From contig NC_092677.1 in NCBI RefSeq assembly GCF_964355755.1, forward strand, positions 16,834,101-16,898,100: DNA of 64,000 nucleotides, written 5' to 3'. The notes under the pieces were generated by a model. It saw only the letters and a program-made list of their open reading frames with translations. It ran no database searches and had not been told where the DNA came from. Below are positions 1-64,000 of this stretch, one piece after another; position 1 is the stretch's first letter; each line of letters starts with the position of its first letter. Source of the stretch: Antedon mediterranea (taxonomy: Eukaryota; Echinodermata; Crinoidea; Comatulida; Antedonidae). Position numbers and translations under genes: made by a program.

Positions 1-1518
1 TCAAGAATCTTTGAAAGAAATTTAAATGAGATTGACATAATTTATAAACAGCCAATTTAACTTTATTTGTTTATTTTTAAAAACTTTATTACATTTATTG
101 TCATATAAAATTAAAAGAAAACAGGATTAATAAACAAATGATTACGTTTCGCCTCCCCACAAGGTGAACACTGTCTAGTGGCTTACTAGGAAATTATGGG
201 GAGATACACAGTAAAAAAGACAAAAATTAAAATGATTTTTAAAAAAGTAGTAAATAGTCCAGCCTTATATTATATTGCCAGTGCATACAAAATATTCAGT
301 ATCAAATAAATTACATTTATAATATGTACACTAAATATATTAACATTTTAATTGACATCATAAAATACATTCATAATTGTAATTTTTTTTGGGAGTCCAC
401 TTTTATAGCAATGAGAATTCCCATACTTCTATAATTTTAAACACATATTTACACAGTATTTAATAGAAAGATGAAAGATGTATTTATCTGCTACAACATT
501 TTGCCGGTTCAAGCAAGAACATTTACCTCTTTAAATGTTATGAAGTTTGAAATACTGTAAAATTTTTTGCAAAATCATGATAAATAGGGTGTATTGTACG
601 TTAGGAGCACGTAGCATATCATAGACACATCCTCTCCATAAGTGTTAAAGGATGTCTGTAAATTGTTAGGAAATTTAATAAACAGCGGTTCTTTAAAATG
701 TTAAACAATGTTATTCAAAACATAATTAGAATAGTTTAAACAAAACCATCTGAAATCAAACTATAAGTACATTTAAGTACATATAAGTACATTTAATAAC
801 ACATTAAATGAACCATTGGGAAAATGTTATAATGACTGATTTGCTGTGAAATGTTATCCCAAAAAATCTTTCTCAGTTGACTACGTGTTTCTTCCCTTTT
901 TCTTATAAAACAACATAGTTGAAAACAAAAATTTAAAACTGCAATTGTGCCAAACTATAGAAACTACTAAGGGTGTGTTCACACACAAAGTGTAAGACTG
1001 GAATGGTTTACTCAAGCGGTACATGGTAATCTATGAATTACAATTGCAAGGTGTTCATTTTATGAATGGTGTTGAACACAGAATTCCTAGTATCTTTTAT
1101 GTTATAGTACAGTAGTCCTAGTGTCCATTTTAGATTCGACACTGTCATGATGGCCGTTTGTTTTTCTTGAAATACGGTCATCTCAATTATTGTCAACGCT
1201 TGATTTCCAGTTTCTACTGCTACTGCTTTTAGCCAATGTTTACTTTTATTTCACCCTAAAAATGCATGTGCTTTCAGATCGCAGAGTAGAGAGCAAAAAC
1301 ATGAATTGGTAAATATCTTAGAATAAGGTTAAACTTTAATTAAAGCATCGCTGGAGTTAGCTCCATGGCGTACCGTAGTTAAGATAGGGTATGTACTTTC
1401 ATTAATAATGTAAAGAACATGGCATAGTGAGTTTTGTTAATAACATCACTGCTTGGTTAACACGCAAAAACATACACTATGTGAACACGGTCACATAAAT
1501 CTTGTGTAAATGGCTTAC
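1..1518. other. Intron 3 of the SLC7 gene (partial); no other gene seen
   Basis: Downstream of the exon 3 donor (GTAAGC on the minus strand) the sequence is AT-rich with stops in all frames. I searched for the next expected SLC7 exon (a block around FVTEE) and did not see it, so it should lie left of the window. Confidence 0.6.
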
Positions 1519-4500
1519 CATCCTCCATAGGCAAAGAGACCACCATACACTGCAAGGGCTATCTTCTTTGGATCATCTGTTGTGCCTTCAAAAGAGTTGT
1601 TGAAGTTTTCAGTATTTCCTGCAAAGAGAAAAAAGAAATGTTATTATCAGTGGTAAAATAATAATATATTGTGAAAGTAAATTACTCTTTTCTGTACTTA
1701 ATACTCCAAAAAAAATACATACAAGTAAATATTTTTCATACAAAAATAAAAAGTAATTCTAAAATTCCTTGCTTTGTGTCTAAACATATAATTTACTTCA
1801 TCACACATTGCAGGTTACTGTACCTTTGACATTTGGATAATTGGTATTATATTAAAAGTACTGAAGGTATAAAGTCAAATTGTACTGCAATTTAAAAAAT
1901 GCATTTTGGTTTATCCTATGGTCTTGATTTACCCAAAAGCTGATAATTTCTCTTATAAAATAATAATTCTTTGTGAAATTTCTATTTTTTTGATAATTAA
2001 AATAGATAGCTACAGATCGGTAAATATATTTTGATTCAATTTTGTTGCATCCATTCATCCAAATTATACAAAATAAAATACTGTATAAATAATATAAAAC
2101 TACTGTTACAATAAGAAACTAGAGACACAGTCAACAATGTTGTGTCATAAAATGAAATATATGGTGCTTAATGTATAATAATTTATTATCAATGTATATA
2201 GTGGTATACTGTGCTACTTCAATAGAGAAAGAGAGAGATATATATTTATATTCTGTATCAAATGAATGATAAATGAGTGCATGAATGAAGGAGAGTGGGT
2301 GATCATTACAAGTGATGGATAGATAAAAAAACAATTTTTAAGCTGCTGCTCTAGCCAGCTACGTCCCATGAGGACTACTCATCCAGAAGCTAAAGCAAGC
2401 AGCAGGTATTGTATCCAAGGCCGACAATTTTGCGAATTTTTAAACTCAACTATAATTTATAGATCCCAGCTGCTGGACCAAAAAAACGTCTGGAAAAAGA
2501 GAGTCTATGAGGGCTCACGGATGAACGATTTTAGATTCTCGCTCTTTGATTGGTTGACGCGAATCAACAGACTGGGAAGAATTTTCTCACTTGTACAGCG
2601 GTGAAGTCATGTTGTCTCTAGAGGGTATTTAGTTGCATTCCTACAGGTTGAGGTCACACACACACACAGCACTTTAAAATTAAAGTTCAAAATTGACCAT
2701 TTTTAAATGGACATGTGATTCATGATTAAAGAACTATCTTTGATTTGTATGTATTTTTGCGATTAAAGGACATCTTTTTAATAATTAATCATAAATATAT
2801 CTGAAAAAAACTTGGCGTTATAATTATAATATTTTGTTATTTGTTTCTTTTTTGGTATTTTGTTTATAAGCCAGTGAAATTTGGAATACTTGAGATGGAT
2901 TGAATCCAAGATGGGTGTGGCTTATTTTTTATAGTAGAAGGCTAATATTACAGTTAAATTTTAGATGTTAAAGACTACCATCATCTTAATGATATTTTAC
3001 AAACTTTCCATCATGATAATACATCTTATGAATGAACATCCTAAAAATGACCTTATCATATTCTACAGCTTGTGTCTAAAATGTTGATGGTATCAAATAT
3101 AGTACTACTAATCTACTACCAGGACATGTTATACTAAAGTTAGAAAAACCGGAATTAATAATATTTTTAATATTGATTCAGCCTGAATGATATACTGTAG
3201 TGTTTCCCATAATTTCTGTATAATTTGTTGACAAATAGAGCAACTCAGTACATGGAAAAATCCTTTCTAAAAACACTAGTCCTTCAGGTGATGGACAGAG
3301 TTCTCATTCCTGGAATTTTTTTTCTGACTATGTGGTATCCAATCTCAGGCTCAATTTAAAGAAAAGATTTGATCTAAGTTGAGTTTTAAAGGCCATATTA
3401 TTAGGCCTGCCCTTTACCCAGTACTATAAAGTGAGAGTTGCGCAAGATGACTTTACGTGAAAATTTAATTCATATCAAGAGTCAATTTTCTGTGGATTAA
3501 AAATGGCATGTTTCACACAAAGTTGCGCACACACGCGCATTTAAAATTTCAAAATGCGCAAAATTAATTTCTAATCAACTTCTATGTGAATCATGGCATT
3601 TTCCGCATGTCAAAAATCCTGACGTGCGCAAACTTTTTTACGCGTACGGTGCACTCGGAGTATAAAAGACATGGTTGTTCACTTGGATTATATTTTCCCA
3701 GCTATTTCTAGTAATTTTTAAAAAAAAATTAAACCATTTCAACTTGAAATGAAATCATACAAGCACGTTGAATTAAGACAATTTGCACGAGATTTAGTTA
3801 CAAAATATTGTCAAAATCATGCCTATTTTTAATCAATCTATTATAGCTCCTCGGTATCACCATGACCCTAATTTTTTTTTTAACTTATAATGCAAGTAGT
3901 ATACTGTATGAATTCATGCAAAATTGTTACCTCTCGGATGTTCTCAGGGCCGTAGCCAGGATCTGTCAAGGGGGGGTTCGGACGTATTTGGGACACAGCC
4001 GCCACCCCCCCCCCCCCCTTGAGGTGGCGAAGCGAATTTTGTTAAATGACACCCCTAGATGGCCGGAAATGGTACTCTCGCACATAACATTCTTGGTTCC
4101 CACTAGTAGCGACGCAACGTAACGCAACCTACGCAACGTAAGAACATTCCCTTCCAATAATTGTGTTTGCCCCCGTCTGCGTGAAATCAAACCTGCGATG
4201 TTTGCCGCACTGTTGCATTTTTGGTTCCCACTTGTGATTACGCAATACAGCACTTTGCGTCGATACGTCGCTGCGTAGCGTTCTAATGGGAACCACGCTT
4301 TACAGAGCGAAGAATGTATTGAGTTATTCAAGAACGAGTTTACGAATTTTTCAATTTACGAATAACCTTTTGTACTGTGGGGCACGTATTTGGAGGATTT
4401 TCAGAGATGGGGCGAGGTATTGGGCATGTAAGGGATGGGGGTTCGCAGTCGATTAAGGGGGGTTCGCTGTAAAGGGGGGTTCGCTGTAAAGGGGGGGTTC

Positions 4501-7500
4501 GCCCGAACTATAAAAACCCCCCTGGCTACGGGCCTGGTTATGACGTCATCATATGACCACCCAAATATAAAATATAGGATTTTTGTCTCTTTCGTCATAG
4601 CACATTACATTTAATAGAGCGCATCTCGCTTAATATTTATACCTCAATTTCTCCTAGATTTTGATATTTGTTTGCTCAATCAATTATCTTTTGTAAGATT
4701 TACAAATATTAATGACGTCATTACGACAAACAATTTAAATAACGTAAGTCACTCATTTTCATCCTTACATTAAATTTCAATACTGTATGCTATAGCTCCT
4801 CAGAATGAAAAGTGACACTCATGATTAAAACATTTTCTGGAACTTGAAGCTGTTGAATTCTAAATACGAATTCATGTAAAAATGTTGCGTACCGGATGTT
4901 GTGACATCATAATATGGCCAGTTGAATTATAAAAGTCGTATTTTCATCTTTTGTGTCATAGTGTACATAGTTCATCACATTTAATATAGCGCACATCTAT
5001 ATTCTACGTATCCAAATTTCTTCTTCAGTTAATATGTTGTTGCTCAGATAACTTCCTTCCAAAATTGAGTATCTTCATCATGATAAAAATCGAAATAAAA
5101 GGTCACAGTAATTTTACCTATGCTATGTCTGTATGTAGTATACTTAGACACAAAATAGAGAGCTCACTTTAAATTAACAACATTTTATTTTCCTAAGGTC
5201 ATGATGGCATGATTATTTTATGCGCGTAATTTCTAACGTATGAAGTGCTTGTGGTGTTTGTCGTGCAGATCTAACTCGTCAAAGTGACAAGTTCAATTCT
5301 AGTTACCAATTATTTTCTTACATAATATTAACACATTTATGAATTTAGTAAAAATTACAAAAATTTACTAACTTTCTTGTCACTTGATTTTAGACATGAC
5401 GAAGAAAACAAGTGTAGACATTATTGAATAATTTTAAAATAAATTGTTCATCAACTTCAATTAAATAATAACATACTTTAATTTGTGCATGACCTTGTGA
5501 TGTCCAACACACTATTTCCACACCTTTATTTCTATTAAAACGTCAAGTTTTGACTAAGCTGAAAGTTGACGTAACACAAGTTTGTGTTGCAGAAAATATT
5601 GAAACTTAATTAAAAAATGAATTGTTCATCAACTTTAAAACAATATAACATTTGTTATATTATTTGTACATGACCTTGTGATGTCAAACAAAATAATGTT
5701 TAAGCAATGCTTTATTCAATTAAAACGACTGTATTAAATAGGTCTCAATCACCTTAAAGTGTTTAATTAATTTTATTGATTGTTATACAACGTAAACGGA
5801 TGCATGTCTTTGATTAGTGTTATGTTACAACAATTCAACATTTACCTAAGTGATTCTGTCCTTAAGTGAAAGAAATTCTATTAGTCATAAAGTACTGGTA
5901 GCACGTCTATGAAATAAGCCGTTATTCAATAAAATCCTGTACTACTGTATGTGTAAATTAAGGCTTGTGAATTGGTTCAGTATCAACCCGGCCTGTAGCC
6001 CTACTCTATGTACAGTAGGCTAAATAAAAATCTGTTTCACATGGCAACAGAATATTAAGGGCGACGTCCAAAATATGACTGTGGTAAATTTAAGCGGAGT
6101 GAAGTGAGTAAGGACTTTAAAAACTGCTATTTATCAAAATTGACCAGGTATTTTAGTAAATTACTCTTACTAAATTACTTTGAATAAATCTATAATTATA
6201 TTATAATCATGAATTATTCCGGATTCAAATGCAAAATGTGCAAAATACATCAAAAACTATACTCGTTTTGTAGTTACAAATATGATCAGCTCAGAAGTTT
6301 CAGAGAGTGTGACGTATCCGTTTCCGTTATCGTATACGTAAGGTTGCGAAACCCATCCCTACTGTAAAGTATGAGGACAATGATTGCGTAAAAATTGATG
6401 CGCAGGCATCATGTGTTAAAAGTTTGATTTAGATGAGTATCACACATCATTAAGCATCATAAATCCTCATACAATACAGTATTATAATTAACAGGATAAC
6501 CTGTTTTGTAAACTCTACTACTGTACTCTCTCAGTAAAAGTGAATTAAAAATTCAAGACGGTTCTTAGCCTTATCATGGTTGGAGCAATTTTCTCATCAT
6601 TCATTTCTTGTTTCTGTTGCGCCGTACCTTTAGGCAATAATAATCAAGAGAACAGAATCATTAGAAACTACTGTCTGTATATCATCGCGAAAGCATAGTA
6701 CATATACAGTTGACAGTTTTGGGATTTTGTAAACTCGACTGATAATTGATAACATCCATGCTGCTCTCTAGGGTAGGTATTTTTGTTCTGTACAGCAGTA
6801 GTAGGCCAGACTATATTTACATTATTGATGCAGGCCTACTCCTTTTTAAATACCGTATATTTCGGTGTATAAGTCGCACTTGTGTATAAAGACTGAGAGT
6901 AAAATATCGTTATTTTTTATATCGTCGATGTATAAGACACACCTTATATTTCATCAAAACAATGTTTTTTTAAATTGTAATCAATATTATTGTAATAATA
7001 TATTTTGTTATATCTACAACGGCATCCTTTATTTAGGCTTTTTCTTACCTAGACTCGGCCGCGCCCAGCCTCAACAAGTTCTTTCTAACTTGTTATTCAT
7101 GAGTTTCGCACCCGCAACATCGAGTGCATGACCGTGCGTGTAAACACGTACGTGTGTGGGCTAGCCTCGCTCGATCATTTCGAGGGGGCGCACGTTTTCA
7201 CAGACAATCGTATTCGATTAGTATCTATGTATCCGAGAAGTGTGTACGCTAGGTCCATGCTATAATCACCTGGAGAATATACTAGTCGAATACCGTACAC
7301 CATGTGGCCGCCAAGAAGGACTTGCGCTGGGGGTACGGCGGTCGGCGATCGTGCATATAACTATAAATAAATACTATTCCAATCGTAAACGTTTATAAAT
7401 GAAATTTTATCGGAGCGCCTAAAACAGCTCCATAATGAACAAATCTTTTCATCATATTTAGTATAACATCATGCTATAAAATGCCTTGAAAACTAGGCAG

Positions 7501-10500
7501 AAGCAGGTTGCCGTTACGTTAGTATACTCTAGCTAGGCCTAGCCTACTCAGGCCTAGCAAACGAGGTGACGATATGTACAATCTGTGTGGTGAGGCATTG
7601 ATGTTCGGTGTATAAGACACACCCTTAATTTAGAGGTCAAATTTGCGTGTCAAAAGTGTGACTTATACACCGAATATACGGTAATAATATCCCCCAGCGG
7701 TGTACTGTAGTCATTTTCTATGTAGAGGGACAATAATGCTATATTGGTATGATCAGTCTGTCTTCCATATCTCACTGATAGAACTTTTATTGATGGAGGC
7801 CTACCCTATATTCCCCGGAGGTTTAGTGTAACTTCCTAGTTCATACTGAATTCACTTACCCATACATAAGTATACTAAGCCAGTGATTATGATAATGATG
7901 AGTGCTATCACTTTAGCAGCGGTGAACAAATCTTGTACTTTCGTTGCCATCTTTACACTGTACATGTTGATGAAGGTCAAAATCACTGAAAAAAAAAGAT
8001 AATCTAATTAAAAATTGAAAGAGAACACGTATTACATTTTTCAAAATATGTTTACAAAACTTTTCCGGTGATGTTGTTTTTTAATGACTGTCAGTGTGAA
8101 TTTAGCGGGCTTCGGAGGCTGAAGTTGACCTGGCAAATTGGCAGGGTGCACACTGGTCCTTCGGGACTATAGTGACCTTTTAGCTATAAATAAATGATTT
8201 TGTGAGTATTCTATGTAAATCATACTACATTTGCACAAAAAATTGTTATTCAGTGCTGTTCAGTTTTAATGGACGGCTGACTAGAATGAAGGATGTTTTC
8301 TGGTGCTAGCAGCCTGTTCCGGTGCTATACAGATTTTGTAAACACAACTTATGAAAAACAATGGAATGTGAATAGGGGAGAAAACTGACAGTGAAGTCTA
8401 TTTAAGTTTGATATTGAGGTAGTCATATATTGACATTTTTCCCAAGTACTTTCATCTATTAACAGTAGTATTCCATTTAAAAACACTATAAATTATAAAT
8501 GAGGATCTGAATATTACTTTCTTATTTTACGAGTATAAGAAAGACTATAATTAAACATACAAGCACAAACCATAGCCTACAGTAGGATTTTTGATTTTTA
8601 GGACATGATCACAACTATTTATTACGTCAATAGCAGCATACATAATGCACCTTTAATCCTAAAGGTCTGCCAAGTAATCGGAATGTTGATTAGGAAAGCG
8701 AAGAAGAAAAGGTAACGAAGCCTATGCATAATGGCTAGGCCTGACAAATGACATGCTTAAACAAAAGATAGAGTAATTGGTTAATGTTTAATATCTGTTT
8801 AAATGATTCTACGGGGAATCAACCGCATCTACGTGTACTATGAATCTACAATTCATATTGATTTATGATAATCAATGTGTACAAAAAATATTTTAAATTG
8901 TGGTTTTTTTTCAGTAGTCCTACTGCACTGTACTGCATGTGAATACTAAGAGAAATTTACAAAAAACAATACAAATATCTAAATTTATTATCTTGGATTT
9001 AAAACTAAAAAATATTTATAATTTGCTTATTATTATATTTATAATATTTGCGATCTTAAAATATTAATATATTTGTCTTAAAAATTTATTATTACCAATG
9101 TGTATAATTTCATGTTTTTTATCGTTTGTACTTTAACACAGGGTGTTCAAATTTGTATTTTGTGGACTTTTTAAATCTACAAAAACAGAAAAAAAACAAT
9201 TAAATTAAATTCAGTATTTTACAATAAAAGATTCTTCAACATTTTCCACAGGGCTTAAAAAAGTAACAAGCCTTTAACCAATTGATCTTATACATTACGG
9301 AAATTTAGAGTCATGAAAATAAAATATCTTTATGTTTAACAGTTTGTTAAGAATGTGAAAAAGGTTTAAATAAACACAGTCTACATTCACCTATTGGTTA
9401 CAGGCCAAGAAAAACAGAATGGGAATATCTCATTGGAAAAAACAAAATGAGTGTTTGCCAACAAATCATTTAAAAATAATATTGGAATAATTTCAAAGGT
9501 TTTGTTAACGGGTAATTCAATGTTTCGTTTTCACAATGCACCACGCGGCTACACATAATATCGATTGCAGAAGGCATGTTGAGCATTGTGAAAATGAATA
9601 TTGAGGTTTGATTTTACTTGTCGCTTTACAGAATAACAAAACCTTTGTAAAACATGTCTCTGCTAGCTATAGAAAATTTAAATCTGAAACACTGAATGCG
9701 TACCAAACTGAATTTGGTCACAATTCTGACATGATCGCCTCTCTTCTCAACAAATCCGGAAACACCAGAGCAGTGTTTTTATCCAAATGTTCACAACAAG
9801 CAATATACCTACTACAGTACAGTATGCTTATTTGCCATTTTTAATCAAAAGCTATGCGACAGCGAGCAGTTAAATCAAATTCAAAATAGGGAAATACTAC
9901 GGCTCAAAGCAGGTTTAATTATTGACTATTGAAATTTCTAATTAGAAACAGATTAATCTCATTGTAATGTGAAAAAACAAAATGCAAAAACATCATTTGA
10001 GAAAATATGGTTTTAATAGTTAGTCGATAACTTGTACTGAATTTAGTATTTTAAATTTAAAATTGCACAAACAACTGTTGGCAGATTTTATAATTCATAT
10101 TTTAAGCTGTGTGTAGTAGTACAAAACAACTACTTACTGAATTTTAAATTATTGGACATTTTTTATTTTATCTTTAAACTCGGATTTAAAATTAAAACAT
10201 AATACTGTACTACTATTATAAGGTCTTTAGAATCAGCATAATTGTTTTATTTTAAATTTCTTTTTTCATTCAAAGAAATCAGTACAACTGTATTGAATGC
10301 AATTTTATACGTACAGTTTGTTCTTACTAATATTCAAAAACATTATGGAAAGCTATGGAAAGCGTCGTTTTATTACAAATATAATTTAAAATTTAAATAG
10401 TAAAATTTGTATTAATCTTAAATCTTAATTTTCAAAAACAAAATCAACCTTAAATTTTCATGAAATTTTGGACAATAGTGTAAACACTTTTTTAGGCTTA

Positions 10501-13500
10501 ATTTTTTTGTAATCTATTGTCTAGTTATTGTACTGTAATCATTTCACTTTTACTGTACAAACAAGAAATTGTTTAGTAGAATTTCTACCACGTGTAGTGC
10601 TAGACGAAACAAAAGTGATGCAATCATAGAAGCATGAGCATGGGTTGTAGCGCCAAGATTTAATCTCAACATGTGTTCTACTAGAATCACAGAATGTTGC
10701 CATACATTTTAGATGAATGAATTTATGGAATTTGATAGTAACAACTGCTTTGACCTATAGTGTTGTTTTCTTTCTGTTACTATTACTGTACTTTAGTCAC
10801 ATGTGCGCTAAATGTTTTCTTTAACAATAACACCCAGTTTTTAATGATTAAAAAATTATTATTAATTTCAGAAATGTATTTATTTAAAAATCACAAACTT
10901 AGAATATACATAACTGTAAAAAAATATTATTCTAATATTATTTCTTGTTTTATTACTTTTTAGTTCAGTATTAATTATAGTATTATACATGCCACCACTC
11001 CTGTATTTGTCTAATAGGAGTCTCCCAGCCTAAATCATGTTTCCACTTATTCCACATTTTCTCCTCAATTTAATACAAGATAAACTGTATTTTGATATGT
11101 TGATTTTGGTTGAAATAAATGAATTTAATTTAATTTTACTTGGCTCCGCTTCGTAAATAGAACAATCTTTCAAATATTTCTTACCATATATTCATAACTC
11201 ATAAAAATATATTTTGTATCTTTAATAAGTACAGAAGTATGACATTTAATGTTGATACTGAAACCAGTAATTAGTCAGTAGAGATATCATAATAATGATT
11301 GCATTGTAGATTGAAGTTCAATGTAAATTGCTGATATTGTATCAATTGAAACCAGTCTATCAACTAAACAAATCATATAGACTTTCTATAGTCTCAAGGA
11401 CCAATCAGATTATACTCGATAAAGAAATCAAAACCAAATAGCCAATCAAAATAACTATAACAATAAAATCAAAAAGACGGTACAGTTCAAACTAACTGTA
11501 AAATAGATAGTTCATTATTTCATTGCTAATCAACAATGCGAGTGGGTTTCATGCGACATTATAAAACCAAAAGAAAATGCAGCTATTGTAGGCCTATTGT
11601 GCTGATAGTCTGGTTTAATACAAAAAGTTATGAATAGTATCAGTAGTATGAGATCTAGAATTAAGGGATAATGACCATTCTCAAAGGAATCACCACTGTA
11701 TGCCCTTGTTTCACCATATAACTCTACTATTATTATTAAGGTAGCCCTATCCTTGTATAAAATAATTGAATTGCGTCAACCGGCTCAGCTACAGTGTTTA
11801 AGTTCAATTTCTACAGTAGGTTGACGCTGGCCAGGTCTCCCCAATTTTTTGTTTTTTTTTGTTATGTATACTGAAATAGACCAAATAAATAATGAAATGA
11901 AATGAATTAGTAATAGTATCCTTATTTTCTCCACAAAAATTGTGGATAATTAACGCACAGTATCAATCATTCTATGAACAATCAGAAACATGTGCAAATG
12001 CACAGAATAGTGTTATTATTATTATGCGTACAAAGAACTGAAATCTACTGCAGCATTTTTCTTCTACTAAAAAATAAAATTAGTTTTTCATAGCAAGGTG
12101 AGGAGAGCTCTGTTAAAACACTCACATTTTCCAACAGAAATAATCTTTTTATTTAAATTTTCCTGCCAAGACGATTACTGCACAGTAGACGACTTACAGT
12201 ATGATAAAAACATCATAGTTAAATGTATTGTGCAACTCTACATCTTATTTATTTATTTTCTGTGGAAAATGTACAAAATTTACATAATATCACTTGTGTA
12301 TATAACTTTGGAAATGTTCCAAAATAACACTATTTTAATTTGCTGTATAATCAATCTATATAATATAATTCATTGTTGAGAGAGTATAACAATGTAGGAT
12401 AGGAAATAACAATGAGCGGGCCTATAAATACACATCAGTAAACATGTGTGTTGTGTTGATAGAGACAAACATGTTGAATGGAATGAGAGGCTAAAAAAAG
12501 ATGGCATGAAAATATGTAAATCATGTCTTCAATGCGGAACAGATAAAATATTAATAGTACAGGCTTTCATATTGGGCAACATGCCAGGCCTAATGGTAGG
12601 TAGACAGACAATTTGGCAAAGAGCCATCTATCCAATAGTAATTATATAATTTAAGAAGTTTATACAGTAGGCCTAGATCAAAACAACACATCAGAACAGA
12701 ATGCTGATTATCATATTACTACTACATTTGTACATCCTCCCAAAAAATAAATGTCATCCAAACTTTAAAGAGCTGTTTCTTCAGCTGCACAAAAACAACA
12801 TTCTTAAAAATTAAAAGATTTGTTTTAAAGTTCTTTTCTTAGAATAGTACTGTTACCATCATTATGCAAATAATTAATAAGGTGCCATAGGAATAATGTT
12901 GATTATTTACAGTTTCTACCTAAATCTATATATGTACTGCACAGAACCAAATATTCATTAAATTTAATGAGTCAATTAAATTAAAGTTTTCAAACCTCTC
13001 ACATTTTAGTTAATCCAATTGAATTAAGAAATAAAATAGGAACTGTACAAGCCATATTAAATTAATCCGGTGTATAATCGGCACACAATGTACGGCTTAC
13101 AGTATTTTAAAGAAATTTCACTAATAAAAGGCTTTGTGTCTAAATTCTGGAGTTTGGGATAACACAGCTACTGGCGGGACTTACATCATGTTCTATTGTT
13201 ATAACAAGACTGGAAGTAGGTTTAGCCTTGAACTTAGAACTCCAGGGAACTTGAACAAAGGGGAGGAATCACTGCAGGAGCAAGTGCATGTTGAACTTAC
13301 TGTACTATTTCACCACATTTCTCTCCATAACGGATTTCCATATCCTAAAGGCCACGTGCTACCATAAAGAAGCATCTTGACGATAAGATCCATAAACAAG
13401 AATATTTACTCAATAACAATAGTTTTAATTATTTGCCAAAAACTGTTATTGAGTTTTAATTGGTTAATTAAGGGCATAAATCAATTTGATTTATTTTATA

Positions 13501-16500
13501 ATTTTTAATCAAAATAAAACCGGTTTCTTATTTGGTAATTGTTCATGGTTGGTTCTGTAAACAACAGAGAGTAGTCTTGGTTTGTGACACTCAGAGACCA
13601 TGATAATACGTTAATAATTATTATAACATGGGTTCAAGGATGTAGCTGATCAGACGCGCTAAAATGAGTCACATGTCCGCTCTTTATTTTGTCAGTATCG
13701 TGCACGGGAGTGCAAAGAGTGCGCAGCATAACAGCACTCGGTGTGTAAATTTAAGAGTACAAACCAGGTCGTCTGCACCTCGGCCCTAATTTTTTTTAAA
13801 CAACACACACCACTGGTATCTGATCAATTCTGCTACATGACTGCTTTAAAAAAGCAAATCTTGGTGATTAAGACCAGTTCTTTTTTGTGTGGTCAAGGAA
13901 AACCCATTTTTAAAATGAAAGCTTTTAAAAAATCCTGCTCAATAGAAACAGGCCCCACAGAAGGTACTTTTAAACTGTGTACAGTACATTCAGTAACTCC
14001 ACCCAAATAAAACCAGCACAATGCTGGTAATGCACAGAAAACGTGGTTCATCGAATAACGCAGTAAATAATTTATATAAAAAAATGAGTGGGATGGGAAT
14101 TAATTCACCCATTCAACATTTTCAACCAGCAAAAGTACAAAGTAACGTATAGTATAAATTTATGAACAGTTAACTAGATAAAAATAATGTAATGGTAAAT
14201 ACTATTAACTGCAATACTACTGTATTTTTTTATTTCTTTTATTCAGTATATTACACAGAGGCGCCTTACAAGATGGAACCACCTTAGCTTCAAGGTGCCT
14301 CAGATTAACAAATACAATATTTTAAAACAACTAACAGAAACATCAATCAAATCTTCCAGAATTAACAAGAAATTGTTGTACATAATAAAATAATAAAGCA
14401 TTTTCACAATTCGAAAGAAGATCGGAACCAAAAATTAAAATTTCACTTAAAAATGTAAAATTAAATGTTAAAGAAAAATCCTTGGCTAAGATATCCTCAA
14501 TAATTGAGTTAGCGCTTACAAGTAGAATATCTCTTTGTGTATTATAATTAGGGCAGTAACATAAGAAATGAAGCGGATTCTCAACATTATAGCCACAAGT
14601 ACAATTTGGATTGTCCCGAAGTCCATGTAAGAATAAATGCGAATTGAGACAGCTGAAACCAAGTCGGATTCTAGTGTGAATTTGGTTAATCTTCTTATCA
14701 CCTGTATCATAATAAGAACGTTTTTTTGTTTTAAACAAATTGGATTTCAGTAGCAATTTTTTAAACTCAATAAGAGATGAGGAATTTTTTATTTCATTAT
14801 TTAACTCGTTCCAATGTGTATAATAGATGGGACAAAAGATAAACGATATGATGTGGTCTTACAAAATGGAATTATTATATTTCGGATGTTACGCGAGTTA
14901 TAAACTTCAATATTGTCAGAAAAATTAAATAAGGAGTAAAGATACACTGGTGTTAACTTATGAATAATTTTACTACTGTATCTGTAGTACCAGTAATTTT
15001 AGTATTGTTATAATACCACAAGGTTCCACAAAATGTACATCAATCAATATCATCAATAACCGCAATATCTGAATATCAACCAGCAACCATGGCTAAAAAT
15101 AATGTAAATCCTCTGGTTTAATCCCACCCCTCTAGAACACGAAATCCGGCTGACTTGGTGGTAGGACTATACCCGGTGGTGGGACTATACCCGGTGGTGG
15201 GACTATACCCGGTGGTGGGACTATACCCGGTGGTGGGACTATACCCGGTGGTGGGACTATACCCGGTGGTGGGACTATACCCGGTGGTGGGACTATACCC
15301 GGTGGTGGGACTATACCCGGTGGTGGGACTATACCCGGTGGTGGGACTATACCCGGTGGTGGGACTATACCCGGTGGTGGGACTATACCCGGTGGTGGGA
15401 CTATACCCGGTGGTGGGACTATACCCGGTGGTGGGACTATACCCGGTGGTGGGACTATACCCGGTGGTGGGACTATACCCGGTGGTGGGACTATACCCGG
15501 TGGTGGGACTATACCCGGTGGTGGGACTATACCCGGTGGTGGGACTATACCCGGTGGTGGGACTATACCCGGTGGTGGGACTATACCCGGTGGTGGGACT
15601 ATACCCGGTGGTGGGACTATACCCGGTGGTGGGACTATACCCGGGGAAACCCTGAAAAAAAATGATTGGTACAGTACTTTCTTGAATATATTGTTTGAAC
15701 GTTTGCGTGGCGAAATCAAATGTTGATATAAAGTTGAGTAACTCAACAGTTCTTCTCAGAACTAATACACGTGGTGTACCGCAAACTTTATATCAACAAT
15801 ACTTTCTTGAACTCATGAACTGGCTAGAGAGACGGAGGCCTACATCCAGACTAATAAGTCAATACTGGTACTTTATACCTGGGGATATGCCTAGTTTGTG
15901 AAATCAAACATAAAGTAGGGGATGAGATTAGACCTCAAGTGGACCTGATGGTTGTTGGTCCTTGGTCGGCGCAAAGTGGAAGCTCCCTATAAATCTGCCA
16001 ATGTGTACTGTCTGTAGGCAACAATACTTTAACAGCTCCTGTTGTCATGGGTGTTTTTCATTCAATGTTTGAATTTCTTTATAATATTTTATTTTTTAGA
16101 AAAATACAGTAGGACAGCTTCTATTCAGGGACACAAAGGGGAATTTTCCATGAAAAGGAGAAATATGTTTTATAGTTAACCTTTTTTAGGGGCCATCCCT
16201 AACTTAATAAGGAGACACTATTGATTCCTGGAGGAGTTCTCAAGGATTTCAATAAAAAAGTACTTTGATTTATACTTACAAATGCAAAGTGCTGCCAGTA
16301 ATCGAACAACACTTTCAGGTGTTTCACAATGACTTCCGAAGAATGGTTCCAATAGATATTGTCCAAAGGTAATGGCCACGATTGCTTGAGCAGTAGGGCG
16401 TATGATCAGGATAGTCACCCACAGTAAGAGGAAGGCTGGCAGTTGACCAAACGCAAGCAAGAAGTATGCGTAGTCTCCACCAGACATCTGAATAGCGGTT

Positions 16501-16829
16501 CCGAGTTCACCATAGCACAAAGCTCCTACTAAAGAGAACACCCCACAAAATGTCCACACCAAAAGCGACAACCCGACTGATCCGGTATTTGACAAGACGA
16601 CTTGCGGAGAGATGAAAATACCGGATCCGATAATGATTCCGACGATGATTGTGACGCCGTTGAGAAGAGACATGGTTGGTTCAAGTTTGATAGTGTCTTT
16701 TGATGCGGGGACTCCGTTCGGAACGTCGTCGGGAAGTGGTGCTTTCTCTGGGTTTGGTATGGCAGCAGGTTGGTTGTCGCCCTCACCTTTACCGGGCTGA
16801 ATCACTTTTGTTTCTGTATTGTCTGCCAT
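1519..16829 (-). CDS. LAT-type amino-acid transporter light chain (SLC7A5/SLC7A8-like), first three coding exons, 3' part off the window
   Basis: Coding exons are 16829-16280, 7985-7860 and 1618-1519, each with GT-AG borders and matching phases (183 codons plus 1 nt; 126 nt; 100 nt ending TG). The 258 residues open with a 50-residue hydrophilic cytosolic tail. The first membrane segment carries the SLC7 motif GSGIF (residues 68-72), followed by GALCYGELG and SGGDYAY. Exon 2 reads [20 protein letters not shown] and exon 3 ends with GLFAYGG, both typical of LAT1/LAT2. Cys168 lies where LAT light chains form the disulfide to the SLC3A2 heavy chain, so this is probably the light chain of a heteromeric exchanger of large neutral amino acids at the plasma membrane. 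The remaining roughly half of the 12-helix protein must lie beyond position 1. Whether it is A5, A8 or another paralogue cannot be decided. Confidence 0.93.
3430..5302 (+). mobile_element. Diverged Helitron-like non-autonomous element, copy 3
   Basis: The 3' end has an imperfect hairpin (AACTCGTCA / TGACAAGTT around an AAG loop, 5273-5293) followed by AATTCTAG and then T. This matches the ends of the two copies at 41.5-44.6 kb. Internal blocks match as well, for example ATACAAGCACGTTGAA near 3758 against ATACGAGCACGTTAAA near 42055, and TTTAATAGAGCGCATCTC near 4611. CTAG preceded by a hairpin and followed by T is the pattern of a Helitron 3' terminus. There is no Rep/helicase reading frame. 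The 5' end is uncertain. Confidence 0.5.
3945..4539. mobile_element. TIR element (MITE-like) nested in the Helitron-like copy
   Basis: The left end AGGGCCGTAGCCAGG and the reverse complement of the right end AGGCCCGTAGCCAGG form terminal inverted repeats followed by G-runs. Compared with the other copies of the host element, the sequence before and after this block is contiguous (GGATGTT then TGACGTCATCATATG), with a short duplication GTTCT/GTTAT at the junctions. No transposase is encoded; the open frames here are fortuitous. Internally it has a short tandem GGGGGGTTCGCTGTAAA repeat. Confidence 0.65.
6853..7681. mobile_element. TA-flanked TIR element, 829 bp, non-autonomous
   Basis: The ends are near-perfect inverted repeats (CCGTATATTTCGGTGTATAA on the left, CCGTATATTCGGTGTATAA as the reverse complement of the right), flanked on both sides by TA. 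Subterminal copies of GTGTATAAGACACACC occur near both ends. The TA target site suggests a Tc1/mariner-type mobiliser. The interior is unusually GC-rich for this window (7030-7330) but has no credible transposase. Confidence 0.7.
9496..9647. repeat. Fold-back (inverted repeat) element
   Basis: CAAAGGTTTTGTTA...CGTTTTCACAATGC on the left is mirrored by GCATTGTGAAAATG...TAACAAAACCTTTG on the right, giving arms of about 50 nt with some mismatches and a short loop. It looks like a small MITE. No clear target duplication was found. Confidence 0.5.
11780..11910 (+). mobile_element. Possible 3' end of a non-LTR retrotransposon
   Basis: A short GC-richer block (GCTGGCCAGGTCTCCCC) is followed by a T-run, TATGTATACTG and a tail of ATGAAATGAAATGAA. 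The same pentamer-type tail ends the two clearer retrotransposon relics at 18.4 and 29.6 kb. No coding sequence remains, so the call rests on the tail. Confidence 0.3.
14225..14990 (-). pseudogene. Non-LTR retrotransposon ORF2 C-terminal relic
   Basis: On the minus strand an interrupted frame shows the region after the reverse transcriptase of Jockey/CR1-like ORF2 proteins. It starts with a [15 protein letters not shown]-type block (about 14980-14880), has a frame change near 14830, and then reads [10 protein letters not shown] and the C-terminal Cys-His block [20 protein letters not shown] with CTCG and HFLCYCPNY. The 3' tail ends in TGAATAAAAGAAATAAAAAAATAC at about 14225. It is 5'-truncated and frameshifted. 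The exact clade is not determined. Confidence 0.75.
15157..15642. repeat. 18-bp minisatellite, 27 tandem copies
   Basis: The unit GGTGGTGGGACTATACCC is repeated 27 times without interruption (27 x 18 = 486 bp). Only the first copy differs, with A for G at position 7. Because 18 is divisible by three and the unit has no stop in the relevant frames, both strands show long open frames: VVGLYP repeats on plus and PPGIVP repeats on minus. I read these as by-products of the repeat, not as genes. It lies inside SLC7 intron 1. Confidence 0.95.
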
Positions 16830-16868
16830 CTTATCTTATTTTATTGCCTAAAACTTTAATAATATACC
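16830..16868 (-). other. 5' UTR piece of the SLC7 gene with a splice acceptor
   Basis: Reading on the minus strand, the start codon is preceded by 39 nt of untranslated sequence and then a pyrimidine-rich CTTTCTTTTTAG acceptor. An upstream non-coding first exon is therefore likely. It may lie in the more GC-rich stretch around 17.75-17.9 kb, but this is not shown. Confidence 0.5.
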
Positions 16869-18420
16869 CTAAAAAGAAAGAAGTATTTAAAGACAATTAT
16901 AATTAAATAATAATGTACAGTACATACTATTCTAACCCATCACCATAAAGATAAATCTTATATTTGACGACACATACTGACATTATCATTATTTTTTGTA
17001 TTTTACAATTTATATTTATGGATAAATTTAAAAAGAAAATCACACACACATAGGCCAACAGTAGCTCTACTAGCATTTATTAAAGATACTATAGGAAAGC
17101 ATATTCACTATATTATTTTTAATCTACTGTATGGTAGACCTTTTCAAAGCAGTGCAAAGACTAAGGCTACCAATACCATGTATGATAAAGGCTGCACATA
17201 CAACCACCGAAACCAATAACAAAGACTGCATACATTTTATTTAATATAATAATTAATCATTTTACAAATATTATTACGTTATCATTAAAAAACATACCTA
17301 ATTTAGAAGGGTTTATTAATATTATTATAAAATAATGTTCAATTATTAATGACTAATAATAATTAATATAGGCCTGGGCCTAGCCCTACTGTTTATTGTT
17401 AAATAATTTTTTTTTTCATTGGCTAGCCTATATTATTAAAGGCCTAAATATATGTATATTATATTTGTAATATGTATTTAACTAGAAGGCTAGAATTACT
17501 GGAGGACTATATAGCCTTAGGCCTGCCCTAGCTAGGCTAGGGGCTAGGGCCTAGGAGGTAGGCGCCGGCTAGCCTAGCTAGGCTAGAGAGACACATTTTT
17601 TTGGTTGTAATTTCAATAAAACCAAAAACAAAGGCAAAACATTTTTAAAACTCGAAAAAGAATTACCGAATATCTAAAGTACATCTCATTAAAAACATTC
17701 ATAATTAAGGTAAAGTTAAAAGGGGTGTCTAAAACCAAACAATAAAATACCATATGTTTAGGCCGGCCGCCTAAGCAAACATATACTCTTTCTTAATCCC
17801 ATTTTTCAACTGCCGCGATAGAGTCACGGTCCGTTTGTGTACGACGTTCAAGTTCAAGTAGGCCTACGTCGTACGCACAAATTTATTCTCCCTTGCAATT
17901 CTAGAAGCAGATACTGTATTTAATATTTAACCGGACAGAAAATTACAGAATAATTACAATGAAATATTTACCTCCAGATTGCTCTGTCCTTTTTCAAAAT
18001 AGTAATTCAGAAAATTATAAAAACATGTGCTTCTATCCACCACACCAGACACGATCAAAAAGATGTTCATCAATGAAAATGTTGTTGTTATTATTGACAC
18101 GTACGCATGCGTATAGTGTAAATTGTGTATCTATTATCCTATTGGATAAGATTACTGATTGCATCATCATAGAGCGCGGATTGGCTAGTCTTTATTTATT
18201 GACAACCAATCACTGTTGTTGTGTACAACAACTTCCAAATTGTATCTTGTCTGTATACATGGTGATAACGTCCCTATAGATTTAAAATAAAAATAAAATG
18301 TCAAGAATGTATTGATTTAACGTTTTTATTTTACAGTATTGTTCGTAATGCGCCAATTGCATTAAAAATTATTCTATAATTCACGTAGGCTTACATTCAG
18401 GGAGAAGAGAAGTTTCAGGG

Positions 18421-19075
18421 AGAAGTTTATTTTCATTTCATTTCTTTTTTCATTTCATTTATTTCAATATCATTATCGCAGCCTTAGCTGAATTACAAAG
18501 ATATTTACATTTGTTCAATATTAAAATTTGTATAAAAGTATAAAACCAATGATAATAATATATAAAAAAGGAGGCAATTTACACAAGCAATACAATACAG
18601 GAACATTCAAAAAGTTTAGCTTAAAATATTAAAATAGAAAAAAAACACCTAAAAGCATCAATAAGAATCGCAAAGCTGTACTGGGTGATATATACTGATT
18701 ATTCATTTAGAAGCGAGATAAGGTATGGTATTGCACTTTTTCTATATCTTTCAACTCTGCATTTGGGTTGTTGATACTTTACACGTCTTAGTTTCATGTT
18801 ACTTACATTCTTCACTGGAAACCATTTTCCAAAATGAATACTTTTTGAACAATTCAGAGCAAACTTATAGCATAGATTACGCCTTCTATCAGATAAAGTG
18901 TCTAAAGAAAGATCATTGAGTGCTTGGTCATAACATATGTAGTCATTACACAATATTATTCTGCAAGCCCTTTTTTGGACAGATTCTATCATATCACTTT
19001 GTTTCTTAGTGAGACTAGAATGCCATACTGGGACAGCATATTCAACACTTGGTCTTATGTAACATCTACAAGATC
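18421..19075 (-). pseudogene. Non-LTR retrotransposon ORF2 3' relic
   Basis: The minus-strand frame 19073-18699 reads YIRPSVEYAVPVWHSSLTKK, then IESVQKRACRIIL, then LSLDTLSDRRRNLCYKFA. This is the conserved post-reverse-transcriptase stretch of CR1/Jockey-type elements. It is cut off abruptly at the 5' side near 19075, as expected from incomplete reverse transcription. It ends in a tail of AAATG-type pentamers (TTTCATTTCATTT on plus, 18433-18466). This remnant frame has no stop, but only the C-terminal end of the protein remains. Confidence 0.8.
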
Positions 19076-19334
19076 AAATTACATTAGGCCATTTTGAGTG
19101 TTTCATCATAATTATTGTAATATCTTATACTTATATAGTGGTATATTGTATCATAGTATTAGTAATAGTAGTCTACATATTCTCCAACAGGCCTATGCTC
19201 GAGACAATGTTATTATTAAGCCCTATTGCATCATTAACGAAAAAAATACATATCAAAGTAATACGAACATGTCCGATAGGCCATGCATAAACCACCAGAC
19301 CACGTGGTATGCACGCGTCGACGTCGACAAATTA

Positions 19335-19498
19335 TGAATGGGTGTTCGCTGCTGCAGTGGTTGTTGACACAACGTAGTATATTATCTGCGTTTGTGTTTA
19401 TATTGATCTATTTATATTTGGTTCCCTATGTCAATAATGCTATCGTTAGTATTCAAAGAATATTAATAAATATATATTATATATTTTTAAAAAGGTGA
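19335..19498 (+). CDS. Short open frame with a hydrophobic segment, doubtful
   Basis: From ATG at 19335 a 54-residue frame begins MNGCSLLQWLLTQRS and continues with a strongly hydrophobic stretch (ILSAFVFILIYLYLV). It resembles the start of a membrane protein, with a possible donor (AAG|GTGATC) at its end. No downstream exon was recognised before the morgue-type gene begins at 20492, so it may be chance. Confidence 0.15.
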
Positions 19499-20491
19499 TC
19501 GTGATCTAAATATAGGGCGACAGATACAAGAGCTGGTAGCCATTTGTCCATGGTAAATTCTACTAAGTACTGCATACATACATAGACTATTCGTCTGTCA
19601 GTGGGCGTTTTCTAGTTCTACCTACCGTAAATATTCTATTAGTAAACACACTCTAAACACCCCCCCCCCCCTCCCCCTTCTAATAATAACCCACCTTATA
19701 AGTAACTATAATAATAAACCCACTACACTCCAATAATAGTAATCATAGGGGTTACTATGAGAGTCACAAAAACTATTGAAAAATGACACTATAAACCAAC
19801 ATTGTGGTTGCTTTTAACACGATTTATTTCTTAAAATAGGCAATAGGTCGATGATCTTTATGTGTATGTACTCCAGCTTAGTATGCCTCGACTATTGTTC
19901 CAGTTTTTGTTCAAAATAAGGATATTTTTATACAACCTTTAAAAGTTCATAAATCAATATTTTTTTCAATTTGTTTTCGGCCACAAGTAGTGACATAGCG
20001 ATAATGCATGTTGATCTTGTGAGTGAAGGGGGATTGAGTGTTTTTGAGTTTAATAAATAAAGTTTGAGTTCAACCAAATTTTTATATTCGTAGCCTAACT
20101 GTTTCATTATTTTCTATGAGTTGCTGACCGGGAAAGTTGGGGGTGGGTTACTATTTTCAGGTGAGGTGCCTAATTTAAGATTAGTAATAGCATGGAGAAA
20201 TCTAACTTATTTCTTCATGGTAATAGTAACCCACTACTGTAATAGTAACCGACCTTCTAATAGTAAGCCACCCTAAAAAATCAAAGATTAATACCCCCAG
20301 GGGTTACAATTAGAAGATTCCATTCCAAACAATTCCTTCTCTCTTTCTTCTTTAACAAGAAATATAGAGGGCGGTATTTAGGAAAATCCCAAACAAAAAC
20401 AACAAAGTTTGGATAAACCGCGACCATTTACAATTAATTTCAGACTGTTTTCTCAAAAAAATCTCAGACCGACTGCCACTATATAACTAAA

Positions 20492-23400
20492 ATGAGCATT
20501 TCAGAATACGTTGAAGATATATGGGATAAGGTGGGTTTGACAAGTTACGTATTTGACATTTAAATTTAGATGCAATTCTGAATGTAATGCTAGGCCTAGG
20601 CCTTATATACTGTATAATACCAAAACTGAGACAGCAAACTCGACTAAATCCACTCGCTTGCTGTTGCTCTGCAGTTGCAGGAAATGATCAGTCGGCCTAC
20701 CGAAAGAGCATATTATGCTACATCAATAAAAAAAAAAGAAGAATTTCCTATTATTAATAGCATATTGTGTGACATTATTATCTCTATAATTATTTATGAA
20801 TATTAATTATACAATTTTTTATTGTATTGAACCATGTTTCATGAGGGTAGACCTTCTACTATACTAGCTTAGAGCCCATCCATCCATCCAGCAACAAAGC
20901 TGATCATTTTATTTGGGGCCCTCGACAATACAACACAATACAAACAGTACAAAAATACATTATCATAAAAAAAAAATAATTATAAAAAACTACTATAAAT
21001 AAAGTTTTACATATCATTTAATGCATTCCTGGATCTGTACAGGAGTTGATTATCGCAATTATTGTTGAGGAACACTGGGTATAGGTATAGGCCTTTAATA
21101 ATAATATACATTTATATATATTTTTTCTTTGATTATTTACAGCCAAATTCCTGTATTCATTGTGGAGGTTTTTATGGTATCAACTACAAGGAGCCAGTAT
21201 GTTCCACTTGCCACGCATTCCTATATCCTCCATTACAAGTTGATGAGCCTCCATGTATTACAATAACAGGGGTATGTACCATTACAGTCAATATCAGCAG
21301 ATGCTGCAGTATCTTTTCTATCTATTTACAGTATATAAGTGGGTAGCTGTAAAAACAATAAATGGCACAGTCAACCATTCATTTTGTGCATAGCTTACCT
21401 TCTCCATAAATGGTACAGTCCAAAAACCATGCTCATAATCATGATCATCATTTCTTATCCAGGTATCCAACACTCAAAAACTAGCAACACTAATTGTTTG
21501 TTTTAATGTAGACATATCCAAAGTTTTCTATTGACACAATCAATCAACCATGTACCTACAGGTAGTTCCTTGTACCCTCAGATAGAACTACTGTAAGTGC
21601 ACAGTCAACTGTGCTAATAGAAAACAAGGGATCAAACAATTAATGGTTAAAGCCCCATTCCCTACGTTTTTTAGATCTAATTTAAGATCACAAACTATAT
21701 TTAATGTAAAAATAATACTATATGGTCCTATTGTGATAACTTTTTTCGTCTTTAAACGGTTAAAAATGTGAAAAATAAATCGATTTTAATAATTATAGCG
21801 GCCCGCTATGAATCCCAAAATGCATTGCGCGCGGATTGATATTTTTGTTTTTCACCTGTAATTTGCCCACTTTTCGATCGATCGTGAAGCCAAAACAAAT
21901 GGAAGACTCCTAACTTTTCAGCGAAAATACCGGGTTTTCCCCAATTTGTATCAACGGAGTCTGGCAAAAATAGAAAGACAATTAATGCAGCAACTATACA
22001 ACGTCAGGCTAGGTATATAGCTAGCGTATGATGTTCGTACGTTACCAATGTTTACCAGCTAGGCCTACAAAACTAAGCCTAGCTAGGCTAGGCCTGAGAC
22101 CGTCCACGAGAGGTCGATCGCCGCGAGCTACTTAGGTAGTGCATTGTTTCTCACTTTTTATCATAATTTACCATAAAACGTACATTTAAGACAAGGAATG
22201 ACATGGTTTAATGTTTTTAAAGTGATATATATGTATTATTTTCCAAAAAACGTCCAAAATTGCAGGGAAGGGGTCTTTAACCCTCCATCCCAAACATTGA
22301 CTATTGACACAATTGAACATGCCAATATAAAATAAAATTAATTTTTATTATATTCATTTTCATGCTGATCCTTATCCATAAGAATTTCCGATTTGGTGAC
22401 TGAAATTTACCTTAAGGCCTAATGTTTGTTTAAGAATAAATCAGTATTTATGGGAAAGATTATCCAGACTAACTACATTTTTTTCAAACCAGTCAAAGAT
22501 TATTGTTCCATTTAATGTGTAATATTTTTAAACTTCTTGCGCTAAACTTTCCTCTTTGTCCTGAAATACCAACAATTTCAAAGTTTTCCATGAATTCATT
22601 TTCAACAGCCTGAGTCATCAAGTGATGGAGAAGACTCTGGGACCGAAGAACCCACAGACTACATGTTTAAACGCAAGAAATTAATAAAAAGTCGGCAAAA
22701 GATTATCTTGTCACCTTTGACCGGTGAACTATCAGACCGCATAACAGCATTGTCACTGTACAAGCAGCATAATGATGTCATTGAGAATGGTATTGTAGAA
22801 AATTTGCCAAATGAAGGTGAGTTTACAGTATACTCTAGACATATTGCCATTTCTCATTTTCCACACCACTATGTTTATCCTTATCATTTGATTGGTTAAT
22901 TGTACATCATGTAATTATACAGTACAGTGGTGGTCTACTAGGCATGCTTTCCGCTACTGTATAATAAACATTAAAAAAAATATTTCTTTACAGTTATTAT
23001 TTTATTCATTATATTTGATTATATATAGATGTAGTTACTATTGGGAAATAAAAAAACAATTCTATATATTTTCAGTTCTTGAGAAGATCTTCTCTTACCT
23101 TGATGACCTGACAATGGCAGTGGTGCCACTGGTGTGCCAACGATGGCAGCAGGTTGCTTCAGACCATCACAGTATGGACTGTATTGAATGGGAAGAGGCT
23201 GTACACAGAAGATGGCCACTCTTTAAACCACAGTACCAAGTGAAATGTTGGAAAACATGCTTTACAAAACTGTAAGTGGTTGCTAGTAATAATCTTATTT
23301 TGTTTTAATTAAATAAGAGGTACTTCTCATGTCTTGTCTACTTACTGGTGCCTATAACCATGGACCTGGTCCATGCTATAACTGTTACTATTTAGGGCAT

Positions 23401-26400
23401 AAAGACAATGTTTAGACATAGTTTCCAAAACCAAAACTTTTAATTTTGTTGCTGAATATGCCATTTTAATGTCACCTCGATATTCACTTTGATCAAAAAT
23501 TTGATTGGAAAAAAAAATTATTTACCTGAAAAAACTGTAATAGTCATTTGGGTTTTGGTTTAATTTATTTTGTCTTTTTATAAGTGAAAACGTTAATTTA
23601 TATTACTGATCACACGAACCACTTTGTCAGATGTAACTCAGAGATTGTATGCTCTCTTTTCTGTGCTCGTTTACACAGTTAAAATACCATATAGTTGTAA
23701 AAAGGTTGCCTAGATTGTACAGTGTAATAAATACACAATAAACAGTGTGTATGATAAAATAGCTTCCTAAATAATTGCATTTACAGGTTTAAAGTTATCT
23801 TATGAACACAGTTAAAGTCCAAGTACCCGCATAGTTGTAAAAAAGTGGCCTAGATTGACAGGATAAAAAACACTTTTATATTATTTTCAGATTAGAAACA
23901 GTGCCTTGTAGGAAATGTATTGAGCAGATCAATATAGAGGTAAATCATTTGATTGATTTTGATAAATAAAAAGTGGTAACTTCTTAGGTATAAATTGTAA
24001 TGTAAAACAATCATTTAATCAGACCTTTTCTTTGTACTTTTTTTATATACATAATAGAAAAATAACGCTTAAAAAAGAACGACGTTTCGACTCCATCATG
24101 GGGTCATGTACTTTACAGTCTATGGCAAATTACGCTTGTGTTTTATACAAATATATTAGTTTTATTAAATTACTATGTTTTATACTTCAATAAACAAATA
24201 GAAATACAAATATTAATCCTAAGAAGCCCTGTTCATCAAAAAAAATAGAAATTTTATGGATTATGTCAACAAATTTTACTGCAATTTCAAGGAGAACTGC
24301 AATAAACCATGTGTATATTAATACCTGATGAAACTTCCTAAATAATTGCATAAATAGGTTTAAAATAGGAACAAATTTAGTGACTGCAGTAGAATTACAT
24401 CAGTACAAGCATAACAACTAGCTGTCTCAATGCTTAAAACAAAACACTTTTATGAGTTGCCTATAAGAAATAATCACCTGAAATTCTACTGATAAGGATA
24501 CAACATGACTATTTTAGCTGGTAGCATACTGGTCTACTTACATAACCTTCAATTATTTTTACCATACAGTACCAGTCATAATAAATTATCCTTGAAATAC
24601 TGTAAGTGGAACTAAACGTATCTTATACTGTATACAGTATTGTTTATATCTGCCAAGATCTTCATTGTTTTCTACTCATTCACCAGCCTGTTGCCTATCC
24701 TTTGCTTACTGTATATTCCAATCCACTCAGGCAGCTCGTGTCTACCTTATTCTTACTCGTCTCCAAGTACTCTTGAGTGAGTGAGTGGCCGAGCGGTTAA
24801 GATAGTGGAACAGTAATTACGTAGCCATAACATCGGCAGGGGTTCGAGGCTCACTCACTCCATGGTTCTGGTGGTAGAACGAGTCTTCTCGGATAAGGAC
24901 TATAAACCGTAGGTCCAATGTACACATCTAGCTCGTGTGCACTTTAAAGAACCTAGTACATCTTTCGAGACGAGTAAGGGGTTACCCCGGTGTATTAGTA
25001 CAGTACATCACAGCCACTGATCACCAACTGGGCCCTCTGGGAGATCAGTCTTTGACTGAAGAGGTTACCCAGTATAAATATAAATTTCAATCAAACAAGT
25101 ACTGTACACTAACTTGTCCTAAGGAAGGGTTAGTGCCACCCAAAAGCTCTGCAATTTCTTTCATTTCAGGCTCTTTTAATTGATCGTTTAATGTACTTCT
25201 TATTAATCGTATTTGTATCTCCATTAAGATCCAGCCACTGATACCCACATCATTGTATCACTATGCCTTTATATATACACATACAGTATAGGTAGAAACC
25301 TTTGTCAAGGGGTCTAATTTCATATAATATTTGTGTTTATTAAAAGCCTCAATTCTCACATACATTACAGTACATAGTTGACATAAATAAAGTAAAAAAA
25401 ACAAGAACAACGCACATATGGAAATGATACATAATGCTGTGTAATCAACCTATAAAAATCATGTATAATAATGCAGGTAGTAATAAATTTTGCTGATAAG
25501 TTACAGTAGGTCTATAAACTATATACCATTCTTGAATTTTCTTATCCGTAATAAAAGGCCTGGCATTAAAATACACTTATAAAGTACACTTATATAATAT
25601 AAGTTGTAAAATCTCATTGTACAACCAGCTACTACTGGTAAGAGAATGTAAAGATAGATAAACTAATCATACCCCAGTATTTATATGTTTTTGTTTTCTA
25701 TATACTGGGTGACCTTTTTCAGTGCAAGACTGATCTCTCTTATAGGGCCAAATACTGAACCATAAAGGCCCATTTACACTAGGACGATAACAATCGACGA
25801 TAAACAGATAAAGATGCATTTTTGTGTGTTCATCCTATAACTATAGGATGAACATGTATGCTTCCTTTAATGAAAATGATATTTTCGCACGTCTAATCAT
25901 AATGACGTCATGATAATTGTAAAACCTATAATATCGTGACAATACAATAATTTTATTGTTTGTATTAATCATGACGTCATTTGATTGGGTTTTAAAAATA
26001 TTATTGTTATCAAAGACAGCATAAATGATTATCATATTATAGTTCTAGAACGAAAACCTTTCTAACTTTTTTGCTTTATGTAAGAAAAGTGTATGTTTAT
26101 CTGTTTATCGACGATCGTTATCTTCATAGTGGAAATGGGCCTTTATATGGCAAAGTTTTTGAACCCATACCTAAGATAATGTCTTTAAATTATTAATAAT
26201 ATATGAACTCTTTTTTTTAGAATCGTACAAATAATGGTGGAATCCAATCATGGCGAGCAAGACGATTAAAAACAGAAATGAAAAACATCAGAATGGATCC
26301 ACCAGAAGGGGTTTTAGCTGTCCCATTGACTAAGAATTGCATCCACTGGCAGGCGTCAATTATAGGTCCACCAGACAGCCCATATGAGGGCGGTATTTTC

Positions 26401-27454
26401 TATTTACACTTGCAGCTAGCTAGCAGGTATTAGATTGCTCAAATTAAAACATTTTTAACCAATCATACTCAAGGAAATTTAGTTTCCATTTTAATTTGAA
26501 AAAAAAAATTGAGAAAGAAGGCAAATTTAATTACTGAAATAAATAACAGTTTGTACTTTGTACTACTTTATTTTATGATTTTTTCCAGTTATCCTATTAA
26601 ACCACCAATTGTGCATTTTATGACCAAGATCTTTCATCCAAACATCAGTTGCCATGGTGATGTTGGCATCGACTCTTTACATCATAACTGGAGTTTAGCA
26701 TTGACAATAACAAAGGTATTACTGTGGTACTATTTTTTTTTTTTTTTAAATAGCAGAGAGCTAACTGTATAAAAGGTCTTAACTTGGAAATGTGAAAGAT
26801 GATCAGGGGAATTTACGAAAGCATGGGCAAACATGCAAGGGTGAAATCGATCTAAAGCTCTGTCTACACTATCAAACTTTAGTTTAGTTTGTGATGTGCA
26901 CATATATGGTCACGATGACATACTAATTGGTCAAATCATCCTTTTTTTTTCAAACTAGTTTGATAGGCAAGACAGAGCTTTAGGCATCAGCATTTATTGT
27001 AAACAATAGGCTTAGCGGAAAATGTTAATACGCTTTTAGGGCCAAGTAGTAAAAAGAGACCAATAACAGAGTTTCAATCTTTTGTTGAATATTTCCAAAA
27101 ATTATATCTTTTACTTTTCAGGTGCTTATTAGTGTGCAGTCATTGCTTACGGATCCTTTTACAAAAGTTTGCATGGAACCCACGATAGGTGCCTTATATG
27201 AAAACAATCGTGAAGAGTTCAACAGAATTGCACAAGATTGGACATGGCGATATGCCATGATGGACATGGTGCGACCAGACGAGTTTAATGAGATAAAAAC
27301 ACAGAGTGACAGTGATGAGAACGATGAAAGTCACGAGATGATGTATTACAGAAAATATTGCACACATCGACGACCAATAAAACCATTTGATCCGATGGAG
27401 TTGCTTATTAGTGAGGATAACGTGATAGGGAATGCTGGTGGCCCGGCTGACTGA
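20492..27454 (+). CDS. morgue: Morgue homologue: zinc finger, F-box and catalytically dead E2-variant protein, complete, 428 aa
   Basis: Eight coding exons join with matching phases: 20492-20530, 21143-21271, 22609-22816, 23076-23271, 23891-23939, 26221-26426, 26589-26715, 27122-27454. The protein has a CxxC-CxxC zinc finger (Cys17, 20, 33, 36), an acidic linker and an F-box starting LPNEVLEKIFSYLDD (residues 122-136). A CRKC motif follows, then a ubiquitin-conjugating fold (about 210-360) with YEGGIFYLHL, the HPN motif (292-294) and a WSLALTITK block. The residue eight after the HPN Asn, where active E2s have Cys, is Gly302. This combination is the hallmark of Drosophila Morgue, an SCF-type ubiquitin-pathway protein that promotes turnover of DIAP1 in cell death. 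By family it should bind Skp1 through the F-box; the substrate here is unknown. The tail after the E2 fold is acidic (SDSDENDESHE). Confidence 0.9.
24775..25095 (+). mobile_element. tRNA-derived SINE, copy 1 (morgue intron 5)
   Basis: The head has a tRNA-like A box (TGGCCGAGCGGTTAAG) and B box (GGGGTTCGAGGC) with ends GAGTGAG and CTCACTC that can pair as an acceptor stem. The pattern is that of a Ser/Leu-type tRNA. A non-tRNA body follows (CCATGGTTCTGGTGGTAGAA, GGATAAGGACTATAAACC, TTCGAGACGAGTAAGGGG). A second copy sits at 39790. Orientation is plus, same as the host gene. The 3' limit is approximate. Confidence 0.75.
25765..26143. mobile_element. TA-flanked TIR element (MITE), 379 bp
   Basis: AAGGCCCATTTACACTA... 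on the left and the reverse complement of the right end (AAGGCCCATTTCCACTATG...) form inverted repeats of about 50 nt, flanked by TA. The arms include GATAAACAGATAAA. Internally there is a perfect palindrome GTTCATCCTATA/TATAGGATGAAC (25829-25854) and two TGACGTCA sites. It has no coding capacity and lies in morgue intron 5. Its tips resemble those of the element at 57866. Confidence 0.7.
26855..26980. mobile_element. Short TA-flanked MITE, 126 bp
   Basis: The ends AAGCTCTGTCT / AGACAGAGCTT are inverted and flanked by TA; next to them are ATCAAACTTTAG and the matching CTAGTTTGAT. The internal words GTGCACATATATGG and GATGACATACTA recur in related copies near 34600, 38650 and 45550. It sits in morgue intron 7. 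Confidence 0.65.
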
Positions 27455-28129
27455 ATTGGTATGGCCCGGCTGGCTGAATTGGTATTCCCCTTGCCAGAGC
27501 CGCCTTAAATTTTGCAATTTTCATGTGAACTCTTGGCCGGCTCGTAAACAATCATGTTATTGTTTAATCAAATAATAAAAAGATCCGATATTATTACAAA
27601 TTTGATTCACATTATGGTGCAAATGTAAGTTTGGACATAGAACACAAGCATCATTTTATCTGAACTGTTGCTTGTTTGGTCAAATTAGTGGGAACCAAGC
27701 CTAGTAGATTTTTACTTTGCTATAGCAGATTATTAAAAATAAACATTGTTTTCTGCTTTAATTACAAACACAATTGTATTATAGAATTTGTTTTAATGAA
27801 GAAACAAATTTATATTAAAAGGTGCAATAATAATAATTTTCTTTTTAAGTATACAAGTATGTTTGTAAGTAATCATTATATTAAATTAAAAACTTAACTT
27901 GCATTTTGTAGAAAAAGAAAATAAAATACTTAATTTCAATAAAACAAAACCAGTTGTTTGTTAAATTATTTAATCACACTGCAAAGAAATATTCTTGTTG
28001 GAAAAACCTTAGCATCAATAGATTGTAGGGTGTGTGCTGGTGAAAAATTTAAAATGGGTTGAAAATACTTTTCTGGGTCATTTCCTCAAAGAGGTGGAGA
28101 TCCCAATCGTTATGAACCAATTGAGATAT
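27455..28129. other. 3' flank of the morgue-type gene
   Basis: A short direct repeat of the stop-codon region (GGCCCGGCTGACTGAATTGGT then GGCCCGGCTGGCTGAATTGGT, 27440-27483) follows the stop. AATAAA-type polyadenylation candidates occur at about 27571 and 27939. The frames at 27676 and 28034 are not convincing. No gene seen. Confidence 0.5.
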
Positions 28130-28499
28130 TATAGTTTATTACACCTAATTGTGTTCTTGCAATTTGATTGGTTAATAAACATTGCATGTCATTGGGAATT
28201 AGCCCTACCTAATGAAAAAGTGATATCTGATGGTGATAATTAAAGCGCATTTAACTTTTTGTAAACATTTTTCGGATTTTTGACACGCTGATCATGTTTG
28301 AATCAACTTGTGCGCACCCACCGTCTATCTGTTTGAAGTTTAGAGTACTGCCTTTTTTAATGGCCTAGCATTTGTCAATGATTTACGATGGATAAATTGA
28401 ATAAAAGTAGGCGTGTTATAAAACAAATAATGAATGTTTTGTATTACTCATAATATTCTCACCATCCAACTCATAAACATTCATTATTTGTATAACATT
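28130..28499. repeat. Non-coding dispersed repeat with a fold-back end, copy in plus orientation
   Basis: From TATTACACCTAATTG through CAATTTGATTGGTTAAT to the palindromic tip ATAAAACAAATAATGAATG ... CATTCATTATTTGTATAAC (28418-28497), this block matches the reverse complement of 40445-40800. Shared words include AAAGTGATATCT and GGATAAATTGAATAAAAGTAG. It has no coding capacity. It belongs to the same palindromic family as 35486-35660. Confidence 0.6.
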
Positions 28500-28612
28500 A
28501 AACTAGAAATTATAGATATATTACCATAATTTGAAAATGGTTTTGGAATGTAGTTTTTAGACTGCAAAAGGCCAACAAGAAAAGAAATGACTTTACTCTT
28601 CATTGTAGTCCT

Positions 28613-29144
28613 GAACAGGGAGATAAGCGTCCCTGCCCACTGATGAGTTTGAACAGGGAGATAAGCGCCCCTGCCCACTGATGAGTTTGAACAGGGAGAT
28701 ATGCGCCCCTGCCCACTGATGAGTTTGAACAGGGAGATAAGCGCCCCTGCCCACTGATGAGTTTGAACAGGGAGATAAGCGCCCCTGCCCACTGATGAGT
28801 TTGAACAGGGAGATAAGCACCCCTGCCCACTGATGAGTTTGAACAGGGAGATAAGCGCCCCTGCCCACTGATGAGTTTGAACAGGGAGATAAGCACCCCT
28901 GCCCACTGATGAGTTTGAACAGGGAGATAAGCACCCCTGCCCACTGATGAGTTTGAACAGGGAGATAAGCGCCCCTGCCCACTGATGAGTTTGAACAGGG
29001 AGATAAGCGCCCCTGCCCACTGATGAGTTTGAACAGGGAGATAAGCACCCCTGCCCACTGATGAGTTTGAACAGGGAGATAAGCGCCCCTGCCCACTGAT
29101 GAGTTTGAACAGGGAGATAAGCGCCCCTGCCCACTGATGAGTTT
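28613..29144. repeat. 38-bp minisatellite, 14 tandem copies
   Basis: Fourteen uninterrupted units (14 x 38 = 532 bp) of GAACAGGGAGATAAGCGCCC followed by CTGCCCACTGATGAGTTT. Copies differ mainly by G/A at one site (AAGCG or AAGCA), with single changes in the first unit and in the third (ATATGCG). As 38 is not a multiple of three and the unit lacks stops on the minus strand, all three minus-strand frames stay open. These are repeat artefacts, not genes. There are no spacers, so it is not a CRISPR-like array. Confidence 0.95.
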
Positions 29145-29640
29145 CAGGATCCCTTTGACCCGGAGGGAGAGTACCTGTCAGGGTCCCTACCTAGGGTTAC
29201 AGGTCTCAGGTTTTTAGTTTTTTTAATTAATTAGTGTTCCATTCCATGACCTTCTCATCAAAATTAATTTCTCTCATTGTTGTGCTATGTCAACATAATG
29301 TCAATGACGGCAAAATGTCCCCAATAATGGGGATAGCTATGCAAACAAGTAACAAGTAAGTAAGCTGATCATAACAGAAAACTCCATGTAGCTGTGAATA
29401 GAAGCTCAAATGCAATATGGAGGACTAACCAATGGACAGACAGATCATAGTAGTGGGCAAACTTATGCTTAGAATGTTGTCCTATGACAGGAAAAATTCA
29501 CAATAAAACAATGTCTAAGTATTTAATGTTAAAAAACAGTGCTGTGTTTGTCTTATCAGTATCATGAATATGGCTCTATCACCATAATATTATTGATAAT
29601 TAAATGGTTTATCCATGTCATGTGATTACATATCATGTTT

Positions 29641-29858
29641 AATTTTCATTTCATTTCATTTATTTCGTCTCACATAATTATAACAAAAAATAACAAACAA
29701 AAGAGAGAGACAGGATTCCCAAAAGCGAACTAAATCAAACTATCAAGTGGGTCTCCAAAGCAAAACATAATCCAACAATAAAATACAAAATTACAACATT
29801 AAAAACAACGTGAAGATTAAAAAGTACAAAATATCTATACAAAAGTTACCCTAGACAA

Positions 29859-29900
<42 letters not shown>

Positions 29901-30926
29901 TGTTATTATTATCACAGATATCAAATGAAGTTTCAATTTTTCGTGGATTAATGGCCGATAGTTGTAAAAGAATAAAAGGAAATATTTTGCTTAATAAAAC
30001 AGTTTAATTTATTAATAAATAAGCCTAAGTTAATCGGGAGCGTATTTCTAAGATCCTGAGGCAACCTATCCCATGAGCGTTGAAACTGCTTAAACGTAGA
30101 ACATTTAGAATTGTCCTACCAAACTTGTGAACAAATCTTAGATCATTGTCACGTCTGAGGTTAAACTGAAGAAAATCAAAAATTTTAAAATTATATTTGT
30201 TATAGAGACATTTGGAAACAAAGAAAATCAAAAGGTAATTTATACGACCATCAAAGGACGGAAGACCAAGAACTCTAAGTCTCTGCTCATAAGACAGGGT
30301 GCCCCAGGATTTAGGTATACAAACCCTGGTCATGCGGCGTTGAACCTCTCTAATGATTCAATCTCTCCCTTTCGATACGGAAACCACGCCGGCATCCCAT
30401 ACTCCATAATAGGTCTAACAAGAGCATTAAAAAGCTTCGGGATAACGATGTGGTTTCATGATAAACCCCAGAAGCCTGGACGCCTTAGCCTTAACATTTG
30501 CGACATGGGTACCCATTCAAGCTTGTGTGTAAAGGTAATCCCAATATATTTAAAACACTCCACCCTCTCAATAACGTTCTCCCCAATTAGATAATTGATT
30601 GCACTGTTCTTAAGTTTGGCTGATCTAGTAAACCGTATGTGCTTACATTTAATAGGATTAAGCGGTAATTTATTAAGAACACTCCAATTATAAATTTCGT
30701 TTATGTCGTTCTGCAATGCAGCACTATCTTCGGTAGATCTTATTGCCCTGTAGACAGCTACATCGTCGGCATAAAGTAAAATATTCGATTCAATGGAGGA
30801 GGACAAGTCTAAAGTAAATACATTAAACAAAACCGGGCCTAGTACACTACCTTGTGGGACTCCCGAGGAGACAGGACAACTGTATGACAGGGCACCCCTA
30901 AACGCAACTCTTTGAGACCTACCCAA
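29641..30926 (-). pseudogene. Non-LTR retrotransposon with reverse transcriptase, 5'-truncated and frameshifted
   Basis: The minus strand encodes the C-terminal half of a reverse transcriptase: SSGVPQGSVLGPVLF (the GVPQGS block), LLYADDVAVYR (catalytic YADD), NKLPLNPIKCK and FKYIGITF. A frame change near 30470 leads to the rest of ORF2, ending at 30025 (RMTRVCIPKSWGTLSYEQRL). The 3' end carries the same AAATG-type tail as the relic at 18.4 kb (TTTCATTTCATTTCATTT on plus, 29643-29660). The upstream border near 30926 is abrupt. The order of motifs fits CR1/L2/Jockey-like elements; the exact clade is undecided. Not functional. Confidence 0.88.
29860..29912. repeat. (ATT)n microsatellite
   Basis: About 13 ATT units followed by imperfect TGTTATTATTATC, inside the 3' non-coding part of the adjoining retrotransposon relic. 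Confidence 0.9.
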
Positions 30927-31179
30927 TAAAAAAAGAGTGTGTCATTCAGTATTAGTTACAACTACAACTGATTGTAAAAGTGGACATGTGATAATGAATG
31001 GTACAGTACTTTTTTCAGCCTTTTGAACAAAATGTTAATAATATTCTGAAATTCTATGTTGTCCAAAATCAACATGTAGTGTGCACTGTCTATAACTTTT
31101 ACTTCACGTACAAATTTGGAGCACGACATTGCCTTTTATAATGATGGAAGCAGCGGATTGAGTGTGCTTTAGAACAAAT

Positions 31180-31394
31180 AATCACCCATGTACTTAACAC
31201 TCTTGTCAACAGTCAATAGTCTCCCTTTTCAACTCATAAACATTCATTGTTTTTAAACTAAAAGGGATTGTTCAGCGAGTACAGGTGGACCTGCAATCTG
31301 TAATACAGATTCTTTTTGGAGACAATCACACCAGGATGAAGAAAACCAGGGTGAAGACATAGCTTAATTGACGAAGGTAATACACTGTTAAATT
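31180..31394. repeat. Dispersed repeat abutting the NDUFAF6 stop codon
   Basis: The words AACTCATAAACATTCATT, GATTGTTCAGCGAG and TTGACGAAGGTAATACACTG (ending at the stop codon of NDUFAF6) recur in the same order at 53150-53337. The NDUFAF6 3' UTR is thus largely or wholly repeat-derived. Confidence 0.5.
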
Positions 31395-34300
31395 TTAATA
31401 AGTCTTTCTTTTGTGTTGTAACCAAAGTCTTACAGGTAGCATGTGATTCCTTCTCTGTAATTTGGGATCAAATACATCAAAGTCCACTTTCTGTATTGCA
31501 GTGAGAAAGTCATGCATTGGAAGTGTTACTAAAAAGGCAGGTAAAGCTTCTTTGGGAACGTCCTTACGGAATGACCGTGCCTGGAATAAAATGAATACAC
31601 ATTGATAATATGAGAGATTATTATGTAAATTTACTACAATTATACTAGGAGGACATATGTTAAAAACAGAATAAGAAAGAAAATGGTACAGAACAATGAC
31701 GATACACTTCAGCTTCAGTTCTCTCCAATGATAGCATGCGAATAGAACAATTAGCAACGATAGAGAAATAAGATGATATAAAGGATGTAATGAAAAGGAC
31801 AATGATGAGGATATAAACAAAGATGATGATGACGACAATAACAAAAACAAGGAAAATTAATAAAAGGAAAAACTATGAGAACCATGATGTTAATGAAAAG
31901 TAAAGGAATAATAATGATGATAATAAAGAATGATGGTATAGACAATGATAATGATAAAGAAAATGACAAGGAAAAGGGTGATAGCAATTATGATAATGAA
32001 AATGATTAAAAGAAAGAACTATGGAAACAATGATAATAAGGAATAGATGATAGAGACAATAACGATGATGAGGATGATGATGATGATAAAGAATAGATGG
32101 TATATGATGATGATGATGATGATGATGAAGAAAATGATTAAAATGACAATGGAGAAGGATAATGAAACACAGTACAGTAGTTGAATTAAATAAAAAATTG
32201 GTAAAGGAGAATAAAGATAAAGAAAAGGAGTATGGTAACATTAACAAGGATGATGAGTTTATATACAGAACTTACAGTTTCAAGATGGGCGTTGGCTCTG
32301 CTTGCTATCTCAAACATTACATCTTTAGCAGGTTGTTCCATTTTACCTCTAATCAAATCTTCCTGTGAAACTTTATGCTGTAAAAAAAACATTGCTATTT
32401 ATCTATTTCAATTTTATTTAGAAAGAATAACCTTTCCAACTGAACCCACAGGCTGACATCCAGCAGTAGGCCTACTATTACTATGTCAAGAGATAGGTAT
32501 AGATGGTTTATGTAGAATTTTGTCAAGGCGCTGTGGGTGTTACAGTACAGTAACTGTATTGTCAATGAATCATAATGATTGGTTCCAACTAGAGGCACAA
32601 CACAAGGTTGTAAGTGCAACATAAATTATTTTACCAATCACAAGTGATGGATTTTGTCATAAATTTTCCTGTGTTGTGTCTACCAAGCTTAAACAGGCAC
32701 CATACAATTCACCAATACACTTTTGATTTGATAACCAAAGAAAGTTTTGAATAATATAAAACATATTTTTAGGGTCCTGCGTGGAACTCTAGTATGGTGT
32801 AACCTCTGCTTGTCATAAACCTGACTGTGAACTCAGGGCATATTGTTTAAACCATGGAACAAGTGTATAAACCTGTGCCGACAATGTTACTATGAAGTTT
32901 TGACATCCTTGCCTTAACCACTCAGAAATCAACTTGAAATTAACCTTTTTCCTTATACCACAACATCTAGCCACTTTTATGAAAAATATAAAAAATGCAT
33001 TAACTGCACTGTCATGAGTCATATTTGTGGGTAGGAACAAATAGAACAACACTAGGCTTCTTTTTTTTTATTCTAATTTAAACAGAACATAAACTAACCT
33101 TGCTTGTTATCTCCATTGGTAGAAGTACATTTCGTCTCTGTGCATGAAATGGTACAGAACGTAACAACGTGACAAGGCCTTGGGCACGTCCTATATGGCT
33201 TGCAGCATGATCTGCATGTAGATCTTGGACACCTAAAGGTAACAATAAATTTAAATTATGTTAATACTGTAAACATAATTATTAGAATGTTTTTTGATAG
33301 ATTGTTGCTAGTCCAATATTATATAAATATTGATTTTCAGATCAAATGAGTAAGAATAAGGTAAGGTAAGAAATATGCTTGTTGGAAAAACAATAGTGTT
33401 CATAGCAAATCGCATCAATCGATTGTAGGGGTGTATATAAAACAAATAATGAATGTTTTGTATTATTCATGAAATATTCTCTACCATCCAACTCTTGGAC
33501 ATATAATTAATAGAACGTTTTTTGATAGAATGTTGCTAGTCCAATATTATATAAATATTTATTTTCAGATCAAATAAGGTAAAAAACCTAAACATGTATG
33601 TTTTTTTTAATTTTATAATCCAATTAAGATATTATAATTAAAATATGTAAATTTATTATAAAAAACTTACTTACCTAATGATTCTAGTATAAGGTAAAGA
33701 ATACTTGATGATGTGTTTTCTGCATGTTCCTCTGCTGACTCCAGTGTTTGAAATGGCCTATCATCAATTGTTTCTTCCTTTATACATAATTTATAAATGA
33801 AAATTGATATTACTATATATTATATTTTGGCTGCAATGTTTGTTTTCTGCTAATCTTGTTTTGATTGCTTTTTATAGACATTTTTATGCTTTTGTTTTTA
33901 TTTCTTATGAAAGAGTATGTTAAATTGTTGTAATGGCCTTTATCAACATCCTCGATTTATGGATTCCTATTTGCCTTGAATTATTTTGTATGTTTTATGC
34001 TTAATATTTGAAAGAAAATAAAGATAATGAGATGCATATATTTTTTCTATTATTTTCTATTTTAGATATTTATTTAGGCCTACTGTATAGTACATTAAAT
34101 TGCATTAACTTAGAAAAAAGACAATTTGGAAATTAGATTGCTTCTGTACTTGGTCTAAAAATAAGTAAATGTATTGTACTAAACTTTCTAAATATATTTT
34201 GAATGAATTTATTATATAGATTTACCTTGTTTTTTTTTGTACGTATATTCTATAATCAAACCATCATTGTTGCTTTGCACTGTTTGTTGTGAATGAAGAA

Positions 34301-36551
34301 ACATTTAGGCATAAATAAACAACTTACCCTGGCTTCTAACACTCTATTAAACCACCTCTTTGACAGTTTATGTGATTCAACAGCCCTGCTCAGTTCAATG
34401 GCAATTGGATGGTTTGGTGGTCTAGACTGAAAGAAGAATATAGTAGGTTTTTAAAATGTTATTTTAATCTGTATATTATACATGCCCCTAGGAGAGGTGA
34501 CTGGGATTGGAAAGTCAGACTACAACTAGGGCCTGTTAGGCCTACTGAAGGAAGCCTGACCTACTGAAAGAAGCCTAGCCTACTGTACCTGTATCTACAA
34601 ATTGTGCAGCATACTTTTTCTACATTATCACAAATTGTGATCATATATGGACATGATGATGTCATATTACTATTACATGTCGCAATTTTTTTGTCAATCA
34701 ACTTTGTGCAGACAGAAGATTCTTTTCTTGTTTAGTTAAATAATGATAATTTGAATGGTTAACCCACTATTGCAGGAAAGTACATCAATGAATGCTCTCA
34801 CAGCGTCGCTATTAATAATAAGAAGCTTTTGATTTGTGGCGATCGGTGACCAATGACCAAAGTATGTCATGTTTATTCACTCATGCAGGGATATTGGAAA
34901 ATGTTTCCTCACTTCCCATCTCGACACAGTTTTGTGTCAAGGTGATGACCATCGATTGACCTGACCTAACATTATTTGTAGGCTGGTTCCACAATATGTT
35001 TCTTCTGACACAGTAGTAATACTCCTGCACACAAACAATTATTTTAGTTTTTTATCTTTATGCAACATCATCTGTAGTCATACTTTATATATATTCTCTA
35101 TGCTATCTTTCCAGAAACGAAACCGCATTTGTCCAATTGTTTTTTCTGAAACACTGTCTTTAATTCCTGCTATCTCTGCATTAAATGCCCTCACAGCTAC
35201 CGCTGATGCTAGTGCTTGATGTGGCAGTTGGAGCAAACATAAAAAGTTCTCATAGTCATGCTTTCTGGAAAAAAACAATTATTTAAAATTGTTTAATTCA
35301 AATTAAGTAGTTTAGAGTCAACTGTTGTCATGTTATAATAATGCACTAATAATAATTATATAACACCTATATAAATTCCTGTCATTTGATTGGACGAATG
35401 TGGGTCACATGGCGTGCAATAGTACGCACTATTCAACGATCGTTAAATAGTACTTTTTGAAACATTTTTGTTTGTTATTTAGATGTTATATAAAACAAAT
35501 AATGAATGTTTTGTATTCGTGTAATGGTACAAATAATGGCACTTGGTGAATGATGAAAGGTTATATCAACTCGGCTTTGCCTCGTTGATATAACCTTTCA
35601 TCATTCACCTCGTGCCATTATTTGTACCATTGCACTCATAAACATTCATTATTTGTATACTATACAACCCCCGGGAGAGGTGCGTCCTTTGTCCGATGTG
35701 CATCCATACCTTATGAATATCACGACTCACCTGTGCGTCAAAAATATAAATTACCTTAGGTGACATGACCATGGTGCACCCATTTTGACACACTGTGACA
35801 ATGTTGTTTATGATATGGTGGGTGGTAAAGTGATGGACATTGATACACTATTGTTCGTTGATGTGACGTACCATTTAGGTTTTTTGATGCACCCCTGCGT
35901 CAATAATGTTGTAAATGACGCACCCATGACGCACCTCTCCCGCAGGGGTCATATATACAATTGACAAGTACATATATAATAAAATTTAAAATAATACAAT
36001 TTTAGGCCTAATAATTAAAAAAATTTGGATGACGATTACTTACATCATGGAGCTTTACTCCATGCTTACATTTAAACAATTTTTTCAACAAAAAAAGGTA
36101 TTTGTTATTTTGTGATTGTTTATTATTTAATTTATTATTTATAAATCAGGCTATAATATCTATATAGGCCTATTTAAAATTAAATGGAAAGCTACATACA
36201 GAAAAATACTTTTAAAAAGTTTCACAAAAAAAAAATTATCTTTTAAAAACCAGGTTTCGATGAAGTGTGGGTTAAAATAACAATGGACGAAACGACTCTC
36301 TAAGCATTCTACCGGCGGAATCGATTTGATTCTACAACTAAAAACTCCAAATGATACAACGGGAGTACGGCCTAGAAATATTAATTGGAGTAATTATTAA
36401 TAATTTCCTACCTTAGTATGTTGAGACAATAATTATGACTTTCTGATGAAATTTTGCGTTTGCATTTATTCATAACACCGGTAAAAACATAACAAATACG
36501 TTTTGTCCAGGGGCCCGGTCGAACTCTGAACGTTCTTATGGAGGCGGCCAT
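31395..36551 (-). CDS. NDUFAF6: NDUFAF6, complex I assembly factor 6 (phytoene-synthase-like fold), complete, 314 aa
   Basis: Seven coding exons on the minus strand: 36551-36412, 35264-35084, 34426-34328, 33777-33675, 33232-33099, 32377-32276, 31580-31395, all GT-AG with matching phases. NDUFAF6 acts in mitochondria in early assembly of the complex I Q-module. The fold is that of squalene/phytoene synthases, but the family is not known to make isoprenoids. Diagnostic blocks are [20 protein letters not shown] (exon 2), [20 protein letters not shown] (exon 5), HKVSQEDLI (exon 6) and [15 protein letters not shown] to the C-terminal RKTY (exon 7). I chose the ATG at 36551 over the in-frame ATG at 36473. 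The upstream start adds 26 basic residues ([18 protein letters not shown]...) that look like a mitochondrial presequence and begin MAAS as in the human protein. Length is close to the human 333. Introns carry several MITEs. Confidence 0.95.
32057..32133. repeat. (GAT/ATG)n microsatellite region
   Basis: A run of GATGATGATGATGATG units at 32103-32129 lies in a wider purine-rich GAT/GAA-biased tract (31800-32230) inside NDUFAF6 intron 6. The long minus-strand frames there (His-, Ser- and Phe-rich) come from this composition. Confidence 0.8.
33285..33575. repeat. 75-bp direct repeat flanking a fragment of the palindromic element
   Basis: GTTGCTAGTCCAATATTATA with flanking sequence occurs at about 33285-33356 and again at about 33503-33575. 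Between them is a block containing ATAAAACAAATAATGAATG and ACCATCCAACTC, words of the palindromic family. It looks like an insertion accompanied by duplication of a long target segment in NDUFAF6 intron 4. Confidence 0.6.
34594..34722. repeat. Decayed copy of the short MITE family
   Basis: Shares GATCATATATGGACATGATG, ATGTCATATTACTA and a CAATTTTTTTGTCAATCAAC end with the elements near 26855, 38640 and 45521. It lies in NDUFAF6 intron 2. Ends are eroded. Confidence 0.4.
35486..35660. repeat. Near-perfect 175-bp palindrome (fold-back MITE)
   Basis: TATAAAACAAATAATGAATG...GGTACAAATAATGGCAC...GGTGAATGATGAAAGGTTAT is mirrored by ATAACCTTTCATCATTCACC...GTGCCATTATTTGTACC...CATTCATTATTTGTATA. Arms are about 83 nt and the loop is centred on CTCGGCTTTGCCTCG. 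A transcript of NDUFAF6 intron 1 would fold into a long hairpin here. Related copies lie at 46806-46955 and 47172-47302. The sequence to the left (CCTGTCATTTGATTGGACGA, 35379) is also shared with the copy at 46.76 kb. Confidence 0.8.
35669..35949. mobile_element. Small TIR element, about 281 bp
   Basis: ACCCCCGGGAGAGGTGCGTC at the left and GACGCACCTCTCCCGCAGGG at the right are inverted repeats of about 22 nt with small differences. It immediately follows the palindromic element in NDUFAF6 intron 1. The internal words GTGACGTACC and GACGCACCC are repeated. No coding capacity. Confidence 0.6.
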
Positions 36552-36775
36552 TATTTTTACCTTTGACACGCTAATCTATTTACACGACGGCGAGATGTGA
36601 TGAGAGGAGGCGGCGGCCAGCTCATACCTGTGTTTAAAAAAAATATTCGAAACCCGACCGTCGTGTAAATAACCTTACCTATTATTTATATTCACGAACT
36701 CTTCGCGTGATTTCCATGAAAATAAATAGTCAAAAATCAAGTCACCTCTAAATAAAGTGTTCTTACACTCTAAAA
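36552..36775. promoter_or_regulatory. Putative bidirectional promoter between NDUFAF6 (minus) and GOT2 (plus)
   Basis: The two start codons are 224 bp apart and point away from each other. The region has a short GC-rich core (GAGAGGAGGCGGCGGCCAGC, 36602-36621) without a clear TATA box, as usual for housekeeping genes. A 14-bp perfect inverted repeat, TATTTACACGACGG at 36577-36590 and CCGTCGTGTAAATA at 36658-36671, brackets the core. Shared regulation of two nuclear-encoded mitochondrial proteins is inferred from layout only. Confidence 0.6.
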
Positions 36776-39700
36776 ATGGCACTGTCCTGCGCTGGAAATA
36801 TTCTTAAAGATAACATGATGAGATGCGTTCCTATTGCATCTAGAGCAAGGTAGGTTTATGTGATATTATTAAAGTTTTGTTAAGTTAAGTTCAATGCTAG
36901 CTAGGCTAGGCTAGGCCAGCAGCAGCATGCACTGACTGTGCAGAGAGAGACAGCATGGCCGGTCCAGGCCAGCAGCAGGGCAAGAAGGAGCAAAGTTCCC
37001 ATCTCACCATCCTCCTCTTAGACATAGGCCTAGTCAATATATTGTGTGCATTATTGTTGTTTTTTGATTTAATGATAATATTCTTGACATAAAATGAATA
37101 TGATTATGAATTAAAACATTTTTGTTTTAATGAAGTTCTTGGTGGTCAGGAGTAGAAATGGGTCCACCAGATGCCATCCTTGGCGTGACAGAAGCCTTCA
37201 AGAAAGACAGCAATCCACAAAAGATGAACCTTGGTGTCGGTGCTTACAGGTCTGATGAAGGCAAACCCTTCGTCCTTCCTAGTGTCCGAAAGGTAACTTT
37301 TTAAAATAAGAATTGTTATTGCAGCTGACATAGTGTATTAATAAGAATAAGATCCAACACCCCTGACTTTGGGAATCTCCTTATACTTCCTTACTGTACC
37401 ATGAAAGAAAAATTATATTAACCATTATTTATTCTTTTTTCTTTCTCTTTTAATAGGCTGAGGAGATAATGATGGCAGCCAATCACGACAAAGAATACTT
37501 GCCAATCACTGGACTAGCAGATTTTACAAAAGCAGCGGCCGCTCTGGCCTTCGGAGAGAACAGTGAAGCAATTTCAAACAAGCTGGTAAATCTTTACCTA
37601 TAATATTTTGCACTGTAACCAATGAATGTGTTATTGCTGGGGGAAACCCAGCTCCAAGGGCTTTCACAAAAGGTTATTATTAATAAGACCTTTCATGAGC
37701 GTAATTTCAACAAAGCACCTACTGTACCCAAAAAACTTCTGAGTACCAAAGTAAATAAATACTTTTTTTTTACTTGCTAAAATAACTTGTTAAAATGGAT
37801 ATGAAAGGGTTTCTAGCAATATCATTTTATTGATCAATCAGTTTTATTTAAGCTTGCCATAGTCGTATAATGTTGTGGACGACGACAACCCCTCAAAACC
37901 TCCCTATACTAATAGGGAACGTAGGAAAATCTTTTCTAGCTACTGTAAGTGTCGGGTAAATCCATAGCTGGTCAAATTTACACAGGAAAAAATGGCATAA
38001 TGATTAATAAAATTAAATTTATAAAATAATTATATAATTTTAGATTTTATGAAAACATTACCTTTGTAGAATATTACATCTCAAGCAATATCAGGTACTG
38101 GAGCTCTTCGTGTTGGTGCCAACTTTCTTCAGAGGTACTTCCCTGACAATAAACAAGTCTTCCTACCAACTCCCTCATGGGGCAATCATACACCAATTTT
38201 CACGTAAGTAAGAGATTCATGTCAAAATTATTCTACTGTATAGTTACTGCAGTAACTATATTTTTTACTGCAATAACGTATGATTTTAGTTTGTATAAGT
38301 TTATGATGCAGTTTCTGATTTTAAAATTTAAAAAAAGCTTGCTAAATAATTGCATAAACAGGTTTAAAGAGTAACAATAGGTACTGTAGTTACTGCAGTA
38401 ACTGCAGTAAAATAATTTGTCATGGTCTCTAAGAAGATACTAGTTAGCTACTGATATTATGTATGTTGATTTCCAAAAATGTAATTTATAATTGAAGGCA
38501 AATTACTTTATTTTTAGCCATGCTGGTTTACAACTTGGTGCCTATCGCTATTATGATAAGAACACATGTGGATTTGATAAAGCTGGATGCCTTGAAGATA
38601 TATCAGTAAGAAAACAATTTCAATACCGTGTTTTGACAGTGAAAAATCTGATGTATTAATATGGACATGATGGTGTCATTACTACCATATTTGGGCATAT
38701 CACTACCATATTTGGGCATATCACTACCATATTTGGGCACATCACACTTTTTTGTTTAAAAATTGTGATAGTGTAGACAAAGCTTTAGAGGGGTTGAAAC
38801 AAAAGCATCCAAACGATAATGATGGGTTTTTAAAATTGTTTTCATTAACTGGCTAGATATTTAAAAAAAACATTTTTAGGACAATGATTATTTATGATAA
38901 ATTTACAATTTATTTTTATTTTTTCATTTCCTAAAATGGCACTTTCTTTAATATGGGAGAGGTGCAAAACATATACATTAACAGCTATTTATGAGGTAGT
39001 ATTTTTAAAAATAGTGACTGCTGTTTAATTTTGTTTTGGTTTGCACTATACACACTGTCAATCCATTCAAATTACAAATTATTATCTTCTTATTTTTCAG
39101 AAAATCCCAGAGGGCTCAGTTATTTTGCTGCATGCTTGCGCCCATAACCCAACAGGTGTCGACCCAAAGGTAGGATTTATTTTGCTGTAAAGAGAGTATG
39201 GTAGAGCTTTTTGAAGAGCTCTTTTTAACTAAAAAATGGGAAATTTTAGGTTTAATGAACAAAATATTATGTGAAACCTCTAAAAAAACGGTGAATATTA
39301 TTGAATTGTTGTCATGTTTTTATTTGTTTTTTTTTTAGCAAAAGATATTTAGAGAGAATTATAATTAATAATGTCAATATTGTAGATAGTGATATGTCTG
39401 GTGGTATAATTATTCCAATGAGCAGTGGCCTAACGCAGAAGCCTGAGTCCCCTGGTTTAGGAACTCTAAGTTTCCTCTGGGCACTGCTTGTGGACCCTCA
39501 TAAACTCTGGGTTTCCTGGGTTTAGCCACTGAGCACTCATAGCCGTTACGCCACTGTCGATGAGATCTGTTTTACATACATCTATTTATTTTAAACAATT
39601 AAAATGTTCATATTTATTCTTTGTTATTTTAGCCTGAAGACTGGAAAGAATTGAGCCAATTGGTTAAGGTAAAAAAATGCAAAATAGATTTTAAAATGTG

Positions 39701-42700
39701 TTTAATTGTTCTCAGTGTAATTGGAAACTGGTACAATTTGTAATTATGCTAAATATAGATGGTGAAAGCCACACAGTGTAACCTACTGCATGAGTGAGTA
39801 AGTGGCCGAATGGTTAAGACAGTGGAACTGTAATATGTAGCCATAACATAGGCAAGGGTTTGAAGCTCCATGGTTCTGGTTGTAGAACAAGTCTGCTCGG
39901 ATAAGGACTATAAATTGTAGGATTATGCAATGAGAATAATGCATTTTGGTGGCACAGTCAGATTTCAATTCATTCCTTACTATTGTGCCCTATGAGGTAT
40001 TTCATTAACAATATACAATTTTTACTTGTTGCTGTTATAGTCTATGAAGACAAAATTGTTTTTGATATTTTAATTTATATTTTACAGAGCAAGAAACTGT
40101 TCCCATTTTTTGACATGGCGTATCAAGGGTTTGCTAGTGGTGACATTGACAGAGATGCTCAAGCTGTCAGGCAGTTTCTAAAAGATGGACATCAGATAAT
40201 GTTGGCCCAGTCATTCTCAAAGAACATGGGATTATATGGTACAAATAATCAGGGCTTTCTAATAGCGCTATCCCAGCATACATTATATAGAAATCACAAC
40301 TACAATCAATGGGTTAACAGAAAAATTACCACTGTACTTACCATGCTTGTGTCATTAAAAAAAGATCTGCACAAAGATTATTTTACTCATTGTGTAGAGA
40401 GGGAGGGGAGCAGGATACAAAAATAACATGTGGGATATTTAATTAATGTTTATGAGTTGGATGGTGAGAATATTTCATGAGTTTAAAAATTGACTGTACC
40501 GAGGCGAAGCCGATTTGAAAATAGAGCAGACATTCATTTTGTTTTATAACACACCTACTTTTATTCAATTTATCCATTATAAATCGTGCTAGGCCGGGAA
40601 GCTAGGCCATTAAAAAGACAGTGATTTCCAAACGCAATCATTCAACAGCATCATGTGTCAAAAATTCTCAAAATGTTGACAGAAATCAAATAGAGTTACC
40701 ATTAGATATCACTTTTCTGTTAGGTAGGTCTAATTTCAAATGACACATGATGCGTAATTAACCAATCAAATTGAAAGAATACAATCAGGTGTGTTATAAA
40801 ACAGCAATCTAAAATATTCAATAAAACCTTGTTTGCATCGTTCAAAACAGTTGAGCCACCGCACGGTAAAATATTGTGAATAAGACACAATAGAATATTA
40901 ATAGTATAATAATGCTAATTAGCAATATGGAATTTCTTGCAATATGAATTAAATGTTTGCAGTTACGAATAATTTATATTTATCATTTGGTTGTTATTCA
41001 TTCCTGTATGGAGGATACCAATTGTATGCACAATTCACTCTATTAAGAGATTTAATGTTATTGTATGTAAAGTTCTGAATGCATTTATTCTCCAATGGTC
41101 ATATTCACCAACCTCACACATGAGATATTTTCTTTAAATACTAAATATTTAACTTAGTAATAGATAAGAGAATTTTTATTGTTTTGCTTTTGATTTAAAA
41201 ATACTTTTTAAATTTCACAGGTGAGCGAGCCGGAGCATTTACAATAGTCTGCGAATCAGAAGAAGAAATGAAACGTGTCGAGTCGCAAGTCAAAATCACA
41301 ATTCGTCCGTTATACTCGAACCCCCCAATCCATGGAGCTCGTATTGCAGCAACCATACTCAACACACCTGATCTCCGAACACAATGGTAAAAATACTTGT
41401 CATTCAATCTCAATCCCATTGAACTACTGACTATGGGGCTTATGCTGCACCCAGATTGGTACATTATTATTAGGTGATCATTTAGAATAAAATGATCACC
41501 TATTGTTATTGTATGAAATCTTTATTCTTATTCTTATTATTTATTTCTCTCTGTACAGATTTTGTGTAACAAATATCTCAAAAAGTTTAATGTTAATGAT
41601 TACCAAAATTTTACAATGTCTTTCAAATACTGTAACTTAGTCCTAATAAGCTTTTCAGCGTGATCACTCATCCATGACGTCGCGTATACGCCATTTTGTG
41701 AAATCACATTGTCAATCATATCTCCATAATTCATTATCACATATTAATGAAATTCACTACACGTAAACTTCAGGTCAAAGGTAAAAGTATTAGCAAATAA
41801 AAAATTGCGTGTTTCAAGGTCATGCGCGTGAAATCGCGCATTAAAATTTTAAAAAGCTCAAATTTAAGTTTTGATCAATTTAGAGCATGAAATAGGCCAT
41901 TTGCGTGTTTCAAAAAATTACTGCGCAAAAACACATTTTTGCGCACGCGATTTTTAAAAAGGGTAAAAAATAAAATTTGATGTATACATCATATTCTACT
42001 CACAATCCTTAGTACATTCTCCGACTTTGAGTCCATTCCGACTTAAAATAATGCTATACGAGCACGTTAAAAATGACAAAATGCGCACATTAATTGTACA
42101 AAAGTGCTAAAAATGGTAAAAAATAAGGCCTTTTTAAAATGAACATAACTCTTCAGAATGGCAGGTGACCCCCAATTTTTTTAACTTATTATGGAAGCCA
42201 ATAAGTTGTAGATATAAATATATATACATATTAGACGTACAAAATGGTATGACGTCATGAAATGGCCACTTGAATTTAAAAATTAGTAATTTTTATCTTT
42301 TTGTGTGGGTTATCACATTCAATAGAGCGCATCTCCGTTATTTGAGCCCGATTTTCGCACAAATTTTAGTATGTGCTTGCTCAATTAATTATCTTTCTCG
42401 TGAGTTGTCAACATTTTATTGTGATGACGTCATCATGCGTAAAAACTTGAATAACCTAGGTCGTGTAATTTAAGCTACACCATACATTTGAATATCTTAT
42501 AGCTCCTCAGAATTAAAGGTGACCTTGAAGATTATAATTTATTATGAAAGCTGATGAAATGTAGATATGAATTCATATCAAAATTAAGCCTATCGAATGT
42601 TGTGATGATATCATATGGCCAGTTGAAGTTAAAAAGTAGTTTTTAAATTTCTTTAGTCAAAGTTATACAAATTTCAAAGAGCGCGCATTGCGCTTCTACG

Positions 42701-45700
42701 TGTCAAATTCTCTTCCAATCCTTATATTTATTTGCTCAATTCATTATCTTTCGAAATTGTCATCTTCGAGTTTATTTTGATAATTCCATCATACCAAAAA
42801 AATAGAGCATTATGTGGGTCCCGTAATTTCACCTATGCTACACTGTATATAGATATACACAGTACAGTATATACTGTACATATTGTATATGGCATATAAT
42901 AGGCACAACTCAGCACTATAATAAGCGTATAATAGGATGACATACATCAACATTTTCCGATTGTATGTTAACATATGTGCATGTTTAAAAAATATGAATG
43001 TCAATAAAATGATAAAAATGATCACCTATAATTCGTCAAAGTGACGAATTAAATTCTAGTGAGAAATTGTTTTTGTAAAAAAAAATGTTTCTTCACAATT
43101 TCTTTCTGTACAGATTTTGTGTAACAAATATCTCAAAAAGTTTAATGTCAATGATTACCAACATTTCAGAATGTCTTTCCAATACTTTAACTTAGTCCTA
43201 ATAAGGTTTTCAGCGTGATCACTCATCCGTGACGTCATCTATTCGCCATTTTGTGAAATCACATTATCAATCATATCTCCATAATTAATTATCACATATT
43301 AATGAAATTCACTATACGTAAACTTCAGATCAAGGGTAAAAATATTAGCAAATAAAAATGCACGCGCACGTAGGTCATGCGCGTGAAATCGCTCGTTAAA
43401 AATTTAAAAAGCTCAAAATTATGTTTTGATCAATTTAGAGCATGAATTAGGCCATTTGCGTGTTTTAAAAAATTACTGCGCAAAAACACGTTTTTGCGCA
43501 CGCAATTCGTAAAAAGCGTAAAAAATAAAATTTGATGTAAACATCACATTCTTCTCACAATCTTTAGTACATTCTCCGATTTTGAGTCCATTCCGACTTA
43601 AAATAACGCTTTACGAGCACGTTAAACATGACAAAATGCGCACATTAATTGCACAAAAGTGCAAAAAATTGTAAAAATTAAGGCCTTTTTAAAATGAATA
43701 TAACTCTTCAGAGAGGCAGGTGACCCCCAATTTTTTTAACTTAATATGGAAGCCAATACGTTGTAGATATAAATGTATATAAACATTAGACGTACAAAAT
43801 GGTATTACGTCATCAAATGGCCACTTGAATTTAAAAATTAGGATTTTTTCCGTTTTGTGTAGGTTATCACATTCAATAGAGCGCATCTCTGCTATTTGAG
43901 CCCGATTTTCGCACTAATTTCAGTGTGTGCTTGCTTAATTATTTATCTTTCTCATAAGTTGTCAGTGTTTTCATTTTGATTACGTCATCACGCGTAAAAA
44001 CTTGAATAACGTAGGTCGTGTAATTTCACCTTCGCCGTAAATTTTAATATCTTACAACTCTTCAGAATTGAAGGTTACCTTGACGATTATAATTTATTAT
44101 GAAAGCTGATAAAATGTAGATATGAATTCATATAAAAACCAAGCCTATCAGATGTTGTGACGTTAACATATGGCCAGATGAAGTTAAAAAGTAGTTTTTT
44201 CATCTTTTTCGTCAAAGTTATACAAATTTCAAAGAGCGCGCACAGCGCTTCTACGTGCCAGATTTTCTTCCAATTCTTATATTTATTTGCTCAATTTATT
44301 ATCTTTCGAAATTGTCATCTTTGAGTTTATTTTGATAATTCCATCATACCAAAAAATTAGAACATGATGTGTGTCCCGTAATTTCACCTATGCTACACTG
44401 TATATAGATATACAGTATATACTGTACAATTATTGTATATGGCATATAATAGGCACAACTCAGCGATATAAGATTATGCATCATGTCATAGGATGGCGTA
44501 CATCAACTTTTTACGATCGTATGTTAACGTACATGCATGTTTAAAAAATGTTAATTTCATTAAAATGATAACAATGATCACCTATAATTCGTCAAAGTGA
44601 CGAATTAAATTCTAGTTTCTAATAATACTTTACTTTACACCTGATGATTCTTAACTGCAAGGTAGCATTGCATAAATTAAAAAATTAGTCAAGCATATAT
44701 CCATGATTTTTACAGGGAGGTTCTTTTTACCACAAAAGGGGCAAAAATCATCTCAAGCTATTTACCATTACTTTCGCTACTTGTCTCTAGTTGAAAAGGG
44801 CACTCCAGGCAAAAGTGGAGTTTGTTCCCCACTGGCTACAGGCTTGTATTAATCTGCCTTACACTTGTCAAGGCCAGGCTAATGATCTGGAGGTGCGTTT
44901 GCGTTTGAGTCCCATCCAAGAATTCTTTCATTTATATTTGTTCGCAAGTGTTCTCAATGCACTGAGTTCAGAATACAATTAAATCTGAAGAGGGAAAAAT
45001 ATCTGACCAATTACTTTCTGTTTATTTTCAACAATTATTGTATATGGTTATTAATATTATCCATTTTTTTAAAGTTTGTCTCTTACGTGGCCTACAAACA
45101 TTTTAAGATATCGAAATACTATACTGAAAATTGTAGACATGTTCATAAAAGGTTTCCGGTATTAAAAGTGTTGGCTAATGTGCTTATATTATATTAAGGA
45201 AAATTGCCATACTGATGTGGAGTATTTTCTTCCGAATTTCAGGCTTGGTGATGTCAAGTTTATGGCTGATAGAATTATCAACATGCGAAAGATGCTTGCA
45301 GATAACCTAAAGAAAGAAGGCTCCACGCATGACTGGTCACATGTCACTGATCAAATTGGAATGTTTTGCTTCACTGGACTTACACCAGAACAGGTGAGAT
45401 TTAATATTAAGACACACATTCCCCCTTTTCAAATCTATCCAATTCAAATCTAAGTTTTGTTAATGACACTTTAAAGAAATATGAAAATATTTCCTATATG
45501 TGGAATCACAGAAAAGAGTTAAGCTAAACAAGTTTGGAAAAAATGTGTTATGTGCCCAAATATGGTAGTAATCTGACATCATAGTGTCCATATAATTATG
45601 AGCACATCACATTTTTTTGTCACATAAAGTTTGATAGTCTAGACATCCTTTTAAACTAGAGAAATAAATTAGAGTGTAATTTACAACACAAGAAGTTAGT

Positions 45701-45989
45701 CCTATGGTTAGAAAAGGTGGTCCAGTATTATCACTGTGATGAAGAACATAACTTTCACAGTGCACCATTTATTTTAATTTGTGATAAATCTATTACAACG
45801 TATTAGAATTTTATGTTTTTATTTCATTATATTTATACCATAATTTTAACTATTTCTTGTCTTTAGGTGGAGAGAATTACCAAAGAATTTTCCGTATATT
45901 TAACAAAAGATGGCCGTATATCAGTAGCTGGAATCTCATCAGCAAATAATTCATACCTAGCGCATGCCATTCATCAAGTTACTAAGTAA
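36776..45989 (+). CDS. GOT2: Mitochondrial aspartate aminotransferase, complete, 425 aa, 11 exons
   Basis: Exons: 36776-36849, 37136-37292, 37457-37585, 38070-38203, 38518-38605, 39101-39169, 39633-39668, 40088-40238, 41221-41386, 45243-45393, 45867-45989; phases all agree. It is a PLP enzyme interconverting aspartate plus 2-oxoglutarate with oxaloacetate plus glutamate, in the matrix, for the malate-aspartate shuttle. A presequence of about 25 residues ([20 protein letters not shown]) precedes [12 protein letters not shown]. Visible active-site elements are ISGTGALR (phosphate loop, Ser128), HNPTG (Asn210), FDMAYQG (Asp238, Tyr241), [10 protein letters not shown] (Schiff-base Lys274) and DGRISVAG (substrate-binding Arg402). 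Length compares with 430 in human. The exon 8 donor is unusual (G|GTACAAAT). Intron 9 (3.9 kb) carries two Helitron-like copies. AATAAA follows the stop at about 46339. Confidence 0.97.
38640..38787. repeat. Copy of the short MITE family with an internal 21-bp triplication
   Basis: The right end (GTGTAGACAAAGCTTTA) matches the terminus of the element at 26855. Inside, CATATTTGGGCATATCACTAC is repeated three times in tandem (38689-38745). It lies in GOT2 intron 5. Confidence 0.55.
39423..39556. mobile_element. hAT-type MITE, 134 bp
   Basis: The ends CAGTGGCCTAACG and CGTTACGCCACTG form the TIR pattern (CAGTGGCGTAACG-like) common in hAT elements. The flanks CCAATGAG (39415-39422) and TCGATGAG (39557-39564) match at 6 of 8 positions, as expected for a decayed 8-bp hAT target duplication. 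It lies in GOT2 intron 6. Confidence 0.7.
39790..39920 (+). mobile_element. tRNA-derived SINE, copy 2 (GOT2 intron 7)
   Basis: Same order of blocks as at 24775: GTGAGTAAGTGGCCGAATGG (A box), GGGTTTGAAGCTCC (mutated B box), CCATGGTTCTGGTTGTAGAA, GGATAAGGACTATAAATTGT. It lacks the CTCACTCACT acceptor half and most of the tail, so it is an older or truncated copy. Divergence is largest in the tRNA head. Confidence 0.7.
40445..40800. repeat. Dispersed fold-back-tipped repeat, minus-orientation copy (GOT2 intron 8)
   Basis: The reverse complement of this block matches 28130-28499: GTTTATGAGTTGGATGGTGA, TTTTATAACACACCTACTTT, TTCAATTTATCCAT, ATATCACTTTTCTG, TTAACCAATCAAATTG. It ends with GTGTGTTATAAAAC. 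No coding capacity. Confidence 0.6.
41471..43059 (+). mobile_element. Helitron-like non-autonomous element, copy 1 (GOT2 intron 9)
   Basis: It begins at or near a perfect palindrome (TAGGTGATCATTT / AAATGATCACCTA, 41471-41502). It ends with a 9-bp-stem hairpin AATTCGTCA-AAG-TGACGAATT (43030-43050), then AAATT-CTAG before T, the classical Helitron 3' architecture. The 13-mer AAATGATCACCTA recurs just inside the 3' end. The interior is non-coding, with blocks such as TGCGCGTGAAATCG, TACGAGCACGTT and GACGTCATCATGCG shared with copy 2 and with the copy at 3.4-5.3 kb. Family assignment is inferred from the end structure only. Confidence 0.6.
43060..44615 (+). mobile_element. Helitron-like non-autonomous element, copy 2, directly downstream of copy 1
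   Basis: Collinear with copy 1 from TCTGTACAGATTTTGTGTAA (43108, compared with 41556) to the same terminal hairpin (44586-44606) and CTAG before T (44612-44615). It is similar at most positions, with scattered differences, so the two copies are not brand-new duplicates. It lacks the 5' palindrome present in copy 1, which suggests a tandem arrangement sharing one boundary. Confidence 0.6.
45521..45652. repeat. Copy of the short MITE family (GOT2 intron 10)
   Basis: Contains GTGCCCAAATATGGTAGTAA, CATAGTGTCCATATAATTAT and AAGTTTGATAGTCTAGACA, matching in inverse or direct form the elements at 26855 and 38640. Termini are eroded. Confidence 0.5.
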
Positions 45990-46805
45990 AATCAGCTGAA
46001 ACAAATTAACATTTATATAATAATAATCGTCAAGGTTTAGTAAAAAATAATATTTAAAATGATTATATGAATTCGTAATGTTTCATCATTAATAGATGAT
46101 TGTGTGTTTTATTAACTGACCATATCCAACAAGATTTGGTATAGACAATTTGACTGAACAATTGACTGAAATATTAAGGATTGTTCTCACTAAAATGCAA
46201 CGAAAGGATGCAAGCACTAAATAATGTGACCATCCGACCTTGAGTTGAGTCTAGGTGAAAATTCAAGTTTTAACCAAGCAAATTGCAATTAAATGGTTTT
46301 AAAATGAAATATTCTACTATTATAAGTTTGCAGTCTATTAATAAATATGAAAACTAAAATGTCTTTGATTGTTTAAAAGTAAAAATTTAATTCATACTCC
46401 AATAAGAAACATGCCACACACAATTATGACTGATTCAACACAATTTAATGCAATTAACAAATGTGTACATGGAAACTGATACAATCAAGCTTACAATTCT
46501 ACATTATTCTGACCTATGTGGAATCCATCTTAACATCAAATTTGTCACAAATCCCTCCTACATATTTCTCAATGTTTACACTCATAAGTATTTATAGTAA
46601 AACTGTGATTTATACTAAAAATATTAAGTGTAATTTTATATTTACTATTACTCAATAATAAAAGCATGCATTGATTGTTTGCTGCTTGACTAATACTAAC
46701 TTATACTGAATCATATGATTACATACTGTAAAAACTGGTATTATAGAACACCTAAATAAATTCCTGTCATTTGATTGGATGATAGTGGGTCACATGGCAT
46801 GTAAT

Positions 46806-46955
46806 AGTATACAAACAATGAATGTTTATGAGTGTAATGGTACAAATAATGGCATGAGGTGAATGATGAAAAGTTATATTTCAACGATGCGAAGCTGAGT
46901 TTATATTTAACCTTTTATCATTCACCAAATGCCATTATTTGTACCATTACACGAA
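46806..46955. repeat. Palindromic element, copy with about 70-nt arms
   Basis: AATGAATGTTTATGAGTGTA, GGTACAAATAATGGCATGAG and GTGAATGATGAAAAGTTATA are mirrored by TATATTTAACCTTTTATCAT, CACCAAATGCCATTATTTGT and ACCATTACACGAATATAAAA. It is preceded by CCTGTCATTTGATTGGATGA (46764), as at 35379. More mismatches between arms than in the 35486 copy. Confidence 0.7.
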
Positions 46956-46996
46956 TATAAAACCTTTGTTCTTCTTTATTGTATCTTCTTTATTGT

Positions 46997-47106
46997 ACCA
47001 GAACAGGTGAGATTTAATATTAAGACACACATTCCCCCTTTTCAAATCTATCCAATTCAAATCTAAGTTTTGTTAATGACACTTTAAAGAAATATGAAAA
47101 TATTTC
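46997..47106 (+). repeat. Exact 110-bp copy of the GOT2 exon 10/intron 10 junction (source 45384-45493)
   Basis: Reading the two segments side by side, I find no difference over 110 bases. The copy holds the last 10 nt of exon 10 (ACCAGAACAG), the donor GTGAGA and about 100 nt of intron. It lies 1.6 kb downstream of its source, outside GOT2, between two copies of the palindromic element. It encodes nothing useful by itself. Confidence 0.9.
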
Positions 47107-47171
47107 AATACAAAAGGTAGCCAAGATATAGCCGGAGCTAATCAAGCTTGGTACCTTTTAAAACATTCAGT

Positions 47172-47302
47172 ATTTGCTTTATGGTGAATGATGAAAAGTT
47201 AAATATCAACTCGGCTTTGCATCGTTGGAATACAACCTTTCATCATTCACCTCATGCCATTATTTGTACCATTACACTCATAAACATTCATTATTTGTAT
47301 AT
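47172..47302. repeat. Palindromic element, left-truncated copy
   Basis: GGTGAATGATGAAAAGTTAA, the CTCGGCTTTGCATCG centre and CCTTTCATCATTCACCTCAT, GCCATTATTTGTACCATTAC, AAACATTCATTATTTGTATA correspond to the right arm plus the inner left arm of the 35486 copy. Confidence 0.7.
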
Positions 47303-47637
47303 TATTACATACTCACTTATCAGGGGGAACATTAAACATGAATAAATATTATCTACGTACAAAGCCTTTTTCTGCGTTTTAAAATGTTGCCAGAAAGAAT
47401 GAAAGAAATAAAGAAACGTCAGAAAAACAACTTGTATGCAGCTTGAATACCATGATAAGCCCACCTAAAGTGCACTGTAACCACATAGTGTTATATTTAA
47501 TGAGAGGCTGCTTCTTGTTCACTTTGGCATATTTGTCAATTGTTGTTCCCTTTTTATTATTATTATTATTCTGGTTTATTAAAACAAAGACATGGCAGTA
47601 CAAAACTGAATTGCGTCCAGTAACATTAACATAAATA

Positions 47638-47850
47638 AAAAATATATCAAAACCGAGCAAAATTTACACAAACATCCAATATAAATATATATATATATAT
47701 ATATACAAAAATGCATTAAAAAAATAAAGAATATACAATTACAAATTTACAAAGATATATATCAAAAACGAGCAAAATTTACACAACCATCCAATATAAA
47801 AATATATATATATACATAAATGCATTTAAAAAAAAAGAATATACAATTCT
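47638..47850. repeat. Tandem duplication of about 110 bp with TA microsatellites
   Basis: The segment ATATCAAAA(C/A)CGAGCAAAATTTACACAA...CATCCAATATAAA occurs at about 47642 and again at about 47758, each followed by a TA run, ATGCATT and AAAGAATATACAATT. Confidence 0.7.
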
Positions 47851-48464
47851 TATAATGAGTTCTACTGTAAAAAAGTCTATGTAGAATTTTAATTCACCGC
47901 CATCAAAGCGAGTTTTGTTTGTCGTTCGTTAAGTTTTATTAATGACAATAGATTTGTATTTCGAGCAGTACAAGAACCGATTGAGTACATCACGCCAATA
48001 AAGAAAATAGAGACATCGACTGTAGCGTATACTTTATGACCAGATTGGTTTGTATGTTAGTGTCTAATTAAAAATCTTTCAAACATCAATTAATATTGAT
48101 TATTTAATAAATGTTTATGATTCTTATTTATTAGCTTTGATTGACAGGTCAATACGTCGGTATATTGATGAAATTTGATATAATGCGTGATAAGTTTAAA
48201 TCAATGTCAACAATGAACTAATTGCTTAATGTCTTCAGTTATGTAACTACTATACATTTTAATTAAGATAAAAATTTATAAAAAATAAATTTTATAGTAC
48301 AGTAACCCTAAGTAAATAAATATTTATACAACTAACCATTATCTAGGTTTAACCGGATGTAATAATGAGAAAACATTTTTAAAATTTGGGTCAAAATTAG
48401 TGAAATATGACATAGAGCGTAATATTCGAAATTAAGTAATTTTAGTTGTTATATATTAGCAGCC

Positions 48465-48660
48465 TCTGTACATGCTCACACACCCCTGTACTTACTCACA
48501 AACCTCTAAACATGCGCAAAGCCCGCTGCACTTGCTCACAAACCTCTGCAATGCTCACAAACCTCTCTGCACATGCTCACAAAATTGTGCACATGCTCAC
48601 AAACCTCTGCACATGCTCACAAACCTCTGCACTTGCTTACAAGCTTCACAAGCCTGTTTT
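48465..48660. repeat. Degenerate 20-bp minisatellite, about ten copies
   Basis: Variants of ATGCTCACAAACCTCTGCAC, with some units one or two bases shorter or longer. The period is not a multiple of three in all units, so the open frames here are not genes. Confidence 0.85.
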
Positions 48661-49380
48661 CAAACCATAATTATTAATCAATTAATCTCAACATTTTAAA
48701 CAGCAACAAGTTTGTATGTAAAAAAAGTCTTGTTTCATTTTCACATCTTCAAATATTTTGCATTTTTTAAATTAAAATATTGTTTTTCTTATGCTGTCAG
48801 TCACAGTCCGGTTTAGTATTTTCTTTCCAAACTTTATATTGATTTTACCTCTTCAAAGAATATAATTTTCTCCCATCATTAATCCGACTTCAATCCCACC
48901 GTGTTATTCCAAATCATATATCCCTAAGTCAATTCAGTTTTCAACAACACCGTTACTAGATAATTTGGTTCTGTTTAAGTAATTTTTATATAATGTATTT
49001 TTATTATTATGTATAATGTTTTTTGTGCAATTTTGTATAATGTGTATTACGTTCTTATATTTATTCGTTCTTTTTAAATATTGTACAAAAAAAGGAATTT
49101 CCGATGTCTTATTGGACCTAATAAATGCTGTGAGAGCAGCGCATTATTATTATTATTATTATTGTTATTATTATTATTTCTTTTTATTGTTGTGCGCATA
49201 GAGACATCGTTTATTTGCGCTATATAAATCTATCTATTATTATTATTATCTATTATTATTATTACATGAAAATATAAAGAGTGGATAGAACGATCTGAAT
49301 TAGAGAATGTGTTATCGTGATATAGCTAAAATTAGTAGTTTGTTCAAACTGGAGGGATCATTATCTCAATAGTTTTTAAT

Positions 49381-50310
49381 TCACACAATAATATCTATTC
49401 TTGTTCTTCGTGGATTCAATTTCTTGCAAAGTAGCTCCTTCATAGATCTTCGAAATTCAGTAAGATGAAACCAATAAACAATTGGATTTATAAATGAATT
49501 TACAACTAAAACAATATATGTTATTGGCAAAACAAATTGGATAACTTCTGGAATATCTGAGCAGTTCATAAAAAGTCCAGAGAAAAAAACAAAAGTAACA
49601 CACATGTTTGGTCCCCATGTGAGCACATACACTGAAATAATAATAGCAAATGTTTTAAACAATTTTTTAAACTCTTCAATAACATTGATGCTTAAGTTTA
49701 CAGTAGGCCTAGTATGATTTTGTTTTAGTTTTATGTAGATATTGATGTACAGCAAAATAGTAGCTAACAATATAACCGAGAGAACTGAAGAAAACAACAA
49801 AAGGATACTATCTCTATCAACAATATATACAGTCAATATCCAGATAGATGGTAGTATTGCGATTGCGAATGCTACAAAAATGTAACGCTTGAGAGTTACA
49901 ATAACATTGTATCGTAGAGGTGCCCATACCAAAGCAATGGAACGATCAACAGCTATTGCAGCAATTGTCAATGCTGAAGACATAAACAGGCTGTTAGTAC
50001 TATAAGCAGTCAATAGAATAATTGGAGAATTATTGGCACTAAAAGCCAGTGATCCAGGCATTATTAATAAACTTGATGTTGCGTCAAAAATCGCTAGTAG
50101 GCCGATGAAGAGATTATGTATTTTACGTAATTTTTCATTAGTTGCGTATAAAATAATTACAAGTAGATTTCCAATAAAGCTAAATGGACATACACAGTAT
50201 AGCACCAGTCTTGCCTTATTCACGCTATCTTTATTCAAAATGCTGCCATACCAATCAGTAGCACTAGTACAATTTTCCATTTGATAGACTATTAATTTCT
50301 TTAGCTTCAA
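49381..50310 (-). CDS. Intronless rhodopsin-class GPCR, orphan, 309 aa
   Basis: A single uninterrupted frame with seven hydrophobic segments. Class A hallmarks are GNLLVI in helix 1 (Asn48), LLAIFDATSS in helix 2, DRS (122-124) in place of DRY followed by APLRY, LTWGPN in helix 6 (usual CWxP) and NSFINPIVYWF (NPxxY, 275-279) in helix 7, then a short helix 8. The N-terminus has a glycosylation site NCT (13-15); Met11 is an alternative start. The conserved Cys at the top of helix 3 and its partner in loop 2 are both missing and loop 2 is very short, which is unusual but known in some subgroups. The ligand cannot be predicted. Three broken relatives follow upstream on the same strand, so this is the survivor of a local array. 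Confidence 0.88.
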   Translation of the reverse strand: MKLKKLIVYQMENCTSATDWYGSILNKDSVNKARLVLYCVCPFSFIGNLLVIILYATNEKLRKIHNLFIGLLAIFDATSSLLIMPGSLAFSANNSPIILLTAYSTNSLFMSSALTIAAIAVDRSIALVWAPLRYNVIVTLKRYIFVAFAIAILPSIWILTVYIVDRDSILLLFSSVLSVILLATILLYINIYIKLKQNHTRPTVNLSINVIEEFKKLFKTFAIIISVYVLTWGPNMCVTFVFFSGLFMNCSDIPEVIQFVLPITYIVLVVNSFINPIVYWFHLTEFRRSMKELLCKKLNPRRTRIDIIV

Positions 50311-50646
50311 GTTTTCCTTTCTCTAATACTATTAGTCGTTCTTCTGTAGCCAGCAATGTAGTAAAGTGCTCTAATATTTTTCTTAATTTAGCTCGCTAAC
50401 TTGAGGTTTAGTTTGATTGACAGTTGATGGATGCTAATAATGTATTGATTTGATATGTGATATTAAGTGTAATATGCTAATTAACAAAACGTATTTTTAT
50501 ATATTAGCAAAAATCAATTAAATATTAAATAGTCTCTGAAATTGTATACACATTTTGATTTTACTTTAAAACTAATCATGCCTTTTAAAAGGTCTGTGAC
50601 CTCCTCAATAAGTGTTGCAGCCATTGGGAACATACTTGCAGTGGGC

Positions 50647-51037
50647 TTATAGTTTGACAATAATACAAAAAAATGTTGTCACCAGAGCAATTGAATGATC
50701 AATAGCTATTGCAAATGCTGAATATATTAGCAGGCTGTAAATACTACAAGCAGTTGCAAAAACAATTGGAGAATCTACATTATTCAGATTAAGTGATCCT
50801 GGCATAATCATTATGGTTGATGTTGAGTCGAAAATTGTTAATAAGCCGATGAAGAGATTCTGTATATTTAATAGTCTAATAATAATTACAAGTAGGTTCC
50901 TAATGAAACAAAATGAACAAAACAACCTTATTGATATTGTCATCTTTATTACCACAACTATACGAATTTGCAATACCAGTAACATTTTCCTTTTGTTACC
51001 AAATGCTGGGGTATACCAATTATTCTGTAGTTTTTAA
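50647..51037 (-). pseudogene. GPCR pseudogene fragment, helices 1-3
   Basis: Close to the intact receptor at 49381: RNLLVIII, NLFIGLLTIFDSTSTIMIMP, GSL and AIAIDHSIALV (DHS at the DRS position). The frame stops after helix 3. No helices 4-7 follow before the next gene. Non-functional. Confidence 0.8.
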
Positions 51038-51063
51038 TAGATTTGACACAGATAAAATATAAT

Positions 51064-51430
51064 TCATTTATATAATAAAGAATTACCATATATAAGATTG
51101 GGAGCGTGAGTATCAAAACTGACGTGATCCTGTAGCGCTTTAGTCATGACAAGGGCGTGATAACGAAGCGGCGCCCATAGTACTAGCACATTTGAACGAT
51201 CAATTGCCACAGCAGAAATTGTTAATGTAGCTGATAGGAATAGTCCATTATTAATGTATGACATTATGTATTATTAAATAAAAACATTAATGAGCTCGGT
51301 ATTATTAGTATAATTATTGTCATGTCAATCATCGCTTATAGCCCAATGAAGATGTTTTGTTTTTTTCTTTATCTTGGAGATCTGGAACGTAAAATGATCA
51401 CACGTAGGAAAGTAAACGCACTTAATATTA
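51064..51430 (-). pseudogene. GPCR pseudogene fragment, helices 2-3
   Basis: 51264-51064 reads LFLSATLTISAVAIDRS and APLRYHALVMTK, matching helix 3 and loop 2 of the intact receptor. Upstream, a stop-containing stretch (NIFIG, AMIDMTIIILIIPSSLMF) corresponds to helix 2. The rest is missing. Confidence 0.75.
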
Positions 51431-51674
51431 ACATCAATCTCAGTGTTTCCATTTATTCTTCATTGATTTCAGAAAACCAATAACTGAAACTACTGCAGTT
51501 GATTCTTATTTTGTCTTCTATTATTTTTATGTTTTTTATTTCAAAACTAAATTATCAATCGATCTTAACATTTTTACAGCACACACAAAGTATTTGTAAT
51601 AAATAATAATATATAATAATAACAACTTTACATAATAACGGATGCAAATAATATGCAAATAGACACACTAATTG

Positions 51675-52184
51675 TCATTTTTGTACAATAAAAACAATTG
51701 TAAAATATAGATATAGTCTGTGAGATGAAACCAGTAAACAATTGGATTTACAAAAGCATTTAAAATAACAAATATATAAGTAATTGGCATAATTAACTGC
51801 ATCACTTTTTCTATAACTTCGGAGCAGTGATGAAATAATGATAAAAAAAGATATCAAGATACATATATTTGGTCCCCATGAAAAGACAAAAATTGCAATA
51901 ATGGTGATGATATTATTTTTGAAAAATTTGTTAAATTCTTTAATTTCATTACCGGTACTATAATATAGTATTTCTGAAAAAACGTACACACATTATTATG
52001 TGTGTACGTTTGAACAATTTTGGCGAAGCTTCTTGTAGATGTTGATGTACATAAATATTTTACAAATCATTATTAGAAACGTTGTAAAAGAAATAATAAA
52101 AAAAGATAAATCCATTTCTGCTGCAAAAAAAACTACTGCAGAAACAGAAACAGGGCCTTTGTGGCATTTTTTAAATATTATCAC
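51675..52184 (-). pseudogene. GPCR pseudogene fragment, helices 5-7
   Basis: 52184-51996 holds a helix-5-like stretch ending IFMYINIYKKLRQN. After a break at a perfect 14-bp-arm palindrome (51980-52011), 51989-51675 holds EIKEFNKFFKN, AIFVFSWGPNICILI (helix 6) and a frame-shifted helix 7. The helix 6 SWGPN matches TWGPN of the intact gene. The palindrome may have disrupted the gene. Confidence 0.78.
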
Positions 52185-52560
52185 TACTAAATTTATATTC
52201 TATTCGCATCTATTGAATATCAATTTAGAACATGTAAAAAACATCCTAATTGATAAAAAAAAAAGCAATGACTTTTCTATTTGTAATATTGTTTTTAATA
52301 TATAATGCATACTGTCATAATTTGTGGGTTGTGTCGATCATGGTATCTGTGATAGTGTTATTAAGTCCTTTTAAAGCCCTTGTTCACAATAATTTTGAGG
52401 CTTAATTAAAATTATCAAAACCATTTTGATTTTCTTCTGCAATGGAACATGTCAATTTTAAATCAAATGTGTTTTGTACATTGTACACTTTTAAGAGAGG
52501 TGAATACAATTGGAATTTGAATATAATAAATAAGAATAATCATAAATAATACATCTTAAC

Positions 52561-52749
52561 AGAACCAACTAGGTGTTTAGCAGAACCAACTAGGTGTTTA
52601 GCAGAACCAACTAGGTGTTTAGCAGAACCAACTAGGTGTTTAGCAGAACCAACTAGGTGTTTAGCAGAACCAACTAGGTGTTTAGCAGAACCAACTAGGT
52701 GTTTAGCAGAACCAACTAAGTGTTTAGCAGAACCAACTACGTATTAAGC
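52561..52749. repeat. 21-bp minisatellite, 9 copies
   Basis: The unit AGAACCAACTAGGTGTTTAGC is repeated nine times. The first seven are identical; the eighth has AAG for AGG and the ninth has ACGTATTAAGC. No open frame of interest. Confidence 0.95.
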
Positions 52750-53337
52750 ACTTTGGTATTACCTTGCCTTTTGTTTTCGCAGAAAGTTAAATAAATAAAT
52801 AAAATCTTATATTTTTGTTGATGTATTTTGCAAACTGATTATTTGGACTTATTTTTTGACTTATTTAAGAATAAAGATCTTTGCTTCTGTACAGTGAATG
52901 AAGGCTCCCGTTAAAAAGCGAATTCACGAAATTATATTTATATAAAGCATACTACCTGTCAAATCAATTTTTATGCATATAAATAATTATTTCCTGCCCA
53001 TAATACACAACGTTTAATGAGCAAACAAATCATCCTGGCCAAAACAGAAACATATGGAAACAAATCGTAGAAAGCGTAATGTCGGAATGACCGACAACGT
53101 TTCAGGAGAAAGAGAGAGGTGTATAGGAATTACCCATGTAGAGTATATTTAATTTGTCTCCTTGTTAAGTAGAACATGCACAGTAATTCATGAAATACTC
53201 TCTCATAAACATTCATTATTTGTAAATTAAGTGGTCTGTTAAAAACTAAGAACTGATTGATTGTTCAGTGAGCACAGCTGGATATGCCCACCTGTAATAA
53301 ACATAGCCTCCTTGACGAAGGTAATACACTGTTAAAT

Positions 53338-53588
53338 ACCATCCAATCCAGTCACACTACCATTCAATCCATTCACACTATCATTCATTCCAGTCAGATC
53401 AGACTGCCATCCAATACAGTAGGCCTAACACTACTATTCAATCCAGTCAGATGAGACTACCGTCCAATCCAGTAACAACACTACCATCCAATTCAGTAAC
53501 ACTATACCATCAAATCTAGTCACACTACCATCCAATCCAGTAACACTACCATCCAATCCAGTCACAGTACTACCATCCAATCCAGAGG
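53338..53588. repeat. Degenerate 22-bp minisatellite, about ten copies
   Basis: Variants of CCATCCAATCCAGTCACACTAC with insertions, for example TAGGCCTAACACTACTATTC. The units are much more diverged than those of the other minisatellites here. Confidence 0.85.
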
Positions 53589-55002
53589 TTTTCGGAACTA
53601 TAGATAGATGCCATGTGTTGGGTATGGCCAGATGAAAGAAGCTATAGTGATAGCATGGTTATATCTGAAATAAGAAAGAATGAAATCTATATTAAACATC
53701 TTTCTGATATGAAGATTTGGGGGCATGAGTTACAGGTTAATGCTAGTTTTGGACAATAATTACAAGAAAAAAAATTATCCTACCATAAGGGAAAAAAAAT
53801 GGGAAAAAAGCGTAAGAAAGAGTAATGCACTTTTACTTTTGTTTAAAACACATTCAGCGCCGTGCTAATTTACTTTTTATTAGAGGTCACCATTGCCATT
53901 GTCGTTGCTGTCTGTAAATTTCTAAGAGTTGCGAAATGAATTGCCTATTTTCACCTGAAACGCATTTTGGTCCCTGGATGTAACATGATATTGACGCGTG
54001 TATCGCGTACCGTACCCATACTCGAGGCACGATCGATTCGTACAAAGGACACCGCCATACAACCGCGTAGGCCTACCCATTGTTTAGATCGCTGGCAGTC
54101 AGCAAGCATAAATAAAAGTGTATATACGTCAAAATTGGCACGGCGTGGTTACCTACAGATCATCATTATAGAGGATAATAATGTTAATAATAATATAGTA
54201 TTAGTAGACAAGTTCTATTTCCTCTGAAATATGGTGCAAGAAGCATTTTTGGGTAGAAGCTGGGATCCACTTGATTTAGGATATTTCAACCTCGCTGATT
54301 ACGAAAATGGCGGATCCTACGCGAAATTCGGCCATCTAAGCCCTTAATTTGCATAATTAAAAATGGCGGCCATTTTTTATAATTACCCTATATCTCGAGA
54401 ACCACTAGTCAATTAATTTTGGTGTCAAAATGTTTTAAATATATGATTTTATATTCACTTTAATGACACATTTTGTCAAAAAATGGATGCAAGTCTTATT
54501 TCTGAGATTTTGACCTTTGACCTTGATTTATCGTATCTCGGTAACCAATAATCGGAGAGACACGAAATAGGGCTCAAATTGGTTCAATATATATTGCCCT
54601 ATGGCCCTAATACAAAAAAAAAAAAAAAAATAACTATAACTTAAGATAATGGTTTCTTCTTTCAAAAGCAAAGTAGACGTATTTTCCTAAATTATAAGTA
54701 AAATTTGTGTTGGAAAGTAATACACATAGCTTATTAATAGAAGGAAAAACATTAATCAAATATAATAATAACTCTGAAAATGTTGGTCTTATGACATTTT
54801 TTTTATTTTTAAATTGTTTAAAACATGTGTTTCTATCCAGTCTAATGGCACATTTTGTACAAGAATGGCCGATAGTATGGTTATTGACCTTTGAACTACA
54901 GCATATGCCTACTGCATAATAAATATAATATAATTGCATAATTATGAAATTATTTATACACAATAATAATTAGTAAAATTATAAAATTCACTGTCATCAA
55001 AT

Positions 55003-55683
55003 ATGATGTGTTATGATTTATATAGATTTAAAAAGATTGAACACGCAAGTTACATTTGGAAATTACCTGCCATCAATATGATGGAGTATGATTATAGATT
55101 TTTTTTAATGTGAACATGTCAGCTACATTTGGAAATTACCTGCCATCAATATGATGGATTATGATAATAGATTTAAAAAAGAATTTGAACATGTAAGCTA
55201 CATTTGGAAATTACCTGCCATCAATATGATGGATTATGATAATAGATTTAAAAAAGAATTTGAACATGTCAGCTATATTTGGAAATTACCTGCCATCAAT
55301 ATGATGGATTATGATAATAGATTTAAAAAAGAATTTGAACATGTCAGCTACATTTGGAAATTACCTGCCATCAATATGATGGATTATGATAATAGATTTA
55401 AAAAAGAATTTGAACATGTCAGCTACATTTGGAAATTTGGAAATACCTGCCATCAATATGATGGATTATGATTATAGATTTTAAAAAAAAATGTGAACAC
55501 GTAAGCTACATTTGAAAATCACCTGCCATCAATATGATGGATTATGATTATAGATTTAAAAAAGAATTTGAACACGTAAGCTACATTTGAAAATTACCTG
55601 CCATCAATATGATGGATTATGATTGTATAGGTTTAAAAGAAAATGTGAACACTTAAGCTATATGTGGAATGAACATGTTAAGG
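55003..55683. repeat. 75-bp satellite-like tandem repeat, nine copies
   Basis: Units begin ATGATGGATTATGAT at 55003, 55078, 55151, 55226, 55301, 55376, 55458, 55534 and 55609. The central units are nearly identical and in one open frame (MMDYDNRFKKEFEH... 25 residues per unit, 55151-55471). The outer units have frameshifting gaps or substitutions. The 55376 unit carries a 7-bp duplication (ATTTGGAAATTTGGAA). A coding role is unlikely because only the homogenised centre stays open. Confidence 0.93.
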
Positions 55684-55717
55684 GCCGGCATCAGTCTTAA
55701 TCATTCATGCAAAGGTT

Positions 55718-56041
55718 TCAGTCATCTTTAGCGTTGCATAAAGCTGCACATGGTAGTTTTGTCTTCTTGCACCTAAATCTATTGGTTATGTATCGTGTCT
55801 TGCATCCACAATAAATCATCTCTAACGAAGCAGTAGGAATAGCTTCATTTTTCAGAAGCACTGGTTGAAGTTTACCATTAGATAGCTCCCAACTGAAATC
55901 TGTTGGTGATGGCAAATGCTGGATTGGCGATACAGCTTTTTTCCATACGAGTGCTTGGGAGTCTGATCTTTTTATATGCTGGTGCACTGCATCGCTTGTT
56001 GGAGGTAATGCCTCTGAAGATGACGTTCTTTGTGACGTCAC
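55718..56041 (-). pseudogene. C-terminal end of a repeat-associated protein (orphan fragment)
   Basis: The 107-residue frame has HIKRSDSQALVWKKA, a PTDFSWEL block, then CGCK...RFRCKKTKLPCAALC. This Cys-rich ending (CGC...RC.....C...C) resembles the C-terminus of a multi-copy hypothetical protein that I recall as common in marine invertebrate genomes and probably carried by mobile elements. Some expected Cys residues are absent and no upstream coding sequence was recognised, so I treat it as a remnant. Confidence 0.5.
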
Positions 56042-56269
56042 AGGTCTTTTAAAATAAAATCATAAAATTCACTTTTTGGCTCAGATATATAAGGTTTTCG
56101 TATGTTTTTCAGCTTTTCCTATCCTCTTGAAACCATTCTAAGACGTTCTATGCGAAAACATGTCAAAATGTGGGCTGCAACATACATTTCTGGAGAAATT
56201 TAGATAATTACCTGATTTTTCACTACGAAAGTAATTGAGAGTGTCCGTTAAAACCCAGTCGTGTGCAGC

Positions 56270-56800
56270 GACCGTTTATTTAAGATGGCCGTATTTCAGT
56301 AGCTGGAATCCCATCTGCAAAATCTGCAAATAATTCATACCTAGCATGCCATCCATCAAGCTACAAACAACATTTATAAAATGATAATTATTATTGATAT
56401 TTTACTAAACATATATTAATATTTTTAATTAAGGCCGTTAATGTTTGTCATTAAAATGGTTATGTGTAGCCGTGCATATCCATCCGGATTTGATATTAGG
56501 GACAATTCTGACCATCAGATTAAGAAAGAAGTGTAGTCATTGGACTGGTTAAGACGCGACAAGATTAATCATCCGATCTGTCTCATGTGATTGGTCATGT
56601 GCGTTTAACAAAGCAAATTAAAAGGCTGAAATGTGAATCTACTAACAGTCTGTTAAATAATGTCTATTTTGCTGTTAAATAATGTCTATTTTGTTTTAAA
56701 GTTCAATTCATAGTCAAATGAAACAAACATGGCACAAACGATTTTGGATGCATTCAAAAACAATTTAATTCAATATGTCATCAAATTTGAAATTCAATAA
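56270..56800 (+). pseudogene. Decayed duplicate of GOT2 exon 11 and its 3' flank
   Basis: AAGATGGCCGTATTTCAGTAG, AATAATTCATACCTAGC and GCCATCCATCAAGC match the last coding exon at 45900-45985. A 7-bp duplication (AAAATCTGC) and a missing CG break the frame and the stop. Similarity continues weakly into the 3' UTR (GCATATCCATCCGGATTTGA against ACCATATCCAACAAGATTTG; TTTAACAAAGCAAATTAAA against TTTAACCAAGCAAATTGCA). No other GOT2 exon is nearby. There is no poly-A at its end, so DNA-level duplication is more likely than retroposition. Confidence 0.8.
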
Positions 56801-57865
56801 ATATTAATATAATTTTAAACAATGAAGAGGAATTTAGTACATAACTCCTGTCGTGTCATTTTCTTATAAGGAGAATATTAAATGATTACTACAGTATTAT
56901 ACGCTACAAGGCCTTATTCAATTTCATATAGCTAGTGATGGAAACCTCGTAGTCTTATTTACATAATTTTAGGTTTAGGGCCAAAAGTACCAACATTTAT
57001 CAGAAGAAGTTTGCCGAAAAATGGATGTTCTAAATTTGCAAAATCTGACCTACGACCGACGTCAAGGACTTTATTTTACAATAAATAAGTGCTTTTTGTA
57101 ATTTTCTGATTTGTTCCATTGTTTTCGGCTAAATTGATTAAATGTTTCAATTGCTATTTATTTTTGTTGAATTCTGTTCAATGCTATTGCATGTACAGTA
57201 TTTAGTTTGGGAGAAATAAAGAGCATTGTGTAGGAGTGCACTAACATACCGCGTTTGAATAGCTTTTCTAATTACTGCAATACTCTATATTATATATATT
57301 GCTACTACTACCGTTAGTTTCCCATCAACAAAAAACTTTCAACAATTAAAGAGTGCACTTGTCTGCATAACTCTTTTGAATGTTTTCACTGCAACAATAT
57401 GTTTAACCATGTAAATCGTGTAAATAATTATAATATATGGAAACGATATTTCAACTGATACGATTAATACTGTGATGTAGCAAACTTTTAACGTTGTTGG
57501 TGTTTAGTAGCCTACCTGTTATTCAAATAAAATCTGTACATAATAAATTGTAATTGTCAAAAGCAAAAAACTCACGTTTACAATGCTATTCCGCTTCGAG
57601 AATATAGATCGACAGAGTGCATCTTCCGTTCTGTCCAATTCAAAATGGCGGTTTCCAGGCCTACTATTGAAAAATTTTTAAAGAAATATTTTTAAAATAT
57701 ATTTTGCAATTTGAATAATCATTTGAACTAGGTCTACTTCTTTATCTCGCACAATGGATTGGTAGTGGGAATAATAAAACACAGTTCGTTACATAGCTTC
57801 CATAGTTTTAAAAAAAGAAAATAATTACATACATTTCTCTACGATTTGCATTTGGGCGTATCGTA

Positions 57866-58032
57866 AAGGTCAATTTACAAAGATGAGCGGTAACAGTAGC
57901 GGAAAACTGCGTAGCTTGTCCCGATTGTAAACGGGACATGTCCGCTCCGCGTTCTGTAAATGGTCATAAGGAATAACATAGGTAGACTCTATACTTGTAT
58001 TACTGTTACCGCTCGTCTGTGTAAATTGGCTT
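57866..58032. mobile_element. TA-flanked MITE, 167 bp
   Basis: AAGGTCAATTTACA...GAGCGGTAACAGTA at the left and TACTGTTACCGCTCG...TGTAAATTGGCTT at the right are inverted repeats of about 37 nt, flanked by TA. The tips (AAGGYC-AATTTACA) resemble those of 25765-26143, suggesting one superfamily. It has an internal short hairpin TGTCCCG/CGGGACA. Confidence 0.7.
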
Positions 58033-58279
58033 TAATAGTATTGAAGGCGGACAAATAGGTAGAGGCCTATTGTATTGAATACTGTAGGCCTACTCATTGT
58101 AATGTTCTTGTTTTATTTTGTTATACCATAAAACTGCGCAAACCCGTGTCCAAATATTGCGGTTAATTGGCATTGGCCAATTTTACACAATGATAAAACA
58201 ATTCAAACCTTACACTGAGTACACCTGTACAAAGTACACATTATACACCAATAATGTACATTATAATGTACGTACCGTA

Positions 58280-58326
<47 letters not shown>
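58280..58326. repeat. (TA)n microsatellite
   Basis: About 23 TA units without interruption. The flanking open frames on both strands (repeated Tyr-Ile) are artefacts of it. Confidence 0.95.
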
Positions 58327-58330
<4 letters not shown>

Positions 58331-60637
58331 CGCAGAGTACTTCTGTACAAGTGCACATTATAGCAAATTTGGGAAACTAAATTATAGTTTATACACAATA
58401 CCATCTGGAGTAACCCGGACTCCACTACAAGGACATTGAATCCCGAAATAGCCAAATAACAATTAAGAATTAAATTATTTAAGGTGTGTAGATCACAGTA
58501 GTAGCATAAATATATAATACATAAATAAGCAATAATTACTAAGGTATTTTGTTATTGAGAGTAAGGTACCACGGCAGTGGCTGGTATTAAATATATAATA
58601 AATGTTAACCGATGTATTACTGTACTTATATGGTGTTGTGTATAAAACATTTCATAAATGTAGATTATGTTGTACGAACCGTAGATAAATATAGCAGCCA
58701 ATACACACAATATCTGATCTGTTAAGCCTATACAGTGTCGGCTACTAGCAATGAAGATATGCGATCAAGCCTACGCACAGCATTTAAGCGTCCCCAAATT
58801 CACCTTTATGTAAATTTGTCACGTCACAGCATTATTCAAAATCAATTGAGTATGTCCAACATCACCTTTATGGAAATTAGTCACGTCATAATATTACAAC
58901 AATGCATACAACGAATTTGATTTAGGCCTGGCTTGATAGTTATGTAACCAGCTTTTTAACTAACAATGGTTGACTATAGCAATAAAACAACAACGCCAAA
59001 ACAAACGAGTGAATTAGAAAAGGAATATGTTATTAAAACTCCTCGTATCAAAAAATCGGTACATTAAATCAAATTATGTTTTAATATTACAAATTACAAC
59101 TCTTGCCTCTTGTACAAAAATGAAGGTTTTTGGACATCGAGTAGTTCTCGCGAAAATGCAATTTCAGTTTCTTACTTTAAGACTTCGGACCCTGGTCCGG
59201 ATTGCCTTGCCTTGAACACATATCTATCTGTATTTCATTTTGGTAAAGATCTTGTAATAACTTTTTAACACTCGCAATCCATTACATATCCTTGGCGAAG
59301 GTAAATTAACGCAATACTACGTCATCAATAGTACAGTATTTTGGTTTTCTCTTTCGTTGGGGTCACCCACATTTATTCGTTCTGTTATACGGTACCTTAT
59401 ACAAATATATATATTATACATAATTTTTTGTAAAAATATAAAAACAAAAAATTCAATAAAGGAGTTAAAAAGGCACTATATCTATACATGTACATAAAAT
59501 CAATGTAGTAAAAGTATGCTTTAAAAACGTACTATGGTTATTGCAAGTTACAAGGGCAACTATTTACCATTTAAATTTACTCTATATTAAGAAATGTATT
59601 CAAAAGTAGCCAACATTTTGGTTTGATTCATTTTACATTTAGAGCAAATTGTTTCTTTTATTACATTTTAAATTAGTACACACAATCTGTATGTTTCTGT
59701 ATTTGTTTTGACCTTATATTACATCCATTACAAGTATATACAGTACATCCATACACACATCATTAATAGACCTATTTACCTTCACCAATCAGTTTAACAT
59801 AGTTTCTATATTATATGCTACATTTTTTGTCTTGGCCTTGTATTAGGCCTACATTTGTTTCATTCCACTATTTCTAAACCTTAAAATTCTGTTCTTACTA
59901 TGTTAGCCATTTACATTTGTTTGTTTACTTATATGTTATAGTACAGTATTTTACAAAATGGTCAAAGAAACTGTCACAATTCAAATTTAAAATCTTAGTT
60001 ATAAAATCATTGTTATTATATATATTTATTAACTGCTACATACAGTCGTGTACCAGTATAGTAACACCGACGCATGCCATTCACCGGTGGAATTTAAAAA
60101 AAAAACATTTTATTTTACATTATTTTCACTGGCTAGCTAACTGTCACATTTCTGTTTTGGCCCATGGTTTCTTTTAGGTAGACATACGGTATATAGACTA
60201 GATAAACTTATTTTAACTTTTTAGTCCTCCACCTTAAATAAAAATAGAAGCTTGAAAATTATTTCATAATTTAAGTAGTCTTACTATGTTATACAATGCG
60301 TCAAATATGGGCGAATATTTTAAAAAAATTACATAACACTGATTTAAATTTCCAATTTTAAATAAATTGTTTAAAAAATGACCATATATCAAAGATGTCT
60401 ATAATTTAATTATTAATTTCTGTAAAATAATAGAAATATGAATAGAATAGTTACAATTTCTATATTAAATAGATACATGAAATTCAATACATATAGTAAT
60501 ATTAATTAACTAACAAACATATCAACATTAAACACAATCACCAAAAGTCTGTACCTGCCATAAATTTAGATAACAATAATTTAAATTTTTTTTTAAATGG
60601 TCACAAATTCGAGATGTCTCAAGTTATTACCAATTGT

Positions 60638-61554
60638 CCCGGGTGCGATTTTTTTTTTCGTACATAAGTTGGGGACCCCCTCATGAAACGTCACAAAATA
60701 AACATGAATAATTCATCAGTTAAATTTTCTTGTTCCGTGTGCACCCAAGCGTATAGCAACAAGAAGTGATTACACAACTGCGATACGATACTTTTACAGT
60801 AGGCCTAGGATTCTAAGTCAATTCACGTGATTGCCTTCGCGCACTCTTCTTCACCACACACACACACACCACTATGCAAAATGTGTCGAGTCGAGGCTAA
60901 TCGACTGCTAGGCAAGACATTACACTAAGTAGTAATTCATTGGACATAGCCCAAAGAAAGCTTAGACCCACAAGAATAAAGAATGTGTATAATTTGTGTA
61001 CTGTATTTTTTTAATTCTGCTATTTTATTATCAAACAATATGCATGTAATCAAAGGAACTGCGCGTATATGAACACATGAGATGGGAAGGTTAGACCCAC
61101 GAGAATAAAAAATGTATTTTGGTGTAATGTTTATTGTTTAATTTTGCTGACTCTAACACACACACGTCACACACACCAACACAGCTACTACTAGAATAGA
61201 CATGGGTTTAGAGAATAGTAATTAGGCCTAATAGTATCAATAGAAACTATAATTTTAACACGTAATTCTTTAGTAATAAATTATATTAAACACACCATAA
61301 ACTAAAGGCTGATTATTTCGACAATCCACACAAAACGCCGCTATTCTATTATGAAATCGCACGCGGCAACCACAGCGGAGATAGGCCTAGAATCGTACCG
61401 CACTTGTGTAAACTACTGTAATCACTTCTTGTTGCTATACGCTTGGGTGCACACGGAACAAGAAAATTTAACTGATGAATTATTCATGTTTATTTTGTGA
61501 CGTTTCATGAGGGGGTCCCCAACTTATGTACGAAAAAAAAAATCGCGTCCCGGG
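60638..61554. mobile_element. Young TIR element, 917 bp, arms of about 136 bp, non-autonomous
   Basis: Both ends start CCCGGG. The left arm (GCGATTTTTTTTTTCG, TACATAAGTTGGGGACCCCC, GTTCCGTGTGCACCCAAGCG, to AGAAGTGATTACA near 60773) is repeated inverted at the right with only a base or two changed near the tip. Beyond that the arms stay recognisable but diverge. The possible target duplication is TTG. The interior holds a diverged direct repeat (TTAGACCCACAAGAATAAA near 60962, TTAGACCCACGAGAATAAA near 61092) and no transposase. Superfamily not assigned. Confidence 0.8.
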
Positions 61555-62114
61555 TTGATAAAATAATTATAATTGTATCATTAAATAGACATACTAAAAA
61601 GATTTGACTAACAAGTGTAGTAATATTAAACGGCATCAACAATGTGTACAGTAAATTACAGTTTTCTAAGAAATCTCATTTTTATTACTAACTATTACTA
61701 CGCTTAATTGTAATACAACTTAAGCAATTGAAATGTTTAAAAGTAGTCAATTTGTTAAGTGTTACTGTAATTATGTTACCGATAATGTTGAATAAATTAA
61801 TCCTGGTATCGTTATTAATGGTTTAATGGTTTTAAATTTATATAGCGCAAAATACAAATAGTATATATTATCAATATACTCTCACTTTTAAAATATATTG
61901 GTAGGATGGATTGTTACATTTTTTACAGAAGAATTGCAAATACAGATAATAAATGTTTACAAGAAATGAAAACCTATTAAGAATAAACTTAAGTAAGCAA
62001 TTTACACTGTGTTGGATCGACTAAACAAGGGATGACAGAAAGTACTGCACTACACAGTACTTTGAACCAAATTAAAGTCTTTTTTTAGCACAAAGGGTAA
62101 GGTTGCTGTACAAC

Positions 62115-63983
62115 TTATAGTATTGTGTATTTAGACTTGTTGTCTAGTTTTATTTCCTTTTCAAGCAAAAATTTATTGAAATAACTTTGTACACGGGATA
62201 ATACTTTAGCATTCTCTATCACAGACAGATTTGGTGTGTATGCAATAATACTCAATAATGTGTTGACTTCTCTCTTTGATTTAAACTTTGTACCCTTCAA
62301 GTCTAAAGTATGAAGATTGACATAACATACACCGTCTTTCCATAGAGCACGGGCCCACCTTTCCAGAAAGTACATTTGGTCTTTTGTTGGAAGAGGTTGG
62401 ATTGTCAACTTTTTTATTTGAGGAAGATCTACAAGCAATCTTGGAAAAGAAGGCAGATCGATTTGTCTATTAACATGAGTATTAATATCTGTCAAACTTG
62501 TCAAACGCAGTCTGGAAGGACTAAGACAGACTTCATCATACAAATTCCAAACTGACTTTAATTCACATGCCATATTTTTGTACTGCTCATCTTCAAATGG
62601 TAATAACCATTCATTTCCGTAGTGCCCAGGCCTGCTGCCAATTGACAAGTTTGTGCATTCATGTTTCATGTAACCAGTTTGTTGACAAGCAATTTCTGTT
62701 ATGTCTTCTAGTACGTCTTTTGCCTTTTCGTCCACATCTGTTTCTTCTATAAAAGCAATGTTTTTGTACTGCTCATCTTGAAATGTTAATAAACCTCTAG
62801 GACTGTTTCTTTCTTCTAAGTTGTAGTGCTCGGGCCTACTGTAAATTGGTAAGTTTGTGCATTCATGTTTCATGTAACCGGTTTGTAGACAATGACCTTC
62901 TGGTGTTATGTCTCCTAATACGTATTTCGAATTTTCCTCCACGGCTGTTTCTTCCATAAAAGTATTGTTCTTGTACTGCTCATCTTGAAATGAATTTAAG
63001 CCTTCAGGAGTGTTTCTTTCTTCTAAGTTGTAGTGCTCAGGCCTACTGTAAATTGGTAAGTTTGTGCATTCATGTTTCATGTAACCGGTTTGTAGACAAT
63101 GACCTTCTGGTGTTATGTCTCCTAATACGTATTTCGAATTTTCCTCCACGGCTGTTTCTTCCATAAAAGTAGTGTTCTTGTACCGCTGATCTTGAAATGA
63201 ATTTAAGCCTTCAGGAGTGTTTCTTTCTTCAAAATTGCATTGCTCATGCCTACTGTCAATTGGCAAATTTGCGCATTCATGTTTCATGAAACCGATTTGT
63301 AGACAAGGACTTTCTGGTGTTATGTATTCTAATACGTATTTTTCCTTTTCATCTACAGCTGTTTGTTCCATAAAAGCAATGTTTTTGTACTGCTCTTCTT
63401 GAAATGTTAATACTCCTTTAGGAATGTTTTCTGCCCCTAAATTGTAGTGCTCAGGCCTACTGTCAGGTGGCAAATTTGCGCATTCATGGTTCATGTAACC
63501 CGTTTGTAGACAGGGACTTTCTGATTTTATGTCTTCTAATACATATTTTGCGTTTTCATCTACAGCTGTTTTTTCTATAAAAGCAATGTTCTTGTACTGC
63601 TTATCTTGAAATGTTAATAAGCCTTCAGGAGTGTTTCTTTCTTCTAAATTGCAGTGCTCAGACCTACTGTCATTTGGCAAAGTTGCGCCTTCATGTTTCT
63701 TGTAACCGGTTTGTAGACAATGGATTTTTGATTTGATGTCTTCTAATACGCATTTTTCTTTTTCATCCACATCTGTTTCTGCCATAAAGTCTATGCTGTC
63801 TAGATCCTTAAAGCATTCTGCTGATCTATCAAGCAACGTTGCCACATTTCTCAGGAATTTACAATTACCACCTTCATCGAATCGAATTCGTTTTACCCAC
63901 AATAAATTTATCAACATAGAAGGATCTTTTCCAAGTTTGATATGAACATTTTTGAAGGCTGGAGAACTAGGTGCCAGTTGCAT
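62115..63983 (-). CDS. Unrecognised protein with six 69-residue repeats and a possibly leucine-rich C-terminus; 5' part off the window
   Basis: A continuous 622-codon frame. The frame stays open upstream of the ATG at 63983 to the window edge, so the true start is probably outside. A possible acceptor (TTCTCCAG, about 63951) could also begin the exon. I do not recognise the family. Residues 1-64 include LLWVKRIRFDEGG. Residues 65-470 are six repeats of about 69 residues built on TAVDEKEKYVLEDI, CLQTGYMKHEC, NLPIDSRPEHYNLEERNTPE and FQDEQYKN, acidic and with two near-invariant Cys. Residues 471-622 (LPSFPRLLVDLPQIKKLTIQ, VNLHTLDLKGTKF, YTPNLSVIENAKVL) look like leucine-rich repeats. A host gene is likely because of its length and clean frame. 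Confidence 0.7.
   Translation of the reverse strand: MQLAPSSPAFKNVHIKLGKDPSMLINLLWVKRIRFDEGGNCKFLRNVATLLDRSAECFKDLDSIDFMAETDVDEKEKCVLEDIKSKIHCLQTGYKKHEGATLPNDSRSEHCNLEERNTPEGLLTFQDKQYKNIAFIEKTAVDENAKYVLEDIKSESPCLQTGYMNHECANLPPDSRPEHYNLGAENIPKGVLTFQEEQYKNIAFMEQTAVDEKEKYVLEYITPESPCLQIGFMKHECANLPIDSRHEQCNFEERNTPEGLNSFQDQRYKNTTFMEETAVEENSKYVLGDITPEGHCLQTGYMKHECTNLPIYSRPEHYNLEERNTPEGLNSFQDEQYKNNTFMEETAVEENSKYVLGDITPEGHCLQTGYMKHECTNLPIYSRPEHYNLEERNSPRGLLTFQDEQYKNIAFIEETDVDEKAKDVLEDITEIACQQTGYMKHECTNLSIGSRPGHYGNEWLLPFEDEQYKNMACELKSVWNLYDEVCLSPSRLRLTSLTDINTHVNRQIDLPSFPRLLVDLPQIKKLTIQPLPTKDQMYFLERWARALWKDGVCYVNLHTLDLKGTKFKSKREVNTLLSIIAYTPNLSVIENAKVLSRVQSYFNKFLLEKEIKLDNKSKYTIL
62574..63791 (-). repeat. 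207-bp coding tandem repeat, six units
   Basis: DNA underlying the six 69-residue repeats. Units 4 and 5 (about 62790-63203) are almost identical over the full period, for example ACAATGACCTTCTGGTGTTA at both 62888 and 63095. The outer units are more diverged and the sixth is shortened by seven codons. All length changes keep the frame, which supports coding selection. Confidence 0.9.
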
Positions 63984-64000
63984 TAATATGATGGAATTGG

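Follow-up and report, generated by a model that had tools for sequence, protein, structure and literature searches.

The window (the whole stretch of 64,000 nucleotides that was analysed) carries a gene of eight predicted exons on its plus strand, which is read from an ATG at position 20492 to a TGA at 27452-27454 and codes for a predicted protein of 428 amino acids. The preliminary description had claimed a complete gene of this length with eight phase-consistent exons, and its coordinates were confirmed base for base. All exon joins have a GT donor and an AG acceptor, and with exon entry phases of 0, 0, 0, 1, 2, 0, 2, and 0 the 428 codons and the TGA are read in phase. An in-frame stop is located 5' of the ATG at 20435, candidate AATAAA signals occur 3' of the stop codon from 27574 on, and the GC content is 41% in the coding sequence versus 32% in the introns. 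The gene and the repeat within its intron 5 are composed as follows.

20492-20530, plus strand: exon 1, amino acids 1-13; start codon is the first ATG in the ORF; donor GTGGGT
21143-21271, plus strand: exon 2, amino acids 14-56; C4 zinc finger; symmetrical (phase 0-0)
22609-22816, plus strand: exon 3, amino acids 57-125; acidic/basic linker and start of the F-box
23076-23271, plus strand: exon 4, amino acids 126-190; F-box (Pfam 120-156) and Trp-rich C-terminal extension with W149, W164, W172, and W184
23891-23939, plus strand: exon 5, amino acids 191-207; CxxC (197-200) between F-box and E2
24770-25090, plus strand: dispersed repeat in intron 5, about 320 bp; copies on C1-C10
26221-26426, plus strand: exon 6, amino acids 208-276; N-terminal part of the E2-variant domain
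26589-26715, plus strand: exon 7, amino acids 276-318; E2 core with HPN (292-294) and Gly302 replacing the catalytic Cys
27122-27454, plus strand: exon 8, amino acids 319-428 and stop; C-terminal E2 helices and acidic tail

The locus lies at 16.85 Mb on a chromosome-scale contig of 28.6 Mb (C8) in an assembly of 354 Mb and 18 contigs. When the protein was compared with the whole genome, six matches (E 4.6e-24 to 5.3e-71) fell at the locus itself and covered residues 12-193 and 206-428. All remaining matches were ordinary E2 domains with E values of 5e-10 or weaker, and thus the gene is single copy in this assembly. The copies of the intron 5 repeat are 96-97% identical and reside on ten chromosomes (40 of the 2,689 first-look candidates were scored). 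As its start resembles a tRNA (TGAGTGGCCGAGCGGTTAAG...GGTTCGAG), this repeat probably is a tRNA-derived SINE. Two MITE-like elements with terminal inverted repeats are found in intron 5 (25762-26146; 62 nt arms, 87% complementary) and intron 7 (26852-26983; 27 nt arms, 89% complementary), and the stop codon sits in a two-copy, 23-bp tandem duplication (27439-27485). Further afield, the window contains near-perfect minisatellites of 18 bp x 27 (15157-15644) and 38 bp x 14 (28612-29144), a 207-bp satellite with 5.7 copies (62619-63788), and on the minus strand an intact rhodopsin-family GPCR exon (49381-50322), accompanied by similar-looking, apparently decayed fragments (50647-51992).

The protein is organised as the preliminary description had claimed, with a CxxC-CxxC finger, an F-box, and an E2 fold containing HPN. 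The N-terminal C4 finger, C17-x2-C20-x12-C33-x2-C36, is encoded by an exon of its own. Its spacing corresponds exactly to the CX2CX12CX2C that begins the published signature of Morgue, in which the finger is followed by an F-box with typically five conserved tryptophans and by an E2-variant (UEV) domain whose catalytic Cys has become Gly (PMC3787007). No Pfam model exceeded the cut-off in the finger region, and this assignment is therefore based on the exact published spacing within an in-phase exon. The weak C1-domain and zinc-ribbon scores of the finger fell short of every cut-off (PKC-alpha, E 1.1) and were disregarded; the finger exon folded alone reached a mean pLDDT of 45, too low to be informative. 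The central F-box was recognised by the Pfam models F-box-like (residues 120-156, E 2.2e-10) and F-box (E 2.8e-7). Compared with the published description, the F-box region holds four tryptophans, the four on exon 4, and W218 lies beyond this region.

The E2 domain matches Pfam UQ_con at residues 222-358 with an E value of 2.1e-39. Judged from these profile matches, chance is excluded as the source of the predicted F-box and E2 domains. Among the best 60 solved chains, the nearest relatives of the E2 domain all are UBE2D (best E 1e-43), and an ungapped alignment of 144 residues shows 46% identity to UBE2D2. In this alignment, Asn77 of the HPN motif and Asp87 are kept, whereas C85G, D117V, P95L, F62I, K8T, and S22L are changes. 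In UbcH5, Phe62, Pro95, and Lys8 are RING-contact residues, and Ser22 belongs to the backside ubiquitin surface. The pattern fits a non-catalytic state, in which the RING and backside surfaces would be altered and the contact with RING ligases would be weakened. The catalytic cysteine of active E2 enzymes such as UBE2D (Cys85 in UBE2D2) is replaced by Gly302, and as predicted from its sequence the protein cannot itself carry ubiquitin as a thioester. An active-site Gly has been found in no UEV other than Morgue (PMC3787007).

Several lines of evidence concern the organism in which this gene resides. Two tektin exons score 175 and 211 bits against chains of the structure 8snb, a sea-urchin sperm doublet, versus at most 136 and 135 bits against the tektin chains of other entries, and hence these tektins are far closer to sea urchin than to mammal. 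About 150 exon matches to GT29 sialyltransferases were listed genome-wide, whereas protostomes usually have none to one such gene. This family has undergone a very large expansion, and many of its members are clustered, for example at C9:6.93-7.21 Mb and C7:20.77-20.89 Mb. Mitochondrial COX1 was not found in the assembly, and a pattern for the 5' part of 18S had no match. A search of the whole genome with a back-translated pattern, for which about 1e-6 exact matches would be expected by chance, retrieved one zero-mismatch site at C5:24566751. It encodes the exact crinoid L-type SALMFamide GLRFHKGAPFGKR (GLRFHKGAPF-Gly-Lys-Arg) in a frame that is open, follows a splice acceptor, and reads ...NPTRGLRFHKGAPFGKR... 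A peptide with the C-terminus GLRFHKGAPF-NH2 is encoded by each of the three crinoids that have been studied, and SALMFamides are known only from echinoderms (PMC9793003). The SALMFamide, the tektins, and the GT29 count agree that the genome is that of a crinoid echinoderm and thus of a deuterostome, which bears out and narrows the earlier suggestion of a probable invertebrate deuterostome.

The published finger spacing and Gly302 at the E2 active site, two diagnostic details that were absent from the preliminary description, identify the gene as Morgue and not as a look-alike. The Morgue-type gene claimed there is thereby supported, because domain order, finger spacing, and the Cys-to-Gly exchange all match the published definition. 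With a probability of roughly 85%, we regard this single-copy crinoid gene as an orthologue of Morgue, orthology being predicted from the published diagnostic features. Morgue of Drosophila melanogaster has the same N-terminal CX2CX12CX2C finger, central F-box with Trp-rich segment, and C-terminal E2 variant with an active-site Gly, but the host of the new protein is a deuterostome and its F-box region contains four instead of five tryptophans. The active-site Gly is residue 302 in the crinoid and 421 in the fly protein, and so the part preceding this Gly is shorter in the crinoid. The E2 fold, HPN, and Asp87 are shared with UBE2D (UbcH5), which in contrast retains Cys, Asp117, Phe62, and Pro95 where crinoid Morgue has Gly, Val, Ile, and Leu, respectively, and lacks the additional finger and F-box. 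UBE2V/MMS2 and TSG101 likewise possess a dead E2 fold, which should bind ubiquitin but not conjugate it. However, these proteins have no F-box, and among the best 60 solved chains crinoid Morgue matches UBE2D best instead.

As the exon joins were predicted from DNA alone, and the 2.3-kb intron 5 exceeds all others in length and harbours repeats, a zinc-finger/F-box gene and a separate E2-variant gene might have been wrongly joined across this intron. Such an error is very improbable, since phase is kept at every junction, exon 6 is preceded by an AG acceptor and offers no in-frame ATG before the E2 domain begins, and the joined order is exactly that of Morgue. Exon shuffling within crinoids could also have fused an F-box gene with a UBE2D-like E2 and thereby converged on Morgue. 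The symmetrical finger exon, the start of the E2 near an exon boundary, and the array of UBE2D-like copies in the genome would be in line with this scenario, as would one intron of the Morgue E2 that lies one base from an intron in the UBE2D-like genes (K101/V102). However, an independent assembly would have to arrive at the same C4 spacing, domain order, and Cys-to-Gly exchange all at once, and the 46% identity to UBE2D2 argues against recent copying from the UBE2D-like genes of this genome; we consider convergence highly unlikely. A fused copy from the local array was rejected as the source of the E2 domain also because just one of its two introns is near a UBE2D-like intron. The array itself (C6:29497147-29545280) comprises about four genes that differ in orientation; where their introns were read, these lie at K66/V67 and within V102.

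Horizontal transfer or contamination of the assembly, with a protostome as the source, must be weighed because many protostomes, such as myzostomid worms and copepods, live on crinoids as symbionts and the family has been listed from protostomes only (PMC3787007). This origin is hardly credible, however, for a gene located on a chromosome-scale contig. Its intron 5 repeat recurs at high identity on ten chromosomes of the same genome, which argues that the gene is not contamination, and the eight exons with ordinary introns reveal no sign of an old transfer at the DNA level. Vertical descent of the crinoid Morgue gene is likely.

The function of Morgue has been addressed in Drosophila, where SkpA and Lys48 polyubiquitin co-purify with the protein, and ubiquitin binding involves several of its regions. 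Because the same parts are intact in the crinoid and in the fly protein, the most likely reading, which we favour with some reserve, is that crinoid Morgue would act as a substrate receptor of an SCF (Skp1-Cullin-F-box) ligase with a built-in ubiquitin-holding module. By analogy with Drosophila, the F-box would dock the protein on Skp1 in the SCF complex, and the dead E2 together with the C4 finger would hold ubiquitin or, as in the fly, Lys48-linked polyubiquitin. Substrates or growing chains might thereby be gripped at the ligase, and Morgue itself would conjugate no ubiquitin. Overexpression phenotypes in Drosophila needed neither the F-box nor the active-site residue of Morgue (PMC3787007), and because the F-box was dispensable in these tests the SCF mechanism is unproven even in the fly. 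The role in cell death is established in Drosophila only, where it was demonstrated using Reaper and Grim, two death activators of insects. It should therefore not be assumed for the crinoid protein, and a function in apoptosis does not transfer automatically from one to the other.

BIR (IAP-type) domains are present in the crinoid genome. Two loci (C3:17075000-17084900 and C9:14168000-14177900) share 98.7% identity along 9.6 kb or more. Each contains an uninterrupted IAP frame with a triple BIR and a RING (E 5e-47), a region with weak similarity to protein kinases, and further long ORFs to which no Pfam model matched. By its appearance, this could be a large element of mobile or endogenous virus-like nature; IAP genes occur in herpes-like viruses of molluscs. 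Other multi-BIR copies are located at C3:25.29, C4:16.58, C4:16.72, and C9:13.67 Mb.

Crinoids are the sister group of all other living echinoderms. Apart from one potential exception, the survey of Zhou and colleagues from 2009 (Mol Biol Evol) reportedly found Morgue in neither echinoderms nor hemichordates nor chordates, and our literature search retrieved no open paper that joined Morgue and ubiquitin with echinoderms or with deuterostomes. Morgue has been listed only from Lophotrochozoa, Platyzoa, and Ecdysozoa (PMC3787007). If the gene was inherited vertically, its presence in a crinoid means that the architecture predates the split of protostomes and deuterostomes. Finding the gene complete and with almost all diagnostic features in a crinoid shifts its likely origin to the bilaterian ancestor, which would mean that it was lost repeatedly. 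Morgue probably dates back to the last common ancestor that protostomes share with deuterostomes; crinoids would have kept it, and most other deuterostomes would have lost it. Quite possibly, public databases already contain an unnamed Morgue sequence from Anneissia japonica, an annotated crinoid. The family as such is known, and the interest of the crinoid gene is its place in the tree. If this history is true, Morgue would be a conserved part of the bilaterian ubiquitin pathway rather than a protostome invention tied to cell death of the insect type. The crinoid protein also makes it possible to study, away from the cell-death pathway of insects, what purpose the combination of an F-box with a dead E2 serves.
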